From assembly GCA_902782465.1 (NCBI GenBank), contig CACZNH010000020.1:40111-104110 (forward strand): a stretch of 64,000 nt of DNA, read 5' to 3'. The translations under genes were made by a program, and so were the position numbers. The notes below the pieces were generated by a model, which did not search any database, had not been told where the DNA came from, and saw nothing but the letters and a program-made list of their open reading frames with translations. This DNA is from an uncultured Bacteroidales bacterium. GTDB lineage: Bacteria; Bacteroidota; Bacteroidia; Bacteroidales; Muribaculaceae. Positions within the stretch are counted from its first letter, which is position 1. Each line of letters opens with the position of its first letter. This document shows positions 1 through 64,000 of the stretch, piece after piece.

Positions 1-297
1 GGACTCATCTCGCCCATGGACGGCATCGGCCCTGCCGACATCGAGGTCGATAGCTTGGAAGAGCGTGTCAAGGCGGGCGGCATCAGGGAGGTAATCCTGG
101 CCTTGAGCGCCACGATGGAGGGCGATACCACCAACTTCTACATCTTCCGTCGTTTGGCACCTTATCCCGACGTGAAGATTACCATCCTGGCGCGCGGTGT
201 GAGCGTCGGCAACGAAATCGAGTATACCGACGAACTGACGCTGGGCCGCTCCATCATGAACCGCACCCTGTTCAGCGACACTTTCCACAAAGAATAA
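1..297 (+). CDS. recR: Recombination protein RecR (3' part only)
   Basis: The reading frame is open from the first base of the window and ends at TAA 295-297, giving the last 98 residues of a RecR-type protein. The segment contains the Toprim-domain hallmark GDTTNFYI after an EVILAL strand, then the [13 protein letters not shown] stretch that is strongly conserved in RecR C-termini. RecR works with RecO (and RecF) to load RecA on gapped single-stranded DNA. The N-terminal helix-hairpin-helix and zinc finger lie outside the window. An ATG at base 16 is an internal methionine, not the start. The identification is firm; only the truncation limits it. Confidence 0.95.
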
Positions 298-317
298 ACT
301 CCGTCACTCCATCGCCT

Positions 318-355
318 CCGTCAATTACGTTATCATCCGTCAATTCCGTTATCAT
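318..355 (+). repeat. Two tandem 19-base direct repeats at the start of the 44-residue ORF
   Basis: CCGTCAATTACGTTATCAT (318-336) is followed at once by CCGTCAATTCCGTTATCAT (337-355), with one mismatch. The second copy runs into the ATG at 354, so the repeat makes up the whole leader of the next gene. It may be a local slippage duplication. No function is evident. Confidence 0.85.
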
Positions 356-488
356 GGCCGACAACGACTTTGCATATCGCCAAGAGGACGCCGAGAAGCG
401 CCGGCGCCGCCGTGAGGCAGAGCGTCAACGCCGCCTGCGTCGCGCCCGCGAGGAATACATCAAGAAGAAGGACCAAGGCAAACCTTAG
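354..488 (+). CDS. Small highly basic protein (44 aa), unknown
   Basis: ATG at 354, 56 bases after the recR stop, opens a 44-codon frame ending at TAG 486-488. The product is dominated by Arg, Glu and Lys in an uninterrupted helix-like pattern, with an RRRRR run near residue 16 and a KKK run near residue 38, so a single charged helix that binds nucleic acid or membrane is plausible but unproven. The same-strand position directly after recR suggests co-transcription. Its last codons form the left arm of the terminator at 465-501, so coding sequence and terminator are fused. I do not recognise the family. The tight fit between recR and a terminator is the main argument that it is real. Confidence 0.55.
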   Translation: MADNDFAYRQEDAEKRRRRREAERQRRLRRAREEYIKKKDQGKP

Positions 489-501
489 TCCTTCTTTTTT
501 T
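465..501 (+). terminator. Rho-independent terminator overlapping the stop codon
   Basis: AAGAAGGAC (465-473) pairs with GTCCTTCTT (488-496). Inside it AAGG (475-478) pairs with CCTT (483-486), and a T run follows to 501. The TAG stop of the 44-residue gene sits inside the hairpin. It would end the recR transcript. Confidence 0.85.
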
Positions 502-1026
502 GTTATTGGCGGTTAACAGTTGCCGTCATGTGCCGTACTCCGAGCCATTGGCTCACAACACAGCCGTCTCACGCTGGCATCACCCGATTATCATGTCGAT
601 GATGACGGTGCCGTCGCCGTATTATCCTAATATATCTCTTTTCTTTTGTTCAAATAAAGCCAAGATGGCGGCAACATTTTTTATCTTCCTAATTGATAAC
701 AATTTATAGATTAAACATTCTTCAAATCATGAAGCCAGCACATGTTACAAAAAGAAAAGCGCAGACCTCGTCCATTATCTCTGCCGGGTCTGCAACAACC
801 CTTAAATCCAATGGTAAAGCCTACGATTGTGGCGTACGCCCATGGATTTGAGTTTGCTCAACAAAGTCTCTTTTCGAGGTTGCAGTTCGGCAGAGAATAT
901 GAGCATCAAATGTCGTATTCAGAGAATACAATGCAACATTACAATGAATATTTCAAAGAATTATAAATAGAAATAACTGTTTTCAGTTGTTTCTTACATG
1001 ATTTGCTATGTTTTTTCGTGTCATCT
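502..1026. other. Intergenic stretch without a convincing gene
   Basis: About 520 bases lower in G+C than the flanks. It holds the dockerin remnant at 580-621. Two out-of-register short frames also lie here (ATG 729, 40 codons; another frame to 966). Read together they could be a frameshifted small gene, but neither shows a recognisable motif. Otherwise I see nothing in it. Confidence 0.4.
580..621 (-). pseudogene. Remnant of a dockerin-encoding gene end
   Basis: Read on the minus strand this stretch gives YGDGTVIIDMIIG followed by TGA. Intact dockerins in this window end GDGTVNIADINVIIDLIIG, so the remnant matches the last repeat with five or six codons removed between V and II, plus the characteristic final IIG-stop. 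No open frame continues upstream. It is best explained as the eroded 3' end of a lost dockerin protein gene. It is short, so chance resemblance is not fully excluded, but the nucleotide pattern matches the 2580-2640 dockerin closely. Confidence 0.6.
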
Positions 1027-1059
1027 TTTGGTTTTTGTTTCTAAAATGATGTAATTTTG
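1027..1059 (+). promoter_or_regulatory. Promoter of the AbiE-type operon
   Basis: TTTG (1027-1030), 21 bases, TAATTTTG (1052-1059) matches the Bacteroidetes -33/-7 consensus. Transcription would start near 1065. The upstream TTG at 1057 is therefore inside the promoter, which points to GTG 1081 as the translation start. Confidence 0.6.
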
Positions 1060-1080
1060 CAGCGTTTTAGAAACAAAATT

Positions 1081-1701
1081 GTGAAATATCTAGATTTTCA
1101 TAGGACTTTTTCAAAACTTGGTTGCTTTGACGTCAATCAGGTTAGGATGGTGCAACCTGACTTTGACAGGACCGCTTTAACCCGATGGGTGTCTAATGGG
1201 TATGTCGTTCAACTCAAGAACGGTATATATGCTTTCAAAGAGTGGTTGTCACAGCCTGGTGCTGACATGATTGCTGCAAATCTCATGTATCGGCCATCTT
1301 ACATCAGCCTATATTCGGCGCTTGCTCATCACGGAATGATTCCCGAGTTTGTAGCTCACACAACTAGCGTGTCTACCCTCAAAACCACATCGTTCAATAA
1401 CGTGATAGGCACCTTTGACTATCGTCACATCAAGGCTGAATTGTTCTGGGGGTATCAATTGATAGACTGTACCTTTCCTCGCAAAATTCTCATGGCTTTG
1501 CCAGAAAAGGCTATACTTGATTTGTTGTATCTATCACCAAACTTGAAGAGTGAGCATGACGTGTTCCAACTACGGCTTGATGAAGATTTTATGGCAGAAG
1601 ACTTCGACTTCGACAGGGCGCACCAATTTCTTGACCGTTTTAGCTCCAAGGCCTTGAATCGTCGTTTTGCCCTATTGCAAAAAATATATAATAATGATTG
1701 A
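1081..1701 (+). CDS. AbiEi-type antitoxin / transcriptional regulator
   Basis: The protein is about 206 residues. It has an N-terminal winged-helix-like part (LTRWVSNGYVVQLKNGIYAF), then the PSYISLYSALAHHGMI stretch and the PEKAILDLLYL segment typical of the AbiEi antitoxin family of type IV toxin-antitoxin and abortive-infection systems. In that family the antitoxin represses its own operon and counteracts the nucleotidyltransferase toxin without binding it directly. GTG 1081 is chosen because an in-frame TTG at 1057 lies inside the -7 promoter box. Its 3' end overlaps the next gene by 8 bases, the usual arrangement for this pair. A+T content is clearly higher than in the housekeeping genes around it, consistent with acquisition by transfer. 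Confidence 0.8.
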   Translation: MKYLDFHRTFSKLGCFDVNQVRMVQPDFDRTALTRWVSNGYVVQLKNGIYAFKEWLSQPGADMIAANLMYRPSYISLYSALAHHGMIPEFVAHTTSVSTLKTTSFNNVIGTFDYRHIKAELFWGYQLIDCTFPRKILMALPEKAILDLLYLSPNLKSEHDVFQLRLDEDFMAEDFDFDRAHQFLDRFSSKALNRRFALLQKIYNND

Positions 1702-2482
1702 CCTGCAATACATTCGCAATTTCTATCCCGCTAGTTTCGCACAGAATCAGAGATTCGACCGCTTGATGCTAAAGGAATATCTGCAACTGCTCATCTTGGA
1801 TTATTTAGAGTCGTCCAAATATGCTCCGACACTGACGTTTATCGGCGGTACCTGCTTGAGACATGTATATGGTATCGACCGTTTCTCTGAAGACCTTGAT
1901 TTTGACTGCAAGCAGTTGACCCAAAACGGTTTTATGGCTATGACTGACGATGTGATTACTTACTTGCAGCGCCATGGCGTTAAAGCAGTGGCACGCGATA
2001 GGCAAAATCCTAAACTTACTGCTTTTCGTCGCAATATCTATTTCCCTGAATTATTGTTTGAGCTAAATCTCTCAGGCCATCGCGATGAGAGACTTTTGGT
2101 AAAGATAGAAGCGCAAGACCAGGGCATAGATTATGAACCGCAGATTGTCACCATCAACAAATTAGGATTTACCTACCTGTTGAGATGTGCTCCTGCCGAC
2201 GTTATCTGTTCCATGAAGATTGCAGCATTACTAGGTCGTGGCAAAGGTCGTGATTTTTATGACCTAATGTTTCTGTCATCAATTACCAAACCAAATTACC
2301 GCTTTTTGTATGAGCGATGTGGAATCGCAGGCAAAAGCGAACTGAAAGTCGCTATAAATGAATTATTGAAACATACTGATTTGAAAATTAAGCGCAGTGA
2401 CTTTGCTCATTTAGTCATTGATACTCATCAAGCAGACAAAATCCTGCTTTTCCCCAACATCATCGACACCCTCTGCCAGTGA
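1694..2482 (+). CDS. AbiEii/AbiGii-type nucleotidyltransferase toxin
   Basis: The protein is about 262 residues. The nucleotidyltransferase signature is visible: GGTCLR near residues 51-56 followed by DRFSEDLDFD at about 62-71, which supplies the metal-binding acidic residues, then a KIEAQ strand near 135 and the KIAALLGRGKGRDFYDL motif near 175-190 seen in AbiEii proteins. Family members transfer nucleotides (for MenT relatives, onto tRNA) and halt growth, which can abort phage infection. ATG 1694 is preferred over an earlier in-frame ATG at 1667 because it starts the conserved protein and gives the typical 8-base overlap with the antitoxin. No other defence genes are adjacent. Confidence 0.82.
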   Translation: MIDLQYIRNFYPASFAQNQRFDRLMLKEYLQLLILDYLESSKYAPTLTFIGGTCLRHVYGIDRFSEDLDFDCKQLTQNGFMAMTDDVITYLQRHGVKAVARDRQNPKLTAFRRNIYFPELLFELNLSGHRDERLLVKIEAQDQGIDYEPQIVTINKLGFTYLLRCAPADVICSMKIAALLGRGKGRDFYDLMFLSSITKPNYRFLYERCGIAGKSELKVAINELLKHTDLKIKRSDFAHLVIDTHQADKILLFPNIIDTLCQ

Positions 2483-2504
2483 AGTATAGAGTAATATTTG
2501 CAAC

Positions 2505-2545
2505 AATAATCGGCCCAAAATCGCATGGATTCTGAGCCGATTATT
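2505..2545. terminator. Hairpin between converging genes
   Basis: AATAATCGGC (2505-2514) pairs with GCCGATTATT (2536-2545) between the toxin gene and the convergent GHL10 gene. There is no clear T run on either side, so a bidirectional terminator is likely but not certain. Confidence 0.5.
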
Positions 2546-2560
2546 GCTATAATGGGCTCT

Positions 2561-5116
2561 TTACCCGATAATCAGGTCGATGATCACGTTGATGTCGGCG
2601 ATGTTGACGGTGCCGTCGCCGTTCACGTCCCCATTGGGAGAGTAGGTGCCGCTCAGAATCATGCTGATGACGGCGTTGATGTCGCTGATGTTGACGGTGC
2701 CGTCGCCATTGACGTCACCGCTGATGGCGGCATTCTCCCGATAGACAAACGAGATGACAGGGCCATAGGCCGTGGTGTGGCTGTTGCCGTCAAAGTCCAG
2801 ATAGCTGGTTCTGCAGCGGGCGTAATAGGTGGCGCCGTCCTCAAGCAGTTTGTTGTTTACCTTGATTTGCTCAGCGGGCAGGGTAGTCTCGCTCTGGCCG
2901 TTCTTCAGCGTCTCGATGAATCGGGAGCGTCCCCAAGTGGTCTCGCTGTGCGATACCTCGATGACATAGGTCGTTGCCCACTGCTGGGCCTTCACGGCGA
3001 TGTGCTGACCCTTGTAGAGCACGCCACCGTCAACGGGAACGATGAAGCGGGCTGCGGCATGGGCCACCGAGAAGCGCACCACGTTGCTGGTCATCATCTC
3101 TCCGTCAGCGCTGAGGGTAACGCGCATAAAGTAGGTGTTGCCCGCTTCCAACACGTCATCGGGGATGACGAGCGAGCCGGTCGCTGATGTTCCTGTATAA
3201 ACTGGATTGGCAAAGCTGTCGTCCATAGCGACCTCCAGCGTGGCGACCTCGCTGCTGCCGCAGGTGTACCACTCGACGGTGACGGGCACGTCAAGGTCCT
3301 CAGTGCCGTCGGCTGGGGCGGTGATGGTAAGCAGCATGGGGGTAACACGGCGCACCTCGCTCACGCCGCTGTAACAGTCGTCGGCACGCGACTGCACACG
3401 CCAGTAATAGGTCTCGCCATGCGTCAGTTTGTGGAACTGCAGCACGCTGGCCACCGTGTCGGTCACGCTGACGCGCTCCAGCACGTTGCTGAAGTTGGCG
3501 CTGGTGCATACCTCGACGTCATAGCTCGTGGCGCCTTCCACTTTGTACCATTTGAACTGGAACGGGGCGTCAACCGTGGCGCCGTCCTCGGGGCTGATGA
3601 GCACGGGGTTGTCGAGCTGCTCGAGCTCCACGCTCAGGAAGGCGGGTTCCCACTCGTTGCCCACACGGTCGAGCACGCACACCGCAAACTGGTAGCCCTG
3701 CTGGTACTGTTCTGGAATCTCAAATGTTGTCTCGTAGCTCATGCCCAACAGGTAGTCGATTTGGCCGATAAAGGTCGTCGTGTTCATCGTGTTAGGGAAG
3801 GCATAGACCGTGTAGCGCACGTTGTCATAACCAATCCAGCGGATGCTGTTGCCCGTGCGTTCCAGATTCCTGACCGCACCGGGGTTGTAGCCCTCCTTCC
3901 ACGGCATGACGGGCGGCAGGGCAGGCTTGTTGAACACGGTATTCTTGAGGTAGTGCGCTAGCGAGTTGCGGTTGATGGCATACAGGTACTTGCACGAGTA
4001 GAAGATGGCTCCGGGGTTGCCGTCAACCGAGCTGGTGCGGTTGAACTCCACCTCGTCGGCATACTCCTTGTACTGAACCTCGGTCGAGGAGCCCGTCAAA
4101 CCCGAAATGGACGAGGAGATAAACACCTGGCGGCCGAAGTGGGCAGCAATCTGTCCCCACCAGCCGGAAATCTTGCCGTAGTCGTTGGTGCTGTGGCCAA
4201 AGGGCCAATACACCTGCGGCGAGATGTAGTCGATGCTCTGCGACGAGATCCATGCCAGCGGGTCGCTGAAGATGCTGTTGTATTGCCAGTCGCTGCCCGT
4301 GGGACAGGGCTCCACGCCATACTTGTCGGCAACCGTCCGGCTGCTGGCGGCGACACCGGCGGGCGAGATGCCGTAGCGCACCTCGGGCCTGGTCTGCTGA
4401 ATCATGTCATAGACGGCACGCACCATGCGGTTGACGTTGTCGCGGCGCCAGTCTCCAAAGGAGAGGGAAGTCCCCGAGGCCTGCCACTCGCCATAGTCCT
4501 GTGCGCTCGCATCGGCAGGGATGCCGCTGGGATAGAAATAGTCGTCATACAGGATGCCGTCCACGTCATATTTGGTGATGATTTCCTTGCACACCGCCAC
4601 GATGCGGTCGATGGTGCGTTGCTGGCCCGGGTCCAAAATGATGGTCGTTCCGTAAGTCAGCAGCCAGCCGTTCTCCTTGAGCTCGCGGTCCTGGGGCGTG
4701 TTCCAGTCCGTTCCCGTGCTCCAGCGGTAGGGGTTCACCCAGGCATGGCACTCCATGCCGCGCATGTGGCAGCCCTCCACAACATACTGCAGCGGGTCAA
4801 ATCCCGGGTTAGCACCGCGCGTGCCGGTCAGGTAACTCGACCACGGCTCATAACTCGACTGGTACATGGCGTCGCACATCGAGCGCACCTGGAAATTTAC
4901 CGCGTTGAAGTTGTTGGCCTTGAGAGAGTCGAGCAGGCGGTCCATTTCGGCCATCTGTTTGTCAGGACCTGCACCTTGCGAGGGCCAGTCCAGACACCAC
5001 ACTGTGGCGACCCATGCCGAGCGGAACTCACGCTTGGGCATACCCCAAGCCCACACCTGCGACATCACTGCCGACAACAGCAACAAGAAAACGAGACAAG
5101 ATAAATAACGTTTCAT
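2561..5116 (-). CDS. Secreted GHL10 glycosyl hydrolase-like protein with dockerin
   Basis: 851 residues. A signal peptide (about 1-23, ending QVWA) leads into a GHL10 domain (about 28-395). FRSAWVATVWCLDWPS, NFNAVNFQVR, CHAWVNPYRW and DGILYDDYFYP are the conserved barrel strands of this family, which is related to amidases and hydrolases acting on bacterial envelopes or glycans. Three fibronectin-III/Ig-like modules follow (about 495-790), with repeated TYYWRV, TYFMRV and TYYARC strands. A paired type I dockerin (about 798-851, DVNGDGTVNI twice) ends two residues after the last helix. The substrate is unknown. It stands alone with its own promoter at 5164-5194. The C-terminal end type is shared with the LRR and amylase proteins of this window. 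Confidence 0.85.
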   Translation of the reverse strand: MKRYLSCLVFLLLLSAVMSQVWAWGMPKREFRSAWVATVWCLDWPSQGAGPDKQMAEMDRLLDSLKANNFNAVNFQVRSMCDAMYQSSYEPWSSYLTGTRGANPGFDPLQYVVEGCHMRGMECHAWVNPYRWSTGTDWNTPQDRELKENGWLLTYGTTIILDPGQQRTIDRIVAVCKEIITKYDVDGILYDDYFYPSGIPADASAQDYGEWQASGTSLSFGDWRRDNVNRMVRAVYDMIQQTRPEVRYGISPAGVAASSRTVADKYGVEPCPTGSDWQYNSIFSDPLAWISSQSIDYISPQVYWPFGHSTNDYGKISGWWGQIAAHFGRQVFISSSISGLTGSSTEVQYKEYADEVEFNRTSSVDGNPGAIFYSCKYLYAINRNSLAHYLKNTVFNKPALPPVMPWKEGYNPGAVRNLERTGNSIRWIGYDNVRYTVYAFPNTMNTTTFIGQIDYLLGMSYETTFEIPEQYQQGYQFAVCVLDRVGNEWEPAFLSVELEQLDNPVLISPEDGATVDAPFQFKWYKVEGATSYDVEVCTSANFSNVLERVSVTDTVASVLQFHKLTHGETYYWRVQSRADDCYSGVSEVRRVTPMLLTITAPADGTEDLDVPVTVEWYTCGSSEVATLEVAMDDSFANPVYTGTSATGSLVIPDDVLEAGNTYFMRVTLSADGEMMTSNVVRFSVAHAAARFIVPVDGGVLYKGQHIAVKAQQWATTYVIEVSHSETTWGRSRFIETLKNGQSETTLPAEQIKVNNKLLEDGATYYARCRTSYLDFDGNSHTTAYGPVISFVYRENAAISGDVNGDGTVNISDINAVISMILSGTYSPNGDVNGDGTVNIADINVIIDLIIG

Positions 5117-5163
5117 ATATCCTAAAGTTTTGTGGTTAATCCTTAAAAAATGTTTTTGCTCGG

Positions 5164-5194
5164 CAAAGATAATATAAACTAACCCGGCAACAAA
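5164..5194 (-). promoter_or_regulatory. Promoter of the GHL10 gene
   Basis: On the minus strand TTTG (5191-5194), 19 bases, TATCTTTG (5164-5171). This is a full match to the Bacteroidetes consensus, giving a leader of roughly 40 bases before ATG 5116. Confidence 0.75.
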
Positions 5195-5264
5195 CGATTC
5201 CGCTCCACATTATAAATTATTAACGAAAAACCACCCCAATGGCTACTGAAGAGTAAGGGCAGTC

Positions 5265-5395
5265 TCACCCGAAGGGTGACCTTTGGGTAACCGCCAGTAA
5301 ATCAGCTGAGCGAGCATTAGCGAGCAAAGATGATTCACTGGCGGAGAAGCCAAAAGCCAGCCTGTCGCCAGCGGCGACCCCATTAATCTCGAAAA
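5265..5395. repeat. Cluster of three hairpins in intergenic DNA
   Basis: TCACCC/GGGTGA (5265-5279) is followed by a long stem, CGCCAGT (5292-5298) with ACTGGCG (5337-5343), extended by AATCA/TGATT. Inside that stem AGCGAGC occurs twice in direct orientation. A third hairpin, GTCGCC/GGCGAC, lies near 5364-5378. G+C is well above the A+T-rich DNA on both sides. It looks like a REP-type or structured intergenic element. No ORF is present. The rest of 5396-5601 shows nothing recognisable. Confidence 0.6.
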
Positions 5396-5601
5396 CGGGC
5401 GCCCTAAAGGCCGAAAATCAAAACAAATCTAAAACAAATTCACACAAATCATTTATTAGTTTTGGTTTGTCATGGATTTGTTATGATTTTTCGTGCGGCA
5501 GCACGACCTGTCTTTCAGTGAACCATGGAACGTTAAGGACTTCTGGTGAGGTTTTCTTGTAAAAAACAGCGTTGGATGACATCAGATTGAAGACTTTTCA
5601 T

Positions 5602-5609
5602 TAATTTTG
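5602..5609 (+). promoter_or_regulatory. -7 box of the LRR/dockerin gene
   Basis: TAATTTTG lies 37 bases before ATG 5646. No exact TTTG is seen at the expected -33 position, so only the -7 element is claimed. Confidence 0.5.
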
Positions 5610-5645
5610 CCACAAGAACAGTAACCTCAAAAATCATTGACAAAT

Positions 5646-8294
5646 ATGAAACGATTCATCCAAACAACCCTACTGCTGCTAGCCCTCCTGCTCCCAGCAA
5701 CCGCTCACGGCTTCGAGGTCGATGGCATTTTCTACGATATCACCAGCGATACAACGGTAACGGTTCTAGGTGGTCAAGGAAGCGACATTGTCATCCCCGA
5801 GACCGTAACCTACAACGACACAACCTACACTGTCACTGCCATCGGCGACAATGCGTTTGCAACAAGTGAAATAACAAGAGTAGTTATCGGGGATAGTGTG
5901 AAATCGGTGGGTCGGTATGCTTTCGTAAATTGTACTGGACTAAAGAATGTTACTATCGGCAAATCTGTTCCTACACTTAGATATAGGAAAGGTGCTGCTT
6001 ATTTCTATGCATTTAAAGGCTGTGACAATATCACCTCATTGACATGGAATGCCGTTAATTGTACTGATATGGGTAATATGGGCACGACAAATATCGAACA
6101 GGTGACCATCGGTCCCGAAGTGCAATCGCTTCCCAACAACTTTGTTAAGGAGTCAAAGATATGTGAGGTAAACATTCCCAACTCGGTCATTTCCATCGGC
6201 AGTAGCGCATTTCAGCAATGTTATTACCTGGAAAGGATGAATATTTCCAACTCAGTCACGACCATAGGCAGTTCAGCGTTTGCAGAGTGTTATGGACTGA
6301 CAAACGTTGAAATTCCCAATTCGGTCATTACTATCGGCGGTGCAGCATTTGCCTCATGCTGTTACATTACGACGTTATCAATCGGTAATAGTGTTACCAC
6401 AATAGGAAGCAAAGCATTCTTTGAATGCTATTCTCTCAGAAGCATCGACATACCCAATTCGGTCACCACTATTGGTGATGGCGCATTTGCGAATTGCTAC
6501 TCGATGTCAGGTGTCACTATTGGGAACTCGGTGACATCCATTGGAGGTGCGGCATTTGCCGACTGTAAGAGAATTGAAGAAATCAATATCCCTAGTTCTG
6601 TAACTCAAATTTCTAGTGGGGCTTTTAGAGGTTGTGAGAACTTGTCAAAAGTCCATATTACAAGTCTCGAAGCATGGTGTAGTATTTCATTTGATTATCC
6701 TTCTTCTATGTCTGAGAATTATAGAGATGGTACTTCCAATCCGCTCTATTATGCGCACCACCTCTATCTCAATGGCCAGGAAATAACGGATTTGGTCATT
6801 CCTAACTCAGCCACCGCCATCAACGGGTTTGCTTTCATTGGTTGTAGTGGACTGAAGAGCGTGACTCTCCACAACTCCGTTAATTCAATTGGAGAATCGG
6901 CGTTTATGGGATGTCGTGGAATTAATAGCCTTACCATCCCCAATTCTGTTACTAGTATCGCATATTGGGCTTTTAAGGATTGCACTGGATTGACTGATGC
7001 CATTATCGGTAACTCTTTAGCTGGTATCGGAGGAAACGCGTTTTCTGGTTGCTCAGAATTGAGAAGCATAATTGTGGCGGACGACAATTCCGTCTATGAC
7101 TCCCGTGAAAACTGTAACGCAATCATTGAGACTGAATCTAATACTTTGATAGTAGGATGTCAAGGCACAATCATTCCCCGGTCCGTCACCAGCATAGCTC
7201 CAGAAGCATTTGAAGGCCGTGGAAACCTGACAAGCATATTCATTCCCAAGACTGTCACTTCCATCGGTATTGAGACTTATTTGGATTATTCATACAATCA
7301 AGAGACTCACAGCACTGACACGGTTTATCGCTATTACTATTATAATCCATTTGCTGCTTGTAGCGCACTGGCGTCTATCATTGTCGAAGAAGGCAATCCT
7401 GTCTATGATTCCCGCGATAACTGTAATGCCATCATCGAAACGGCCACCAATAAGCTGATTGTGGGCTGCAAGAATACCATCATACCCAATACCGTCACAG
7501 CCATCGGTGGCGGTGCGTTCAGAGGGTGTACAGAATTGACCGAGATCAATATACCTAATTCTGTTACAGCCATCGGAGACCGTGACGATTTTTACGGCGC
7601 ATTCGGCGGTTGTACTGGTTTGACAAAGGTGACCTTTGGCAATTCAGTAACAACTATTGGAGATGGCGCTTTTATGAGTTGCACAGGACTGACGAATATA
7701 GATTTGCCATCTTCTCTTACAACTATTGGCGACATGGCCTTCGCTGGTTGCACAGGACTGACGAGCGTTACCATTCCCAACTCGGTTAATTTCGAGTTTT
7801 CGAATGATTATTACGATGTTCAACAGTTCTATAGGTGTACGGGACTGACAAGTGTGACGATTGGTAGTGGCATTACCGAAATGGGTGTCACGTTTTTGGA
7901 GTGTCCAAATATCACTAATGTGACTTGTCTGGCGACAACACCTCCAACATGCCATAGGTTTCAAATGTATGTCAATGGCGAAAGAATAATTGTCGTTGAC
8001 TTTGACAGTGAAGTTTTTGACCAGGCAACACTCTATGTGCCTGCGGCATCACTTGAGGCCTATCAAACGGCATCTGTATGGCGCGGGTTCCAGCACATCG
8101 AGCCGATTCCTGCGGTGACGGGTGATGTGGACGGTGACGGCGTGGTGGGTATCGCTGATATTACTGACCTCATTGATATGCTGCTCAACGGTAATGTCAG
8201 CATCGAGACCTGTCCAGCTGCCGACGTGGATGGCGACGGCATCATCGGCATTGCTGACATCACCGAACTCATCGACACCCTCCTCAACGGCTAA
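5646..8294 (+). CDS. BspA-like leucine-rich repeat surface protein with dockerin
   Basis: 882 residues. Signal peptide about 1-21 (MKRFIQTTLLLLALLLPATA). From about residue 60 to 770 it is built of LRR_5/BspA repeats of about 23 residues with the pattern IPNSVTTIGxxAFxxCxxL, interrupted by two insert loops with VYDSRxNCNAIIET. These folds mediate binding to host proteins or other bacteria. A paired dockerin ends the protein (DVDGDGVVGI and DVDGDGIIGI, about 828-882). ATG 5646 is chosen over an in-frame TTG at 5637 because it starts the signal peptide. Repeats vary at DNA level, so the array is old rather than freshly expanded. The 26-base inverted repeat downstream is the likely terminator. 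Confidence 0.9.
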   Translation: MKRFIQTTLLLLALLLPATAHGFEVDGIFYDITSDTTVTVLGGQGSDIVIPETVTYNDTTYTVTAIGDNAFATSEITRVVIGDSVKSVGRYAFVNCTGLKNVTIGKSVPTLRYRKGAAYFYAFKGCDNITSLTWNAVNCTDMGNMGTTNIEQVTIGPEVQSLPNNFVKESKICEVNIPNSVISIGSSAFQQCYYLERMNISNSVTTIGSSAFAECYGLTNVEIPNSVITIGGAAFASCCYITTLSIGNSVTTIGSKAFFECYSLRSIDIPNSVTTIGDGAFANCYSMSGVTIGNSVTSIGGAAFADCKRIEEINIPSSVTQISSGAFRGCENLSKVHITSLEAWCSISFDYPSSMSENYRDGTSNPLYYAHHLYLNGQEITDLVIPNSATAINGFAFIGCSGLKSVTLHNSVNSIGESAFMGCRGINSLTIPNSVTSIAYWAFKDCTGLTDAIIGNSLAGIGGNAFSGCSELRSIIVADDNSVYDSRENCNAIIETESNTLIVGCQGTIIPRSVTSIAPEAFEGRGNLTSIFIPKTVTSIGIETYLDYSYNQETHSTDTVYRYYYYNPFAACSALASIIVEEGNPVYDSRDNCNAIIETATNKLIVGCKNTIIPNTVTAIGGGAFRGCTELTEINIPNSVTAIGDRDDFYGAFGGCTGLTKVTFGNSVTTIGDGAFMSCTGLTNIDLPSSLTTIGDMAFAGCTGLTSVTIPNSVNFEFSNDYYDVQQFYRCTGLTSVTIGSGITEMGVTFLECPNITNVTCLATTPPTCHRFQMYVNGERIIVVDFDSEVFDQATLYVPAASLEAYQTASVWRGFQHIEPIPAVTGDVDGDGVVGIADITDLIDMLLNGNVSIETCPAADVDGDGIIGIADITELIDTLLNG

Positions 8295-8300
8295 AGTCAA

Positions 8301-8381
8301 GAAGACAAGAAAGACAAGAAGGACAAACTATTAACGTACAACGTCATTAATGGAATTGTCCTTCTTGTCTTTCTTGTCTTC
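8301..8381. terminator. Very long perfect inverted repeat between converging genes
   Basis: A purine-rich arm (8301-8326, GAAGACAAGAAAGACAAG...) is matched base for base over 26 bases by the pyrimidine-rich arm 8356-8381. The 29-base loop contains a smaller partial palindrome around ACGT. It lies 7 bases after the LRR stop and serves the convergent SRPBCC gene from the other side, so it probably acts as a bidirectional terminator. The all-purine/all-pyrimidine bias is unusual. Confidence 0.75.
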
Positions 8382-8436
8382 CAACTACAACCAGCCGGAT
8401 GGCTTAGTATTGATTGTACTTATTGGTCTTCCTTTT

Positions 8437-8880
8437 TCAGAGTTTGTCGAAGGGGATGCGGGCGAGCAGTTGGCCGAAGCGTTCGGCGCCTTCCTTGAGT
8501 TGACCCTCGACCATCTTGCGCAGGAAGAAGGGCAGTTCCAGCTGCAGTTCGGCGGTGCTCATCGTCGTCTGGTCTTCCTGGGGTTCCAGGTTGACGACCA
8601 TGTTGATGGGCACGGGTGACGACGACGCGGTATAGACCACGCGCTCGCCCTCGATGCTGTTGTTGTGGTCCAGCGACAGCGTCACCTCGCCCATGGGAGA
8701 CTGGATGGCAATGGAGTCTTCGCTGAACTTGACGGTGTCCAGATGCTGGCGTGCCTCGTCGTCGATGCGGTCGGCATTGGCCTCGATTTGGTTCTTGATC
8801 AACGAGGGGTTGGTCAACTTGCTGTATATGGTTGCCGCGTCACACGCGATCATGTGGGGATTGCTCTTGAATGATTCCAT
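8437..8880 (-). CDS. SRPBCC-like small protein downstream of pyrE
   Basis: 147 residues, cytoplasmic, no signal peptide. The pattern (N-terminal strand FKSNPHMI, helices with SKLTNPSLIKN, then alternating strands SIAIQSPMGEVTLSL, RVVYTASSSPVPINMVVNL, TTMSTAELQLELPFFLRKMVEGQLKEG) fits the helix-grip SRPBCC/START-like fold often found beside pyrE in Bacteroidales. The final long helix would line the ligand cavity. The ligand and role are unknown. It follows pyrE by about 50 bases of degenerate GTTAACGG/GTTAATAG-like repeats (8887-8935) and is probably co-transcribed with it. Confidence 0.65.
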   Translation of the reverse strand: MESFKSNPHMIACDAATIYSKLTNPSLIKNQIEANADRIDDEARQHLDTVKFSEDSIAIQSPMGEVTLSLDHNNSIEGERVVYTASSSPVPINMVVNLEPQEDQTTMSTAELQLELPFFLRKMVEGQLKEGAERFGQLLARIPFDKL

Positions 8881-8931
8881 TATTTTGAGTTAACGGTTAA
8901 TAGTTAACAGTTAGTAGACGATAATAGGCAG

Positions 8932-9585
8932 TTAATCTACTGAATCAAAGCCGGCTGGAGCCCAGTTCTCGGGGTCGGTGTGCCACTGTTGCAGGGTGTC
9001 GGCATCAGCCTGTGTGATTTGGCCGCTGTCCATGGCCACATCAATCATTGTCTCAAAGTTGGTGAGCGTGATGATGGGCAGCTTGGCGCGTTTCAGCGCC
9101 TTGGCAGCGCTGGAGAACTGATAGTCAAAGATGACGATGGCACCCAACACCTCACCGCCCGCATCGCGCACGGTGTTCAGGCACTTCATGCAGTTGTTGC
9201 CCGTGGACAGCTGGTCCTCGATGAGCACCACCTTTTGCCCCGGCTTGATATCGCCCTCGATGAGGTTCTCAAGGCCGTGGTCCTTGGGCTTGGAACGCAC
9301 ATACACCATCGGCAGCGCCAGTGAGTCGGCGACAAGGGCGCCATGTGCGATGGCACCGGTGGCGATGGCGGCGATGACCTGTGCATCGCCAAAGTTCTCC
9401 ATGATGAGCCTGGCCATTTCCACCTTGATGAGGTTGCGCACCTCGGGAGAGGAAAGAGCCATTCTCAAGTCGGTATATATCGGCGAGTTCCAACCGGTTG
9501 CCCACGAGAAGGGGCTGTCAGGTTGTAACTTGATGGCACTGATTTGCATCAGTTTTTCGGCAAGAAGGGTGTCTAATTTCTTCAT
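8932..9585 (-). CDS. pyrE: Orotate phosphoribosyltransferase
   Basis: 217 residues, the normal length. It converts orotate and PRPP to orotidine 5'-phosphate, the fifth step of de novo pyrimidine synthesis. The PRPP-binding loop is VVLIEDQLSTGNNC (about 110-123; the usual sequence is EDVxTTG, here with Gln-Leu in the variable places). The N-terminal SPFSWATGWNSPIYTDLR stretch and AIATGAIAHGALVAD are conserved orotate-binding and dimer segments. The start is the first ATG after an A+T-rich spacer. The SRPBCC-like gene follows on the same strand. Confidence 0.93.
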   Translation of the reverse strand: MKKLDTLLAEKLMQISAIKLQPDSPFSWATGWNSPIYTDLRMALSSPEVRNLIKVEMARLIMENFGDAQVIAAIATGAIAHGALVADSLALPMVYVRSKPKDHGLENLIEGDIKPGQKVVLIEDQLSTGNNCMKCLNTVRDAGGEVLGAIVIFDYQFSSAAKALKRAKLPIITLTNFETMIDVAMDSGQITQADADTLQQWHTDPENWAPAGFDSVD

Positions 9586-9716
9586 TTGTGGATATTAATG
9601 GTAAAAAAGTCGGGCGAAATTAGCAAAAATCTTGCGTTTCTCGCCATTTCTTGGCAAGAAAAAACCAAAAAACTTGTTAAAGCGGCTACTTCACCGCTGT
9701 AACCCACTGTTTTCGA

Positions 9717-10679
9717 CTAATAGTTCATGGCGACCCTGAAGCCTAGATAGTCTTCTTTAGCCAGCGGGTCGGCCATCAGGCGGAAGGCGTTGCGGCACTG
9801 ACTTGCATAGAAACTCCAGGCACCGCTGCGATAGACGTTGTCATAGCCTGATTCAGGGCCGACGGGATTGATAAACGCCCCCTCGAGATAGCCCGAGTAC
9901 CAGTCCTGGCACCACTCGCACACGTTTCCGCTCATGTCATAGATTCCTAGCTCGTTGGGCATTTTGCTGGCGACGGCATGGGTGGTCTCGCCGCTGTTGT
10001 CGATATACCAGGCGACGTCATCAACGATGTTGCTGCCCGAGTATTTATAAGCACGGCTCTTGGTGCCGCCACGAGCGGCAAACTCCCATTCGGCCTCGGT
10101 GGGCAGACGGAACGACTTGCCCGTGATTTCAGACAGCTTGTCCACGAACCGTGCGCAGTCAAACATCGACACCATCTCGACGGGCCGTTTCGGGTCGCCT
10201 GTGAATTTGCTGGGATTTGTGCCCATGACCGCTTGCCACAACTCCTGTGTGACTTCAGTTTCACAGATGTAGTAGCTCCACACTGTCACCTCGTGGACAG
10301 GACCCTCGTTGCGGAATACGTCGGGCCATTGGTCGGGTGTGCAGCCCATCTTGAAGGTGCCGCCTTTGACAAACACCATCTTGATGTCCACGCCGTTGAT
10401 GGTGAAGGCCACGTCTTGGTCCTGAGGCGTCGATGGCATCATCAGCAAGTCGATGAGGGCCGTCACGTCCGATATGGTCACGAATCCGTCACCGTCCACG
10501 TCACAAACCATGTCAGCTGCCGTTTCATAACTACTTAACAGGCAGTCAATTATCGTGGTGATATCAGAGATGCCGACTTTCCCGTCCCCATCTACATCCC
10601 CGGCAATATTCGAAGCCGAGGTATCTAACGGCCATGACAGCATCATGGCGCAAAATGCTATGAGAAATAGATTTTTCAT
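9717..10679 (-). CDS. Secreted dockerin / FGE-sulfatase-domain protein
   Basis: 320 residues. Signal peptide about 1-22 (ending TSAS), then a paired type I dockerin at the N-terminus (DVDGDGKVGI and DVDGDGFVTI, about 27-80), then an FGE-sulfatase (SUMF1-type) domain. The latter shows GGTFKMG, the ETEVTQELWQAVMG helix, SFRLPTEAEWEFAARGG, GNVCEWCQDWY and a final LGFRVAMNY. True formylglycine-generating enzymes need two nearby cysteines close to the C-terminal RGGS motif. Here only one (ASQCRN) is visible, so catalysis on sulfatases is doubtful and a structural or binding role is more likely. The domain order, dockerin first, is uncommon. Confidence 0.85.
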   Translation of the reverse strand: MKNLFLIAFCAMMLSWPLDTSASNIAGDVDGDGKVGISDITTIIDCLLSSYETAADMVCDVDGDGFVTISDVTALIDLLMMPSTPQDQDVAFTINGVDIKMVFVKGGTFKMGCTPDQWPDVFRNEGPVHEVTVWSYYICETEVTQELWQAVMGTNPSKFTGDPKRPVEMVSMFDCARFVDKLSEITGKSFRLPTEAEWEFAARGGTKSRAYKYSGSNIVDDVAWYIDNSGETTHAVASKMPNELGIYDMSGNVCEWCQDWYSGYLEGAFINPVGPESGYDNVYRSGAWSFYASQCRNAFRLMADPLAKEDYLGFRVAMNY

Positions 10680-10723
10680 GCTTCGGTTGATTTAGTGGTT
10701 ATGTGTATGTGAATTATTCTCCA

Positions 10724-10761
10724 CAAATATACGTCTTTTTCTTAAAAAATCCCTATATTTG
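10724..10761. promoter_or_regulatory. Divergent promoter pair (FGE protein and patatin)
   Basis: The minus-strand -7 box is TATATTTG (10724-10731 read in reverse) for the FGE gene. The plus-strand -7 box is TATATTTG (10754-10761) for the patatin gene. The two boxes are only 22 bases apart, so each -33 region overlaps the opposite promoter and the two are likely to compete. Confidence 0.6.
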
Positions 10762-10790
10762 CCAAACTTTTTTCGTTTTATTCACTGAAT

Positions 10791-11678
10791 ATGGCTAATT
10801 CAAGGATTGGACTTGTACTCGAGGGCGGCGGCATGCGTGGCATGTACACCAGCGGCATCTTGGATGTCCTCATCGAGAAAAAAATAAATCTCGACGGCAT
10901 GGTTGGCGTGTCGGCGGGCATTGCCTTTGGCTGCAACTACAAGTCGCGGCAGGTGGGCAGGGCATTGCGCTACAATGTGCGTTTTGCCCACGACAAGCGT
11001 TACAGCGGCATCCGCTCACTGTTGAAAACAGGCAATTACTACAATGCCTACTTTGCCTACAAACTGGTGCCGACCCACTATGACGTGTTCGACTTCAACG
11101 TGTTTGACGACTCGCCCATGGAGTGTTATGCCGTGTGCTTTGACGTCAACACGGGCGAGGCCGTCTATCAGCGCCTTGACAAGGTGGACCGTGACTTCTT
11201 TGAGTGGATACGTGCATCGGCATCGATGCCGGTCGTGGCGCAGCCTGTTGAAGTGGGAGGACGCCTCTTGCTCGACGGTGGACTCGCTGACAGCATACCC
11301 CTGGAATTCATGATCAACAAGGGATATGAGCGCAACGTGGTCATACTCACGCGCGAGGAGGGCTTCCGCAAGACCGCAGAGCATGGGATGTGGCTGATGA
11401 AGCCACTGCTGCGCAAGTGGCCCAAGGTCATCGAGGCCTTGCAGCACCGCCCGGCACATTACAATCGGCAACTGCAGTTCGTGCGAGAGCAGGAACGCGC
11501 GGGACGCGCCTTTGTATTCAGACCTGCCAAGCCGCTGGACATCAGCCGTACGACCCATGACCCCAAGGAAATGAACCGCGTCTATCAGCAGGGCAGGGAA
11601 GAGGCGCTTCAACGATTGGATGAACTTAAGGCGTTTATTGACGGCGAGAACGATAATCTGATACAATCACATGAATAA
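10791..11678 (+). CDS. Patatin-like phospholipase
   Basis: 295 residues, cytoplasmic type without signal peptide. The oxyanion-hole motif GGGMRG (about 12-17), the nucleophile elbow GVSAG (Ser about 41) and the catalytic aspartate in LLDGGLADSIPLEF (about 160) are all present, so the Ser-Asp dyad is intact. Such YjjU/RssA-like proteins hydrolyse acyl chains of phospholipids. The C-terminal ADVQ/DPKEMNRVYQQGREEA helix is typical of the YjjU group. It overlaps recX by 8 bases, and comF overlaps recX in turn, so the three form one operon from the promoter at 10754. Confidence 0.9.
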   Translation: MANSRIGLVLEGGGMRGMYTSGILDVLIEKKINLDGMVGVSAGIAFGCNYKSRQVGRALRYNVRFAHDKRYSGIRSLLKTGNYYNAYFAYKLVPTHYDVFDFNVFDDSPMECYAVCFDVNTGEAVYQRLDKVDRDFFEWIRASASMPVVAQPVEVGGRLLLDGGLADSIPLEFMINKGYERNVVILTREEGFRKTAEHGMWLMKPLLRKWPKVIEALQHRPAHYNRQLQFVREQERAGRAFVFRPAKPLDISRTTHDPKEMNRVYQQGREEALQRLDELKAFIDGENDNLIQSHE

Positions 11679-12165
11679 ACCCAAACAGCCGCTCACGGCC
11701 AGTCAAGCACTCAACCGTGCCGCGGCCTTGTGTGCCCGCAGCGAGCAGTCCTCGGGTGACATCCGCGAGAAACTGCTCAAGTGGGGACTGTGCAGCAATG
11801 ATGCAGCTCACGTCCTGCAGCAGCTGGTGGAACAGGGATTTATTGATGACAGCCGTTATGCCAGGGCCTTTGTCAAGGACCGCTTTGCCTTCAATGGTTG
11901 GGGGCGCATCAAAATCGCACACCAGCTTCGCACGAAGGGCATCCCCAGCGATGCCATCGACGAGGCGATGACTGCCATCGACGAGGAACGCTACCGCGAA
12001 CGGTTGGCGGAACTGCTCCAAGCCAAGTGGCGTACCGTCAAGGACCGCGAACCCCGTGCAGCATGGGCGGCGATGATGCGGTTTGCCGCATCCAGGGGCT
12101 TCGAGGCGTCAATAGCGGGAGAATGTGTCAAACAAGTGACCCGGATTGATGTGGAAGACGATTAG
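11671..12165 (+). CDS. recX: Regulatory protein RecX
   Basis: 164 residues, the usual size. The three-helix repeats of RecX are visible: RAAALCARSEQSSGDIREKLLKWG, then VEQGFIDDSRYARAFVKDR followed by GRIKIAHQLRTKGI, and a third repeat RYRERLAELLQAKW. RecX binds RecA filaments and limits their activity. The ATG lies 8 bases inside the patatin gene, and the stop lies inside the start of comF, indicating translational coupling. Its presence next to a window that begins with recR is coincidental; they are not in one operon. Confidence 0.9.
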   Translation: MNKPKQPLTASQALNRAAALCARSEQSSGDIREKLLKWGLCSNDAAHVLQQLVEQGFIDDSRYARAFVKDRFAFNGWGRIKIAHQLRTKGIPSDAIDEAMTAIDEERYRERLAELLQAKWRTVKDREPRAAWAAMMRFAASRGFEASIAGECVKQVTRIDVEDD

Positions 12166-12856
12166 ACAATGGCTGGGGGCTGCCACCGACGTGGTCTTGC
12201 CGCGCATCTGTCCGGTGTGCGGGCAAACGCTTGACGGCGACGAGGCATGGCTGTGCCGCAAGTGCCTGGCAGGATTGCCGCGTACGCGCTATGAAGAGGT
12301 GCCGTTCAACAGCATGGAGCAGCACTTTGCCGGCAAGGTGCCCATCGAACGAGCCACGGCCTACTTCTTCTACGAGAAAGGCTCGCCCTACGCATCTATC
12401 CTTCACGACATCAAGTACCATGGTATCCCCACCATGGGGCGCTGGCTCACCTCTCGCGCGGTGCAAGACATGGCCGCTAGCCATTTCTTTGACGGCATCG
12501 ATGTGGTCACCGCCGTCCCCCTGCATCGCAGCCGTCTTGCCCACCGTGGCTACAACCAGAGCAAATACCTCGCCTGCGGCATCGCCGATAGCCTGAACAT
12601 ACCATATGTAGAAGCCTTAAAAGCCGTACGTCCACATACCACTCAGACCCATAAAGGCGCCCTTGAACGCTGGCAAAACATCCAGGACAACTACGTCCTG
12701 AAAAAAGACGCCGACCAGTTGGCCGGCAAACACATCCTCCTTGTCGATGACGTCGTGACGACCGGTTCCACCCTCACCGTCTGCGCCATCCTGCTGAAAA
12801 GCATCCCTAATGTGAAGGTTTCACTCTTCACTCTCGCCGCTGCGCGACTCGAGTAA
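12149..12856 (+). CDS. ComF family phosphoribosyltransferase-like protein
   Basis: 235 residues. An N-terminal zinc-ribbon with CPVC and CRKC (cysteines near 21, 24, 36 and 39) is followed by a phosphoribosyltransferase fold ending in the PRPP loop ILLVDDVVTTGSTL (about 195-208). ComF proteins act in DNA uptake, with ComFA, in naturally competent species. In Bacteroidales the partner is usually missing and the role is unknown. ATG 12149 is preferred to TTG 12146 just before it; both lie inside the end of recX. It closes the patatin-recX-comF operon. Confidence 0.88.
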   Translation: MWKTIRQWLGAATDVVLPRICPVCGQTLDGDEAWLCRKCLAGLPRTRYEEVPFNSMEQHFAGKVPIERATAYFFYEKGSPYASILHDIKYHGIPTMGRWLTSRAVQDMAASHFFDGIDVVTAVPLHRSRLAHRGYNQSKYLACGIADSLNIPYVEALKAVRPHTTQTHKGALERWQNIQDNYVLKKDADQLAGKHILLVDDVVTTGSTLTVCAILLKSIPNVKVSLFTLAAARLE

Positions 12857-12863
12857 ATTTGAA

Positions 12864-12957
12864 ACAGTGGAGGAATTTTTCATTGTCAAAATGAAAAATT
12901 GTGGAAAGGTGGAGGAGTTTTTTATTGCATCGCAATAAAAACTGTGGAGAAGAATAA
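12864..12957. repeat. Left flank of the four-helix-bundle gene: boxes alternating with hairpins
   Basis: Reading toward the gene: box C (ACAGTGGAGGA, 12864-12874); an 11-base hairpin AATTTTTCATT/AATGAAAAATT (12874-12900); box B (TGTGGAAAGGT, 12900-12910, then TGGAGGA); a hairpin TTTTTATTGC/GCAATAAAAA (12917-12942); box A (ACTGTGGAGAAGAATAA, 12941-12957). The same three boxes return inverted and in mirror order on the far side of the gene. Confidence 0.8.
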
Positions 12958-13005
12958 TTATGTGACAGTAAATATAGTTTTAAACACAAGATAAAAATTT
13001 AGAAT

Positions 13006-13374
13006 ATGGACATGATATATCATTTTGAACGGCTTGAGGTCTTTAAGCAAGCCCGCCAGTTGGTGAAGGAAATCTACAAACTCAGCATGAAATTTCCTTC
13101 AGAAGAGCGTTTTGCGCTTTGCAGCCAGCTGCGACGCGCTGCGATTTCAATCCCATCGAACATCGCTGAAGGTGTGGGCAGGCTGTCACCAAAGGAAACT
13201 ACACATTTTCTTGAAATATCTTATGGGTCCTTGATGGAAACCTACTGCCAGTTGCAAATAGCATTAGATCTCATGTATATTACAGAAGAGGACCTAAATC
13301 AAGTTAAACCCATGATTTTTGCAACATCCCGAATGCTTAATGGTCTGCACAAATCATTCTTGTCCAAGCAGTAA
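13006..13374 (+). CDS. Four-helix-bundle protein (23S rRNA intervening-sequence protein family)
   Basis: 122 residues. The family pattern is clear: FERLEVFKQARQLVKEIYKL in helix 1, then FPSEERFALCSQLRRAAISIPSNIAEGVGR, the most conserved segment of the S23/IVP family, then helices with THFLEISYGSLMETYCQLQIA and LNQVKPMIFATSRMLNGLHKS. Relatives are encoded inside intervening sequences of 23S rRNA genes, and a distant relative (Avd) assists diversity-generating retroelements. Here the gene stands alone, between comF and rpoZ, framed by mirror-image repeat arrays at 12864-12957 and 13385-13483. ATG 13012 is an alternative start. G+C is lower than in its neighbours, suggesting it arrived as a unit. 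Its function is unknown. Confidence 0.9.
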   Translation: MDMIYHFERLEVFKQARQLVKEIYKLSMKFPSEERFALCSQLRRAAISIPSNIAEGVGRLSPKETTHFLEISYGSLMETYCQLQIALDLMYITEEDLNQVKPMIFATSRMLNGLHKSFLSKQ

Positions 13375-13443
13375 AAAAGGAAGGTTATTTCTTCTCCACA
13401 GTCGTTGCGCTACAGCGCAACGACACCTTAACCTTTCCACAAA

Positions 13444-13472
13444 AAAAACGGCACCAATAAGGTGCCGTTTTT
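13444..13472. terminator. Bidirectional terminator hairpin
   Basis: AAAAACGGCACC (13444-13455) pairs over 12 bases with GGTGCCGTTTTT (13461-13472). The T run follows on the plus strand, and an A run precedes it that becomes a T run on the minus strand. It would end the four-helix-bundle transcript and back up the terminator of rpoZ. Confidence 0.75.
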
Positions 13473-13481
13473 GCCTCCACA

Positions 13482-13512
13482 GTTAACGGCGCCCCACTTG
13501 GGCGCCGTTAAC
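13482..13512 (-). terminator. Hairpin just after rpoZ
   Basis: A perfect 12-base stem GTTAACGGCGCC/GGCGCCGTTAAC with a 7-base loop lies 3 bases beyond the rpoZ stop. There is no long T run directly after it, so it may work together with the 13444-13472 hairpin. Confidence 0.55.
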
Positions 13513-13515
13513 TTA

Positions 13516-13848
13516 TCAAAATTCCTCTTTTTCTTTCGCCAGGTTGCGGTAGGCGAGTTTGTCTTCCAGATATTCTTGGGTCGCTATCAGCGTGGGCTTG
13601 GGCAGTTTCTCGTAATACTTCGAGATTTCTATCTGCTCACGGTTCTCGCTGATTTCCTCAAGGTTGTCGTTCAGGGTGGCAAACTCCTGAAGCTTCTTCT
13701 CAAGGTCCGACTTCATCTCGGCGGCAATCTGGTTGGCACGTTTGCTGATGATGCAGACGGTCTCATAGATGTTGCCCGTGGGTTCTGCCATCTCGATGAT
13801 GTCATGAACGGTAGTGGTGAGTGGCGCGTTAGTCTTCTTGTAATCCAT
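13516..13848 (-). CDS. rpoZ: RNA polymerase omega-like subunit (Rpb6 type)
   Basis: 110 residues. The Bacteroidetes-type omega sequence is recognisable: MDYKKTNAPLTTTVHDI at the start, GNIYETVCIISKRANQI (the Rpb6/omega core helix, about 26-42), KKLQEFATLNDNLEEISENREQIEISKYYEKLPKPTLIA. It binds the beta' subunit of RNA polymerase and helps assembly. It follows bamD by about 50 bases on the same strand, a common order in Bacteroidales, and shares the promoter at 14734-14765. Confidence 0.88.
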   Translation of the reverse strand: MDYKKTNAPLTTTVHDIIEMAEPTGNIYETVCIISKRANQIAAEMKSDLEKKLQEFATLNDNLEEISENREQIEISKYYEKLPKPTLIATQEYLEDKLAYRNLAKEKEEF

Positions 13849-13900
13849 GTTTTTGTGACTTGAATTAATTTATAATGTGTTGTTGTTTTCGCTTGACGGG

Positions 13901-14707
13901 TCAATTGCCGTTGACGTGGCGGTTGGCAATCTTGAAGATGTTGTCGGCCTCCTTGCGCATCTTGCTGTCAGGGTAGTCGTTGATGAACGAGTAATACTCG
14001 TCGATGACGGTGCGGAAACGTTCTACCTTCTTCTCGGGAACGCTCTCGCTGGCCTCTTTGAAGCGGGCCTTGAGCACCAGCATCTCCAGTTCCTCTTTAT
14101 ACTTGCTGTAAGGGTAAGCCTTGATGGCGTTCTGGGCAGTGATGACAGCGCTCTCGTAGTTGTTGCCCATATAGTTGCCCAGGTTATAGTACAGCGTGGC
14201 ATTCTGCAATTCCTTGAGCACCAGTTTGTCCTGTAACTCAAACAGGGCGCTTTGGGCCTGTGATGCCTTGTCGCTCGACGGGAAATAGTCCAGGAAGGCC
14301 TGCAGCTCTTCCATGGCGCGGATGGTCTCGGTCTGGTCCAGCTGGGAATCGGGCGAATCCAGATAGAAGCCGTAGCCCCCATAGAATCTTGCCAACTCGG
14401 CGTACTGGCCGCGCGGATAACGCTGGTAATACTGCTTGAAATAGGAACCGGCGCTGATGTAGTCCTTGTTCTCATAGTGGCTCAGTCCCAACAGGTAGAG
14501 CGACTCCTCGGCGTTAGGGGTGCCGCGGAAGATGGGAACCAGCTCGGTCAGGATGGTAGTAGCCTGAGCGTAACGTTTGTTCTCAAAGGCCTTCTTGGCG
14601 TAGGCATACTTGTATTCAAGGTCACTGCTCTTCAGCACCTTGTTATACTCGCCGCAGCTCGCCATCACGCAGGCCAGAGCCAATATTATCGTCAATTTCT
14701 TGATCAT
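13901..14707 (-). CDS. bamD: Outer-membrane assembly lipoprotein BamD
   Basis: About 268 residues. A lipoprotein signal ends at Cys18 (CVMASC), followed by tetratricopeptide-like repeats: YAYAKKAFENKRYAQATTILTELV, YLLGLSHYENKDYISAGSYFKQYYQRYPRG, then IRAMEELQAFLDYFPSSDKA. BamD is the essential lipoprotein of the BAM complex, inserting beta-barrel proteins in the outer membrane. ATG 14707 is chosen over an upstream TTG at 14725 because it begins the signal peptide and the promoter predicts a start of transcription near 14727. It is the first gene of a two-gene operon with rpoZ. Confidence 0.93.
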   Translation of the reverse strand: MIKKLTIILALACVMASCGEYNKVLKSSDLEYKYAYAKKAFENKRYAQATTILTELVPIFRGTPNAEESLYLLGLSHYENKDYISAGSYFKQYYQRYPRGQYAELARFYGGYGFYLDSPDSQLDQTETIRAMEELQAFLDYFPSSDKASQAQSALFELQDKLVLKELQNATLYYNLGNYMGNNYESAVITAQNAIKAYPYSKYKEELEMLVLKARFKEASESVPEKKVERFRTVIDEYYSFINDYPDSKMRKEADNIFKIANRHVNGN

Positions 14708-14733
14708 CGAACCGTTTTTTCGCAATTAGCCTG

Positions 14734-14765
14734 CAAAATTAGACATTTTCCACGACACTGCCAAA
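14734..14765 (-). promoter_or_regulatory. Promoter of bamD-rpoZ
   Basis: On the minus strand TTTG (14762-14765), 20 bases, TAATTTTG (14734-14741). A full consensus match, giving a leader of about 20 bases. Confidence 0.75.
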
Positions 14766-14847
14766 CCCAAACCCAAAAACCCCAATTATTTCGCAAAATT
14801 TAACGCAAAACCCCATGCTAATCTCAGAGGAAATGGTCCATCGGGAT

Positions 14848-16410
14848 TTATAGATTGTATTTTTTTGTTTTTCTTGTCGTTAAAAAAAACTTAGCGCCTT
14901 TGCGGCTTAGCATGGGGTGTGGGGTGGTGTTGTGGGAAAGGATGGTGAGCAGGGAGGCGGCGAGGCCGTAATAGACCGCGTCACCGGGCAGGGAAGTGAA
15001 TTTGGCCAGCAGCATGGCGCCGACGCCGATGGGCATTGACAGCAGCACACGGCTCGGCTGGAAACGGCCGGGGCACCACAGGGCGAAACACAGCGGGAAC
15101 AGGATGGCGACGGCACGCAGACCCAGCGACAGGAAGCCCAGGTCGTTGATGAAGGTGCTGCGGAACAGCAGTGTGGCGATAACCGCCATGGCGAGGATGC
15201 CCACGATGGACAGGCGCGTCTGTGCAAGCTGTGACAGCGGCGATGCGGTCATGCCCATTCGCCGCTTGAAATTGCCATAGACGTCGCGCACCAGGATGGT
15301 CGAGGCGCCCAGCGACAGGCCGCTGCCACACCCCAGGATGTTGATGAGCATCGTTCCCAGCATCAGGCCGCCAAGCCAGGCGGGCAGGTGCTGCAGGATA
15401 AAGGCGGGAAAGGCTTGTGCCGAGTTCTCGATGACACCAAGTCCGTCAGGGAGGGTTTCTCCTGCGGCTTGCAGTGCCCTGAGCTCGTCGGCAGTGACAT
15501 AGTGGCCGCGCATGTAGATGCCCACGAGGGTGCAGGCGGCACCGATGATGGGCATGAACAGGGCACACAGCAGGGCGCCGCGGCGTGCCTTGGGGGTGCT
15601 GGCAGCCGACCAGATGCACTGGGCATAGCTCTGGGTGCACACCACGCCCAGCACGAGCGACAGACAGCCGCCCAGGTCCTTGAAGGCCCCGCGTGCCAGC
15701 GGACTGCCGTAGCGGTGATGGATGCTCTCGATATCGGTGAGGCCGTTGAACTGGGCAAGGGCAGGGGAGTGATAGACGGTATCCACACCGTCGCGCAGCC
15801 CCGACAGGCCGCCCGCGACGTGCCACACCACGATGCCCGCTGCCAGCGAGCACAGGTACAGCAGCACCAGTTTGACGATGCCCCCAGCGCCTGCGCTGCG
15901 TATGCCGCCAAACAGCACCATCAACAGGATGAGCACGGCGCCCGTGATGGAGGCCCACAGCGTGGACATCCCGAACAGGCTGCCAATCATCGCCGACGAC
16001 GACAGCACCTGCGACATGATGCTGATAAAGATGCCGATGAGGAACAGTATCGACCCCACGGTTTCGGCCTTGCGGCCATATTCACGACTGACAATCTCGA
16101 GCAGCGTCGAGCACCCGCTGCGGCGCAAAGGCCCCGCATAGAACAAGCCCAGAACCAGCGCGCCCAGACCAGCCCCGATGGTGAACCACCATGCCGACAC
16201 GCCGAAATGGAATGCCAGCTGTGCAGTGCCGATGGTGCTCTGGCCGCCAGCCAGTGTGCCCAGCATGGCGCCGCACACCATCCAGCTGCCGCTCTTGCCG
16301 CCGATGCTGAAGCTGTGCGCGTCCTTGACTTTGCGACCTGACAGCCAGCTGACAACCAATAGCAGTGCGATGGTCAGCGTTACCCCGATGAGATGTACAA
16401 TCGATACCAT
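14848..16410 (-). CDS. Sodium:solute symporter family transporter
   Basis: 520 residues with about 13 hydrophobic segments. The N-terminal IGGKSGSWMVCGAMLGTLAGGQSTIGTAQLAF stretch is the sodium-site region of the SSS (SLC5) family, followed by GLGALVLGLFYAGPLRRSGCSTLLEIVSREYGRKAE. The substrate cannot be read from the sequence. The last 28 residues (from HNTTPHP onward, with RKGAKFFLTTRKTKKYN) are not membrane protein-like and are encoded by the CTTAGCGCC-type repeat at 14889-14919 and the A+T-rich DNA after it, so the coding region appears to have run through an inserted repeat. A -7 box (TAACTTTG) lies at 16451-16458 on the minus strand. Confidence 0.85.
   Translation of the reverse strand: MVSIVHLIGVTLTIALLLVVSWLSGRKVKDAHSFSIGGKSGSWMVCGAMLGTLAGGQSTIGTAQLAFHFGVSAWWFTIGAGLGALVLGLFYAGPLRRSGCSTLLEIVSREYGRKAETVGSILFLIGIFISIMSQVLSSSAMIGSLFGMSTLWASITGAVLILLMVLFGGIRSAGAGGIVKLVLLYLCSLAAGIVVWHVAGGLSGLRDGVDTVYHSPALAQFNGLTDIESIHHRYGSPLARGAFKDLGGCLSLVLGVVCTQSYAQCIWSAASTPKARRGALLCALFMPIIGAACTLVGIYMRGHYVTADELRALQAAGETLPDGLGVIENSAQAFPAFILQHLPAWLGGLMLGTMLINILGCGSGLSLGASTILVRDVYGNFKRRMGMTASPLSQLAQTRLSIVGILAMAVIATLLFRSTFINDLGFLSLGLRAVAILFPLCFALWCPGRFQPSRVLLSMPIGVGAMLLAKFTSLPGDAVYYGLAASLLTILSHNTTPHPMLSRKGAKFFLTTRKTKKYNL
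14889..14919. repeat. Copy 1 of the CTTAGCGCC intergenic repeat
   Basis: ACTTAGCGCCTTTGCGGC, then TTAGCATGGGGTG, with internal near-repeats of GCGCCTT/GCGGCTT. A shorter copy is at 53263-53284. Both overlap or touch the 3' end of a transport gene. This kind of element is widespread in Bacteroidales. Here it lies inside the symporter reading frame. Confidence 0.6.
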
Positions 16411-16535
16411 TTTCTTCTATCTTCTTACCCGTTTCGGATAAATTCGGCGGCAAAGTTACATCAAAAAATTGCCAAAAGAGTAAAATTGTTAATAACTATT
16501 CATCATAAAGTTGTTGTAATTGGACAAATATAGTG

Positions 16536-16543
16536 TAATTTTG
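16536..16543 (+). promoter_or_regulatory. -7 box of the second dockerin/FGE gene
   Basis: TAATTTTG, with GTTG 21 bases upstream as a weak -33. The predicted leader is about 75 bases to ATG 16625. Confidence 0.55.
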
Positions 16544-16624
16544 TGGGTTGATATTTTTCCCTACAATGGAACGTGCGGTAACTGTTCCTGTTTTGATTAC
16601 AGAATTAACTAAATATTGATTAAC

Positions 16625-18607
16625 ATGAGATTAACTACACTTTTCTCGTTGATTGTCTTATCAACAATGACGGCGTTGGCTGGTCCGCGTCAGTATGCTA
16701 GTAACATCATCGGGGATGTGAATGGTGACGGTATGGTCACCATTGCCGACGTGAACGTGGTTGTCGGCGATATCCTCGGTGGCAAGTGGAACCCTGCCAG
16801 TGATGTCAACAATGACGGATCGGTCACTGTAGCCGACATCAACATGCTGGTGAACATCATCCTCAACGGTCCTGAAACCCCTGTTGCCGACACTGGCATG
16901 TACATGGGTGTTCTGGGTTACAACCAGTTGCTTACCATCAAACCCATTGCCCTGCTTGACTCGGCATCGGTTGGCGAATTCACCTCCTTCGTTAACGATT
17001 TGGACACGCAGCCCGGAAGATTGCTCTATCACTCGGTAAATAAGGCGCTTAATGACCTCGGAAAGGCCATCTGCCCCGAGAATCTGCAGAATGTGGCCAT
17101 CGTCACCTTTACCGGAGGTCTTGACCAGGGTTCGCTGATGATGACCGACCTGTATGACACCGAGGCCGAGTATGCCCAGGCTCTGCATGAGCGCATCCTC
17201 GACCAGCGCGTCTATGGCCGTGCCATCAAGGCTTACACCGTTGGCCTGCTCAGCGATAACGTCAAGGACGAGACGCAGTTCCTGGCCAACCTCGAAGCCC
17301 TGTCCAGTGACGCTGACAAGGCAATGGTAGTGAACAACATGGCCGAGGTGAACACCCGCTTCCAGTCCATCGCCGATGACCTGGTGCGCCGCAACATGTC
17401 CGAGACGCTCACGCTCGTCTTCCCCGGTGTGGGAACGGGCACCCGCATCCGTTTCACCCTTGACGAGGTGGATGGTGCAACGGTCGACAACTCCCAGGTC
17501 TATATCGAGGGCACCTTCTCGCTCAAGAACAGGACCCTCACCGACATCACCTATCACGGCCTGACCTGCACCGCCGGCAACAAGGTGACCGCATCGAGTG
17601 TTGACGGTATGTTCGTCACGATGGTCTTCCCCGGCATCCAGCTCGACAACGAGGAGCGCATCGACAAAAAGAACATCCAGGAATGGTATTTGGTCGAGGG
17701 CCAGAACACCTGGCAGCCCAGCACCGAGTTCCAGGCTTCGCGTCTGCCCGACATCGAGAGCACCTACTCGAGCGCACTGGTGATGCTGCTGCTCGATTGC
17801 AGCACGGTAGTGGGCGAGGACTTTGAAGACCTCCAGGCTGCTGCCAACTCCTTCATCGAGCGCATGGAGAACTACAACACCATTCCCGGTATGTTCACCG
17901 TTAACGGTGTTTCGTTCAGGATGATTTCGGTTGACGGTGGCACCTTCGCCATGGGCTCTGACATGGAGACTGCAATGGCTGGCGATGCCAACTTCGACGA
18001 GGCTCCCGCACACGAGGTGACCCTCTCGCCCTACAGCATCGGCCAGACCGAGGTGACCCAGGAGCTCTGGCAGGCTGTCATGGGCAGCAATCCCAGTGGT
18101 TTCACCGGCGACCTGCAGCGTCCTGTTGAGCAGGTGAGCTGGGAGGATTGCCAGGAGTTCATTGCACGCCTCAACGCCATCACCGGCAAGCAGTTCCGTC
18201 TGCCCACCGAGGCCGAGTGGGAATTTGCAGCCCGTGGCGGTATCAAGTCGGCAGGTAAGACCTATGCCGGCAGCAACAACCTCGATGAGGTGGCATGGTA
18301 CTATGGCAACAGCTATGGCTTGGGCGCAGATAGCCCCGATTATGGCACGCATCCCGTGGCCACGAAGTATGCCAACGAGCTGGGCCTCTATGACATGTGT
18401 GGTAACGTCTATGAGTGGGTCAACGACTGGTATGGCGCTTACAGTGATGAGCCCCAGACCGATCCTCAGGGTCCCGAAACCGGTTTGCGCCGTGTAACCC
18501 GTGGCGGCAGCTGGTACAGCAACGAACTTGACAGCCGCGTGAACTGCCGCAACTACGAGTCGGTCGGCAGCCGCAGCTACTCGCTCGGTCTGCGTCTGGC
18601 CCTCTAA
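16625..18607 (+). CDS. Secreted dockerin / vWA-like / FGE-sulfatase-domain protein
   Basis: 660 residues. Signal peptide about 1-20, paired dockerin at about 30-85 (DVNGDGMVTI, DVNNDGSVTV), a middle domain of about 300 residues, and a C-terminal FGE-sulfatase domain (about 420-660) with GGTFAMGS, the QTEVTQELWQAVMG helix, RLPTEAEWEFAARGG, GNVYEWVNDWYG and RGGSWYSNELDSRVNCRN. The middle part (LLDSASVGEFTSFVNDL, NVAIVTFTGGLDQGSLM, GRAIKAYTVGL) looks like a von Willebrand A-type fold, but the DxSxS metal site is not canonical. Only one of the two FGE cysteines is present. ATG 16625 begins the signal peptide; TTG 16616 upstream was discarded. It is the larger sibling of the 9717-10679 protein. 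Confidence 0.82.
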   Translation: MRLTTLFSLIVLSTMTALAGPRQYASNIIGDVNGDGMVTIADVNVVVGDILGGKWNPASDVNNDGSVTVADINMLVNIILNGPETPVADTGMYMGVLGYNQLLTIKPIALLDSASVGEFTSFVNDLDTQPGRLLYHSVNKALNDLGKAICPENLQNVAIVTFTGGLDQGSLMMTDLYDTEAEYAQALHERILDQRVYGRAIKAYTVGLLSDNVKDETQFLANLEALSSDADKAMVVNNMAEVNTRFQSIADDLVRRNMSETLTLVFPGVGTGTRIRFTLDEVDGATVDNSQVYIEGTFSLKNRTLTDITYHGLTCTAGNKVTASSVDGMFVTMVFPGIQLDNEERIDKKNIQEWYLVEGQNTWQPSTEFQASRLPDIESTYSSALVMLLLDCSTVVGEDFEDLQAAANSFIERMENYNTIPGMFTVNGVSFRMISVDGGTFAMGSDMETAMAGDANFDEAPAHEVTLSPYSIGQTEVTQELWQAVMGSNPSGFTGDLQRPVEQVSWEDCQEFIARLNAITGKQFRLPTEAEWEFAARGGIKSAGKTYAGSNNLDEVAWYYGNSYGLGADSPDYGTHPVATKYANELGLYDMCGNVYEWVNDWYGAYSDEPQTDPQGPETGLRRVTRGGSWYSNELDSRVNCRNYESVGSRSYSLGLRLAL

Positions 18608-18628
18608 TTGGCGACATTTAATCACATT

Positions 18629-18666
18629 GCACCCGATAACTGCTTCTCCACGGCATTATCGGGTGC
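18629..18666 (+). terminator. Terminator after the dockerin/FGE gene
   Basis: GCACCCGATAA (18629-18639) pairs with TTATCGGGTGC (18656-18666) over 11 bases, followed by ATTTTAG. Confidence 0.75.
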
Positions 18667-18703
18667 ATTTTAGTCAAAATTCAACCCGTTATATTTCTGA
18701 CTT

Positions 18704-19492
18704 ATGCTACTTATCATTATAACCGCTTTGTTGCCTGCAGTCATCCTGGGGTGGTGGATTTACAGGAAGGACTCGGCACGTCCCGAGCCCTTGAAGCAGC
18801 TGTTGTTGGCATTCTTTTATGGTGTGGGCTCCACGTTCGTTTCGGTCCTTATCGTGGGCGTCATGAATGCGCTCGGCCTTATGGTCTATAACCTGGAAAC
18901 CTTTGCTGGAGCGGTGTCAACGGCGTTGCTGGCAGCGGCGATACCCGAGGAACTTGCCAAGCTCGCCATGCTGTGGCTCTTCTTGCGCAGGAACCAGCAC
19001 TATGACGAGTACCTTGATGGCATCGTCTATGCCGCCTGCGTCGGCCTGGGCTTTGCGGCAGCCGAGAATGTCCTCTACCTGCTGCAGAGCGATAACTGGG
19101 CGCTCACGGGCGCCATCAGGGGACTCACCGCAGTGCCTGCCCACTTTGCGATGGCCTGTGCGATGGGTTACTTCTACAGCAAGCGCCACTTTGGCGACCG
19201 CAGCCGTGTCACTGCCTGCTGCATCCTGGCGGTGCCCGTCATCATCCACTGGACGTGGGACGCACTGGCCTTCAGCGAGGGCGTACTGCCGGCTTTGTCG
19301 GTAGTGGTCAACATCCTGTTCGTGCTCCTGATTTATTATCTCTACAAGAGCACCAACCAACGCATTGACGACTTGACCCAACAGGACCGCAAGCGCATGA
19401 CACCCCCGCCCATCAACAACGGCCCTGGGGCACCATTGCCCCCGCCGCTGCCCGGCAATCCCCCTCATGATACTCCTCCTCCCCTGGCATGA
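18704..19492 (+). CDS. PrsW-family intramembrane metalloprotease
   Basis: 262 residues with about seven hydrophobic segments. The PrsW signatures are present: EELAKLAML (glutamates about 82-83), GLGFAAAENVLYLL (about 118-131), PAHFAMACAMGYF with its metal-ligand histidine (about 147) and HWTWDALAF (His about 186). In Bacillus, PrsW makes the first cut of an anti-sigma factor; in Bacteroidales the target is unknown. The cytoplasmic tail is unusually proline-rich (PPPINNGPGAPLPPPLPG...), about 30 residues, and could be a binding segment. It sits between two hairpin terminators and so is a single-gene unit. Confidence 0.88.
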   Translation: MLLIIITALLPAVILGWWIYRKDSARPEPLKQLLLAFFYGVGSTFVSVLIVGVMNALGLMVYNLETFAGAVSTALLAAAIPEELAKLAMLWLFLRRNQHYDEYLDGIVYAACVGLGFAAAENVLYLLQSDNWALTGAIRGLTAVPAHFAMACAMGYFYSKRHFGDRSRVTACCILAVPVIIHWTWDALAFSEGVLPALSVVVNILFVLLIYYLYKSTNQRIDDLTQQDRKRMTPPPINNGPGAPLPPPLPGNPPHDTPPPLA

Positions 19493-19515
19493 CGCCATGT
19501 CACTGCAACAAAAAA

Positions 19516-19543
19516 TCAGGCGAACCGATTTCGGTCCGCCTGA
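19516..19543. terminator. Bidirectional terminator between prsW-like gene and adhesin 1
   Basis: TCAGGCGAACCGA pairs with TCGGTCCGCCTGA (one internal mismatch), flanked by an A run on the left and a T run on the right. It serves both converging genes. The two terminators after the other adhesin paralogues have a related stem. Confidence 0.85.
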
Positions 19544-19595
19544 CTTTTTTCTAAAAGCTAAAAGCCTAAAGCCTAATAGCTTACTAAAAGCATAA

Positions 19596-21470
19596 TTACT
19601 TCATCACCTTGTTGGCAACCTTGGTGCCGTCGGTGTAGGTGGTAACGACGATGGTCATGCCGTTGGGCTGAGCCATCTCCTGACCCATAGCGTTGAAGTA
19701 GCGTACGCCGGCAACAGCCTTCTGGCCATTGAGCTCGCTTACTGCGGTGCAGTCCGATACGATGAACTCCTCGGGAACGATGCCGGAATTCTCCTTCTCG
19801 GGGCTAGTAGCGTAAGCCTCGATGTTGTAGTGGCCATTCTCCGTGAACATCATCTTGCCATCATATACAGCCCAATCGCTCCAGGTGCCATTCTCGAACT
19901 GAACGCGATAGTAGATAACTGCATCCTCATCCACGCAGGTGATCTCAACATACTTCTCGTTGTACTTGCCGGTGGTGATGTCGTACTCGGGAGCGGGGGT
20001 AATCTCACGCGTGGTGGTGAAGATGGTGCTCTCGGTCCAGTCACTCTCCTTCTCTTCGTTATAAGCCTGTACCTGTACCTCGTAGGTGGTCTCGGGAGTC
20101 AGACCCTCGATGGTATAGAAAGGCTCGTCAAGGCCGTTAACATAGGTCCACTCGCCCTCGGGATTGCCGGGAATTACAACGCTGATGTCATCCAGGAAGA
20201 AGTAGTACTGGTCTTCACTGTCAAAGTGGCGGAAAGCAAAGCGGGCATTACCCCTCAAGTTGGCATACGGAGTCAAGTCAATGGTGTAGTATTGACCAGC
20301 GCCCTGGTAATAGCCATCCACAGCTTCGGTCTCGCCCATAATCTCAACCCAGCTCTCAGTGTTATCCACATCGGGAATCAGGTAAACGGCAAAGTTCTCA
20401 GGGAAGTAGTAGGTACCGGCCCAGAAAGTCAGCATGCCGCCTTCCTTGATCTCAACCTCGGGAGTGATCAGGTATTCGTCAGGATTGAGGGCACCGTCAT
20501 TACCGACGCTTGCCGAGTAGAATACTCTTGTGCCATCAGGAGCACTCTCACCCAGGGTGGTAATACCCCAGCTGTTGCCGTCACCGTCAGCGTCCCAGAT
20601 CATCCAGTCGTCCAGGCTCTCATCGGCCTCGGCACTCCAGTGGATGGTACTTGTTGTATTGGGATCGTAAACCCTGTAGCGCAGGTTCCATGCAGCGTCG
20701 TCGGTGTCGGTCCATTCTACGTCAGCATAGACATCGCCGGGATAGGCAGTCAGCTCCTCGGGAGTCGTGGGATCGGGAACATATACCTCGTCGGGATCGA
20801 TGGTGATGTCATCGACAACCAGGATGAATTTGTCCGTCACGTTGTAGTGGCGGATGGCGATGCAACCCTCCTGACCGGCATAGGCGCTCAGGTCAAACTT
20901 GTACTCGGTCATTTCGCCGGTGGTGGTCACGTCAACACCTACCTTCTCAAAGGCATCCATGCTGGTCGGAGTGCCAACGCAAACATAAATAGCGAATACC
21001 TCTTCGGCATAGCTGGGATCCTGGCCACAAGCCCACAACGTCAGGGTGCCACCCAGGTTCACAACAGGCGTAATCAGCCAGTTGTCGGGCGTAAGAGCAG
21101 TACCGCCTTGAGTGCCGTCGTCGTTGTTGTGATAGCTCTCAGAGGCAATAACACCGTCACCGCCGTGGGTGGTGAGGTTACCGCTGCCGGTATTGATGTG
21201 CTGGTACCAGTTGTAGCCGTCACCGTCGTTGTCGAGAGCCATCCAGTTATCCATCTGGGCTTCGTCCTCAAAGTCCCAAGTCACGGCGTTCTCACCCTTG
21301 GTCATCGACATGTACTTGCCAATCTTGCTAAAGTCCGAGGACTTGATTTGAACGCTTGCAACCTGGCCGTGGCCACGAGTTAACATTAGAGGCAGACCGG
21401 TCTTCTCAATGGCCTGCGTCATGGGGATGGCCAGAGCGGCCATCAAAACACTAAATAAAAATTTCTTCAT
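19596..21470 (-). CDS. Secreted cleaved-adhesin protein with intact sorting tail (paralogue 1)
   Basis: 624 residues. Signal peptide about 1-20 (MKKFLFSVLMAALAIPMTQA), then two cleaved-adhesin (gingipain K-type, choice-of-anchor J) beta-sandwich domains of about 170 residues. Each begins WDFED/WSAEADESLDDWMIWDADGDG and contains PDNWLITPVVNLGGTLTLWA and FAFRHFDSEDQYYFFLDDISV-type strands. An Fn3 module follows (TYEVQVQAYNEEKESDWTES). The end, RYFNAMGQEM then a tail ending TDGTKVANKVMK, resembles a type IX secretion sorting signal. A promoter-like TATTTTTG is at 21526-21533 on the minus strand. Likely a surface adhesin or carbohydrate-binding protein. Confidence 0.85.
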   Translation of the reverse strand: MKKFLFSVLMAALAIPMTQAIEKTGLPLMLTRGHGQVASVQIKSSDFSKIGKYMSMTKGENAVTWDFEDEAQMDNWMALDNDGDGYNWYQHINTGSGNLTTHGGDGVIASESYHNNDDGTQGGTALTPDNWLITPVVNLGGTLTLWACGQDPSYAEEVFAIYVCVGTPTSMDAFEKVGVDVTTTGEMTEYKFDLSAYAGQEGCIAIRHYNVTDKFILVVDDITIDPDEVYVPDPTTPEELTAYPGDVYADVEWTDTDDAAWNLRYRVYDPNTTSTIHWSAEADESLDDWMIWDADGDGNSWGITTLGESAPDGTRVFYSASVGNDGALNPDEYLITPEVEIKEGGMLTFWAGTYYFPENFAVYLIPDVDNTESWVEIMGETEAVDGYYQGAGQYYTIDLTPYANLRGNARFAFRHFDSEDQYYFFLDDISVVIPGNPEGEWTYVNGLDEPFYTIEGLTPETTYEVQVQAYNEEKESDWTESTIFTTTREITPAPEYDITTGKYNEKYVEITCVDEDAVIYYRVQFENGTWSDWAVYDGKMMFTENGHYNIEAYATSPEKENSGIVPEEFIVSDCTAVSELNGQKAVAGVRYFNAMGQEMAQPNGMTIVVTTYTDGTKVANKVMK

Positions 21471-21640
21471 ACGCTTAAAAAGTTAATTAATTAAATGAAT
21501 AAAAATCTAATATCGTATTTGATTGCAAAAATAGACAAGATAACCATATTATGCAAGATAACGCCAAGGTTTTTTTCGATGTTTTTATTAAAAAAATAAG
21601 GAATTTTCGTGTGTGAATTCCTGCAAATGCAGCAAAAAAA

Positions 21641-21668
21641 TCAGGCGGCCCGACTATGGGTCGCCTGA
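21641..21668 (-). terminator. Terminator of adhesin 2
   Basis: TCAGGCGGCCCGA pairs with TGGGTCGCCTGA (imperfect). On the minus strand seven T residues follow at once. The same hairpin recurs at 23721-23748. Confidence 0.85.
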
Positions 21669-21709
21669 TAGATTTGATAGCTAGTCGCTAATAGCTGATA
21701 GCTAATCGT

Positions 21710-21786
21710 TTACTTCATCACCTTAACAGCGGTGGTGGTGCCGTCGGTGTAGGTCGTTACGACGATGGTCATGCCGTTGGGCTGAG
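21710..21786 (-). pseudogene. Orphaned sorting-tail codons, out of frame with adhesin 2
   Basis: Read in the frame shifted from adhesin 2, this stretch encodes EMAQPNGMTIVVTTYTDG, then TTTAVKVMK and TAA (stop at 21710-21712), identical to the tail of adhesin 3. Upstream translation arrives in the wrong frame because of a 16-base deletion at about 21797, so the tail is not made. Confidence 0.88.
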
Positions 21787-23487
21787 CCATCTCCTGCGCG
21801 GAGTGATCTCGAATTCCTCCTCGGCAATCTCCGACATGGTCTTCTCGGGAGCGATAGCACGAGCTTCGATCACATACTCGCCGTCTTCGGTGAAGGCCAG
21901 TTTGCCTTCATAAACCTCCCACTCGGTGGTTTCGCCATCAAAGGTGTAGCGGTATTGGATAACAGCGCCTTCCTCGGCAGTGATTTCAACATACATGGTG
22001 TGGTCACCATTCTCACCCTCGGTTACCTCGATCTCGGGCATAGCGGTCTGCTCAATAACAACCTCCTCGGCGGGAGTGGTGAAGATTGCGCTCTCGGTCC
22101 AGTCACTCTCAACGCCGTTCGGGTTGATACCCTGTACCTGTACCTCGTAAGTGGTTTCGGGAATCAGGCCCTCCATGAGGTACTCGGTTTCGCTGAGGTT
22201 CTCAACATAAATCCACTCGGGCTGTTCAACATAGACGATCTCGATGTCATCGACGTTCAGACGGAACATGTCGGTAACGCCATAGTGACGGATGGCAACA
22301 TAACCCTCAGCACCTTGGTACTCGGTCAGGTCATAAGTGTACTGGGTCATTTCGGCATTAGCAACAAGACCTTCTTCCAGCGCAGTCCAGTTCTCACCAT
22401 CGGTCGAAACATATACGCCGAATACCTCAGAAGCCCAGCTGGGATCCTGGCCTGCAGCCCAGAACTTCAGGGTGCCGTCAAGCTGAATCATGGGTGATAC
22501 CAGCCAGTTGTCGGGGAACAAAGCACCACCGGCATAGCTAGCCGAAGTCACATGACCGCTTCCGCTGTGGTTGTTGTAGGTGGAGCCGTTCAGGTGGTAC
22601 CAGTCGTTGCCGTCACCATCGGCGTCAATGCTGGTCCAGCCGCCGGGCAGCTCGATGTTCGTGTTGTCATCGGTGCTCTCCTCGAAGTCCCACAGCAGGT
22701 TGTATTCAGTACCCTCTACAACGGGACGATAGCGCAGGTTCCAAGCAGCGTTGGTGTTGTCCTCCCAAGTCGCCTCGGCCGTGGTAGGAGTGATATTCTC
22801 GGTGGCAACAGTCAGGTTCTCGGGAACGTCTACGACTTCATCAAGATAGATGCTGATGTCGTCGATGTACAGGTGGTACATGTTGTAGCTGTCCTGGTGG
22901 CAGATGGCGAAGCAACCTACCTGGCCCTGGAACTGAGTCAGGTCAAAGGTGAACTCTTGCCAGCTGGTGCCGGGAGTGCAAGTACCAGAAATGGCAACAA
23001 AGTCATCAATCGAGGTCAGCTCGCCAACGCAAACGTAAACTACGAAGTTATCAGCAAAATAGCTGCTGTAGTTCATGGCCCAAATCGACAGGGTACCGTT
23101 CAGGTTGATGTCGGGCGAAATCAGCCAGTTTTCAGGATCCAGAGCACCAACGCCACCGCTGATGTAGCTGTCAGATACCAGACACCAGTTTCCGCTGTAA
23201 GATTCATCGGTAGTGGAGCCCCAGCTGTAGCCGTCGCCGTCAGCGTCATAAGCGCCCCAGCCTTCATAGCTATCATCCTCATCCCAGTTCCAGAGGTACA
23301 TGACTGTGCCTCTCTTCATCTGAGCAGTTTCACGAACGCCCCACTGGGTAGCCTTCATGGGGTTGGACTTGGTGATAACACTGCGGTCCATCGAACGCAT
23401 AGCACCAGCCTTGGTGGCATCAAGCTGTGCATTCATCATCGGGATGGCCAAGACGGCCATCATAACAGCAAATAAAAATTTCTTCAT
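21769..23487 (-). CDS. Secreted cleaved-adhesin protein, C-terminal tail frameshifted (paralogue 2)
   Basis: 572 residues from ATG 23487, which starts the signal peptide MKKFLFAVMMAVLAIPMMNA. An upstream in-frame ATG at 23547 overlaps the promoter and is discarded. Two cleaved-adhesin domains (WNWDEDDSYEGWGAYDADGDG..., DFEESTDDNTNIELPGGWTSIDADGDG) and one Fn3 module match its two neighbours. The normal end would read EITPRTAVNEQEMAQP...; here it reads EITPRRRWLSPTA and stops, because 16 bases are missing. The protein should therefore be exported from the cytoplasm but lack the sorting tail, so it may stay in the periplasm. The deletion is flanked by TGC on both sides, typical of slippage. The rest of the frame is intact, which suggests the change is recent. 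Confidence 0.85.
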   Translation of the reverse strand: MKKFLFAVMMAVLAIPMMNAQLDATKAGAMRSMDRSVITKSNPMKATQWGVRETAQMKRGTVMYLWNWDEDDSYEGWGAYDADGDGYSWGSTTDESYSGNWCLVSDSYISGGVGALDPENWLISPDINLNGTLSIWAMNYSSYFADNFVVYVCVGELTSIDDFVAISGTCTPGTSWQEFTFDLTQFQGQVGCFAICHQDSYNMYHLYIDDISIYLDEVVDVPENLTVATENITPTTAEATWEDNTNAAWNLRYRPVVEGTEYNLLWDFEESTDDNTNIELPGGWTSIDADGDGNDWYHLNGSTYNNHSGSGHVTSASYAGGALFPDNWLVSPMIQLDGTLKFWAAGQDPSWASEVFGVYVSTDGENWTALEEGLVANAEMTQYTYDLTEYQGAEGYVAIRHYGVTDMFRLNVDDIEIVYVEQPEWIYVENLSETEYLMEGLIPETTYEVQVQGINPNGVESDWTESAIFTTPAEEVVIEQTAMPEIEVTEGENGDHTMYVEITAEEGAVIQYRYTFDGETTEWEVYEGKLAFTEDGEYVIEARAIAPEKTMSEIAEEEFEITPRRRWLSPTA

Positions 23488-23544
23488 AAGCTTAAAAATT
23501 TTAACAAAATAACTAAAAATGGTAATATAAACGGGTTTGGAATG

Positions 23545-23576
23545 CAAACATAGCTATAATTCGTCAGTTAGACAAG
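23545..23576 (-). promoter_or_regulatory. Promoter of adhesin 2
   Basis: On the minus strand CTTG (23573-23576), 20 bases, TATGTTTG (23545-23552). A second -7-like box, TATATTTG, lies at 23619-23626 within a leader region (23594-23678) that is repeated at 21501-21597 in front of adhesin 1. The rest of 23488-23697 holds no gene. Confidence 0.55.
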
Positions 23577-23697
23577 AAAAAATCTCATAAAATAAAAATC
23601 TAATACTATACTAGACTGCAAATATAGACAAGATAACCAGATTATGCAAGAAAAATTCATGTTTTTATTAAAAAAATATGGTGTATTGTATGTTAGT

Positions 23698-23877
23698 TTC
23701 CTGCAAATGCAGCAAAAAAATCAGGCGGCCCGACTATGGGTCGCCTGATAGATTTGATAGCTAGTCGCTAATCGCTAATAGCTAATCGTTTACTTCATCA
23801 CCTTAACAGCGGTGGTGGTGCCGTCGGTGTAGGTCGTTACGACGATGGTCATGCCGTTGGGCTGAGCCATCTCCTGC
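23698..23877. repeat. 180-base repeat, copy 2 (3' end of adhesin 3)
   Basis: Counterpart of 21618-21797 with the intact reading frame. The high identity of 3' ends compared with the more divergent bodies of the genes points to gene conversion or a recent duplication covering the intergenic unit. Confidence 0.9.
23721..23748 (-). terminator. Terminator of adhesin 3
   Basis: Same hairpin as at 21641-21668 (TCAGGCGGCCCGA with TGGGTCGCCTGA) followed by seven T on the minus strand. Confidence 0.85.
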
Positions 23878-25580
23878 TCGTTAACAGCGGTGCGCGGAGT
23901 GATCTCGAAGTCATAATCCTCAACGTCTGACGGGAGGAAGTCGGGAACGATAGCATAGGCCTCGATGATATACTCGCCATCCTCGGTGAAGCTGATCACG
24001 TCATCATAGAGAATCCACTCGGTCCACTCGCCGCCGTCCTTCTGATAGCGGTAGTAGATGTCAGCGCCTTCCTCAGCCTCGATGGTCACGAGGTGAGCGT
24101 GATTGCCATCAACACCGTCCTCACCAGTGATAACGGGATTAGCAGTCTGCTGAATCTCGGTCTCCTCGAGCGTGGTGAACTCGGTGCTGGCAGTCCAGTT
24201 GCTGGCAGCGCCGTCATTCATAGCCTGTACCTGTACCTCGTAGGTGGTCTCGGGATTCAGGCCCTCGATGGTGTACTCGGTAGCATCAAGGTTCTCAACA
24301 TAGATCCACTCGGCGGGCTTAACGTAGGTGATAGCGATGTCATCGATGTTCAGACGGAACATGTCATAAGAGTTGTAGTGACGGATAGCAACGTAGCCCT
24401 CAGCACCCTCGTAACCAGTCAGGTCGTAAGTGAACTCAGTCATTTCACCAGGAGCCTCGATGTTTTCCTCCAGGGCTTCCCAGTTCTGCATGTCGGTCGA
24501 AACATATACTGCGAAGGTCTCAGGATAGTTTCCATCCTGTGATGCGGCCCAGAATGAGAGCTCGCCGTCGAGCTTAACCATGGGAGATACCAGCCAGTTG
24601 TCGGGATCAAGGGCGCCGCTCATGTAGCTTGCCGAGGTAACGTGGCCAGTGCCACTGTGAGCCTTCAGGCCGGAAACGCCATAGAGGTGATACCAATCAT
24701 TGCCGTCGCCGTCAGCATCGATGCTGGTCCAGCCACCGGTCAGTGAGATGTCGGTGTTGTCAAAGGTGTCCTCCTCGAAGTCCCATAACAGGTTCTCCTC
24801 GATGCCGGGAACAACCTCCCTGTAGCGCAGGTTCCAAGCGGGATTCTCAGTGTCAACCCAAGCAATGTCGGCAGTGGTGACATCTGGATCAGCAGTCAGG
24901 TCGGTGGGAGCGCTAACAGCGGGACCCTGGATGCTGACGTCATCAATGTAGACCATGTAATTGTTGTAGCTGTTGTAGTGACGGATGGCGATGCAACCCT
25001 CCTGGCCGGCATACTCGCTCAGGTCATAGGTGTACTCTTGCCAATCGTAGCTGGGGGGATAAATGTTATCTTCAAGCAGCACAAAGTCACTCAGGTACTC
25101 AGGCTCGCCTACGCAAACATAAACGGCAATCATGTCAGCAAAGTAGCTCGAGTAGTTCAAAGCCCAGAACGACAGGATGCCATTCAGGGGTACGGTAGGC
25201 GAAATCAGCCAGTTGTCAGGGTCATAAGCGCCTTCGCCCGAAACGTAGCTGTAAGACACCAGGCAGACGTCACCACTGTGGGCAACACCGCTGTCATCAA
25301 TCATCCAGCCATATCCATCGTCGGAAGCTTGATATGCGCCCCAGCCTTCGAAGCTCTCATCGGACTCAAAGTCCCACATGTAGCTGCCACCAGCCCTCAG
25401 TTGAGGGGTAGCAGTGGCATGGCGAACGCCCCATTCCATCATCTGCATGGGTTGGCCTTTTAGCACAGCGTTGCGTGTGGTCTGGTCGCGCTGACTAAGT
25501 GCCTTGGTGGCTGCAAACTGAGCGTTCATCATAGGGATGGCCAATGCAGCCAACAAAAGGAATAATGTTAATTTTTTCAT
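23790..25580 (-). CDS. Secreted cleaved-adhesin protein with intact sorting tail (paralogue 3)
   Basis: 596 residues from ATG 25580 (MKKLTLFLLLAALAIPMMNA signal peptide); the upstream in-frame ATG at 25607 adds no signal-like sequence. It carries two cleaved-adhesin domains, one Fn3 module (TYEVQVQAMNDGAASNWTAS), a further Ig-like strand set, and the tail EQEMAQPNGMTIVV...TAVKVMK. This intact paralogue gives the reference for the damaged end of paralogue 2. A -7 box (TATATTTG) is at 25647-25654 on the minus strand. All three paralogues have their own promoter and terminator, so they can be expressed independently. Confidence 0.87.
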   Translation of the reverse strand: MKKLTLFLLLAALAIPMMNAQFAATKALSQRDQTTRNAVLKGQPMQMMEWGVRHATATPQLRAGGSYMWDFESDESFEGWGAYQASDDGYGWMIDDSGVAHSGDVCLVSYSYVSGEGAYDPDNWLISPTVPLNGILSFWALNYSSYFADMIAVYVCVGEPEYLSDFVLLEDNIYPPSYDWQEYTYDLSEYAGQEGCIAIRHYNSYNNYMVYIDDVSIQGPAVSAPTDLTADPDVTTADIAWVDTENPAWNLRYREVVPGIEENLLWDFEEDTFDNTDISLTGGWTSIDADGDGNDWYHLYGVSGLKAHSGTGHVTSASYMSGALDPDNWLVSPMVKLDGELSFWAASQDGNYPETFAVYVSTDMQNWEALEENIEAPGEMTEFTYDLTGYEGAEGYVAIRHYNSYDMFRLNIDDIAITYVKPAEWIYVENLDATEYTIEGLNPETTYEVQVQAMNDGAASNWTASTEFTTLEETEIQQTANPVITGEDGVDGNHAHLVTIEAEEGADIYYRYQKDGGEWTEWILYDDVISFTEDGEYIIEAYAIVPDFLPSDVEDYDFEITPRTAVNEQEMAQPNGMTIVVTTYTDGTTTAVKVMK

Positions 25581-25696
25581 ACAATAAAAATTTAAGAATT
25601 TAAACAAAACACGATTAATAAATAATGAATACTTGAATTTTGCCTACAAATATATGTTTTTAGATAGAATCTGCGTGAGGAAAACAACAAAAAAAA

Positions 25697-25720
25697 CCAT
25701 CAATAAAATCAAATTGATGG
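25697..25720 (-). terminator. Terminator of the S41 protease operon
   Basis: CCATCAAT (25697-25704) pairs with ATTGATGG (25713-25720). On the minus strand eight T follow. Confidence 0.8.
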
Positions 25721-25798
25721 TTTCCAGTAGGCGATGCCTATTGCGGTCGCTAGTAAAAATGTAAACTCAGTTTTTCCTCATGGGAAAATGGTGGATAA

Positions 25799-27439
25799 TT
25801 ATTCCTTATCGTGCTTCTTCACCAGGCGCTCATATTCGGGATTGCCCTCGAGCAACAGACGACGGCTGCGCTCAGGGTCGTTCAACAGGTCCATGGCAGC
25901 CTGCAGGTCGCGGTTGCGGTGGTTGATGATGACGCTGTAGGCACTCTGGTCGCCATACACGTCACGGGCAATCAGTCCCTTGATGATGGCCTTGAGCAAC
26001 TGCTCGCTGGTGCGGTACTTCTCCTCGTCATATTTCACGCTGTCCTGCTCGCCCATGGCGATGAAGTCGCGCATCATCGCATCGGTCACGGCAAAGCCGT
26101 TGTCAAAGTCCTTCACCGTCTTGTACTGGCCCAGCAGTTGCTTGCGGTTCTTATCGACATACCTGATGGCATACTGGTTGAGGATGCCCTTGGCGGTGAG
26201 GTCGCGGTAATAGGTGCTGTACTCGCTGGTGTCGACGGGCACAAACACGTCGGGCATCACGCCGCCACCGCCGTAGATGGTGCGGCCGTTCAGGCGCGTG
26301 GTGTAACGCAGCGAGTCGTTGAACTGGATGCTGTCCAGGCTGTAGTATTCGCCCTCGTTGTAGCGCTCCAGCAGTTCGTTCTCGTAGGCCTTCTTGTCGC
26401 CACGGTTATAGGGTTTCTGGATGCAACGGCCGCTTGGGGTGTAGTAGCGGGCAACGGTCAGACGCATCATCGACCCGTCGTCAAACTTGAAGGGGCGCTG
26501 AACCAGACCCTTGCCGAAGGTGCGGCGGCCCACCACCAGGGCGCGGTCCCAATCCTGCATCGCGCCGGCAAAGATTTCGGCGGCCGATGCCGAATACTGG
26601 TTGACCATCACCACCATGGGCAGGTCCTTGTAGTCGCCCCAGCCGTTGGCCGTGGCTTCGTTGCGCGGGGCGTTGTCGCCCTCGGTATAGACCATCAGCT
26701 GGCCGCGCTCCAGGAACTCGTTGCACATGTCGATGGCAGCATTCAGGTAGCCGCCGCCGTTGTCGCTCAGGTCCATGATGAGCTGCGTCATGCCTTGTTT
26801 CTTCAGTTCCTTGAGGGCGTCCATCATCTCCTCGTGGGTCTTGGCGCCAAAGCGGGAGATGCGCAGGTAGCCCGTGTGCTCATCGAGCATGTATTGGGCG
26901 TCGATGCTGTGCAGCGGGATGTTGTCGCGCGTGATGCGGAAGGTGATCAGGTCAGGCACACCGGCACGTTTCACCTTGATGGTGACTTGGGTACCCTTCT
27001 TGCCGCGCAGGCGTTTCTGGATGTCGCTGTTCTTCATCTTCACGCCCGCAATGACCGAGTCGTTCACCATGATGATGCGGTCGCCCGCCAACACGCCCAC
27101 GCGTTCGCTGGGGCCGCCGGGAACGGTCTGGATGACGTACAGGGTATCCTTGTTCATGTTGAACTGGATGCCCACGCCGCTGAACTCGCCCTGTAGCGGC
27201 TCCTCAAGTTCCCTGGTTTCCTTGGCGTCGGTATAGGATGAATGCGGGTCCAGGCTCTCAAGCATCCCCTTGATGGCCTCCTCGATGAGTTTGTCCTCGT
27301 TGACCGAGTCCACATACAGCGTCGTGATGGCATACTCGGCATTCAACAGTTTCTGCATCCCTTGCGGCATCGAGCGCTGCGCCGTAGTGGTCAATGACAG
27401 CGCCAAGCACAGCCCCGCAACAAATAATATCTTCTTCAT
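25799..27439 (-). CDS. S41-family C-terminal processing peptidase
   Basis: 546 residues. Signal peptide about 1-21, PDZ domain about 75-165 (GVGIQFNMNKDTLYVIQTVPGGPSERVG with carboxylate-binding loop), then the protease core. The catalytic serine lies in NQYSASAAEIFAGA (about 281-283) and the lysine in RRTFGKGLVQ (about 307). The remaining C-terminal 180 residues form the usual Bacteroidetes extension. Such enzymes trim the C-termini of periplasmic or exported proteins. ATG 27439 begins the signal peptide; TTG 27445 is rejected. It is third in the order parE, coaD, S41 protease, a conserved Bacteroidales cluster. Confidence 0.92.
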   Translation of the reverse strand: MKKILFVAGLCLALSLTTTAQRSMPQGMQKLLNAEYAITTLYVDSVNEDKLIEEAIKGMLESLDPHSSYTDAKETRELEEPLQGEFSGVGIQFNMNKDTLYVIQTVPGGPSERVGVLAGDRIIMVNDSVIAGVKMKNSDIQKRLRGKKGTQVTIKVKRAGVPDLITFRITRDNIPLHSIDAQYMLDEHTGYLRISRFGAKTHEEMMDALKELKKQGMTQLIMDLSDNGGGYLNAAIDMCNEFLERGQLMVYTEGDNAPRNEATANGWGDYKDLPMVVMVNQYSASAAEIFAGAMQDWDRALVVGRRTFGKGLVQRPFKFDDGSMMRLTVARYYTPSGRCIQKPYNRGDKKAYENELLERYNEGEYYSLDSIQFNDSLRYTTRLNGRTIYGGGGVMPDVFVPVDTSEYSTYYRDLTAKGILNQYAIRYVDKNRKQLLGQYKTVKDFDNGFAVTDAMMRDFIAMGEQDSVKYDEEKYRTSEQLLKAIIKGLIARDVYGDQSAYSVIINHRNRDLQAAMDLLNDPERSRRLLLEGNPEYERLVKKHDKE

Positions 27440-27445
27440 TTCCAA

Positions 27446-27484
27446 TTAACTCCTAACTCCTATCTCCTAACTCCTAACTAACTC
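27446..27484. repeat. Short tandem repeats of CTCCTAA
   Basis: About five imperfect copies of a seven-base unit (ACTCCTA, ATCTCCTA) run from the S41 protease leader into the coaD coding region, so the last codons of coaD (LVRS-stop) are made of repeat. Similar degenerate spacers of another sequence occur at 8887-8935 and 19553-19598. Confidence 0.7.
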
Positions 27485-27964
27485 CGTTCCCTCGGGCAGG
27501 TAGCGGCTCACGTCCTGACCGTAATGATACAGCTCGCGCACGATGCTGCTGCTGATGTGGCTGTACTCGGGCAGAGTATAGAGCAGAATGGTCTCGATGC
27601 CGGTCAGGTCGCGGTTCACCTCGGCCAGGTGCTTCTCGTTCTCGAAGTCCTGGATGAGGCGCACACCGCGCACGATGAACCGGGCGCCTACTTCTTGTGC
27701 CACGTCAATGGTCATGCCCGTATAGGAGATGACCTCAATGCGAGGGTCATCCTTGAAAACCTGCTCTATCATAGCCTTGCGCTGCTCCGTCGTCAGGAAT
27801 GACCGCTTGTCGGCATTCACACCGATGGCGATGACAAACTTGTCAAACAGCGGCAGCGCGCGCCGCACGATGCTCTCGTGACCTCGGGTAAAGGGGTCAA
27901 ACGACCCGGGGAACAGCGCCACGCGCTTTCCCTCGTTGTCAATGCACTGTGATGTCTTCATCAT
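27467..27964 (-). CDS. coaD: Phosphopantetheine adenylyltransferase
   Basis: 165 residues. It makes dephospho-CoA from 4'-phosphopantetheine and ATP, the next-to-last step of CoA synthesis. The nucleotidyltransferase motif [18 protein letters not shown] (GxFDPxTxGH) and the second motif [17 protein letters not shown] are intact. It overlaps the end of parE by 26 bases, so the pair is translationally coupled. ATG 27961 is an equally good start. The C-terminal few residues are encoded by a short tandem repeat. Confidence 0.95.
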
Positions 27965-29924
27965 CCTCGTTCACTAGGTTGTCAATAATGAAATTCTGGC
28001 GTTCCATGGTATTCTTGCCCATGAAGAAGGCGAGCATCTGCTTCACGGAGTCCTCCTTGCGCAGCGACACGCGGTCCAGACGCATCTCGGGGCCGATGAA
28101 GTCACGAAACTCGTCGGGCGAGATTTCTCCCAGTCCTTTGAATCGCGTAATCTCGGCATATTCGCCCAGCTTGTCGAGGGCGGCCAAACGTTCCTCGTCG
28201 CTGTAGCAGTAGTAGGTCTCCACCTTCTGCGGCTTGGCCTCACGCTTGCTGGTGCGGTTCTTGCGCTTGGCGTCCTTCTTGTTGAGCACGCGGAACAGCG
28301 GTGTCTGCAGGATGTACAGGTGGCCCGTCTTGATGAGCTCGGGGCAGAACTGCAGGAAGTAGGTCAACAGCAGCAGGCGGATGTGCATGCCGTCAACATC
28401 GGCATCGGTGGCGATGATGACCTTGTTGTAGCGCAGGCCGTCGATGCCGTCCTCGATGTTCAGTGCCGACTGCAGCATGGCAAATTCGGCATTGGTGATG
28501 ACCTTCTTGGGGTCAAGGCCGTAGGTGTTAAGCGGTTTGCCGCGCAGCGAGAACACCGCTTGGGTCTCCACGTCGCGGATTTTGGTAATCGAGCCGCTTG
28601 CACTCAGACCCTCGGTGATGAAAATCGAGCTCTCGCCACGGCGGTCATTGTCCTTGGGTGCACGCGAGTCGTTGAAGTGGACGCGGCAGTCGCGCAGCTT
28701 GTCGTTGTGCAAGGCAGCCTTCTTGACGTTCTCGCGCACCTGCTTGCTCACGCCGGCGATGGCTTTGCGCTCGCGCTCGTTGTCCTGGATTTTCTTCAGC
28801 AGTACCTCGGCGGTCTCGGGCGCCTTGTGCAGGTAGTCGTCCAGCTCCTTCTTGATGAAGTCGTTGATGTACTTGTAGATAGTGGGGCCGTCCTTCCACA
28901 TGATGCTGCTGCCCAGCTTGATTTTGGTCTGGGACTCGAACACGGGTTCCTCGACCTTGATGCTGATGGCGGCAACGATGCCGTTGCGGATGTCACTGTA
29001 CTCGAAGTTCTTGCCGTAGAATTCCTTGATAGTCCTCGACAAGGCCTCGCGGAAGGCACTCTGGTGCGTGCCGCCCTGGGTGGTGTGCTGGCCGTTGACA
29101 AACGAGTAGAACTCCTCGCCCAACTGTGCGGCGTGGGTGATGACCACCTCGATGTCGTCGCCCGTGAAGTGCATGAGCGGGTACAGCGGGTCGTTGGTCA
29201 TGTTCTCCTTCACCAGGTCGCTCAAGCCGTTGCGCGAGTGGTACTTCTTGCCGTTGAACGTGAGCGTCAAGCCCGTGTTCAGGTACGAGTAGTTCTTGAT
29301 CATCTGCTCGATGATGTCCTCGCGGAACTCGTAGTTCTTGAAGATGCTGCTATCGGGTTTGAAACGCACCAGCGTGCCGTTTTCCTCACCCTCGTTGGCA
29401 GCGATGATGCCACTCTCCTCCTTGGCAACGCCCTCGTTATAGAGCACCGACGAGCACTGGCCGTCGCGCACGCTGCGGATGTAGAACTCGGTGGACAGGG
29501 CATTCACAGCCTTGATGCCCACACCGTTCAGACCCACCGACCGTTTATAGGTCTGCGTGTCATACTTGGCACCGGTGTTCATCTTGGACGAGGCCGCCTT
29601 GACCTGGTCCAGGGGGATGCCGCGGCCGTAGTCGCGGATGGTCACGGCTCCGTCCACCACGTCGATGTCGATGGTCGGCTTGGCGTAGCCGGTGTTGAAC
29701 TCGTCGATACTGTTGTCGATGACCTCCTTGATGAGGACATAGACGCCGTCATCGTTCTGCGAGCCGTCGCCCAGCTTGCCGATGTACATGCCGGGGCGCT
29801 GGCGGATGTGCTCACGCGGTGAGAGCGTCACCAGGCGGTCATAGCCGCCAAAGTCGCTCGCAACGGGTTGTCCCGCATCCACGGCGGGCTCTTCTATCAT
29901 TTGATTCTCCTTGTCTTGGGACAT
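27939..29924 (-). CDS. parE: DNA topoisomerase IV subunit B
   Basis: 661 residues. GHKL ATPase motifs are present: [15 protein letters not shown] (Asn for Mg-ATP, about 68-80), DYGRGIPLD, and [15 protein letters not shown]. The Toprim part has EGLSASGSI and [20 protein letters not shown], and the end has [13 protein letters not shown]. The ATP-binding site and metal aspartates look complete. The length and the absence of the long GyrB insert favour ParE over GyrB. Together with ParC, which is outside the window, it decatenates chromosomes. The -7 box TAATTTTG (29954-29961, minus strand) heads the parE-coaD-protease operon. Confidence 0.9.
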
Positions 29925-29953
29925 ATTTCTGGTAAATTCTGCATTTTAACTTG

Positions 29954-29961
29954 CAAAATTA
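29954..29961 (-). promoter_or_regulatory. -7 box of the parE operon
   Basis: TAATTTTG on the minus strand, about 30 bases before ATG 29924. No good -33 element at the normal distance. Confidence 0.5.
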
Positions 29962-30145
29962 CAAAAAATCCCGCAAACTCCATGCCACAGCGCCTAACAA
30001 TAAGTTTTATTAACGAAAAAAACGCCCCCTCACCATTCGCCCGCCGGTTCATGTAATGCAGGCCTTTGGCTTGTACATCCCGCTCATCCGTGAATTTTGC
30101 CCTCATTGATGTAATATAACACCCTGCAATGCCGTTTTATTGACA

Positions 30146-30607
30146 ATGAGAAGAATTACCATATCCTCCATGTGGCTGTCGCTTTTCGCAGTCATTACCG
30201 CCTTAGTGTCGTGCAACCCTGTGTCGTCGGTGGACTATACGGTGCTCAACCTGACCGAGGACACCGTTACTGTGTCCATGTATAAGGAAATCCTGACCTC
30301 GGACTATCAGGGATATGTTATCGAGGAGGGCGACAGTGTTATTGTGCGATACGGCGAGAACGACAGCATTACAGTGGCCGTCTTGAAACCCAAACAGGCG
30401 CTTCGGGTTCACAACGATTGGGATGGCCTGTATCGTGAGGAAAGAATCGTCCCCCTATGGAAATACATCAAAACAATCACGGTAGGGGACACCGAACGCG
30501 CCGCCGACACATGGGACAACGAGTCGGCATGGTACCTGAAGAAAAGTGGTGGCGGCAGGTTTGAGGACGAATCCCGACACTATTTCCTCTACATCCGCAA
30601 CAAGTAA
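30146..30607 (+). CDS. Putative lipoprotein of unknown function
   Basis: 153 residues. The N-terminus MRRITISSMWLSLFAVITALVSC is a lipoprotein signal with the acceptor cysteine near residue 23. The rest is predicted beta strands (VDYTVLNLTEDTVTVSMY, GYVIEEGDSVIVRYGENDSITVAV) and ends in a helix-poor tail with WYLKKSGGGRFEDESRHYFLYI. It may be anchored in a membrane. ATG 30146 is used because the TTG at 30140 is an unlikely start. No partner gene is evident: parE is divergent and the transporter downstream is convergent. The family is not recognised. Confidence 0.6.
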   Translation: MRRITISSMWLSLFAVITALVSCNPVSSVDYTVLNLTEDTVTVSMYKEILTSDYQGYVIEEGDSVIVRYGENDSITVAVLKPKQALRVHNDWDGLYREERIVPLWKYIKTITVGDTERAADTWDNESAWYLKKSGGGRFEDESRHYFLYIRNK

Positions 30608-30642
30608 CCGCTTGTGTTTTTTGTTTTCTTTTTGTTATACGT

Positions 30643-31488
30643 TTACCGCTTTTTGATGATGGCGACGTAGGTGATGAGGATGACGTTCATCATCAGGGCA
30701 TAGATGATAGCGGGTATGGCAATCACGTCGTTGTTGAACACCAGCGGGCTGCTTGCGATGGCGATGGCCTGGGCCGCATTCTGCATACCCACCTCGATGA
30801 CAATCGTGCGGCGCTCCATGCCCGTCAGGCGCATGGCACGGCACAACAGGGCACCGCTGCCCATGGCGAGCAGGATGAGCACGCTCACCGAGAGGCCCAG
30901 CTGCCCGAAGCTGTCGATGATGGCAGCACGGTTCTGGATAAAGAATACTGTAGCCAGGAAAATCAGGGCAGGGAAGGCAATGCGCGACAACAGGTTGTGC
31001 ATCTTTTCAGCAGCCTTTGCCCATTTCTTTTTCACAGCGATACCCACCACGATGGGCAGGAACATCAGCACAATGTTCTGCATCAGCAGCTTGCCAACGG
31101 GCAGGTGCACATCGACGGCACTGCCGGCAGCCAGGGTCACCCATTCCATGATGAGCGGCACGGTCACCAGCGTGATGATGCTGCTGCACGCCGTCAACGA
31201 CACCGACAGGGCGACATCACCCTTGGCAAGCATCGAGAACACGTTGGACGAACTGCCGCCGGGACAGCAGGCAATCAGCACAAAACCGATGAGGAAAATG
31301 GCCTCCAGACCAAAGGCCTTGCCGATGAGCCACGCCAGCAGGGGCAGTACGATAATCTGACCTAACAGACCCGCCAGCACAGGCTTGGGACGAGTCTTGA
31401 ACAGTTTAAAGTCCTCAATTTTCAGGTTCAGGCCCAATTCAAACATTAGCAGCGTCAGGATGGGCAATACAATCCAAATGGTGTTCAT
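30643..31488 (-). CDS. Bile acid:sodium symporter (BASS) family transporter
   Basis: 281 residues with eight to ten hydrophobic segments. The family motif CCPGGSSSNVFSMLAKGDVALSVSLTACSSIITLVTVPL (about 74-113) is clear, and GMQNAAQAIAIAS near 233-245 is the second conserved crossover region containing the sodium-binding helix break. It imports an organic anion together with sodium. In anaerobic Bacteroidales the natural substrate is unknown. A -7 box (TACCTTTG, minus strand, 31518-31525) is in front. Single-gene unit. Confidence 0.88.
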   Translation of the reverse strand: MNTIWIVLPILTLLMFELGLNLKIEDFKLFKTRPKPVLAGLLGQIIVLPLLAWLIGKAFGLEAIFLIGFVLIACCPGGSSSNVFSMLAKGDVALSVSLTACSSIITLVTVPLIMEWVTLAAGSAVDVHLPVGKLLMQNIVLMFLPIVVGIAVKKKWAKAAEKMHNLLSRIAFPALIFLATVFFIQNRAAIIDSFGQLGLSVSVLILLAMGSGALLCRAMRLTGMERRTIVIEVGMQNAAQAIAIASSPLVFNNDVIAIPAIIYALMMNVILITYVAIIKKR

Positions 31489-31548
31489 AGTCAGTTGTTC
31501 TGGTTCTTTAGTCGCTGCAAAGGTACTGCTTTTTTGTTAAATGAAAAA

Positions 31549-31581
31549 ACAAGGGGAACGCCATCCCGGCGGCCCCCTTGT
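31549..31581 (-). terminator. Terminator of the large secreted-protein operon
   Basis: ACAAGGGG (31549-31556) pairs with CCCCTTGT (31574-31581), with an inner GCC/GGC. A run of six T follows on the minus strand. Confidence 0.8.
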
Positions 31582-31628
31582 ACTAATGCAAAGAGTTTTA
31601 AGATTATAATTGTATTTATCCTATTTCT

Positions 31629-34600
31629 TTACTTGATGACCTTAGTGGTCGAGGTCGTGCCATCGCTGTAGCGGGTTACGATGATGTTCAGGCCGTCGAA
31701 GGGTTTGTCACTCTTCATACCCTGAGCGTTGACGTAGGTGATGCCAACGATAGCCTTGCCGTAGTAGAACTCGTTGATGGCTGTCTCAATGTCCTTGGCA
31801 GAGCCTTCTACCTCAACGATGTAGTACTCCTCGGAGTTCTCATCATCACCGTCGCGGTTAGCGGTACGCATGTTGTTGGCAGCTACCTCGTTGACGGTCT
31901 TCTTGTAGTAGAAGCGTACGGCAATAGGCACATTAGCGGGATTCTCGTCGAATGGAACACCGAAAGCCCACTGCAGACGGGGACCACCAGTCCATGCGGT
32001 GCCGATGTGACCGATAGTATTCTCGGTAACCTCAGTACCCAGCAGGTAAGGAATCGTCAAGGGACCATTGTCGGTCAGGACGCCAACCATAGTACCATTA
32101 CCATTGTCTTGCATCACATGCTTGAAGTCGCGAGCGCTCTCATACAAGCACCATGCGCGGTACATGTAAGGAACATAGGTGGAAACGTCACCGTCGTTCT
32201 GTACCTTCTCAGCGGGAGTGATACCATTAATGGTAATGATGGGCGTGTAGATGCAATAGTATTCATCGCCAACCTTGAACAGGCCTTCCCAACCGTTGTG
32301 GGTAGCTTCCTCAAGGTTGTCGCCACCGCTCCTCGAGCCGGAGATTTGTACGGTTACGTCACCAAGGGTTTCGCGCTTGATGTCCGAGCCGTAGCTGTTG
32401 TTCTTACCATCGCCACGGGCAGTGTAGAGACCAAATGTCCAGATTACGGGCACATAGGAGAGCTCGTCACCGGCTTGACCGATTACATAGTCGGTGTCGA
32501 CACGCTCAGCGATTCCAGTGCCGAGGTGGTCATACATGGGCATGATATCCTCCTGGTGGTTCTCGAAGAAGAAGTACTGGACTTGGTCGCCAACCAATTC
32601 GTCAAACTTCTGGAGCTGTGAAATGCGGTGAGGCACGTCAATCACGGGATAAGCAGCATTCTTATCACCGCGGTAGAGGCTATGGTACAACGTATTGCGG
32701 TCGGGATGTACGTAGTAGTCCATCTCGCTGTTGATGGCATTTGCCTTCAAGTGCATGTCCGTGTCTTCGTCAATCTGGGCTTTGGTGTAAAGACCCTGGA
32801 TTGATGAGTTGGTCTTATAGACGGGGATGTTCACGGCGTTACTGCTCTTCTCCTCGTTATTAATGGTCTCCCTCAGGGTATAGGTATAGCCGTCGGGATG
32901 TTCATTATCAAACGTGGATTCCAGGAACTGGTCAATCAGCATGATTTCCTTACCCTGATATTCAAAGCTGAGCAGGTCATTAGGATTATTGTAGGTTCCG
33001 TCCATGGGCAACCAGTCGCCACCACCCATACCGGTAACGGTGACTTCCTCGGTCGCCGTTTCGCTGACAGCCTTACCATTCTCCTTAGCGGTGGCGGTGG
33101 CGGTTACAGTGTAGTCCGACATGTGCTGGGGCAGCGTAATGCTTGCTTCGCCTTGATCTTGAACAGTCTGGTCGCCAATGGTCAGCGTCACAGTACCGGC
33201 ACCTGTAGCGGTAACTGTCACACTGCCGTCAGCATTGGTGGTGGTAGTGATTACGGGAGTTGCCGTTTGCAGAGGAGGAATGGTGACAGTAACTACAGCC
33301 TCGGGACTCTCGAAGTAGTCGTCGGTCTCCTCGGTGTAAGCATGTACAGTGACAGTATATGCGGTCTCGCCACGCGGGAAGGTAAGATCTTGCACATGGT
33401 TACCGTTGTTATCAACGTAGTAAACCAGATCACCGTCGGTGTTGGGGTCGGGCGTGATGGTGATAACCACGTTATCATCATTTACCTGATTGGTTACCGT
33501 GGGAGCATCGGGCCGAATTTTGTTGCTTTTGAAAATCAACTGAACGGACAGATCACCAGGGAAGTTCCATAACCACCAAGATCGCTGATAATTAGGTACT
33601 GACGTTGAAGATGCGTCAGCATACATAAGTGCCATGTGATCGTGTCCAGTACTATTGGGATTGTAAGCAATGGGATATAGTTCAAAGTCGGTGCTGCCTG
33701 AAACTTGCTGATAGTAGCTATAGCCAAGGTAAAGTTTGGTTACATCGCTAGCAACATTGAATTCTACAGGCTCTGCCAAGCGATATTCATGCCACTGGCC
33801 ACAATTAAGAATCTGATATGTAGGTGTAGAAGTATTGGTAACGGTAACAACAATCTCTGTGCAGCGAACCTGACTAGTACAAGTGAAGTTTACACTGGAA
33901 GCATTACCAGTCCAAGTTCCATTGTTGCCGCTGGGAGTCAAAGTACCAGTACTAGCACTCCAATTACTTACGGCATAATTTCTTACACCAGTAAACTCAA
34001 TCCTTGTAATCGTGCCGGATGAAGTAGAAATGGTTGTTGTTGAATTAGCATAGAATCGATATTGATTATAACTCTGGGCCAAATTACCACTAGTACAGCT
34101 AATGGTTACATCATCCTTGGTCACTGATGTGGTACCATAGTCATTTGCCTGGTTGAAAGTGACGGTTGATGTAGTTGTGGTCGGCTGATTCCATTCTTCC
34201 ATGCCCCACTCCTTCATATTATCTTGGTCAAAATAAATAGAAGAACCATCATCATGATAGGGAAGCATAGCAAACTCAAACACAGGCAGTTGTCCAGAGC
34301 CTGCAAGGGCAAAACGGAAACCGACAATTTCTTCGCCTAAATGTTCTTCAAATTCAGAACGATTAAGTATCACACCCAAAAGAATGCTTTGATCTTGATT
34401 GTACTGATTGCCAAAGCCAAGACCGTTATTGCTGAAGTCATCAGTTGTGTACGGACCAACATAGTACTCCCCATCACTCAAGGCTTTGAGTGGTGCTCTC
34501 ATACTCTTGCCATGATTGGAAGTAGTTGAAGACGAAACATTATTATGCTGTCCATTTCTCAGTTCAGTGAACTGAGTGGGATTGGTCTTGAGTTTCTGGA

Positions 34601-34676
34601 ACTCGGGCAGCAGTTGCGCGTTAAGCGACAGTGAGAGCAGCGCGATGGCTGCCATAATCATATATATCTTTTTCAT
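31629..34676 (-). CDS. Very large secreted protein with sorting-type tail
   Basis: 1015 residues. Signal peptide about 1-20 (MKKIYMIMAAIALLSLSLNA). An N-terminal region (about 20-165) is followed by a module with TSSGTITRIEFTGVRNYAVSNWSAS and GNNGTWTGNASSVNFTCTSQVRCTEIVVTV (about 205-290), a Bacteroidetes beta-module also seen in endonuclease-like surface proteins. Further Ig-like repeats follow (about 380-560), then a large uncharacterised C-terminal half. The end, GITYVNAQGMKSD then GLNIIVTRYSDG and TKVIK, is the same tail type as in the adhesins. The stretch 33540-34300 is visibly lower in G+C than the rest, suggesting domain acquisition. Function unknown; probably surface-exposed. It follows 34691-36754 by 14 bases, so the two form an operon. 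Confidence 0.8.
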   Translation of the reverse strand: MKKIYMIMAAIALLSLSLNAQLLPEFQKLKTNPTQFTELRNGQHNNVSSSTTSNHGKSMRAPLKALSDGEYYVGPYTTDDFSNNGLGFGNQYNQDQSILLGVILNRSEFEEHLGEEIVGFRFALAGSGQLPVFEFAMLPYHDDGSSIYFDQDNMKEWGMEEWNQPTTTTSTVTFNQANDYGTTSVTKDDVTISCTSGNLAQSYNQYRFYANSTTTISTSSGTITRIEFTGVRNYAVSNWSASTGTLTPSGNNGTWTGNASSVNFTCTSQVRCTEIVVTVTNTSTPTYQILNCGQWHEYRLAEPVEFNVASDVTKLYLGYSYYQQVSGSTDFELYPIAYNPNSTGHDHMALMYADASSTSVPNYQRSWWLWNFPGDLSVQLIFKSNKIRPDAPTVTNQVNDDNVVITITPDPNTDGDLVYYVDNNGNHVQDLTFPRGETAYTVTVHAYTEETDDYFESPEAVVTVTIPPLQTATPVITTTTNADGSVTVTATGAGTVTLTIGDQTVQDQGEASITLPQHMSDYTVTATATAKENGKAVSETATEEVTVTGMGGGDWLPMDGTYNNPNDLLSFEYQGKEIMLIDQFLESTFDNEHPDGYTYTLRETINNEEKSSNAVNIPVYKTNSSIQGLYTKAQIDEDTDMHLKANAINSEMDYYVHPDRNTLYHSLYRGDKNAAYPVIDVPHRISQLQKFDELVGDQVQYFFFENHQEDIMPMYDHLGTGIAERVDTDYVIGQAGDELSYVPVIWTFGLYTARGDGKNNSYGSDIKRETLGDVTVQISGSRSGGDNLEEATHNGWEGLFKVGDEYYCIYTPIITINGITPAEKVQNDGDVSTYVPYMYRAWCLYESARDFKHVMQDNGNGTMVGVLTDNGPLTIPYLLGTEVTENTIGHIGTAWTGGPRLQWAFGVPFDENPANVPIAVRFYYKKTVNEVAANNMRTANRDGDDENSEEYYIVEVEGSAKDIETAINEFYYGKAIVGITYVNAQGMKSDKPFDGLNIIVTRYSDGTTSTTKVIK

Positions 34677-34690
34677 CGCTTATATCGTGT

Positions 34691-36754
34691 TTAGTTGTTA
34701 GTAGAAGTTCTTTCACCATCCTCGTTATAACCAGGCTCGATTTTCTGGGTATTGGGCCTATACTTGATGCGGTAATAGGCTTTGTTGCCGTCCATCATCA
34801 GCTCAAGATCAATGACGGGAATTACGTTGCCGTTATTGTCGTCACGATACAGGGTCAGGGTGCGGCCTGCGGTACCCACATTGCCGGCTGTGATACCTGT
34901 TTCGCCCTGCACAGCTAGTGCATGCGGAGCCAACCAGTTGCGGTAGTAGTTCACCTCCTGGTTGATGCCGTCATCGGTCACATAGTCGCTCTCGTAGCGC
35001 CACCACTGCAGGCCTAAGAAGTCTTCCTTGCCCGGGATGGTCACGTCGTCAGTGTTACTCTTGGCAAAGAAGGTATCCTGATTGGTGGCATCGGTGGGTG
35101 TGCCGATTACGTAATAGTGAAGGTCATAGTAGGTGGGATCACCAACGGGATAATCTTGTGTCCAAGTGGTATTGGGACCCTCGTACACCAGCGTGGTGTC
35201 GTTCTGGCCGGTTTGCTCATTGTACCTAATCTCATACAGCTTATAGGTCTGCGGGATATTGTCGGTATGGGTAATCTCATCAAGATTGTCATACCAATCG
35301 ACCGTTACCGTATAAAAGTCGGGGGTTGAAGACGGCTCTACATCGGCATAGAGGTCAATCATGTACATACCCACAGTGGGCTGATGCTCAGGATCGTAGG
35401 TTTGCTTTTGTCCATTTACACCGCGATTGTCAGGGATGTAGAACACAAGGCTATTCACACGGTTCGCTTGATCACCCTCTTGTCCTGTCATTGCAAACCA
35501 GTGTTCCATGTAAATCACACCTTCACAGTCATGGATGATAGGATAGGTCACGCCTTGCTTCATCTTCTCATAGAAGTCGGCATGGCTCTCAACACCGCCT
35601 GATACGTAGGGGCTGAATTCTTCATACATGCTATAGAACGGTGCCCTATCCGCGGCATATTTGTTCAGCGAATTTAAGAAGTACATTTTACCCTTGCCAA
35701 TAAAGTAGAACTTGTTCAGGTCACCAGTATAGGCAAAAACGGTACCGGCATCTGCAGTACCCTCATCGACTCGCATACCGTCGGTAAGCAACTGGATTTC
35801 CTTGATATATGTCTGGAAGTAATTACGCAGTTCTGCTCTTGAGTAAGTGTATTCAGGAGCTCTCTGCTCAAAATTATCCTGTAGCTTGACCAGCATCACG
35901 GTATAGCCCGCATCGTCGGGTGCATCAACGCAACCAATGACCTCCGTGTAAGTTCCTTGCCATGAGGTGGTAACATCCCATTCATCTCCATTAACAGTTA
36001 TTGTGGTGGCTGCCTCGGCTGCATACCAAACAACTAGCTGAGCAACTCCACCAACGGTACGGTTAACAAATGAACTTGGATCAATGGTGATGGTGCCACC
36101 AGAAGTCCTGGTACCTATATATGCGCAATCTTGATTACTATAAGAGTAAGTTCTAATAGTGGCATTGCATGACCAACCTTGTGGAAGAGTGGTGCCATCA
36201 TCTCCAGGGAACCAGCTTGCGATTATATTTGAAGCACTGTCTCGAACAGCAATGCCATAAATATAAGTGTCATAATTCCTTGTTGTGATAGTAAAAGGCT
36301 CGTAGTTCATGCCATAGATATCCCAACCTTGCTGGATGGTCTGGTAAGGAATATCACATTGAAGGGGTTCGGAGTACTTGAAACCGGGGATGGTCTTATC
36401 GGTGTACACGCGCTCTACAAGTGCCATCATGCCATCTACGTTAGTAAATGGCTCGGTGATGTTCTGGCTACCGCCGTCCCAGGTGACATCGGGTAGGGCC
36501 TGATACCACGACTTGGGATGAACGGTCGGTGAGGTCACACTAAAGGTCTGGGAACGTCGAGGGGCCCTAAGCTGTTGGCCCTGATTCTTAGCAGGGGATT
36601 CTTCCTGAATGCCTGCATGACGCCCTTTCTCCTCGAGTATAAAAGACGTGTAGTCTGCGCAGGTTGCATTCTTGGGCAGAGCTTGTGCAGCCGCATCAAC
36701 GGTCCAGCCTACTAGCAGCAGGCTGAACAACATACAGTTAATAAATTTTCTCAT
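34691..36754 (-). CDS. Large secreted protein, first gene of the operon
   Basis: 687 residues from ATG 36754 (MRKFINCMLFSLLLVGWTVDAAAQA signal peptide); the in-frame ATG at 36853 would add a non-signal extension. A beta-rich middle module (TSGGTITIDPSSFVNRTVGGVAQLVVWYAAEAATTITVNGDEW, about 230-285) sits in lower-G+C DNA. A later segment, VIYMEHWFAMTGQEGD and YMIDLYADVEPSS..., resembles parts of the 31629-34676 protein. Unlike its partner it has neither dockerin nor sorting tail and ends EPGYNEDGERTSTNN. I do not recognise the family. It may form a complex with the protein of the next gene. Confidence 0.75.
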   Translation of the reverse strand: MRKFINCMLFSLLLVGWTVDAAAQALPKNATCADYTSFILEEKGRHAGIQEESPAKNQGQQLRAPRRSQTFSVTSPTVHPKSWYQALPDVTWDGGSQNITEPFTNVDGMMALVERVYTDKTIPGFKYSEPLQCDIPYQTIQQGWDIYGMNYEPFTITTRNYDTYIYGIAVRDSASNIIASWFPGDDGTTLPQGWSCNATIRTYSYSNQDCAYIGTRTSGGTITIDPSSFVNRTVGGVAQLVVWYAAEAATTITVNGDEWDVTTSWQGTYTEVIGCVDAPDDAGYTVMLVKLQDNFEQRAPEYTYSRAELRNYFQTYIKEIQLLTDGMRVDEGTADAGTVFAYTGDLNKFYFIGKGKMYFLNSLNKYAADRAPFYSMYEEFSPYVSGGVESHADFYEKMKQGVTYPIIHDCEGVIYMEHWFAMTGQEGDQANRVNSLVFYIPDNRGVNGQKQTYDPEHQPTVGMYMIDLYADVEPSSTPDFYTVTVDWYDNLDEITHTDNIPQTYKLYEIRYNEQTGQNDTTLVYEGPNTTWTQDYPVGDPTYYDLHYYVIGTPTDATNQDTFFAKSNTDDVTIPGKEDFLGLQWWRYESDYVTDDGINQEVNYYRNWLAPHALAVQGETGITAGNVGTAGRTLTLYRDDNNGNVIPVIDLELMMDGNKAYYRIKYRPNTQKIEPGYNEDGERTSTNN

Positions 36755-37032
36755 GTTCGTTTTTAATATTAATATTAATGAAAAATTGAGTAAACACTTG
36801 GATATCAATGCTATTAACCTGTTAATAAACATAACTTGGGAAATGGTAATCAATCATCCTGAAAACCATTGCGGTGGGGCTGTAAGCTATGAATACAAAC
36901 GCAAAGTTAATGTATTGGTGCGAGTGTAGATAGATTTTTGCATTATTTGTCTATAATACTACCAAAAATCGGGATATTTAACAAAATTTTTTGAATATTT
37001 TAGGTGGTAAGAAAATTTGTTGAAAAAAAACA
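36755..37032 (-). promoter_or_regulatory. Leader and promoter region of the large secreted-protein operon
   Basis: A -7 box TAACTTTG lies at 36902-36909 on the minus strand, giving an unusually long leader of about 140 bases to ATG 36754. The leader contains TTATTAACAGGTTAATA, an imperfect inverted repeat (about 36807-36825). No gene is seen here. Confidence 0.5.
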
Positions 37033-37065
37033 AGGCGCTTGTTCCCGGTTAGGGAACAAACGCCT
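37033..37065 (-). terminator. Terminator of the greA-HIT operon
   Basis: AGGCGCTTGTTCCC (37033-37046) pairs with GGGAACAAACGCCT (37052-37065) with one mismatch. The minus strand continues TGTTTTTTTT. Confidence 0.9.
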
Positions 37066-37088
37066 CGTTGGTCGTTTTTGGGGAGTTG

Positions 37089-37481
37089 TTACATCTTGGC
37101 TGCGATGGCGGCGGCGATGGCCTGCATCTCCTCGGCTGGGAGGGTCAGCTTGGGACCGCCAAAGGCCATGTCTTTCTCGCTCTGCAGCGGCACCAGGTGG
37201 ATGTGGCAGTGGGGCACTTCCAGTCCCAGCACGCCGATGCCGATACGCTTGCAGGGAATGGCCTGCTCCAGTGCCATGGCAACCTTGCGGGCAAATGCCC
37301 ACAGTCCCATGTATTCCTCCTCGTCGAGGTCAAACATGTAGTTCACTTCATGCTTGGGGATAACCAGGGTGTGGCCCTTGGCCATCGGGTTGATGTCGAG
37401 GAATGCGAAATAGCGTTCATCCTCGGCGACCTTGTAGCTGGGAATCTCGCCAGCGGCGATTTTGCTGAATATCGTTGCCAT
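37089..37481 (-). CDS. HIT-family (histidine triad) nucleotide-binding protein
   Basis: 130 residues. The triad HCHIHLVP (about 98-105) is intact, and the N-terminal IFSKIAAGEIPSYKVAEDERYFAFLDINPMAKGHTLVIPK is the classic Hint-type sequence. Such proteins hydrolyse aminoacyl- and phosphoramidate-linked AMP. ATG 37481 is the conserved start (MATIFSK); the in-frame start at 37511 overlaps greA. Only 4 bases separate it from the greA stop, so the two are co-transcribed. Confidence 0.93.
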   Translation of the reverse strand: MATIFSKIAAGEIPSYKVAEDERYFAFLDINPMAKGHTLVIPKHEVNYMFDLDEEEYMGLWAFARKVAMALEQAIPCKRIGIGVLGLEVPHCHIHLVPLQSEKDMAFGGPKLTLPAEEMQAIAAAIAAKM

Positions 37482-37485
37482 AACG

Positions 37486-37956
37486 TTATACTTCGATTTT
37501 GAGGATTTCAAACTTCATCAAGCCGGCAGGAGCCTGCACCTCGACCTTGTCACCCACCTTGTGGCCCAGCAGGCCCTTGGCGATGGGGGTAGAGATGGAA
37601 ATTTTGCCTTCCCGCAGGTTGGCCTCGGTCTCGGTGACGATGGTATAGGTCATCTGGGCCTTGTTCTTAAGGTTGCGGATGGTCACCTTGGTGAGCAGCT
37701 GGACCTCATCAGTGCTGATTTTGCTCTCGTCGATGATGCGAGCCGATGCGATGAGCGACTTCAGCTCGGCAATCTTGGCCTCAAGCATGCCCTGGCGCTC
37801 CTTGGCGGCATCATATTCTGCGTTCTCTGAAAGGTCTCCCTTGTCACGAGCCTCGACAATGGCACGTACGACCTCGGGGCGCTCGACATTCTCAAGGTGG
37901 GAAAGCTCTGCCATTTTCTTGTCATAGCCTTCCTGTGTCATGTAAGTAATAGCCAT
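37486..37956 (-). CDS. greA: Transcription elongation factor GreA
   Basis: 156 residues, the family length. The N-terminal coiled coil carries the acidic tip DKGDLSENAEYDAAKERQG (about 38-56) that enters the polymerase secondary channel, and the C-terminal FKBP-like domain ends SISTPIAKGLLGHKVGDKVEV. It rescues backtracked RNA polymerase by stimulating transcript cleavage. The promoter TATCTTTG lies about 100 bases upstream (38057-38064), so the leader is long and contains GATTC/GAATC hairpin-forming sequence (near 37984-38006). Confidence 0.95.
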   Translation of the reverse strand: MAITYMTQEGYDKKMAELSHLENVERPEVVRAIVEARDKGDLSENAEYDAAKERQGMLEAKIAELKSLIASARIIDESKISTDEVQLLTKVTIRNLKNKAQMTYTIVTETEANLREGKISISTPIAKGLLGHKVGDKVEVQAPAGLMKFEILKIEV

Positions 37957-38056
37957 GCTAAATACTGTGTTTTTAAATTTTTAAGATTCAAAAAATTAGA
38001 AGAATCTCGATACCTTAAATGGTGAGATCCCTCGCGGTTAATATTTATTATCGCTG

Positions 38057-38064
38057 CAAAGATA
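38057..38064 (-). promoter_or_regulatory. -7 box of greA
   Basis: TATCTTTG on the minus strand. The -33 element is not clear. Confidence 0.5.
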
Positions 38065-38165
38065 TATAAAAAAATTGAATACAGCGCCAGATTGTTAATA
38101 AATTGGCATGATTTTATTGAAAATTAACCGTTGACCGTAATAAAACCTACTTCTAACCCCTGATG

Positions 38166-39602
38166 TTACCGTCGCCACAGCACAATCACTTGTCTGACGC
38201 CCACGGCGATGCTGACGGCAGTGATGGCGATGGCCAGCGGCAGCAGCCCTCCCTCCATGGCCGCCATCACGCCGGCAGCGACGGCCAGCGTCCACAGCAG
38301 GTTGTACAGGCTGGCCCGTGTCACCGACAGGCGGTACTGTTTGAAATAGACCACTGCCACGATGAGTGTGTACAGCAGGTAGGATACCAGGAATGCAACG
38401 CCCAGACCCGTGAGTCCCCACCAGCGGTAGAAGACGATGTTCAGCACCAGGTTGATGACGGCGCTGGCCGCCTCGGTCCACAGGTAGGTCTTGCCGTCGC
38501 CCTTGGCAAGGATAGTGAAGGCCAGGCACCACGAGACGGTGCGCAGCACGGTGCCTATCATGCCCCACGAAACGAACGTGAGGATGACGTTGAAGTCGGG
38601 TGTGTAAAGTATCCACACCACCACCTCGCGCAGCAGGATGAACAGCGCCACCACAGGCGCCATGATGGCGATGGCGACGTTGATTTCCTGGGAAACGAAG
38701 GCTCGCAGGCGCAGTCGGCTGTCGGCCACTTGCGACAGGCGAGGGTAGTACTCCATGCCCAGGGCAGTGAGAATCAGTCCCGTGTATTTGTTGATGAGGG
38801 TGTAGCCCGCTTGATAGAAACCCACCTGTTCGGTACCCGCATTGACGTTGAGCCATGCGTTGAAGGCATAGCTGGCGAGGATGGTCGCGAAGTTGCCCAG
38901 CGTCATGAATATGCCCAGCTTCACAAATCCCTTGCCCATGTCGAACGTGTCACGCGAACTCACTTGCGCAGTGGGGTAGTCGCGGTTGCGGAACACCCAG
39001 GCGAAAATGGCAAGTGCTGCGGCATAGGCAATAATTGATGGCAGGATACTGCGCTCACGCAGCCAGTAGAACAGCGGGATGGACACCGCCAGGCCGCAGA
39101 TGGTGCCCCACAGTGTCACGCTGGCCAGACGCTTGAGGCGTGCCGTGCCCTGCAGCACGGCGTATTCACCGTTGGTCAACGCGCCCAGCAGCACTGCGAT
39201 GCTCAGAGTCACAAAGCCCCAGATGTGTGTCGAGTCGCCGAAGGTCAGGCGGCTCAGCAACGGTGCCAGCGAAAGCGTGATGAGCGCTCCTGCCAAGCCG
39301 AGCCACATCGACCACTTGCGCACCACGGTAACCATGCGGGCCACCAAGCTGGAATCATGGCTGCCCAGCGCCTGCGAGATGTCGCGCACACTGCTTGAAC
39401 GGATGCCCAAGTTGGTGCCCGTCGAAATCATCTCCAGCGCGTTGTTGAACAGGCCGAACAGGCCGATGCCCACGGGACCAATCCACATGGCGACAAGCTT
39501 GGTGCGGATGATGGAACACAGGATGCCCATCACCTGCACGCCTCCGAACAGGCCCATTGCCTTCATTGCCATGCGTGATATGTTACCGCGGCTAGCTGCC
39601 AT
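38166..39602 (-). CDS. Polysaccharide flippase of the Wzx / MOP type
   Basis: 478 residues with about 12-14 hydrophobic segments. The N-terminal SRMAMKAMGLFGGVQVMGILCSIIRTKLVAMWIGPVGIGLFGLFNNALEM and the IRSSSVRDISQA loop are those of O-antigen/lipopolysaccharide flippases, which move lipid-linked oligosaccharide across the inner membrane. It lies 25 bases after the FemAB-like gene on the same strand, so the two are probably co-transcribed. This suggests a surface-glycan role, though no other glycan-cluster gene is adjacent. Confidence 0.87.
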   Translation of the reverse strand: MAASRGNISRMAMKAMGLFGGVQVMGILCSIIRTKLVAMWIGPVGIGLFGLFNNALEMISTGTNLGIRSSSVRDISQALGSHDSSLVARMVTVVRKWSMWLGLAGALITLSLAPLLSRLTFGDSTHIWGFVTLSIAVLLGALTNGEYAVLQGTARLKRLASVTLWGTICGLAVSIPLFYWLRERSILPSIIAYAAALAIFAWVFRNRDYPTAQVSSRDTFDMGKGFVKLGIFMTLGNFATILASYAFNAWLNVNAGTEQVGFYQAGYTLINKYTGLILTALGMEYYPRLSQVADSRLRLRAFVSQEINVAIAIMAPVVALFILLREVVVWILYTPDFNVILTFVSWGMIGTVLRTVSWCLAFTILAKGDGKTYLWTEAASAVINLVLNIVFYRWWGLTGLGVAFLVSYLLYTLIVAVVYFKQYRLSVTRASLYNLLWTLAVAAGVMAAMEGGLLPLAIAITAVSIAVGVRQVIVLWRR

Positions 39603-39627
39603 GACACATTATAATAATATAAAGTGG

Positions 39628-40569
39628 TTAGAAGGAAATCTCAAGTGTATTGTAAACGATGCCGCGACCGCCCAGGCGCGACTTTTGCCGCACGAGGCCC
39701 TCGTTCAGATATCGGCCGTGGTCCTCGTTGCTGATGCCGAAGTCAAAGTATCGGTAACCCAGCTGTTGATGCACGGTTATCAGCTGGTCGAACAGTAGTG
39801 TCAGTGCCTTGCTGTCCTTGCCGCGTGGCGAGGCGCCGATATACTGGCAATGGGCGACAGGCGACGACAGGTACATCACCACTCCCGCCAGCAGTTCGCC
39901 GTCGAGTGTGGCGGTGTACAGGCGGATGTTTTCTGGGAAACGTCCCTGCAACAGCCGCATCTCGTCGAGCGTGTGAACAGGGCGGGTGCCGTAACGGGTG
40001 TCCAGCAGCGACGACAGCAACTGCCAGTAGCCTTCCCAATCCTCGCTCGGCCCCACGTGGATGCCGGCTTTGCGGGCGGCGTTGCTGCCGCTCTTGTTGC
40101 CCCGGTCCAGCGGCAGCGGGCATGTCAGGTCGATGGTCGTCGAGATATTGGTCTCTGTCAGTGCTGCGCCATGCCTGAACAGGGCATACAGGTCCTCCTC
40201 GCACGGATAACGGTGATAGATGTGCGGCACGGGCTTGTAAACCAGCCGTTTGATGCCATGGGCGCGCATCCATTCCACGGCGGCATCCATCACCTCGACC
40301 ATGACAGTGGCGTCAAAATGTTTCAACGGCAATAGCCATGCACCATAGGTGAGGCCGCGGTGGGAATAGAGCGTGTCGCCGTCGATGCAGGCGGGCAGCA
40401 AGGCGCAGGTCTTGCCGTCGCGCTTGGCGACCAATGAGCAGTCGGTGAAACGGTCGCTGTGATAGTCCATATATCCCCGCATGTGCAGGAACGTGCCGTT
40501 GCGGCTGTTTCTCACAAACTCATCCCACTGGCTTGCCATCGTGCCATGATATGTAACAATCTCTACCAT
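39628..40569 (-). CDS. FemAB-like / GNAT-fold acyltransferase
   Basis: 313 residues. A double GNAT fold as in FemAB proteins is suggested by the N-terminal SQWDEFVRNSRNGTFLHMRGYMDYHSDRFTDCSL, the KRLVYKPVPHIYHRYPCEEDLYALF strand-helix set and the C-terminal LFDQLITVHQQLGYRYFDFGISNEDHGRYLNEGLVRQKSRLGGRG. Relatives add acyl or aminoacyl groups to glycans or peptides. Its position before a flippase makes modification of a surface polysaccharide a reasonable inference. It is divergent from the symporter at 40694. Confidence 0.8.
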   Translation of the reverse strand: MVEIVTYHGTMASQWDEFVRNSRNGTFLHMRGYMDYHSDRFTDCSLVAKRDGKTCALLPACIDGDTLYSHRGLTYGAWLLPLKHFDATVMVEVMDAAVEWMRAHGIKRLVYKPVPHIYHRYPCEEDLYALFRHGAALTETNISTTIDLTCPLPLDRGNKSGSNAARKAGIHVGPSEDWEGYWQLLSSLLDTRYGTRPVHTLDEMRLLQGRFPENIRLYTATLDGELLAGVVMYLSSPVAHCQYIGASPRGKDSKALTLLFDQLITVHQQLGYRYFDFGISNEDHGRYLNEGLVRQKSRLGGRGIVYNTLEISF

Positions 40570-40663
40570 TTTCAGGAATCTGATTTTCTAGGGAATCTAC
40601 GTTCTCTCTGTTTGCTCCGTGATATCCGTCTATTTAAAACGCAAATTTAATAATAAAAAGTAT

Positions 40664-40671
40664 TACCTTTG
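40664..40671 (+). promoter_or_regulatory. -7 box of the dicarboxylate symporter gene
   Basis: TACCTTTG, 22 bases before ATG 40694. This places the transcription start just before the chosen ATG and rules out the earlier in-frame ATG at 40619. Confidence 0.55.
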
Positions 40672-40693
40672 CACAAAAATTATCCTAAATCAC

Positions 40694-41872
40694 ATGAAAC
40701 GATTCAAGATTGGCAAGATTGGTCTGTTGCCGCGCGTGATTATAGCCATCATTGTGGGTATCATCTGTGGCGCCTTTTTCCCCGAGTGGGCTGTCAGGTG
40801 CTTCATCACGTTCAACAGCATCTTCAGCAACTTCCTCTCGTTCCTCATCCCGCTGATTATCGTGGGACTGGTGACACCAGCCATCGCCGACATCGGCAAG
40901 GGTGCAGGCAAGCTGCTGCTCATCACTGCGCTCATCGCCTATGGCGACACGGTGTTCTCGGGACTGTTTAGCTTTTTCACCAGCACGGGTATCTTCCCGT
41001 CGCTCATCGACCGCAGCCAGGCGGCTGCCGCCGTTGCTACGGCCAACGAGCTGGAGCCCTTCTTCACCATCGAGATTCCGCCGCTGCTCAACGTCATGAG
41101 CGCCCTTGTGGCGGCATTCGTCATGGGATTGGGCATCTCCTTCTTTGAGTCCACCTATTTGAAGCGGGCCTTTGACGAGTTCCGCGACATCATCGCCAAG
41201 ACCATCGAGGTGGCCCTCATTCCCATCCTTCCCGTCTATATCTTCTCGATATTCCTCAATATGGCCTACACGGGCCAGGCATGGCGCATCATCAACGTGT
41301 TTGTCGCCATCATCGGTGTCATCTTTGTGATGCACATCCTGCTGCTGGTCTTCCAGTACTGTGTTGCCGGCGCCATCTCGCACCGCAACCCCTTCAGGGC
41401 GCTGTACAATATGTTGCCGGCCTATTTTACCGCCCTGGGTACCTCATCGTCGGCAGCGACCATCCCCGTGACGCTTGCCCAGGCCAAGCGCAATGGCGTG
41501 AGTGACGGCATTGCGGGCTTTGTCGTGCCCCTATGCGCCACGATTCACCTGTCGGGCAGTGCGATGAAGATTACCGCATGCGCCGTGGCGCTGATGCTCA
41601 TGCAGGGCATGGCGATTGACCCCGTTCAGTTCCTGGGATTCATCCTCATGTTGGGTGTGATGATGGTGGCGGCACCCGGTGTACCCGGTGGAGCCATCAT
41701 GGCGGCACTGGGCGTGCTGCAGACCATCTTGGGCTTCAACCCCGACCAGCAGGCGGTGATGATAGCACTCTACATCACGATGGACAGCTTCGGCACGGCC
41801 TGCAACGTCACGGGCGACGGTGCGATAGCTTTGATTGTGGACCGACTCTATGGCAGCAGGGCACAGTTATGA
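40694..41872 (+). CDS. Dicarboxylate/amino acid:cation symporter (DAACS) family protein
   Basis: 392 residues with about eight hydrophobic segments plus two re-entrant hairpins. The family landmarks are visible: the LGTSSSAATIPVTLAQAKRNGVSDGIAGFVVPLCATIHLSGSAM hairpin and transmembrane 7 (about 252-295), and PGVPGGAIMAALGVLQTILG and DSFGTACNVTGDGAIALIVDRLYG at the end (about 332-390). Members import glutamate, aspartate, serine or C4-dicarboxylates with sodium or protons. The exact substrate cannot be told from the sequence. Single-gene unit with its own promoter. Confidence 0.88.
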   Translation: MKRFKIGKIGLLPRVIIAIIVGIICGAFFPEWAVRCFITFNSIFSNFLSFLIPLIIVGLVTPAIADIGKGAGKLLLITALIAYGDTVFSGLFSFFTSTGIFPSLIDRSQAAAAVATANELEPFFTIEIPPLLNVMSALVAAFVMGLGISFFESTYLKRAFDEFRDIIAKTIEVALIPILPVYIFSIFLNMAYTGQAWRIINVFVAIIGVIFVMHILLLVFQYCVAGAISHRNPFRALYNMLPAYFTALGTSSSAATIPVTLAQAKRNGVSDGIAGFVVPLCATIHLSGSAMKITACAVALMLMQGMAIDPVQFLGFILMLGVMMVAAPGVPGGAIMAALGVLQTILGFNPDQQAVMIALYITMDSFGTACNVTGDGAIALIVDRLYGSRAQL

Positions 41873-41976
41873 TATCGAAAAAGTGCAGTTTTGAGGGCAT
41901 AATCCTTGTTTTTAGAGGTTTTACAGGCAATTTTTAACCATTAAACGTTTTTTTTAGAAAAAAATGCGAAAAAAAT

Positions 41977-42006
41977 TTTGTGGGTGAAAAATTGATATTA
42001 TCTTTG
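41977..42006 (+). promoter_or_regulatory. Orphan promoter with no coding gene behind it
   Basis: TTTG (41977-41980), 18 bases, TATCTTTG (41999-42006). A very good match to the Bacteroidetes consensus, pointing away from the symporter into gene-free DNA. Confidence 0.7.
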
Positions 42007-42012
42007 CAGTGC

Positions 42013-42204
42013 ATAAAAGGGAAAAATCTATTCTGATTTATCAAAGAGTTTCGGATTAACTATACTGTTGTTATAATAGAGTGGTTAATCCATTTTTTTG
42101 TACCTACCCATTATCATAGCTCACCCTCTATCATGGGTTGTGGCGTATGTTTTGGACAAGATAAAACTAAGGAGCGCGGTACCAGATGTCCGCGCTCCTT
42201 TTAT
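42013..42204 (+). ncRNA. Candidate small RNA, about 190 nt
   Basis: A strong plus-strand promoter at 41977-42006 and a hairpin terminator at 42169-42204 enclose about 190 bases without a convincing ORF. The only short frames run through the terminator or use a rare start. The 5' part is A+T-rich and the 3' part ends in a long G+C-rich hairpin. The ends are not complementary, so a 6S RNA is unlikely. No known riboswitch or small-RNA signature was recognised. The terminator could instead belong only to the converging gene at 42239; the promoter is the argument for a real transcript. Confidence 0.45.
42169..42204. terminator. Terminator hairpin
   Basis: AAGGAGCGCGG (42169-42179) pairs with CCGCGCTCCTT (42190-42200), then TTTATT. 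It can end both the candidate small RNA and the converging LRR gene. Confidence 0.85.
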
Positions 42205-42238
42205 TCGATTGTCAGCCAGGAGGGCCGATAGGTTCGTC

Positions 42239-45200
42239 TTAACCCAGAATTATAGCAATCACCACATTGATGTCGCTGATGTTCACGGTGCCGTCGCCGT
42301 TTACGTCGGCATTCGGGTCGCTCAGGTTGTCCCTGAGAATCATGTCGATGATGACGTTGATGTCGGCGATGTTCACGCTGCCGTCACCGTTCACGTCACC
42401 CTTGAGACCGCTCTTGATGACGGTGACAGCGCAGGTGGCCTTAATCTCGGGATTGGCATTCAGCGCAGCAGTGATGGTGGCTTCACCGGCTGCAACGGCG
42501 GTCACAACACCATTCCCGTCAACAGTGGCGATGTCCTCGTTGCTGCTGCTCCAGGTAACGTTCTTGTTGCTCAGGGTCTCAGGCAGTACAGTGGCCTCGA
42601 GTTCCTTGGTTTCGCCCACCTTGAGCTCGATGGCTGCCTCGTTCAGAGTGATGGTGGGTTGTACTACATCGAGCACCACTTTACCGCACACGCCATAGGC
42701 CTCTACGCCCTCGACGATGTAGCTGATTTCGGTGGGCATGGTGCCGTCTGCATTGGGCTTGGCGGCGATGCACTTGATACCGCTCTTGTGCAGCGGATTC
42801 TCGGGATTCAGAGGCACGCTCTTACGGATGGCCTGCTCATCGCTGGCCGGTGCGATATAGCTCCAGTAGATGTACTCGCCGTCGCTGTTGATCTGGGCGA
42901 CGTTGGCAATCTCACCGCTGTCCTCGGCACCCTCGACCTTGATGGGAGAGTCGTCAATGAGCTCACAGTCGGCGATGCGCAGGTCGGCGTTACCCTCTAG
43001 GTCATCGCCGTTCTCCATGTTCTCAATCTTATTGAGCGCGATACGGTAGATGCCGGGCACGCAGCCGTAGGGGTCGCTCTGTACCTGCATGTACAGGTAG
43101 CCGTTCTCGTCGTCGAGGTAGAAGGTCTTGATGATGACATCCTTGAACAGGGCGTTATAGTGCTTGGGCTTGCCGGCACCGCCATCGGGATAGATGTCAC
43201 CCTTGGTGAAGCGCAGCAGGCACAGGCCGTTGAATTTCTTGCTCATCCAGAAGATGCCGTGTTTGTCCTGGGTGAAGCCACCGGTGATGGAGCCCCAGCT
43301 GATCTCGTCGTTGTAGTAGGGCAGCCACTGGTTCTGCAGCAGGAAGGGCTGCGAGCCGTACAGGCCGGTGGTATCGGCATTCATTTCGTGGATACCCACG
43401 TTGCGGTCACTGATGTAAATCTTGTTCTCGTTCTCGTCGATGAACATGGTGAAGGGGTCCTCGCTGGGAGCATAACCCACATTATTTAATACGGTCACGC
43501 GGTAGAAGATGCCGTTGGTGTTGTTCACGTAGAACAGCTCACCGTCACCCAGGGGCTGGTTGGGATCCTGATAGGTGAACTTGCTGCCGGCAACGGCGAC
43601 ATACACGCGGTTCTTGTAGCTCTGCAGCGTGAAGGCGTGCTGACCGGCATTGAAGTTGGTGTTCACGATGTTGCCCATCTCGTCCTTGTACATCAGGTCA
43701 CCGGTGGTGGTGGCGAAGTACAGGCCGGTGGGGCAGCCCAGGGTCGAGCCTTCGCCCGAGATGGTCTCGTCGGCAACGATGTTCAGGTAACGCCACTGGT
43801 TTGCGTTCTTGTAGGCGTCAACCGAGCCGGGAGCAACCTTGCAGATGACATCGCCCTGGTTCTCGTTGAACACGCCTGCTGCCAGCGCGGGAGTGTTCAC
43901 GTTGAGCACGCGCAACTCCTTGATGGTAGCAGGAACAGAACCCGGCTCCATGTAGTTAACGTTAGCAGGAATCTCCATGTTCTCCAATGCAGTGCAGCCC
44001 TCAAAGCAGTTGCGCATCATGTTGGTGGTGGTGCTGGGCAGAATTACGTTGGTGAGCTGCAGGCACTGTGCGCACAGGCCCTGAGGAATCTCGTTGCGGC
44101 CCTCGGCAATGATGATTTCCTTCAGAGCCGAACCTGCAAACAGGTTCTGACCAACAGTCACGGTTGGCTCAAGGGTAAAGCGCTCGATGTCGCTGTAGGC
44201 AAAGCCGTAGTTGCCGATGTTGGTGAGCGCGGGCAGGTCAACGCTGGTGAACGGAGCATAAGCCAGACCGTAGTTGTCGATGCTCGTCACGGTAGCATTG
44301 CTGTAGCTTGTCGCCATCTCTCCTTCATGGGCGGTTACCAGCAGACGGGTGCCGGCAGCATTCAGCAGCACGCCGTTGTCCATTAAGAAGTTGGGGTTTT
44401 CCATAAGAGTGATGCTGGCCAGCGTGGGAATCGGGGCGAACGCACCTTGTCCGATGCTGGTTACACTGCCGGGAATATATACTCTGCTAATCTGAGTGCC
44501 GGCAAAAGCTTGGGTTCCGATGGCGGTTAATGCGGTGATTGCAGTGGCCTTGTCTCCACTCAGCACAAGATCGCCAGCCAGCTTGCTGTTCTCAAATGCG
44601 CTCTGTCCAATCGATGTCAAGGTCTTAGGGAAGTAGAAGCTTGTCAGGCCGGTGTTATAGAAGGCGGTGATGCCGATGCTGGTCACAGCGTCACCCATCG
44701 TGAAATGCGTCAGGTTGCGGCAGCCGTTGAACACGCTCTGCTCGATGGTGGTGACTGAGGCTGGTAGGTCGATGCTGGTCAGTGCGGTACAGCTGGCAAA
44801 TGCGCTGTTGCCGATACCCGTCATCTTGTTGCCTTCCTCGAAGGTTACCGTCTCGAGTGCCGTGCAACCCTGGAACGTGGTACCCTGGATGGTCGTGGTC
44901 TCGCCACCAACGACCAGCGTCTTCAACGCGCCCATGTTGTGGAAGGGCTGCTCGTTGTTCAGGTAGGCACTGGCGTCCACGTTACGGCCCATGTAGATGT
45001 ACTCGATGCTGTTGATGGCGGTGCGAGCTTCGGCATTGGCACCAAAGGCATTGACTTTCATCACCACGGGCGTCTCACCCTCGGCAATAATGAGTCGCTT
45101 CAAGTTGGGGCAGTTGGCAAACTCCTCACTCACAGGTTTGTTCCAGCCGGGAACGATGGTGATTTCCTCAAGGCTGGTGCAGCCGTTGAAGACACCTGTG

Positions 45201-45610
45201 TCCACCTTGGTGGCTGTCATGGGAATGGGGCTTACTGTCAGACTGGTACAGCCCTTGAAACAGTTGCGGCCGATGGTCACGCAGGTTGCGGGCAACGTTA
45301 GCGATGTCAATTCCTTGCAATCCACAAAGGCATTGGCTGCTGTGGCGACAACGGTGTACTCCGTGCCTTCGTAGGTGACCTTCTCGGGAATCACGATGTC
45401 ACCGGTGTAGAAGAGGGTGTCGGCGGGAGTCTCGGCAGTCGCCTTGATGATAGTGTACTTGGCGACGGTGACGGTGCCGTCGCTCTTGGTCGTGTAGTTG
45501 ATGCCGTCAACGGTGATGGTGGCAGCCTGTACCGCTACTAGCGTAGCAATGCATCCCATCATCAGCAGCAGACGACGCGACCACTGTTTTGAAGTAAATT
45601 TCTTTTTCAT
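42239..45610 (-). CDS. Giant BspA-like LRR protein with Big_2 and dockerin domains
   Basis: 1123 residues. A long positively charged signal peptide (about 1-29) is followed by LRR_5/BspA repeats (about 75-600: LTSLTLPATCVTIGRNCFKGC and similar). The next region (about 620-985) has repeated strands such as GELFYVNNTNGIFYRVTVLNNVGY and NGYLYMQVQSDPYGCVPGIYRIAL, which look like a beta-propeller or NHL-type fold. A Big_2 Ig-like domain follows (AAIELKVGETKELEATVLPETLSNKNVTWSSSN..., about 990-1065), then a paired dockerin (about 1072-1123). It is probably an extracellular binding protein. Promoter at 45661-45691. It is the largest dockerin protein in the window. Confidence 0.88.
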   Translation of the reverse strand: MKKKFTSKQWSRRLLLMMGCIATLVAVQAATITVDGINYTTKSDGTVTVAKYTIIKATAETPADTLFYTGDIVIPEKVTYEGTEYTVVATAANAFVDCKELTSLTLPATCVTIGRNCFKGCTSLTVSPIPMTATKVDTGVFNGCTSLEEITIVPGWNKPVSEEFANCPNLKRLIIAEGETPVVMKVNAFGANAEARTAINSIEYIYMGRNVDASAYLNNEQPFHNMGALKTLVVGGETTTIQGTTFQGCTALETVTFEEGNKMTGIGNSAFASCTALTSIDLPASVTTIEQSVFNGCRNLTHFTMGDAVTSIGITAFYNTGLTSFYFPKTLTSIGQSAFENSKLAGDLVLSGDKATAITALTAIGTQAFAGTQISRVYIPGSVTSIGQGAFAPIPTLASITLMENPNFLMDNGVLLNAAGTRLLVTAHEGEMATSYSNATVTSIDNYGLAYAPFTSVDLPALTNIGNYGFAYSDIERFTLEPTVTVGQNLFAGSALKEIIIAEGRNEIPQGLCAQCLQLTNVILPSTTTNMMRNCFEGCTALENMEIPANVNYMEPGSVPATIKELRVLNVNTPALAAGVFNENQGDVICKVAPGSVDAYKNANQWRYLNIVADETISGEGSTLGCPTGLYFATTTGDLMYKDEMGNIVNTNFNAGQHAFTLQSYKNRVYVAVAGSKFTYQDPNQPLGDGELFYVNNTNGIFYRVTVLNNVGYAPSEDPFTMFIDENENKIYISDRNVGIHEMNADTTGLYGSQPFLLQNQWLPYYNDEISWGSITGGFTQDKHGIFWMSKKFNGLCLLRFTKGDIYPDGGAGKPKHYNALFKDVIIKTFYLDDENGYLYMQVQSDPYGCVPGIYRIALNKIENMENGDDLEGNADLRIADCELIDDSPIKVEGAEDSGEIANVAQINSDGEYIYWSYIAPASDEQAIRKSVPLNPENPLHKSGIKCIAAKPNADGTMPTEISYIVEGVEAYGVCGKVVLDVVQPTITLNEAAIELKVGETKELEATVLPETLSNKNVTWSSSNEDIATVDGNGVVTAVAAGEATITAALNANPEIKATCAVTVIKSGLKGDVNGDGSVNIADINVIIDMILRDNLSDPNADVNGDGTVNISDINVVIAIILG

Positions 45611-45660
45611 GAGAGTTTATGGTTATTGGTTATTAAAAATTGTTGCTCTGATTTATTCGA

Positions 45661-45691
45661 CAAAAATAGCGAAAAATGTATCAATGACAAA
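45661..45691 (-). promoter_or_regulatory. Promoter of the giant LRR gene
   Basis: On the minus strand TTTG (45688-45691), 19 bases, TATTTTTG (45661-45668). Confidence 0.65.
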
Positions 45692-45774
45692 AAAATTAGG
45701 TGAAAAACTTACAGTTTATTTTCTACGGACTGGATTTGCACTTTTCGGCACAAGTACGGCGGACATAAAAGAAA

Positions 45775-45805
45775 CCTGCCGAATTCTCTCACGAGAATCG
45801 GCAGG
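45775..45805 (-). terminator. Terminator of the HU gene
   Basis: CCTGCCGAATTCTC pairs with GAGAATCGGCAGG (one bulge). On the minus strand it continues TTTCTTTT. Confidence 0.85.
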
Positions 45806-45855
45806 CTGTGAATCGTTGTCAGGGACAAAACGCCCTTGACTGTCGTGCAAGCAAA

Positions 45856-46152
45856 TTATTTCTTCTTGCAGGTCTTGCCACTGTTCACCTTAGCAGCGAG
45901 CTCGGCACCGGCTTTGAACTTAACCACCTTCTTTGCGGGGATTTTGATCTTAGCCTTGGTAGCGGGATTGATACCCTCGCGAGCATCCTTCTTGATTACC
46001 TGGAAGGTACCGAAACCAATGAGGGCAACCTTCTTGCCGTCCTTCAGGGCGCAGCCCATCGAGCAGAGCATTGCATCCAGAGCAGCCTTGGCTTGAACCT
46101 TGGTGAGACCAGCCTTCTCGGCGATTGCTTGTACTAATTCAGTCTTGTTCAT
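45856..46152 (-). CDS. HU-family DNA-binding protein
   Basis: 98 residues. The HU/IHF fold is plain: MNKTELVQAIAEKAGLTKVQAKAALDAM (helices 1-2), GKKVALIGFGTFQV, then the DNA-binding arm REGINPATKAKIKIPAKKVVKFKAGAELAAKVN. The extra Lys-rich end (KTCKKK) and the cysteines in MLCSMGCAL are distinctive. It compacts and bends DNA. The promoter at 46213-46243 is a full match, and the terminator at 45775-45805 follows directly, so it is expressed alone. Confidence 0.93.
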   Translation of the reverse strand: MNKTELVQAIAEKAGLTKVQAKAALDAMLCSMGCALKDGKKVALIGFGTFQVIKKDAREGINPATKAKIKIPAKKVVKFKAGAELAAKVNSGKTCKKK

Positions 46153-46212
46153 AGTGTAAATTTTTTAATTAAATTGATTATGTGAATAAAATAAAAAGTT
46201 CGGTTTCCCCCG

Positions 46213-46243
46213 CAAATATAAGTAAAACAACACGTTCACCAAA
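46213..46243 (-). promoter_or_regulatory. Promoter of the HU gene
   Basis: On the minus strand TTTG (46240-46243), 19 bases, TATATTTG (46213-46220). Very A+T-rich surroundings; it looks like a strong promoter. Confidence 0.78.
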
Positions 46244-46335
46244 AAAAATCGCAAAAAAAATGCTTTTTTTTATCGAAAAAACTGTTTTTTTGGGTTTTTT
46301 AGTAAGCAAATGGCTCTAAATAGGCACTTTTTAGC

Positions 46336-46343
46336 TACTTTTG
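46336..46343 (+). promoter_or_regulatory. -7 box of the rhomboid operon
   Basis: TACTTTTG, 33 bases before ATG 46377. No clear -33. Confidence 0.5.
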
Positions 46344-46376
46344 CACAGCGTTTTAGATTAAAAGATTTTTGTCAAT

Positions 46377-47135
46377 ATGCAACAAACAAATCGCTCATTT
46401 TTGACCTCAATACCGACTGTAACCATGCACTTGCTCATCATCAATGTGCTGATGTGGTTGGCGACGGTGGCTTTTCAACAGGCGGGCATCATTGACCTGA
46501 ACCGGTTGTTGGCATTGTACTTTTGGAAAGGCAGCAATTTCAAGATATACCAGTTTGTCACCTCTATGTTTATGCATGGCGGATTGGGGCACCTGTTCTG
46601 TAACATGTTCTCGCTGCTGTTCTTGGGACCGTTGCTTGAACGGGTGATGGGGTCGAAGCGTTACCTGCTCTATTATTTTGTATGTGGAATAGGTGCGGGA
46701 TTGCTCCAGGAGCTTGTGTGGCAGTTCACTTGGCAGGATGTTCTGGCAAGCAGCGTAACCGGTCCGGCATCAGGTTCGGTGCAGGAGATCATCGAGGCCA
46801 TTAACTCGGGGCATGCGGCATTCACCATGAACGATTTCTATAACAGTCTTGCCACCATCGGTGCTTCGGGCGCTGTGTTCGGTATCCTCTTGGCATTTGG
46901 CATGATATTCCCCAATCTGCCCCTGTACATCTATTTCATTCCGATTCCAATCAAGGCCAAATGGTTTGTGCTGGGATATGGCGTATTTGAACTGTTCTTT
47001 GGTGTCACTGGAACCATGAGCGGAATAGCCCACTTTGCCCATTTGGGTGGCATGCTCACAGGCATCATCCTGATTCTTTACTGGAAACATAACGGCACGC
47101 TGGACAACAGATATGGCTTTTATCAACGATATTAA
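46377..47135 (+). CDS. Rhomboid-family intramembrane serine protease (first of a pair)
   Basis: 252 residues, six hydrophobic segments. The catalytic serine lies in IGASGAVFGILLAFG (about 163) and the histidine in HFAHLGGMLTGI (about 221); FVTSMFMHGGLGHLFCNMFSLLFLG is the conserved loop and transmembrane 2 with the oxyanion-type HxxxN pattern. An insert of about 40 residues (QFTWQDVLASSVTGPASGSVQEI...) lies before the serine, longer than in GlpG. It cuts membrane-anchored substrates in the bilayer; targets are unknown. It overlaps the second rhomboid gene by 23 bases. Confidence 0.92.
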   Translation: MQQTNRSFLTSIPTVTMHLLIINVLMWLATVAFQQAGIIDLNRLLALYFWKGSNFKIYQFVTSMFMHGGLGHLFCNMFSLLFLGPLLERVMGSKRYLLYYFVCGIGAGLLQELVWQFTWQDVLASSVTGPASGSVQEIIEAINSGHAAFTMNDFYNSLATIGASGAVFGILLAFGMIFPNLPLYIYFIPIPIKAKWFVLGYGVFELFFGVTGTMSGIAHFAHLGGMLTGIILILYWKHNGTLDNRYGFYQRY

Positions 47136-48021
47136 ACGGTATTACAACCAGAGCTCGATGTTGATGAGGTTAATCCTTATCAACGTCGTTGTCTTTGTGC
47201 TCGTTCGCCTCTTGGCTGTCGGTACATGGATGTTTGGTGGTGATAATCTGGCATTGATGCAGTGGGTGGCACTGCCCAGCGACTGGTGGCTGCTGTTGAA
47301 ACGTCCCTGGACGCTATTGACTTATATGTTTGCACATGCCGGCTTGTTGCACATCCTGTTCAACATGCTGTGGCTCTACTGGATGGGACGCATCTTTATG
47401 GAATTCTTCTCCTCCAAGCACCTCACTGGACTTTACCTCTTGGGAGGGTGGGGCGGAGCAGCCCTCTATCTGCTGGCGGCCAATCTGTTGCCGCGTGTGG
47501 CGGGTGGGGTGCTGATAGGCTCCTCGGCAGCGGTAATCGCTATTGTGGTGGCGACGGCGGTCTATGTGCCTGACTATAAGATTGGACTTCTTTTCCTGGG
47601 TGAAGTGGCCATCAAGTGGGTGGCGATTGTCACAGTGGCCATCGCAGTGTTGAGCCTGGATGCGGGCAACGTTGGCGGCAACATCGCTCATATTGGTGGC
47701 GCTATCGTCGGCGCATGGTTCGCCCTGAGCATCAAGCAGGGACGTGACATAACTCGCCCCATCAATGCCTGTATCGACTCCCTGGTGGGGCTGTTCAACG
47801 GGCGCAAGGTCAAATTCCCCGATTTCAATAAGGGCAGTTTCACTACAGGCAAGAAACCGCAAGGTAGTGCACCGACAGGCCGTCCCATGGGCAACCGTCC
47901 CACCGATACGGTTAGCGAGGAAGAACTTGACGCCATCCTTGACAAAATCAAGGCAGCAGGTTATGATGCCCTCACCGATGAGGAACGTGACAAACTGTTT
48001 AAGGTATCACGGCGCAGGTAA
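47113..48021 (+). CDS. Rhomboid-family intramembrane protease with C-terminal helical tail
   Basis: 302 residues. The rhomboid core shows LTYMFAHAGLLHILFNMLWLYWMG, a serine in IGSSAAVIAIV (about 137, GSSA in place of GASG) and a histidine in NIAHIGGAIVGAW (about 194). A cytoplasmic tail after about residue 210 is disordered (KKPQGSAPTGRPMGNRPTD) and ends in the small helical motif EEELDAILDKIKAAGYDALTDEERDKLFKVSRR found in several Bacteroidetes rhomboids. Co-translated with the first rhomboid; the two may form a heteromer or have divided substrates. Confidence 0.88.
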   Translation: MAFINDIKRYYNQSSMLMRLILINVVVFVLVRLLAVGTWMFGGDNLALMQWVALPSDWWLLLKRPWTLLTYMFAHAGLLHILFNMLWLYWMGRIFMEFFSSKHLTGLYLLGGWGGAALYLLAANLLPRVAGGVLIGSSAAVIAIVVATAVYVPDYKIGLLFLGEVAIKWVAIVTVAIAVLSLDAGNVGGNIAHIGGAIVGAWFALSIKQGRDITRPINACIDSLVGLFNGRKVKFPDFNKGSFTTGKKPQGSAPTGRPMGNRPTDTVSEEELDAILDKIKAAGYDALTDEERDKLFKVSRRR

Positions 48022-48135
48022 ATCAAGCGCCCTATGCTTTATTATATTTAATAGATAATGTGCCTTATTGAAGTGTTTTTCATTGATTGAATAATTTTTT
48101 CTGGATAAAGAGTATTGTATAATTTGTAAAATATG

Positions 48136-48143
48136 TAACTTTG
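48136..48143 (+). promoter_or_regulatory. -7 box before the endonuclease/phosphatase-fold gene
   Basis: TAACTTTG, with ATTG 18 bases upstream. The predicted start of transcription lies only a few bases before ATG 48156, so the message would be nearly leaderless, or the start is ATG 48198. Confidence 0.5.
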
Positions 48144-48155
48144 CTGATTGATACA

Positions 48156-49295
48156 ATGGCAAATAAGAAAGATAGATACCGTAGGAAAGTAAGGAAGATG
48201 CGCACATTCGAGTACGTGATGACTGGAATTGCGCTCTTACTCCTTGTGTGCGCCTATGCGGGCAGGGTGAATCCTAATATGTTTTTTCCCGCTCCCTTCC
48301 TGGGATTGGCATTTATGCCCATGTTCATACTGTCGGTGGTGATGCTCGCTGTCGCATTGTTCGCAAGGCGCCCGCTGGCATTTTGGATAATGGTGGCGGC
48401 ACTGGTGTTGTGCCTGCCCGTTTCCCACAAGTTTATTCCTATCAACACCAGTGAAAACAAGCCGGCCATTCCGGTTGACAGGGCGGCGATGCTCAAGGTG
48501 ATGACCTACAACGTGCTGGGATTCAACTACCATGAACCCTCTTTGGGCGATAAGCCCTCAGAGTCGGTCAAGCTCATCCTTGATGCCGACCCCGATGTGG
48601 TGCTCATGCAGGAGGGAAATGCCAGCGGCGTGGAATGGAATGAAATACCGTCGTTGAAACCATTTCAGCAGCAGATTGCGAACAAGTACCCTTACCGATA
48701 CCAGAGCAATGAGGGACTCAATATCTGGTCCAAGTTCCCCTTTTCGACAGTTCCTTTGGGTAATGCGTCACAGGGCCGTTCAGTCCTGGGTTTCAACAGG
48801 AATCAGACATCTCACATCGCACGCGCTTATGACCTGCAGTTGCCTAGCGGAAAGCAGTTGCGACTCATCGATTTCAGACTTCAGTCCTATCACCTGAGTT
48901 TTGGCAAGAACATGAGTGTGAGGGTCTCGCCCGATGTCAAACCATCGGCATTGGAGCGTATGCGCCGTTCCTTCGCCTTAAGGGACGAGAATGCCTCGAT
49001 GCTTAGGAGGGAAATAGACAAGTCGCCCGAAAATGTGATTGTCTGCGGTGACATGAATGATATCCCTGCATCACACGTTTACCGCCTCATCAGCGGTGCA
49101 GACCTTAAGGATGCTTGGGTTAAAGTCGGACTCGGTTATGGATACACCTATAACCGGTTCGGACTGTGTTACCGCATCGACCACATCCTCTATCGTGGAG
49201 ATGTGCGCGCCTTGCGTGCCGACCGCATCAAGGGAGGCAGCAGCGACCATTACCCCGTGATGGTGACCTTTGATATCGACGTCAACAATGAATAA
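48156..49295 (+). CDS. Membrane-tethered endonuclease/exonuclease/phosphatase-family protein
   Basis: 379 residues. Three N-terminal hydrophobic segments (about 18-38, 47-70, 74-95) anchor an EEP-fold domain. The metal and catalytic residues can be placed: MTYNVLGFN (Asn), DPDVVLMQEGN (Glu), CGDMNDIPAS (Asp/Asn) and GGSSDHYPVMVTF (Asp-His). The domain would face the periplasm. Substrates of relatives include phosphoinositides, nucleic acids and sphingolipids, so function cannot be assigned. The very basic N-terminus (MANKKDRYRRKVRKMR) fits the inside-positive rule. The transcript may be separate from the rhomboids. Confidence 0.85.
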   Translation: MANKKDRYRRKVRKMRTFEYVMTGIALLLLVCAYAGRVNPNMFFPAPFLGLAFMPMFILSVVMLAVALFARRPLAFWIMVAALVLCLPVSHKFIPINTSENKPAIPVDRAAMLKVMTYNVLGFNYHEPSLGDKPSESVKLILDADPDVVLMQEGNASGVEWNEIPSLKPFQQQIANKYPYRYQSNEGLNIWSKFPFSTVPLGNASQGRSVLGFNRNQTSHIARAYDLQLPSGKQLRLIDFRLQSYHLSFGKNMSVRVSPDVKPSALERMRRSFALRDENASMLRREIDKSPENVIVCGDMNDIPASHVYRLISGADLKDAWVKVGLGYGYTYNRFGLCYRIDHILYRGDVRALRADRIKGGSSDHYPVMVTFDIDVNNE

Positions 49296-49342
49296 GGATA
49301 AATATCATTAACCAACTATAAATAACATTTTTTATTATTGAC

Positions 49343-51466
49343 ATGAAGAAAGTTTTATTCACGGTTCTCGCTCTGGCAGCCATCACACTGGTGAGCTGCA
49401 GCGAGAAGAAATCCAATGAGAACAATCCGTTTATGTCGGAGTATGCTAACGAGTACGGCATTCCGCCGTTTGACAAAATCTCCTACGCTGACTATGAACC
49501 CGCTGTGCTGGCTGGTATCGAGCAGCAGAATGCCGAGATTGATTCCATCATCAAGAACACGGCTGAGCCCAACTTCGAGAACACGATTCTGGCACTCGAT
49601 AACAGTGGCGAAATCCTGAGCAAGGTGGGTGGCGTCTTGTATGCACTGTGCGAGAGTGACAATACCCCCGAGATGCAGAAGGTTTCTGAGAAATTATTGC
49701 CCATGTTCACGGATCAGAGCGACGGCATGTACATGAATGACAGCCTGTTCGCAAAGGTGAAAGCCGTTTATGACAATGCCGACAAGCTTGGCTTGGATCC
49801 CATCCAGAAGCGTCTCACCGAGAAGTACTACAAGAAGTTCGTGCGCAACGGTGCCCTCTTGACGGCCGCCCAGAAGGACAGCCTCAAGACCATCAACCAA
49901 GAATTGGGCAAATTCCAGCTCAAGTTTGGCAACAACATCCAGCATGACCTCAGTGAGTGCATCTTCTATGTTGACAATGAGGAAGAACTCAAGGGTCTCT
50001 CACAGGACATCATCGACAATGCTGCCAAGTTGGCTGCTGACAAGGGCAAGAAGGGCCAGTGGGCATTCAATGCTATCGCAGCAACCCGTCTCCCTGTGCT
50101 GACTTATGCTGACAGCCGCGACCTGCGTCGCAAGATGTACGAGACCTACACCACCACCGCCAGCCACGGCGACGAGTGGGACAACAGCGAGAACATCCGT
50201 CAGATTCTCATCCTGCGTCAGCAGAAGTCTAACCTGCTCGGCTTCAACACCTTTGCCGACTATGCTACCGATCCTTACATGGCCAAGACTCCCAAGGCTG
50301 CCGAGGACCTGCTGATGTCGCTCTGGCGTCCCGCCATCAAGAAGGTGGACGAGGAGGTAGCCGATATGCAGAAATATGCTGCTGCACATGGTGACACCGC
50401 CCAGATTGAGGCTTGTGACTACTATTACTATGCCGAGAAGGTGAAGAAGGAGAAATTCAACTTCAGCGAGGACGACGTGCGTCCCTACTTCGCACTCGAC
50501 AGCGTTGTAAAGAATGGTATCTTCTATTGTGCTAACAAGCTCTACGGCCTCACCTTCGAGGAGATGCCCGATGCTCCCAAGTACAACCCCGAGGTTAAGG
50601 TCTATGACGTTAAGGATGCCGAGGGTAAGCACCTCGCCGTCTTTATGACCGACTACCTGCCCCGTGACACCAAGGCTCCCGGCGCATGGATGAATGCCAT
50701 GCAGGAGGCATACAATTATGGTGGCAAGAATGTGCGTCCCATTATTTATAACGTGGGTAATATGGCACGCCCCTCAGGCGACACCCCCTCGTTGCTCACC
50801 TGGGACGATGTACAGACCGTCTTCCATGAGTTTGGTCACGCTCTTCACGGCATGTTGACCCGCGTTCCCTATCGCAGCCTCGCTGGTACCAACACCGATC
50901 GTGACATCGTCGAGATGCCCTCGCAGATCAACGAGCACTGGGCTTTTGAGCCTGAGGTGCTCAAGAACTACGCCCGTCACTACAAGACCGGAGAGGTGAT
51001 TCCTGACAGCCTGGTGCAGAAACTCAATGAGAGCGCACAGTTCAACATGGGCTTCATGACCACCGAGTTGGTAGGCGCTGCCCTCATGGATATGTATTGG
51101 CACAAGAAGGTTTGGACGGCCGAGGATGCCAAGAACATCGATGTCAAGGCCTTCGAGCAGGATGTGAAGAACCAGCTCAACATGCCTGCTCTCGTCGAGT
51201 TCCGCTATCGCAGCCCCTACTTCAAGCATGTCTTTGCCAGTGACGAATATGCTTGCGGTTACTACACCTATCTGTGGGCTCAGGTACTCGAAGCCGATGG
51301 CTATCTGCCCTTCGAGAAGGCCGGCTGCTTTGACAAGGCTACTGCCGATGCTTACCGTGCCCTCCTTGAGGCTGGTGATACCGAGGATCCCATGGTTCTC
51401 TACAAGAAGTTCCGTGGCCAGGCGCCCACCGCTGACGCCCTGCTGCGCAACCGCGGCCTGAAATAA
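49343..51466 (+). CDS. M3-family peptidyl-dipeptidase (Dcp type), lipoprotein
   Basis: 707 residues. A lipoprotein signal (MKKVLFTVLALAAITLVSC, Cys19) precedes an M3 peptidase. The zinc motif FHEFGHALHGML (about 494-505) with the downstream glutamate in the IVEMPSQINEHW segment is complete. Dcp cuts dipeptides from the C-terminus of oligopeptides, a useful activity for a bacterium living on peptides. The lipid anchor places it in the periplasm or on a membrane rather than in the cytoplasm as in E. coli. Codon choice is strongly biased, suggesting high expression. Confidence 0.93.
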   Translation: MKKVLFTVLALAAITLVSCSEKKSNENNPFMSEYANEYGIPPFDKISYADYEPAVLAGIEQQNAEIDSIIKNTAEPNFENTILALDNSGEILSKVGGVLYALCESDNTPEMQKVSEKLLPMFTDQSDGMYMNDSLFAKVKAVYDNADKLGLDPIQKRLTEKYYKKFVRNGALLTAAQKDSLKTINQELGKFQLKFGNNIQHDLSECIFYVDNEEELKGLSQDIIDNAAKLAADKGKKGQWAFNAIAATRLPVLTYADSRDLRRKMYETYTTTASHGDEWDNSENIRQILILRQQKSNLLGFNTFADYATDPYMAKTPKAAEDLLMSLWRPAIKKVDEEVADMQKYAAAHGDTAQIEACDYYYYAEKVKKEKFNFSEDDVRPYFALDSVVKNGIFYCANKLYGLTFEEMPDAPKYNPEVKVYDVKDAEGKHLAVFMTDYLPRDTKAPGAWMNAMQEAYNYGGKNVRPIIYNVGNMARPSGDTPSLLTWDDVQTVFHEFGHALHGMLTRVPYRSLAGTNTDRDIVEMPSQINEHWAFEPEVLKNYARHYKTGEVIPDSLVQKLNESAQFNMGFMTTELVGAALMDMYWHKKVWTAEDAKNIDVKAFEQDVKNQLNMPALVEFRYRSPYFKHVFASDEYACGYYTYLWAQVLEADGYLPFEKAGCFDKATADAYRALLEAGDTEDPMVLYKKFRGQAPTADALLRNRGLK

Positions 51467-51739
51467 TGCCCTCAATGTCGACGCTGTGTGATAATTGCTA
51501 CATGGTAATATAACCGTGCTTTCGCACGGGAAAGCTTGTGCAAACTGAAGGCAAACGAGTTTACTCGATTTGCTGAAGTGCAGCCAAGCTTCGGGAAATT
51601 AAACAAATTATTAAATTAAAATTAATAATAAATGTATAATAATAAAAATTTCATAATTAATTTGCTTGATTTCCCGCCCGCAGGGCGGTTATAATCCTTG
51701 CAATTGAATTATGACACGGCCGCCCACCTAGATAAACTT
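51467..51739. repeat. Structured intergenic element with nested inverted repeats
   Basis: Hairpins in order: CCGTGC/GCACGG (51514-51529); AAGCTT..TGCA (51532-51542) paired with TGCA..AAGCTT (51579-51591), enclosing CGAGT/ACTCG (51556-51567); a long outer pair CGGGAAAT..CAAATT (51592-51609) with AATTTG..ATTTCCCG (51659-51676) around an A+T-only core; and CCGCCC/GGGCGG (51674-51688). No ORF. It looks like a mobile or REP-type structured element. Confidence 0.65.
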
Positions 51740-51774
51740 ATCGGGACCCTGCCACCCAACGGCAAGGTCCCGAT
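51740..51774. terminator. Terminator-like hairpin after the small LRR gene
   Basis: ATCGGGACC (51740-51748) pairs with GGTCCCGAT (51766-51774), with inner GCC/GGC. T runs are short on both sides. Confidence 0.6.
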
Positions 51775-51800
51775 TTCGTTCAATCCGAATGATTGTATAA

Positions 51801-53033
51801 TTACAGTTGCATAATCTTGTCAATCAGCATGACAAGGTCACCGATGTTGAGGACTCCGTCATCGTCAACATCAGCACTGGGATAATCCACGACGCTGGCT
51901 TCGTTAAGAATAATATCGATGAGTCCTGTAACATCACCAATGGTGAGTTCTCCGTCGCCATCCACATCACCAGGAATAACGTTAATAAACGGCTCGGGGA
52001 AGTTGTCAGGGAATAGTGTGCTGTGACCATAGGCAAGATTTGCGTAATAACAGTCACTGTCGTCATACATTAGTATACCTAATGTTGCGTGACGGCCGGT
52101 CATCATCGTGAAGTAGTTGTTGTTTTGGTATAAAGGATTATACATTGCATATCCTTCTTCACAACCAACATAATTTTCCGATGGTCCGTATCTTACGCCA
52201 TCAACAACAAAACAGAACCGGGCGTCATAAACGGTGAGACCTTCATAGATGTTCCCATCTACATAATAATCTCTGCTAGGAATGTCACCATCTATAGGAC
52301 TATTGTCAGTGTAATATGGGGGGTTGTTATACGTGTAGCCGAAGATGTAGCAAAACAGACTGAAGGTTGTTGTATAACTGCCATCGTAGCCTTGAATCAG
52401 TTCATGCCACAGCTCATTATTATTGCGGTCGAGCATGAGAAGCCAGTAGCCGCTCATGTGAGCATCGGGTTCGCCGCCACCGATAGCAACGATGTTGGCA
52501 AAATTGCGCCATACATCAGCCGTTTTATAGGCTTCAAGGGCTTCGGCAGGAACATAAAGGGTGGCAGTCTCATAAGTGGTTGCATCAAAGCAGCTCTCGT
52601 CTTCATAGGCTACGGGAGGCGTTGTGCCCATGCAGGTGATGCTGGCCAATGCAGGACAGTTAAGGAAAGCGTAAAAACCGATGCTTTCAATAGTGTTCGG
52701 AAGGGTGACACTGGTCAATTCATTACAGTTGTTGAAGGCAAAGCTTCCGATTGCTTTGACCGTCACGGTCACCTCGTAGGGTTCTTCGTATTGGGGGTAA
52801 ACCCATGCATTCACGCTACTGGGAATAACGATGTCGCCGCGATATTGGTCATAGACATTAAAATTCCCCCAATAATAGTCATAATCCATGTAAGTGACCT
52901 CGGCGGCATTGTTATCCATCAGATTGAAATGGATGCCTTCGCTCCAGAAATCCTGGCCTTGGGCCGTAGTGAATAAACACAGCAGGGCAGCAGCCAGCAG
53001 GCTGAACCGTTGATAAGAACGTAAAAATTTCAT
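51801..53033 (-). CDS. Small BspA-like LRR protein with dockerin
   Basis: 410 residues from ATG 53033 (signal peptide MKFLRSYQRFSLLAAALLCL...); the in-frame start at 53102 is not signal-like. Only two or three LRR_5 repeats are present (IGSFAFNNCNELTSVTLPNTIESIGFYAFLNCPALASI, about 90-130), ending in the YVPAEALEAYKTADVWRNF cap seen also in the 5646 protein. A Tyr/Asn-rich domain of about 180 residues without known relatives follows, then a dockerin pair whose second repeat is altered (DVDDDGVLNIGDLVMLIDKIMQL). Aromatic-rich composition suggests glycan contact. Promoter at 53208-53215. Confidence 0.82.
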   Translation of the reverse strand: MKFLRSYQRFSLLAAALLCLFTTAQGQDFWSEGIHFNLMDNNAAEVTYMDYDYYWGNFNVYDQYRGDIVIPSSVNAWVYPQYEEPYEVTVTVKAIGSFAFNNCNELTSVTLPNTIESIGFYAFLNCPALASITCMGTTPPVAYEDESCFDATTYETATLYVPAEALEAYKTADVWRNFANIVAIGGGEPDAHMSGYWLLMLDRNNNELWHELIQGYDGSYTTTFSLFCYIFGYTYNNPPYYTDNSPIDGDIPSRDYYVDGNIYEGLTVYDARFCFVVDGVRYGPSENYVGCEEGYAMYNPLYQNNNYFTMMTGRHATLGILMYDDSDCYYANLAYGHSTLFPDNFPEPFINVIPGDVDGDGELTIGDVTGLIDIILNEASVVDYPSADVDDDGVLNIGDLVMLIDKIMQL

Positions 53034-53262
53034 AAAGAGATACTTTTTTCGGACTTTGCAGCCCACAAAGCCCCGTGATTCAATAAAAGGCGTGAGCTGC
53101 ATTGCATTTCACTGGTAACAAAACCCCGATGACTGGTCAAGAGCAAAAAACAAAACGCCTTTTGTGCCTAAAACAATGACAGAGGACGATATTTCCCCAA
53201 TCACCTGCAAAATTACTGAAATTTTTATTAAAAACCTAGTGTTTTCGTTGAATATGTACAAA
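53034..53262 (-). promoter_or_regulatory. Leader and promoter region of the small LRR gene
   Basis: A -7 box TAATTTTG lies at 53208-53215 on the minus strand, about 165 bases from ATG 53033. The leader contains a small ACAAAACGCC/TTTTGT hairpin near 53142-53165. No gene is present. Confidence 0.45.
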
Positions 53263-53284
53263 ACTTAGCGCCTTAGCGTGGGGT
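53263..53284. repeat. Copy 2 of the CTTAGCGCC intergenic repeat
   Basis: ACTTAGCGCC then TTAGCGTGGGGT, a shortened form of 14889-14919, directly abutting the stop codon of the P-type ATPase. Confidence 0.6.
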
Positions 53285-55188
53285 CAGTTGCTAGGAGACC
53301 GCATCAGGCGCAGGGCGTTCAGGACGCAAAGCAGGGCGACGCCCACGTCGGCAAACACCGCTTCCCACAGGTTGGCGATGCCCAGTACGCCCAGTATCAT
53401 CACCAGCACCTTGACACCGATGGCAAAAACAATATTCTGGAAAACAATGCGGCGCGTGCAGCGGCCAAGTGTCACGGCGTCCGCTACGCGCGAGGGCTGG
53501 TCGGTTTGGATAACCACATCGGCTGTTTCCACCGCCATGTCACTCCCCAGACCGCCCATTGCGATGCCCACATCGCTAAGCGCCAGCACGGGCGTGTCAT
53601 TGATGCCGTCGCCCACAAAGGCCACCTGTCGACCCTCTTCTCTGATTTCGTTGATGTGTTCTACCTTGCCCTGAGGCAAGAGGTCACCGTGGGCTTGGCT
53701 GACACCCAGTTGTTTTGCCACCTCATCGACCAGTGCCTGTTTGTCGCCCGAAAGCATCACCGTCTCGACACCCATATTGTTCAGGGCACCGACGGCGCAG
53801 CCTGCGTCCTCCTTGAGTACGTCACCCAGTACGATGTGGCCTGCATAGTTGCCGTCGATGGAGACAGCGACAAGCGTCTTAGCGATATTCTGTAAATCAG
53901 TGGGATATTTTACGCCTTCGCGTTCCAGTAGCCGAGTATTGCCCACTAGCCACGTTTTGCCGTCCACAACGGCGCTCAGGCCGTAACCTGCAATGTTTTT
54001 GATGTCATTGACTGCCATTTGAGCGGGTTTGCAGTGGTCGGTGATGGCATGGGCGATGGGGTGGGGGCTGTCCTGCTCGATGGCAGCGACGATGGCTAGC
54101 TGTTCATCGGTCAGTCCCTTAACCTCGCTCACAGCAAACTTTCCTGTCGTCAAGGTCCCTGTCTTGTCAAACACGACGGTATCCACATTGGCGATGGCAT
54201 CCAGGTAGTTGCTGCCCTTGAACAGGATGCCGCGACGTGATGCCGCACCGATGCCTGCAAAGTAACTTAACGGGATGCTGATGACCAATGCGCACGGACA
54301 AGAAATTACAAGGAACACCAATGCGCGGTGCAGCCATTCGGCAAAGTTGAACGCATAACTGGGCGTGAATAGCGAATATAGCCACGGCAAGGCAATTACC
54401 AGAACGGCAAGTCCTACCACAACGGGCGTATAGACACGAGCAAAACGGCGGATAAACAATTCGGCGGGAGACTTGCGCTCGGTGGCTTCCTCGACCATAT
54501 GCAGGATCCGCGACACGGCACTCTCGCTGGCAGGCCGCAACGCTTTAAGCCTCACCACGCTCTCGCTGGCAATCATTCCAGCCAGTACCTCGTCACCCTG
54601 TTCAATGATGCGGGGCATGCTCTCGCCCGTCAATGCCGACGTGTCGAATGAGGCAGCCTCATCCGTGAGGGTACCATCGATGGGTACACGTTCTCCTGGC
54701 TTGACCTCCACGATGTCGCCCACCTTGACTTCGGCGGGACTCACCGTCGCGCGTTCTTCGCCCTTCACAATAATGGCATGGTCGGGACGGAAGGCAATCA
54801 GCGACTGGATGTTGCCCCGTGCACGGTTCACCGCGCGATCCTGCAACATCTCACCGATGCAATAGAGCGCCATCACAGCCACTGCCTCAGGAAATTCCCC
54901 GATGGCAAAGGCGCCGATGCTTGCCACCGACATCAGCAGGAATTCGCTGAATACTTCGCCTTCACGGGCTTCTTCAATGGCCTCATGCAGTACACCTAGC
55001 CCCGTCGGTAGCCATGCGACGGCATACCAGATAAGCCTCACCCATCTGTCCTGGAACCACGGCAAGCCAGCCGCATCCATGATAATTCCTGCCACCAGCA
55101 ACGCTAGTGACAAGGCCGGTTTCCACCAGCTCATCTCCTCCTCGTGCTCGTGCTCATGCTCGTGTTCGTGTTGATGTTCGTGTGACAT
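53284..55188 (-). CDS. Zinc/cadmium-type P1B ATPase
   Basis: 634 residues. The N-terminus is a His/Glu dipeptide repeat (MSHEHQHEHEHEHEHEEE) that can bind metal and replaces the usual heavy-metal-associated domain. Then come the actuator TGES loop (SALTGESMPR), the transport motif SCPCALVIS (about 294-302), the phosphorylation site DKTGTLTTGK (about 342), HPIAHAI and the hinge GDGINDTPVLA. The CPC motif and the C-terminal membrane segment point to Zn2+, Cd2+ or Pb2+ export. A palindrome at 55241-55255 over the promoter may be the regulator site. The hexanucleotide-like repeat coding for the HE stretch could vary in length by slippage. Confidence 0.92.
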   Translation of the reverse strand: MSHEHQHEHEHEHEHEEEMSWWKPALSLALLVAGIIMDAAGLPWFQDRWVRLIWYAVAWLPTGLGVLHEAIEEAREGEVFSEFLLMSVASIGAFAIGEFPEAVAVMALYCIGEMLQDRAVNRARGNIQSLIAFRPDHAIIVKGEERATVSPAEVKVGDIVEVKPGERVPIDGTLTDEAASFDTSALTGESMPRIIEQGDEVLAGMIASESVVRLKALRPASESAVSRILHMVEEATERKSPAELFIRRFARVYTPVVVGLAVLVIALPWLYSLFTPSYAFNFAEWLHRALVFLVISCPCALVISIPLSYFAGIGAASRRGILFKGSNYLDAIANVDTVVFDKTGTLTTGKFAVSEVKGLTDEQLAIVAAIEQDSPHPIAHAITDHCKPAQMAVNDIKNIAGYGLSAVVDGKTWLVGNTRLLEREGVKYPTDLQNIAKTLVAVSIDGNYAGHIVLGDVLKEDAGCAVGALNNMGVETVMLSGDKQALVDEVAKQLGVSQAHGDLLPQGKVEHINEIREEGRQVAFVGDGINDTPVLALSDVGIAMGGLGSDMAVETADVVIQTDQPSRVADAVTLGRCTRRIVFQNIVFAIGVKVLVMILGVLGIANLWEAVFADVGVALLCVLNALRLMRSPSN

Positions 55189-55220
55189 AGCCTTTGCCTC
55201 CTTTTATTATTTTCTGGCGG

Positions 55221-55255
55221 CAAAGTTACAGACATTCCCGTGCAACCGGGTTGCA
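55221..55255 (-). promoter_or_regulatory. Promoter and palindromic operator of the P-type ATPase
   Basis: -7 box TAACTTTG (55221-55228, minus strand). The palindrome TGCAACCGGGTTGCA (55241-55255) covers the -33 position, where a repressor would block RNA polymerase. The regulator is not in the window. Confidence 0.55.
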
Positions 55256-55277
55256 AAGTTCAACACGATAACTGAAA

Positions 55278-55308
55278 CTATAGCATCTATAATGTCTATA
55301 GCATCTAT
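55278..55308. repeat. Direct repeat CTATAGCATCTAT
   Basis: Two perfect 13-base copies (55278-55290, 55296-55308), start to start 18 bases apart, between the ATPase promoter and the end of the glycosyltransferase gene. This could be iterons for a regulator or a chance duplication. Confidence 0.6.
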
Positions 55309-55319
55309 GAGAAAGGTGG

Positions 55320-56300
55320 TCAGTACAGCAGTCGAGCAATTCTCGCCGAGCCCCGCTTCCCGGCGGCAATTCTAGCGAACAGTCGCCTCGTCACCGGCCC
55401 GACGAACCAGCGCCAGCGACGGTTGTTGCCATAACTGTCGCGTAACGCATGATAGGCCTCTTGGCACAAAGGTTTTGCCGATTCGGGATGCCCCTCGCGC
55501 TCATACTGTGCGGCCAGCACAAGGCGGCGGTAATTCAGCAGTCGCTGGAATCGGAGTTTGTGCTCAGGTTTGAGTTTGGAGCAGACCACCTCGTTTTTCA
55601 TGATGTCGATGACGTGTTCCCACTGGCCCTTGCGGCTGTGGAACTCGGTGCCTGTGATGGAATCGGCGCCGTTGTGGTTGATGATGACGCGCGACTTGTC
55701 GCCGATGTAGGCAACGCGTGGCGCTGCCAGCAAGAGCCTTAGTCCCACTTCCCAGTCGTTCCAGCCGGGCAGGTTGATGTTCCAGCCGTCGGTCGAGGCA
55801 AAGAACTCGCGCCTGACCGCATAACGCTGCGTGGCAAGCTGCCCGTGCAGGATGTGGTTGGCAAACAGGTCGCTCTTGTGGAACGGTGCCTGGCGCTCAG
55901 TGCCGTCGGGGAACACCAGTGTCGAGCGCACACTGATCAGGTCGAGCTCCTTGCCTTTGGCGGCAGCATTTTCGATTTTGCGGACATAGGACTCCACCAG
56001 GTCGGGCTTCATCACGTCGTCGCTGTCAAAGAACAGCACCCACTCCCCCGTGGCGTGCTCAAAGCCGCGGTTGCGGGCCGCTCCTGCCGTGTGGTGGCTC
56101 TCATTGGTAATCACCACATTGAATCCATCACCGGGATGCTCTTTCTTGAAGGTTTCGAGCACCTGCAGCGTGTCGTCGGTGCTGTCGTTATCCACCAGCA
56201 CCACCTGTAGCGGGCGGTGCGTCTGTGCCACGACGCTCTCAAGTGTGTCGCGGACAATGGCGGCGCGGTTATAAACGGGTATGATGATGCTGACTTCCAT
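55320..56300 (-). CDS. Family 2 glycosyltransferase
   Basis: 326 residues from ATG 56300. The GT-A fold shows VSIIIPVYNRAAIVRDTLESVVAQTHRPLQVVLVDNDSTDDT at the start, the DSDD metal motif (EWVLFFDSDDVMKPDLV, about 90-107) and a later LPGWNDWEVGLRLLL segment characteristic of GT2 enzymes with acceptor-binding WE. It transfers a sugar from a nucleotide donor. The upstream in-frame start at 56372 overlaps the divergent promoter and is rejected. It is divergent from a GT1-type gene; together they suggest surface-glycan or LPS synthesis. Confidence 0.9.
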   Translation of the reverse strand: MEVSIIIPVYNRAAIVRDTLESVVAQTHRPLQVVLVDNDSTDDTLQVLETFKKEHPGDGFNVVITNESHHTAGAARNRGFEHATGEWVLFFDSDDVMKPDLVESYVRKIENAAAKGKELDLISVRSTLVFPDGTERQAPFHKSDLFANHILHGQLATQRYAVRREFFASTDGWNINLPGWNDWEVGLRLLLAAPRVAYIGDKSRVIINHNGADSITGTEFHSRKGQWEHVIDIMKNEVVCSKLKPEHKLRFQRLLNYRRLVLAAQYEREGHPESAKPLCQEAYHALRDSYGNNRRWRWFVGPVTRRLFARIAAGKRGSARIARLLY

Positions 56301-56325
56301 AAATCGGGGTAAAGGTAATGCTTTT

Positions 56326-56356
56326 TTTGTGAAGTGCAAAAAATATCCTAATTTTG
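56326..56356 (+). promoter_or_regulatory. Promoter of the GT1-type glycosyltransferase gene
   Basis: TTTG (56326-56329), 19 bases, TAATTTTG (56349-56356), 21 bases before ATG 56378. It rules out the in-frame ATG-less start at 56354. Confidence 0.75.
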
Positions 56357-56377
56357 CAGTCACTATCTGCACCTGCT

Positions 56378-57493
56378 ATGAAGATTCTGTTCGCTGGCGA
56401 TGCCAGCAATATGCATAACTGCCTCGCCAGGGAACTGCGGCGCATGGGACACGAGGCTACGGTGGCATCTGACGGCTCTCGTTGGATGGACACCGAGCGT
56501 GACATTAACCTGTTGCGGCGTCCCGGACGTCTGGGCGCCCTGCGTTACCTGTGGGACATCCAGCGGGCCTTGCCGCAGATGACGGGTTATGACATCGTCG
56601 AGATTGCATCACCCATCTTCCTGCGCCTTAGGCCGCACCGCATCGCCCGCGTGTTTGACTACCTCAAGGCGAACAACCGCCACGTCGTTCTCTCGGCGCT
56701 TGCGACCGACATGGTGTATTACGACGCCTGCCACGACGGGCACACCTACCGCTACAGCGACTATATGCTGGATGACCAGCCTTCTCCCTACGTCGGTTCG
56801 GGCGAATACATCGCCCAGCAGCAGGACAACTGGAAACAGCCTTTCATGCGCGAGCACAGCGACCACATCCTTGCAGGCATCGATGGCGCTGTGGCTTGCC
56901 TCTATGAGTATTATGTGGCCTATAAGCCCGTTCTCGGAAACCGCGTGGCCTACGGTGGCATCCCCATCGACACGCAGGACTTGGACTTCCGTCCGCTGGA
57001 ACAGGCTCCCGACAAGGTGCGCCTGTTCATCGGCATCCAGCGTGACCGTCACGTCATCAAGGGTACCGACAAACTCCTGGCGGCGATGAAACGCATCCAT
57101 GCCCGCTATCCCGATGTCACCGAACTCGAGGTGGTCGAGAATCTGCCCTATGCCGAATATACGCGCCGCATGCGCGACTCGCACGTCATCCTCGACCAAC
57201 TCTACAGCTACACCCCCGGCACCAATGCCCTCATCGCCATGGCGCAGGGTCTGGTGGCCGTTTCGGGTGCTGAACCTGAATACTATGACCTCATTGGCGA
57301 AACAGAGAATAAGCCTATCGTCAACGTCTCGCCCCTCGTCGAGGGCGACATCGACGACAAACTCGCGTGGCTCGTTGAGCACCGCGACCAACTGCCGCAA
57401 CTGGCACGCGCCAGCCGCGCCTTCGTCGAGAAGCACAACGCCGCCCGTGTCGTCGCTCAGCGCTACCTCGACTTCTGGAGCACCCTCCTGTAA
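56378..57493 (+). CDS. GT-B fold (family 1-like) glycosyltransferase
   Basis: 371 residues. N-terminal MKILFAGDASNMHNCLARELRRMGHEATVASDG is a Rossmann-type GT-B start. The C-terminal half has RLFIGIQRDRHVIKGTDKLLAAM and LDQLYSYTPGTNALIAMAQGLVAVSG, the GTNALEAMA-like nucleotide-sugar-binding region of GT4-type enzymes. The acceptor and donor are unknown. It starts 22 bases after a full consensus promoter and ends at the bidirectional hairpin 57506-57570. Confidence 0.8.
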   Translation: MKILFAGDASNMHNCLARELRRMGHEATVASDGSRWMDTERDINLLRRPGRLGALRYLWDIQRALPQMTGYDIVEIASPIFLRLRPHRIARVFDYLKANNRHVVLSALATDMVYYDACHDGHTYRYSDYMLDDQPSPYVGSGEYIAQQQDNWKQPFMREHSDHILAGIDGAVACLYEYYVAYKPVLGNRVAYGGIPIDTQDLDFRPLEQAPDKVRLFIGIQRDRHVIKGTDKLLAAMKRIHARYPDVTELEVVENLPYAEYTRRMRDSHVILDQLYSYTPGTNALIAMAQGLVAVSGAEPEYYDLIGETENKPIVNVSPLVEGDIDDKLAWLVEHRDQLPQLARASRAFVEKHNAARVVAQRYLDFWSTLL

Positions 57494-57505
57494 GTCCTGA
57501 CAAAA

Positions 57506-57570
57506 TACAACTTGAACAACTTGGACAATAATTCTTTTTGAGAACATTGTCACCAGTTGTTCAAGTTGTA
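57506..57570. terminator. Bidirectional terminator
   Basis: TACAACTTGAACAACT (57506-57521) pairs perfectly over 16 bases with AGTTGTTCAAGTTGTA (57555-57570), plus an inner ACAAT/ATTGT pair and a T run inside the loop. It separates two converging genes. Confidence 0.8.
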
Positions 57571-57599
57571 TTCTATCACGCCTTGGCGTTAGGCCGGAA

Positions 57600-60500
57600 T
57601 CAGTTCAGTATCAGGTCGATGAGCACGGTCATGTCGCCAATATTTATCACACCGTCACCATCCACATCGGCACGTTGCAGCATGTCGGCATCACCGAATC
57701 CGTTTAATATCACGTCGATGAGCGTGGTCATATCACCGATGCTGAGGTAACCGTCACCATCCACGTCACCCTGCAGGAACGCATACTGGTCGGTGATGTT
57801 GCCGACAGTGTATTTGTTGCTGGTCGAGGTGATTTCCAGATAGATATCCCCAGTAATGCCTGTCACATCTTCGCTCTGATGCTGATTGTCGCCCTGGCTG
57901 AGTACCACGTTGAAGGTGTAGCCCTCGCTGGGAACGGTAAAGGTGCGGTAGTAGAACTTCTGGCCCTTCACCATCTTGGTGCCCGTAATCTGAACACCGG
58001 GCCACGTGTCATGGATTTCGCCCTCGCTGTCCCAGGCATATACCCACACGCTGCTCCAGTTGTTGGGCGCAACGGTCGGGTCCTTGATATAGACGGTGGC
58101 GGTGGTGGGCACGAAGCCGTGGAAGATGTACTCGCGCTGCACAACGTTGCGCACCTTGCCCTCAAACAGGATACCTGCCGTCAACACGGTATTGTCGGTG
58201 AAGGTGAGGCGCACCTGTCCGATTGCCTGGCGGCTGTTGGCGGTGGGGGTGCTGCCGTCGGTGGTATAGACGATAATGGCATCGCTCTCGCTGGCAGTGA
58301 CGGTCACCGTCACGCTGCCCTCGTACTGGCCCGACGCCTTGTCGATGGTAAGGGTGGGAGCGGGCGAGGTGTAGTTGGTCACCTCGTGGTGCCAGTTGCC
58401 GTCGATGTAATAGCCGTGGTTGCGGAAGGTCAGGTCGGCGGTCTGCTGGCCGTCGGTGACAAAGATGATGCCTGTCGGGTCGCTGGTCAATGAGCCTTCA
58501 TATTGCCACTTCCAGATTTTGCGCGTGCCGTCGCTGGTGGTGCCCATCAGCGTCATCGCCTGGCCCGGCCAGTTGCCGCCGGTGAAGTTGCTGCTGCTGT
58601 TCCATATCCAGGTCGTCACGCTGCTCACGCTCGTGCTGGTCTCCAGGAAGACGCTCATGTCATCCTCCTCACAGCTGGGCTCGTACACCTCTACGGGAAC
58701 GACGGGTGATGTGCCGTTGCCCTCACCGTCGTTGCTCGACAGTTCCTCCTCGGTGCCGTCATAGGCCAGCGTAGCGCTGGAGGCTGGGCTGCTGGTGTAC
58801 AGATAGGGACCGTCCTCGCCGATTTTGCCCGGAGCAGGCGTGAGGTTAGTCGAGAGCACGTAGATGCGCATGTTGCCCTTGCCGTTGCAAGCTGTGGTGG
58901 TCAACGTGCCGTTGGTCACGGTCTTGACGTCGCCCGTCACGCAGTCGGTATAGGTGCCGTTGAGCACGCCCGTAAAGGTGGCGGGGCCATTGATGGTCAC
59001 GAGCACATAGCTGTCGGTCGTGCCGTCGGTATAGCGGCGCTTGAAGGCGTAACCGCCATTCGAGGAGCAGCCGCTGGTGCTGTACTGGCCTTTGCGCAGG
59101 GCGGGTACGGCCTGGCGGATGCGGTTCAGACGCTGCAGGTGCTGGACAAGGGGCCTGCTCAGGGTGGTGCGGAGGTTACCCGTGGCACCGCTGGCGACAC
59201 CAAAGTCACTGGTGTTCACGTTGCCCTTGATATAGCCGCCGTAGTAGGCGCGGCCGCTGTCCTTCAGCGAGCCGTTGCCACCCGGGTCGATGGTTTTGCC
59301 TGCCTTGAACTCAATCTCACTGCCGTAGTACAGGCAGGGGATGCCGCGGAAGGTGAACATGAACGACAGGTTCTCGGCCCACTGGTTGGTACCCTCGTTG
59401 AAGCGGATGTTGTCATTAGGGCCGGGGCTGTAGTCGTGGCTATCGACATACACGACGTTATAGGTCGCGTCATTATAATATTTGTCGCCGTTAATGGCGA
59501 GGCTCCACACGCTCGAGATGTTGTGGAACGAGTAGTGTACGGGGAAGTCGATGACGTTCAGACCCGAGGCACGGCTCACGTCAGGGGCATGATAATCGTT
59601 GCCGTTGAGCACGGCATTGTTTGACGTGGGCATGGCGCTGCTGGTCTCATGGCTGTTGTCGGCATACATCTGCTGGCAGGAGCTGATGTTGTCCAGCGTG
59701 CTCAGGTCAGTGCTCTCATAGATGGCCTTAGTGTCCCAATAGCTGGGATCGTTGTTCCAGCTGTAGTTCTTGCTTTCGGCCCAGGTGTAGAAGTAGGGCG
59801 ACAGCGCGGGCTGGTTGCGGTAGGTCACGCTGCCCTGGTAGCGGGCGCACACCTCGGTACACAGGAAGAAGTCGGCCTGGTTCAGGCGTTTGCTCTTGTA
59901 CTGCTCGCCCAGCGCCTGGAAGGCGGGAATATAGATTTTGTTGAACGTCAGGCGGGAAATGTGGCCACCCGTGTCGATGCGGAAGCCGTCAACACCCATC
60001 TTGATGAACGTGCCGTAGCAGTCGATGAGATAATCGGCAACGGCGGGGTTCTCGGTGTTCAGGTCCACGCAGTCGCCGGCAATCTGAGCCCACCAGCGTG
60101 TGTTGTCGTCCCAGTTGAACTGCCCGAAGTGGTGCCAGTAGTTGTGGGTATCGTGGTTCTGGTTGTCGGTATTCTTCATCTGCTTGAGGCGAGCGTCATA
60201 CTGCTGGCCGGCGGGCAGACTCAGGTAGTTGGTCGGCAGGCGCCCGCCCACCGAGTCGGTGGTGTAGGGGAGCATGCACTCGTTGAGTTTGAACTGGTTG
60301 GCGTTGCGGTCACGGGTGAACAGTTTGCACAGGTGCTCCTCGCCGAAGTTGCCCGTGTGGTTCAGCACCACATCGAGCAGGATTTTCATCCCGCGGGCAT
60401 GGGCGGCGTCAATCAGTGTCTGGAACGTCGTGTCGCCGCTCTCGTAGCGGTGGTCCACACGAGAAAAATTGCTCGCGTGATAACCGTGATAGTCCAGGCC

Positions 60501-60812
60501 CGATGCGTTCTCGACAATGGGCGTCACCCAGATGGCGGTGAAGCCTAGCGCCTTGATGTAGTCCAGTTTCTCAATCAGACCCTTGAAATCGCCGCGCCAG
60601 CACGGGTCGCCGTGATTGGCACTGGCTCCGTCCCAGCACTGCGCGTTATTGTCGGGGTCACCGTCATAGAAACGCGTCGTAATCACAAAATAGATGCTTT
60701 CGTCGCGGAAGTCGTTGCGCGGACCCACAAATGCGGCCCAAGCCTGCTGCCCGGCTAGCAAGGCCAGCAACAGCAATACACTTAACTTGAATAATCTTGG
60801 TTTTTCTGTCAT
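57600..60812 (-). CDS. Secreted multimodular alpha-amylase (GH13) with dockerin
   Basis: 1070 residues from ATG 60812. Signal peptide about 1-26. The GH13 barrel (about 35-620) has DVVLNHTG, the nucleophile region GVDGFRIDTGGH (Asp about 275), the acid/base glutamate in LCTEVCARY (about 320) and DSHD (about 455), so the catalytic triad is complete. Two starch-binding-type (CBM26-like) modules follow (MSVFLETSTSVSSVTTWIW..., about 700-800; VYIKDPTVAPNNWSSVWVYAWDSEGEIHDTWPG, about 890-990). Between them is a chitobiase-C-like module (IVYTTDGSTPTANSRQ), and a paired dockerin closes the protein. It degrades starch outside the cell. No SusC/D genes accompany it. Possible LacI-type operator upstream. 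Confidence 0.92.
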   Translation of the reverse strand: MTEKPRLFKLSVLLLLALLAGQQAWAAFVGPRNDFRDESIYFVITTRFYDGDPDNNAQCWDGASANHGDPCWRGDFKGLIEKLDYIKALGFTAIWVTPIVENASGLDYHGYHASNFSRVDHRYESGDTTFQTLIDAAHARGMKILLDVVLNHTGNFGEEHLCKLFTRDRNANQFKLNECMLPYTTDSVGGRLPTNYLSLPAGQQYDARLKQMKNTDNQNHDTHNYWHHFGQFNWDDNTRWWAQIAGDCVDLNTENPAVADYLIDCYGTFIKMGVDGFRIDTGGHISRLTFNKIYIPAFQALGEQYKSKRLNQADFFLCTEVCARYQGSVTYRNQPALSPYFYTWAESKNYSWNNDPSYWDTKAIYESTDLSTLDNISSCQQMYADNSHETSSAMPTSNNAVLNGNDYHAPDVSRASGLNVIDFPVHYSFHNISSVWSLAINGDKYYNDATYNVVYVDSHDYSPGPNDNIRFNEGTNQWAENLSFMFTFRGIPCLYYGSEIEFKAGKTIDPGGNGSLKDSGRAYYGGYIKGNVNTSDFGVASGATGNLRTTLSRPLVQHLQRLNRIRQAVPALRKGQYSTSGCSSNGGYAFKRRYTDGTTDSYVLVTINGPATFTGVLNGTYTDCVTGDVKTVTNGTLTTTACNGKGNMRIYVLSTNLTPAPGKIGEDGPYLYTSSPASSATLAYDGTEEELSSNDGEGNGTSPVVPVEVYEPSCEEDDMSVFLETSTSVSSVTTWIWNSSSNFTGGNWPGQAMTLMGTTSDGTRKIWKWQYEGSLTSDPTGIIFVTDGQQTADLTFRNHGYYIDGNWHHEVTNYTSPAPTLTIDKASGQYEGSVTVTVTASESDAIIVYTTDGSTPTANSRQAIGQVRLTFTDNTVLTAGILFEGKVRNVVQREYIFHGFVPTTATVYIKDPTVAPNNWSSVWVYAWDSEGEIHDTWPGVQITGTKMVKGQKFYYRTFTVPSEGYTFNVVLSQGDNQHQSEDVTGITGDIYLEITSTSNKYTVGNITDQYAFLQGDVDGDGYLSIGDMTTLIDVILNGFGDADMLQRADVDGDGVINIGDMTVLIDLILN

Positions 60813-60851
60813 CTTTTTGGTCGGTTTTTGAATGGATAATCTTTTTCGCTC

Positions 60852-60929
60852 CAAAATTATACAACAGATAGCTGAAAAACAAGACCTAAGTTAGTTAATG
60901 GCCAAAATAGATATGCAAACGTTTGCATA
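60852..60929 (-). promoter_or_regulatory. Amylase promoter and LacI-type operator
   Basis: -7 box TAATTTTG (60852-60859, minus strand) with CTTG (60880-60883) 20 bases upstream. TATGCAAACGTTTGCATA (60912-60929), an 18-base perfect palindrome with the central AACGTT of LacI/GalR-family sites, is centred about 70 bases upstream of the transcription start. It is the strongest candidate regulatory site in the window. Confidence 0.7.
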
Positions 60930-61137
60930 CGGCTTTTACGGGCTTTTGCACCCGTCGTGACAATGTGAAACGTGCTCAATGTTCATTGTTTTTAGGTATA
61001 TTAGGACAATGGCGCAGCCGAAATAACAGATGATGATGTTTAATCGTAATAAAAATTTGTGGTTTTCCTTGCTAAATGTTACAAATGTAATTTTCTGGTG
61101 ATTTGTTAATAAAATAATGTGTTTTTTGCACCTGCTA
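60930..61137. other. Gene-free A+T-rich stretch between amylase and ppdK
   Basis: Apart from the operator just before it and the ppdK promoter after it, no gene, hairpin terminator or repeat was seen. Confidence 0.5.
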
Positions 61138-61207
61138 TTTGCAATACTTTGACTAAAAATGATTAACTTTGCACCGCAAAAGCGAAATTTATAATATTTG
61201 CAAATAT
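61138..61207 (+). promoter_or_regulatory. Promoter and leader palindrome of ppdK
   Basis: TTTG (61138-61141), 22 bases, TAACTTTG (61164-61171). ATATTTGCAAATAT (61194-61207) is a perfect 14-base palindrome in the leader, 24 bases before the start codon. It could bind a regulator or influence translation. Confidence 0.55.
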
Positions 61208-61231
61208 ATTCACTAAGAAAAAGTTTAGTAA

Positions 61232-63946
<2,715 letters not shown>

Positions 63947-63953
63947 TCGAAAG

Positions 63954-64000
63954 ATGCTGAAAATCAGTTACATAAAGGGCAAGTATCTGGGAAACAGGTA
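63954..64000 (+). CDS. Start of a further gene (truncated by the window edge)
   Basis: ATG at 63954, 7 bases after the ppdK stop, opens MLKISYIKGKYLGN and runs off the end. AAAG lies just before. Too short to identify; it might be a gene co-transcribed with ppdK or a chance frame. Confidence 0.25.
   Translation, partial: MLKISYIKGKYLGNR

Follow-up and report, generated by a model that had tools for sequence, protein, structure and literature searches.

Inverted repeat arrays around a solitary four-helix-bundle gene: a probable free-standing relative of rRNA intervening sequences and its putative gene-less derivatives

Analysis of a 64-kb window (the whole stretch of DNA that was analysed, 64,000 nucleotides) uncovered an element in which a gene for a four-helix-bundle protein of the PF05635 family is placed between two inverted arrays of short repeats. 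This element is probably, at roughly 60%, a free-standing relative of the intervening sequences (IVSs) of 23S rRNA, with gene-less derivatives that would stand to it as REPINs stand to RAYTs. The general layout, seen well beyond the window, is a PF05635 gene between inverted arrays of G-rich short units, mostly 7 nt long. A broader and more tentative reading, to which slightly under even odds are given, is that PF05635 genes with inverted heptad arms constitute a distinct class of elements that spans phyla, the rRNA IVS being merely the version that came to lie in rRNA. According to it, an oligomer of the four-helix protein would read the 7-nt unit, keep the arms alike and spread gene-less pairs, and would in this way be the source of bacterial heptameric repeats.

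The gene, the one PF05635 gene of the window, lies at 13006..13374 on the + strand and encodes a protein of 122 aa that matches PF05635 (23S_rRNA_IVP) with an E value of 7e-37 and TIGR02436 with one of 1e-33. The remaining profile matches were to NCBIfam four-helix families and, weakly, to bAvd (PF22296; E 3e-5, under the curated cut-off), and no transposase domain, tyrosine transposases included, was found in the protein. The nearest solved structure by sequence is XCC0516 (2gsc; E 2e-22), which, judging from its tag, is presumably from Xanthomonas campestris; the entry has five chains, and the 122-aa protein is perhaps a pentamer. The protein is under purifying selection, with dN/dS between 0.03 and 0.25 in 13 of 14 pairs and undefined in the other one. 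Phage records yielded no relative of the protein at E 1e-3.

The left arm of the window copy (12864..12957), which is G-rich on the + strand, consists of boxes C (12864-12873), B (12900-12917) and A (12941-12957), separated by an outer hairpin between C and B (12874..12900; 11-bp arms, 5-nt loop) and an inner hairpin between B and A (12919..12941; 10-bp arms, 3-nt loop). The right arm (13385..13483) is inverted with respect to the left one and contains boxes A' (13385-13402), B' (13425-13441) and C' (13473-13483), with an inner hairpin between A' and B' (13401..13424; 11-bp arms, 2-nt loop) and an outer hairpin between B' and C' (13444..13472; 12-bp arms, 5-nt loop). These boxes and hairpins, and their order, had been pointed out in a preliminary description of this DNA; the coordinates agree with it, and the inverted match between the two arms reaches a score of 33, the maximum over 1000 dinucleotide shuffles being 28. 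When perfect hairpins were defined by an arm of at least 10 and a loop of 2-8, six were counted in the 64-kb window, five of which fall within 12874-13513, and the mean number expected in both arms was 0.003 (300 dinucleotide shuffles). Folding of the RNA of 12857-13515, a stretch that includes the terminator hairpin discussed below, gave -225.9 kcal/mol (z -7.4 against 20 shuffles), and in the predicted fold of the element the helices A-A', B-B' and C-C' form with the local hairpins at the junctions. An Rfam search over 12700-13700 returned matches all far under the gathering scores. Joined without the hairpins, the boxes make no strict 7-nt array (p 0.07 on the left, 0.998 on the right). Dispersed copies of this particular repeat were sought via the exact 12-mer CTTCTCCACAGT only, which occurs in just two places of the 94.8% complete source genome, both of them in the arms of the window copy.

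The element is inserted between two protein genes of the host. To the left lies a ComF-like gene with a phosphoribosyltransferase domain (12146..12856, + strand; PF00156, E 3e-7) and to the right an RNA polymerase omega-like gene with an RNA_pol_Rpb6 domain (13516..13848, - strand; PF01192, E 1e-11). The names comF, ddl, amylase and tRNA-Met given to neighbours are presumptive. The RNA_pol_Rpb6 gene is present in 92 of 101 genomes of the genus, and among the 30 such loci that were viewed there are some in which the ComF-like gene is not adjacent to it. In related species, exemplified by loci L200, L182 and L195, the insert is absent at the comF site, and these empty sites carry one hairpin, a terminator like AACGGCGCC...GGCGCCGTT. 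Since the outermost hairpin on the right (13481..13513) is also present at insert-free sites, it is the host terminator, belonging to the right-hand neighbour gene and lying outside the element, which ends near 13483. The right array proposed earlier is accordingly shortened: A', B', C' and two hairpins stay, and the outermost hairpin is given back to the host. The proposed unit itself, a gene with inverted flanks, holds, and certain related species lack the insert at this site. These sites also bear on the simplest alternative, namely that the hairpins are ordinary terminators of neighbouring genes and that the boxes match by chance. Although 13481-13513 is a terminator and the hairpin 13444-13472 runs into a T stretch at its end, the inverted box match exceeds all 1000 shuffles, the empty sites L200, L182 and L195 show a single terminator hairpin, and two other comF-site copies, L007 and L009, have hairpin-rich arms with different stems. 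On these three grounds plain terminators were rejected as a very improbable explanation.

The comF site holds a PF05635 gene in five other loci (L007, L008, L009, L010 and L013), relative to which the window gene (L001) appears to be turned round. Among the copies whose neighbours were read, a turned gene was seen only in L001 and, at a tRNA site, in L012. At the comF site of another genome (G029, locus L189) a single gene-less heptad array was observed where other species have the PF05635 gene. Six neighbouring ORFs were scanned; they match other families, and none of the six is a reverse transcriptase.

Inverted arms were then found to be a general property of PF05635 genes. The source genome has four PF05635 matches including the window copy; the three others (L002, L003 and L004, the last of which contains a stop) have no CTCCACA boxes, and the inverted arrays on their two sides are built from a different short unit, namely GATTAGA, GTTGTCA/GTTTTCA and GTTAGGA, respectively. 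The survey was extended to 93 copies of the genus (the best-scoring matches plus L004, weaker PF05635 matches being left out) and to 80 loci from named genomes of many phyla, which are not an even sample because they are the best 80 of 581 by likeness to the window protein. Exclusion of copies with a short flank (L142 and L010 of the genus and two of the 80 other loci) left 91 and 78 copies. The upstream flank was aligned with the reverse complement of the downstream flank over 250 nt, and inverted flanks with a score of at least 27 were detected in 81 of the 91 genus copies and 49 of the 78 copies from other taxa, leaving 10 and 29, respectively, under the threshold. Control ORFs of the same loci passed in 7 of 178 cases, two of which (L102 and L054) are PF05635 genes themselves. 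The best period was 7 or 14 in 149/182 genus flanks and 102/156 other flanks, compared with 60/356 control flanks. Read toward the gene, 187 of 201 arrays have more G than C, and C makes up 5.9%. Both arms of one element have one unit in common, and the unit varies between elements.

Examples of such arms come from Bacteroidota, Verrucomicrobia, Deltaproteobacteria, Betaproteobacteria, Clostridia and Nitrospira. They also come from plasmids: 9 of 34 plasmid PF05635 records were viewed, and the arms were clear by eye in seven and weak in L305 and L308. The neighbours of one plasmid PF05635 gene are two ribonucleotide reductase genes, one on each side. In three cyanobacterial plasmids (L301, L302 and L303) a PF05635 gene with heptad arms was observed inside CRISPR operons, twice in the cas6/cas4 interval and once between cas10/cmr2 and a cmr3-family gene. 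A figure legend in PMC10910872 counts the PF05635 family among CRISPR-linked genes, and placements of this kind may be the reason for that listing. The flanks of L033, L019 and L020 display higher-order repeats, in which a heptad array together with a spacer recurs several times to one side of the gene.

The interspersed hairpins turned out to be much less widespread. A count of perfect hairpins in the two 250-nt flanks of each of 172 copies gave none for 125 copies and one for 30; hairpin-rich arms were those of L001, L007 and L009, with 5, 5 and 4 hairpins (host terminator counted), all at the comF site. By eye, the order of boxes and hairpins in L007 is similar, and the stems have other sequences. 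Because hairpin-rich arms occur in 3 of 172 copies and at one site, conserved boxes combined with changing but perfect stems are a local variant. The combination of CTCCACA boxes and intervening hairpins is rejected as the hallmark of the family; this is instead the pair of inverted arrays of a unit about 7 nt long that is not the same in every element. The cassette idea was right in outline, and the class, with arms that recur across phyla, is wider than had been thought.

Heptad arrays also exist apart from the gene. In 464 kb (15%) of the source genome, 57 noncoding period-7 arrays were counted, against 0 to 9 apiece for the other periods between 5 and 12, and shuffled sequence gave no period-7 arrays. 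When neighbouring arrays were less than 150 nt apart, 16 of 19 pairs were convergent and none divergent. The window itself contains gene-less arrays of TAACTCC, the unit as at L004 (27447..27479), of GCTAATC, a unit like that of L002 (23760..23786), and of CTAAAAG (19551..19576). Of the 34 occurrences of the core GCGGATGCC, 8 lie within 40 nt of an array, an enrichment with p 5e-10 (not corrected for the large number of words tried); this core was also present in the flanks of six PF05635 copies of the genus, including L003 of the source genome. The array pairs of the source genome display at least two spacer types, GCGGATGCC versus TACTATCGCCT-like (L208, L209, L217 and L218; L213, L220, L222 and L225), as if there were two families of miniature elements. 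A search for three units in the 101 genomes of the genus gave matches in 37, 51 and 42 genomes, and almost none with the reversed control patterns; the source genome had 239, 227 and 0 matches, which overlap within an array.

Other repeats were observed in the window. At 8293-8380, after a gene end, two imperfect 9-nt repeats, AAAGACAAG / TTGTCTTTC, converge across about 30 nt and resemble the gene-less heptad pairs with a different period, and a short AGTTAAC-type array lies directly upstream of an ORF at 8888-8917. At the protein level, repeats of the DVNGDG/DVDGDG type, which we take to be dockerin-like, are located at one end of the large ORFs 2561-5116, 5637-8294, 9717-10679 and 16616-18607.

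Several comparisons tie the arrays to the gene. Of the 101 genus genomes, 91 contain PF05635, 81 of them with a match over the cut-off; none of the 14 control genomes does. The 10 genus genomes that lack it, four of which are only 75-83% complete, had 2 matches in total to the three patterns, and some matches occurred in 70 of the 91 others (p 7e-5), the remaining 21 showing none of the three; these pattern counts cover all 10 genomes and include a few matches contributed by the arms of the PF05635 genes themselves. When arrays of any unit were counted in DNA samples, one was found in 355 kb of six PF05635-less genomes, compared with 10 in the 292 kb sampled from seven others (p 0.002), the latter number being what was left of 13 arrays after removal of three that were runs of N. 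In addition, genomes that carry a PF05635 gene with a given unit hold more matches to that same unit (p 5e-4, 5e-4 and 3e-9 for the three units, with 4, 4 and 16 genomes per unit, chosen by reading the arrays of fetched copies). Finally, in a Mantel test across different loci, copies with more alike proteins also had more alike arrays (r 0.31, p 0.001), as calculated with the 82 copies that had a usable array among the 89 genus copies without internal stops. Against the tie stand the 21 PF05635 genomes without any of the three patterns, two genomes (G075 and G078) that combine many pattern matches with only weak PF05635 hits, and kinship, which weakens the pattern test as described next.

These comparisons allow a host-side origin of the arrays to be weighed, in which heptads arise and spread alone by slippage and template switching and PF05635 genes do no more than put up with, or favour, intergenic sites that are rich in arrays. 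Slippage homogenises tandem arrays, the source genome has 57 arrays in the 464 kb against 4 PF05635 matches in the genome, and the three-pattern test was weak when restricted to a kinship band of 80-90% identity of the neighbour protein (genomes with matches, 12/26 versus 1/7; p 0.052). These points favour such an origin; it is nevertheless made decidedly unlikely by the control ORFs of the same loci, which mostly have no inverted arms, by the scarcity of arrays in the sampled PF05635-less genomes, by the unit tracking the protein and by the presence of arms in an rRNA copy too.

The link between gene and array was also put to use as a prediction. Because XCC0516 is the nearest structure and its presumed species is rich in GGGAATC repeats, a genome with GGGAATC arrays was sought, and one was found among 369 genomes drawn from the class of G106. 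As predicted, this genome has one PF05635 match, with GGGAATC units on both sides; the match spans part of the profile, so that the frame may be broken, and it has a biotin_lipoyl gene on one side and a biotin carboxylase gene on the other. A gene-less GGGAATC pair of the genome aligns with both ends of the PF05635 element beyond the arrays (with scores that include the arrays), and GGGAATCGTTCAAG is found in just two places, the GGGAATC-flanked PF05635 locus and this gene-less pair. Sequence next to the array is common to gene-less and gene-bearing forms in two genomes. By analogy with REPINs and RAYTs, gene-less pairs may be derivatives of the gene-bearing element.

That analogy can be carried further, to a DNA element of the REPIN/RAYT kind whose single-stranded or cruciform arms are moved or copied by the protein with a host nuclease or polymerase, any effect on RNA being incidental. 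The convergence of the gene-less pairs, the array-adjacent sequence that they have in common with a gene-bearing element, the match between the unit of the resident gene and the dispersed arrays, and the reversal of gene orientation between species at one site are all consistent with this explanation. However, profile matches were limited to PF05635 and a weak bAvd, with no transposase domain found; insert-free sites are too diverged from the filled ones to delimit a target duplication; and among the fetched copies no recent within-genome duplicates were detected above about 72% DNA identity, in a comparison that left out loci corresponding to one place fetched twice. On balance the explanation seems unlikely, if still deserving some weight. 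Of the former proposal of a mobile unit, the outline as a cassette stands; signs of recent mobility were not found, there being no near-identical copies at two sites of one genome among the copies compared.

The preferred reading, a free-standing relative of the rRNA IVS, draws on a copy that is itself in rRNA. The gene of locus L304, from a plasmid of Azospirillum lipoferum, sits within bacterial LSU rRNA and is flanked by the heptad-like arms AGGACGG ATGACAG AGGACGG and their inverse. The suggested tie to 23S rRNA inserts is upheld by this PF05635 insert with inverted short-repeat arms. When 215 loci were compared with two 23S stretches (740 and 742 nt), only L304, itself the source of both stretches, matched, and the window copy did not; with one locus in 215, the rRNA link consists here of one case plus the literature. 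In PMC4990558, the rRNA IVS of Coxiella is described with a 28-bp terminal stem and excision by RNase III in vitro, and the function and origin of rRNA IVSs are called unclear.

A mechanism can be proposed along these lines. By analogy with rRNA IVSs, the arms would pair in a transcript shared with neighbouring genes to form a panhandle, and RNase III would cut the insert out of the transcript; if so, insertion into operons and rRNA would be harmless and tolerated. In the window copy, the hairpins break both arms at matching positions, so that the predicted panhandle would comprise three helices connected through four-way junctions. An oligomer of the four-helix bundle may bind the repeat units, and the PF05635 protein may be needed for keeping or spreading the arrays. 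The arms, which stay alike while changing between species, could be maintained by gene conversion, template switching or protein-driven copying. Should this be correct, rRNA intervening sequences and heptameric intergenic repeats would be joined as two loose ends, and gene-less forms may explain the seven-letter repeats of bacterial genomes. The natural pairs of protein and unit provide material for studying how a 7-nt word could be read by so small a protein (about 120 residues).

Comparison with known systems places the element closest to the 23S rRNA IVS, with which it has in common the PF05635 / S23 protein and an ORF whose flanking terminal inverted repeats can pair into a long stem. It differs in that it lies between protein genes, that its arms are boxes with hairpins and that its excision is proposed by analogy. 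Because the defining position in rRNA is absent, the window element is regarded as a free-standing variant of the rRNA IVS and not as a member. With regard to insertion sequences and MITEs, no transposase domain was found in the protein, and the empty sites are too diverged to delimit a target duplication. To the Avd component of diversity-generating retroelements (bAvd, PF22296) the protein has a weak match (E 3e-5), and no reverse transcriptase is among the six neighbouring ORFs scanned. Like the REPIN/RAYT system as presented in PMC3116915, it combines one gene with inverted short repeats that belong to it. Gene-less inverted doublets with a matching repeat are supported for the heptad-type elements, and for the window copy the exact 12-mer CTTCTCCACAGT was not found elsewhere in the genome. 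In contrast to that system, there is no tyrosine transposase, the unit varies by element and the repeats are mostly period-7 tandem arrays, not one palindrome. Heptameric intergenic repeats are over-represented in bacteria, and Xanthomonas campestris has 186 GGGAATC repeat sites with 70 convergent pairs, according to PMC4692102. The repeats described in two papers (GGGAATC in Xanthomonas and GGGGATT in Nostoc, PMC4692102; TAACTGA in Beggiatoaceae and others, PMC4679880) are likewise dispersed and mostly intergenic 7-nt units, and the Xanthomonas heptads often form convergent inverted pairs, as the gene-less arrays do here (PMC4692102). Neither 'four helix' nor 'S23' occurs in the text of either paper, and for the TAACTGA repeats a regulatory role is proposed instead (PMC4679880). 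What distinguishes the arrays of this study from the heptameric repeats of these two papers is that they are tied to PF05635.
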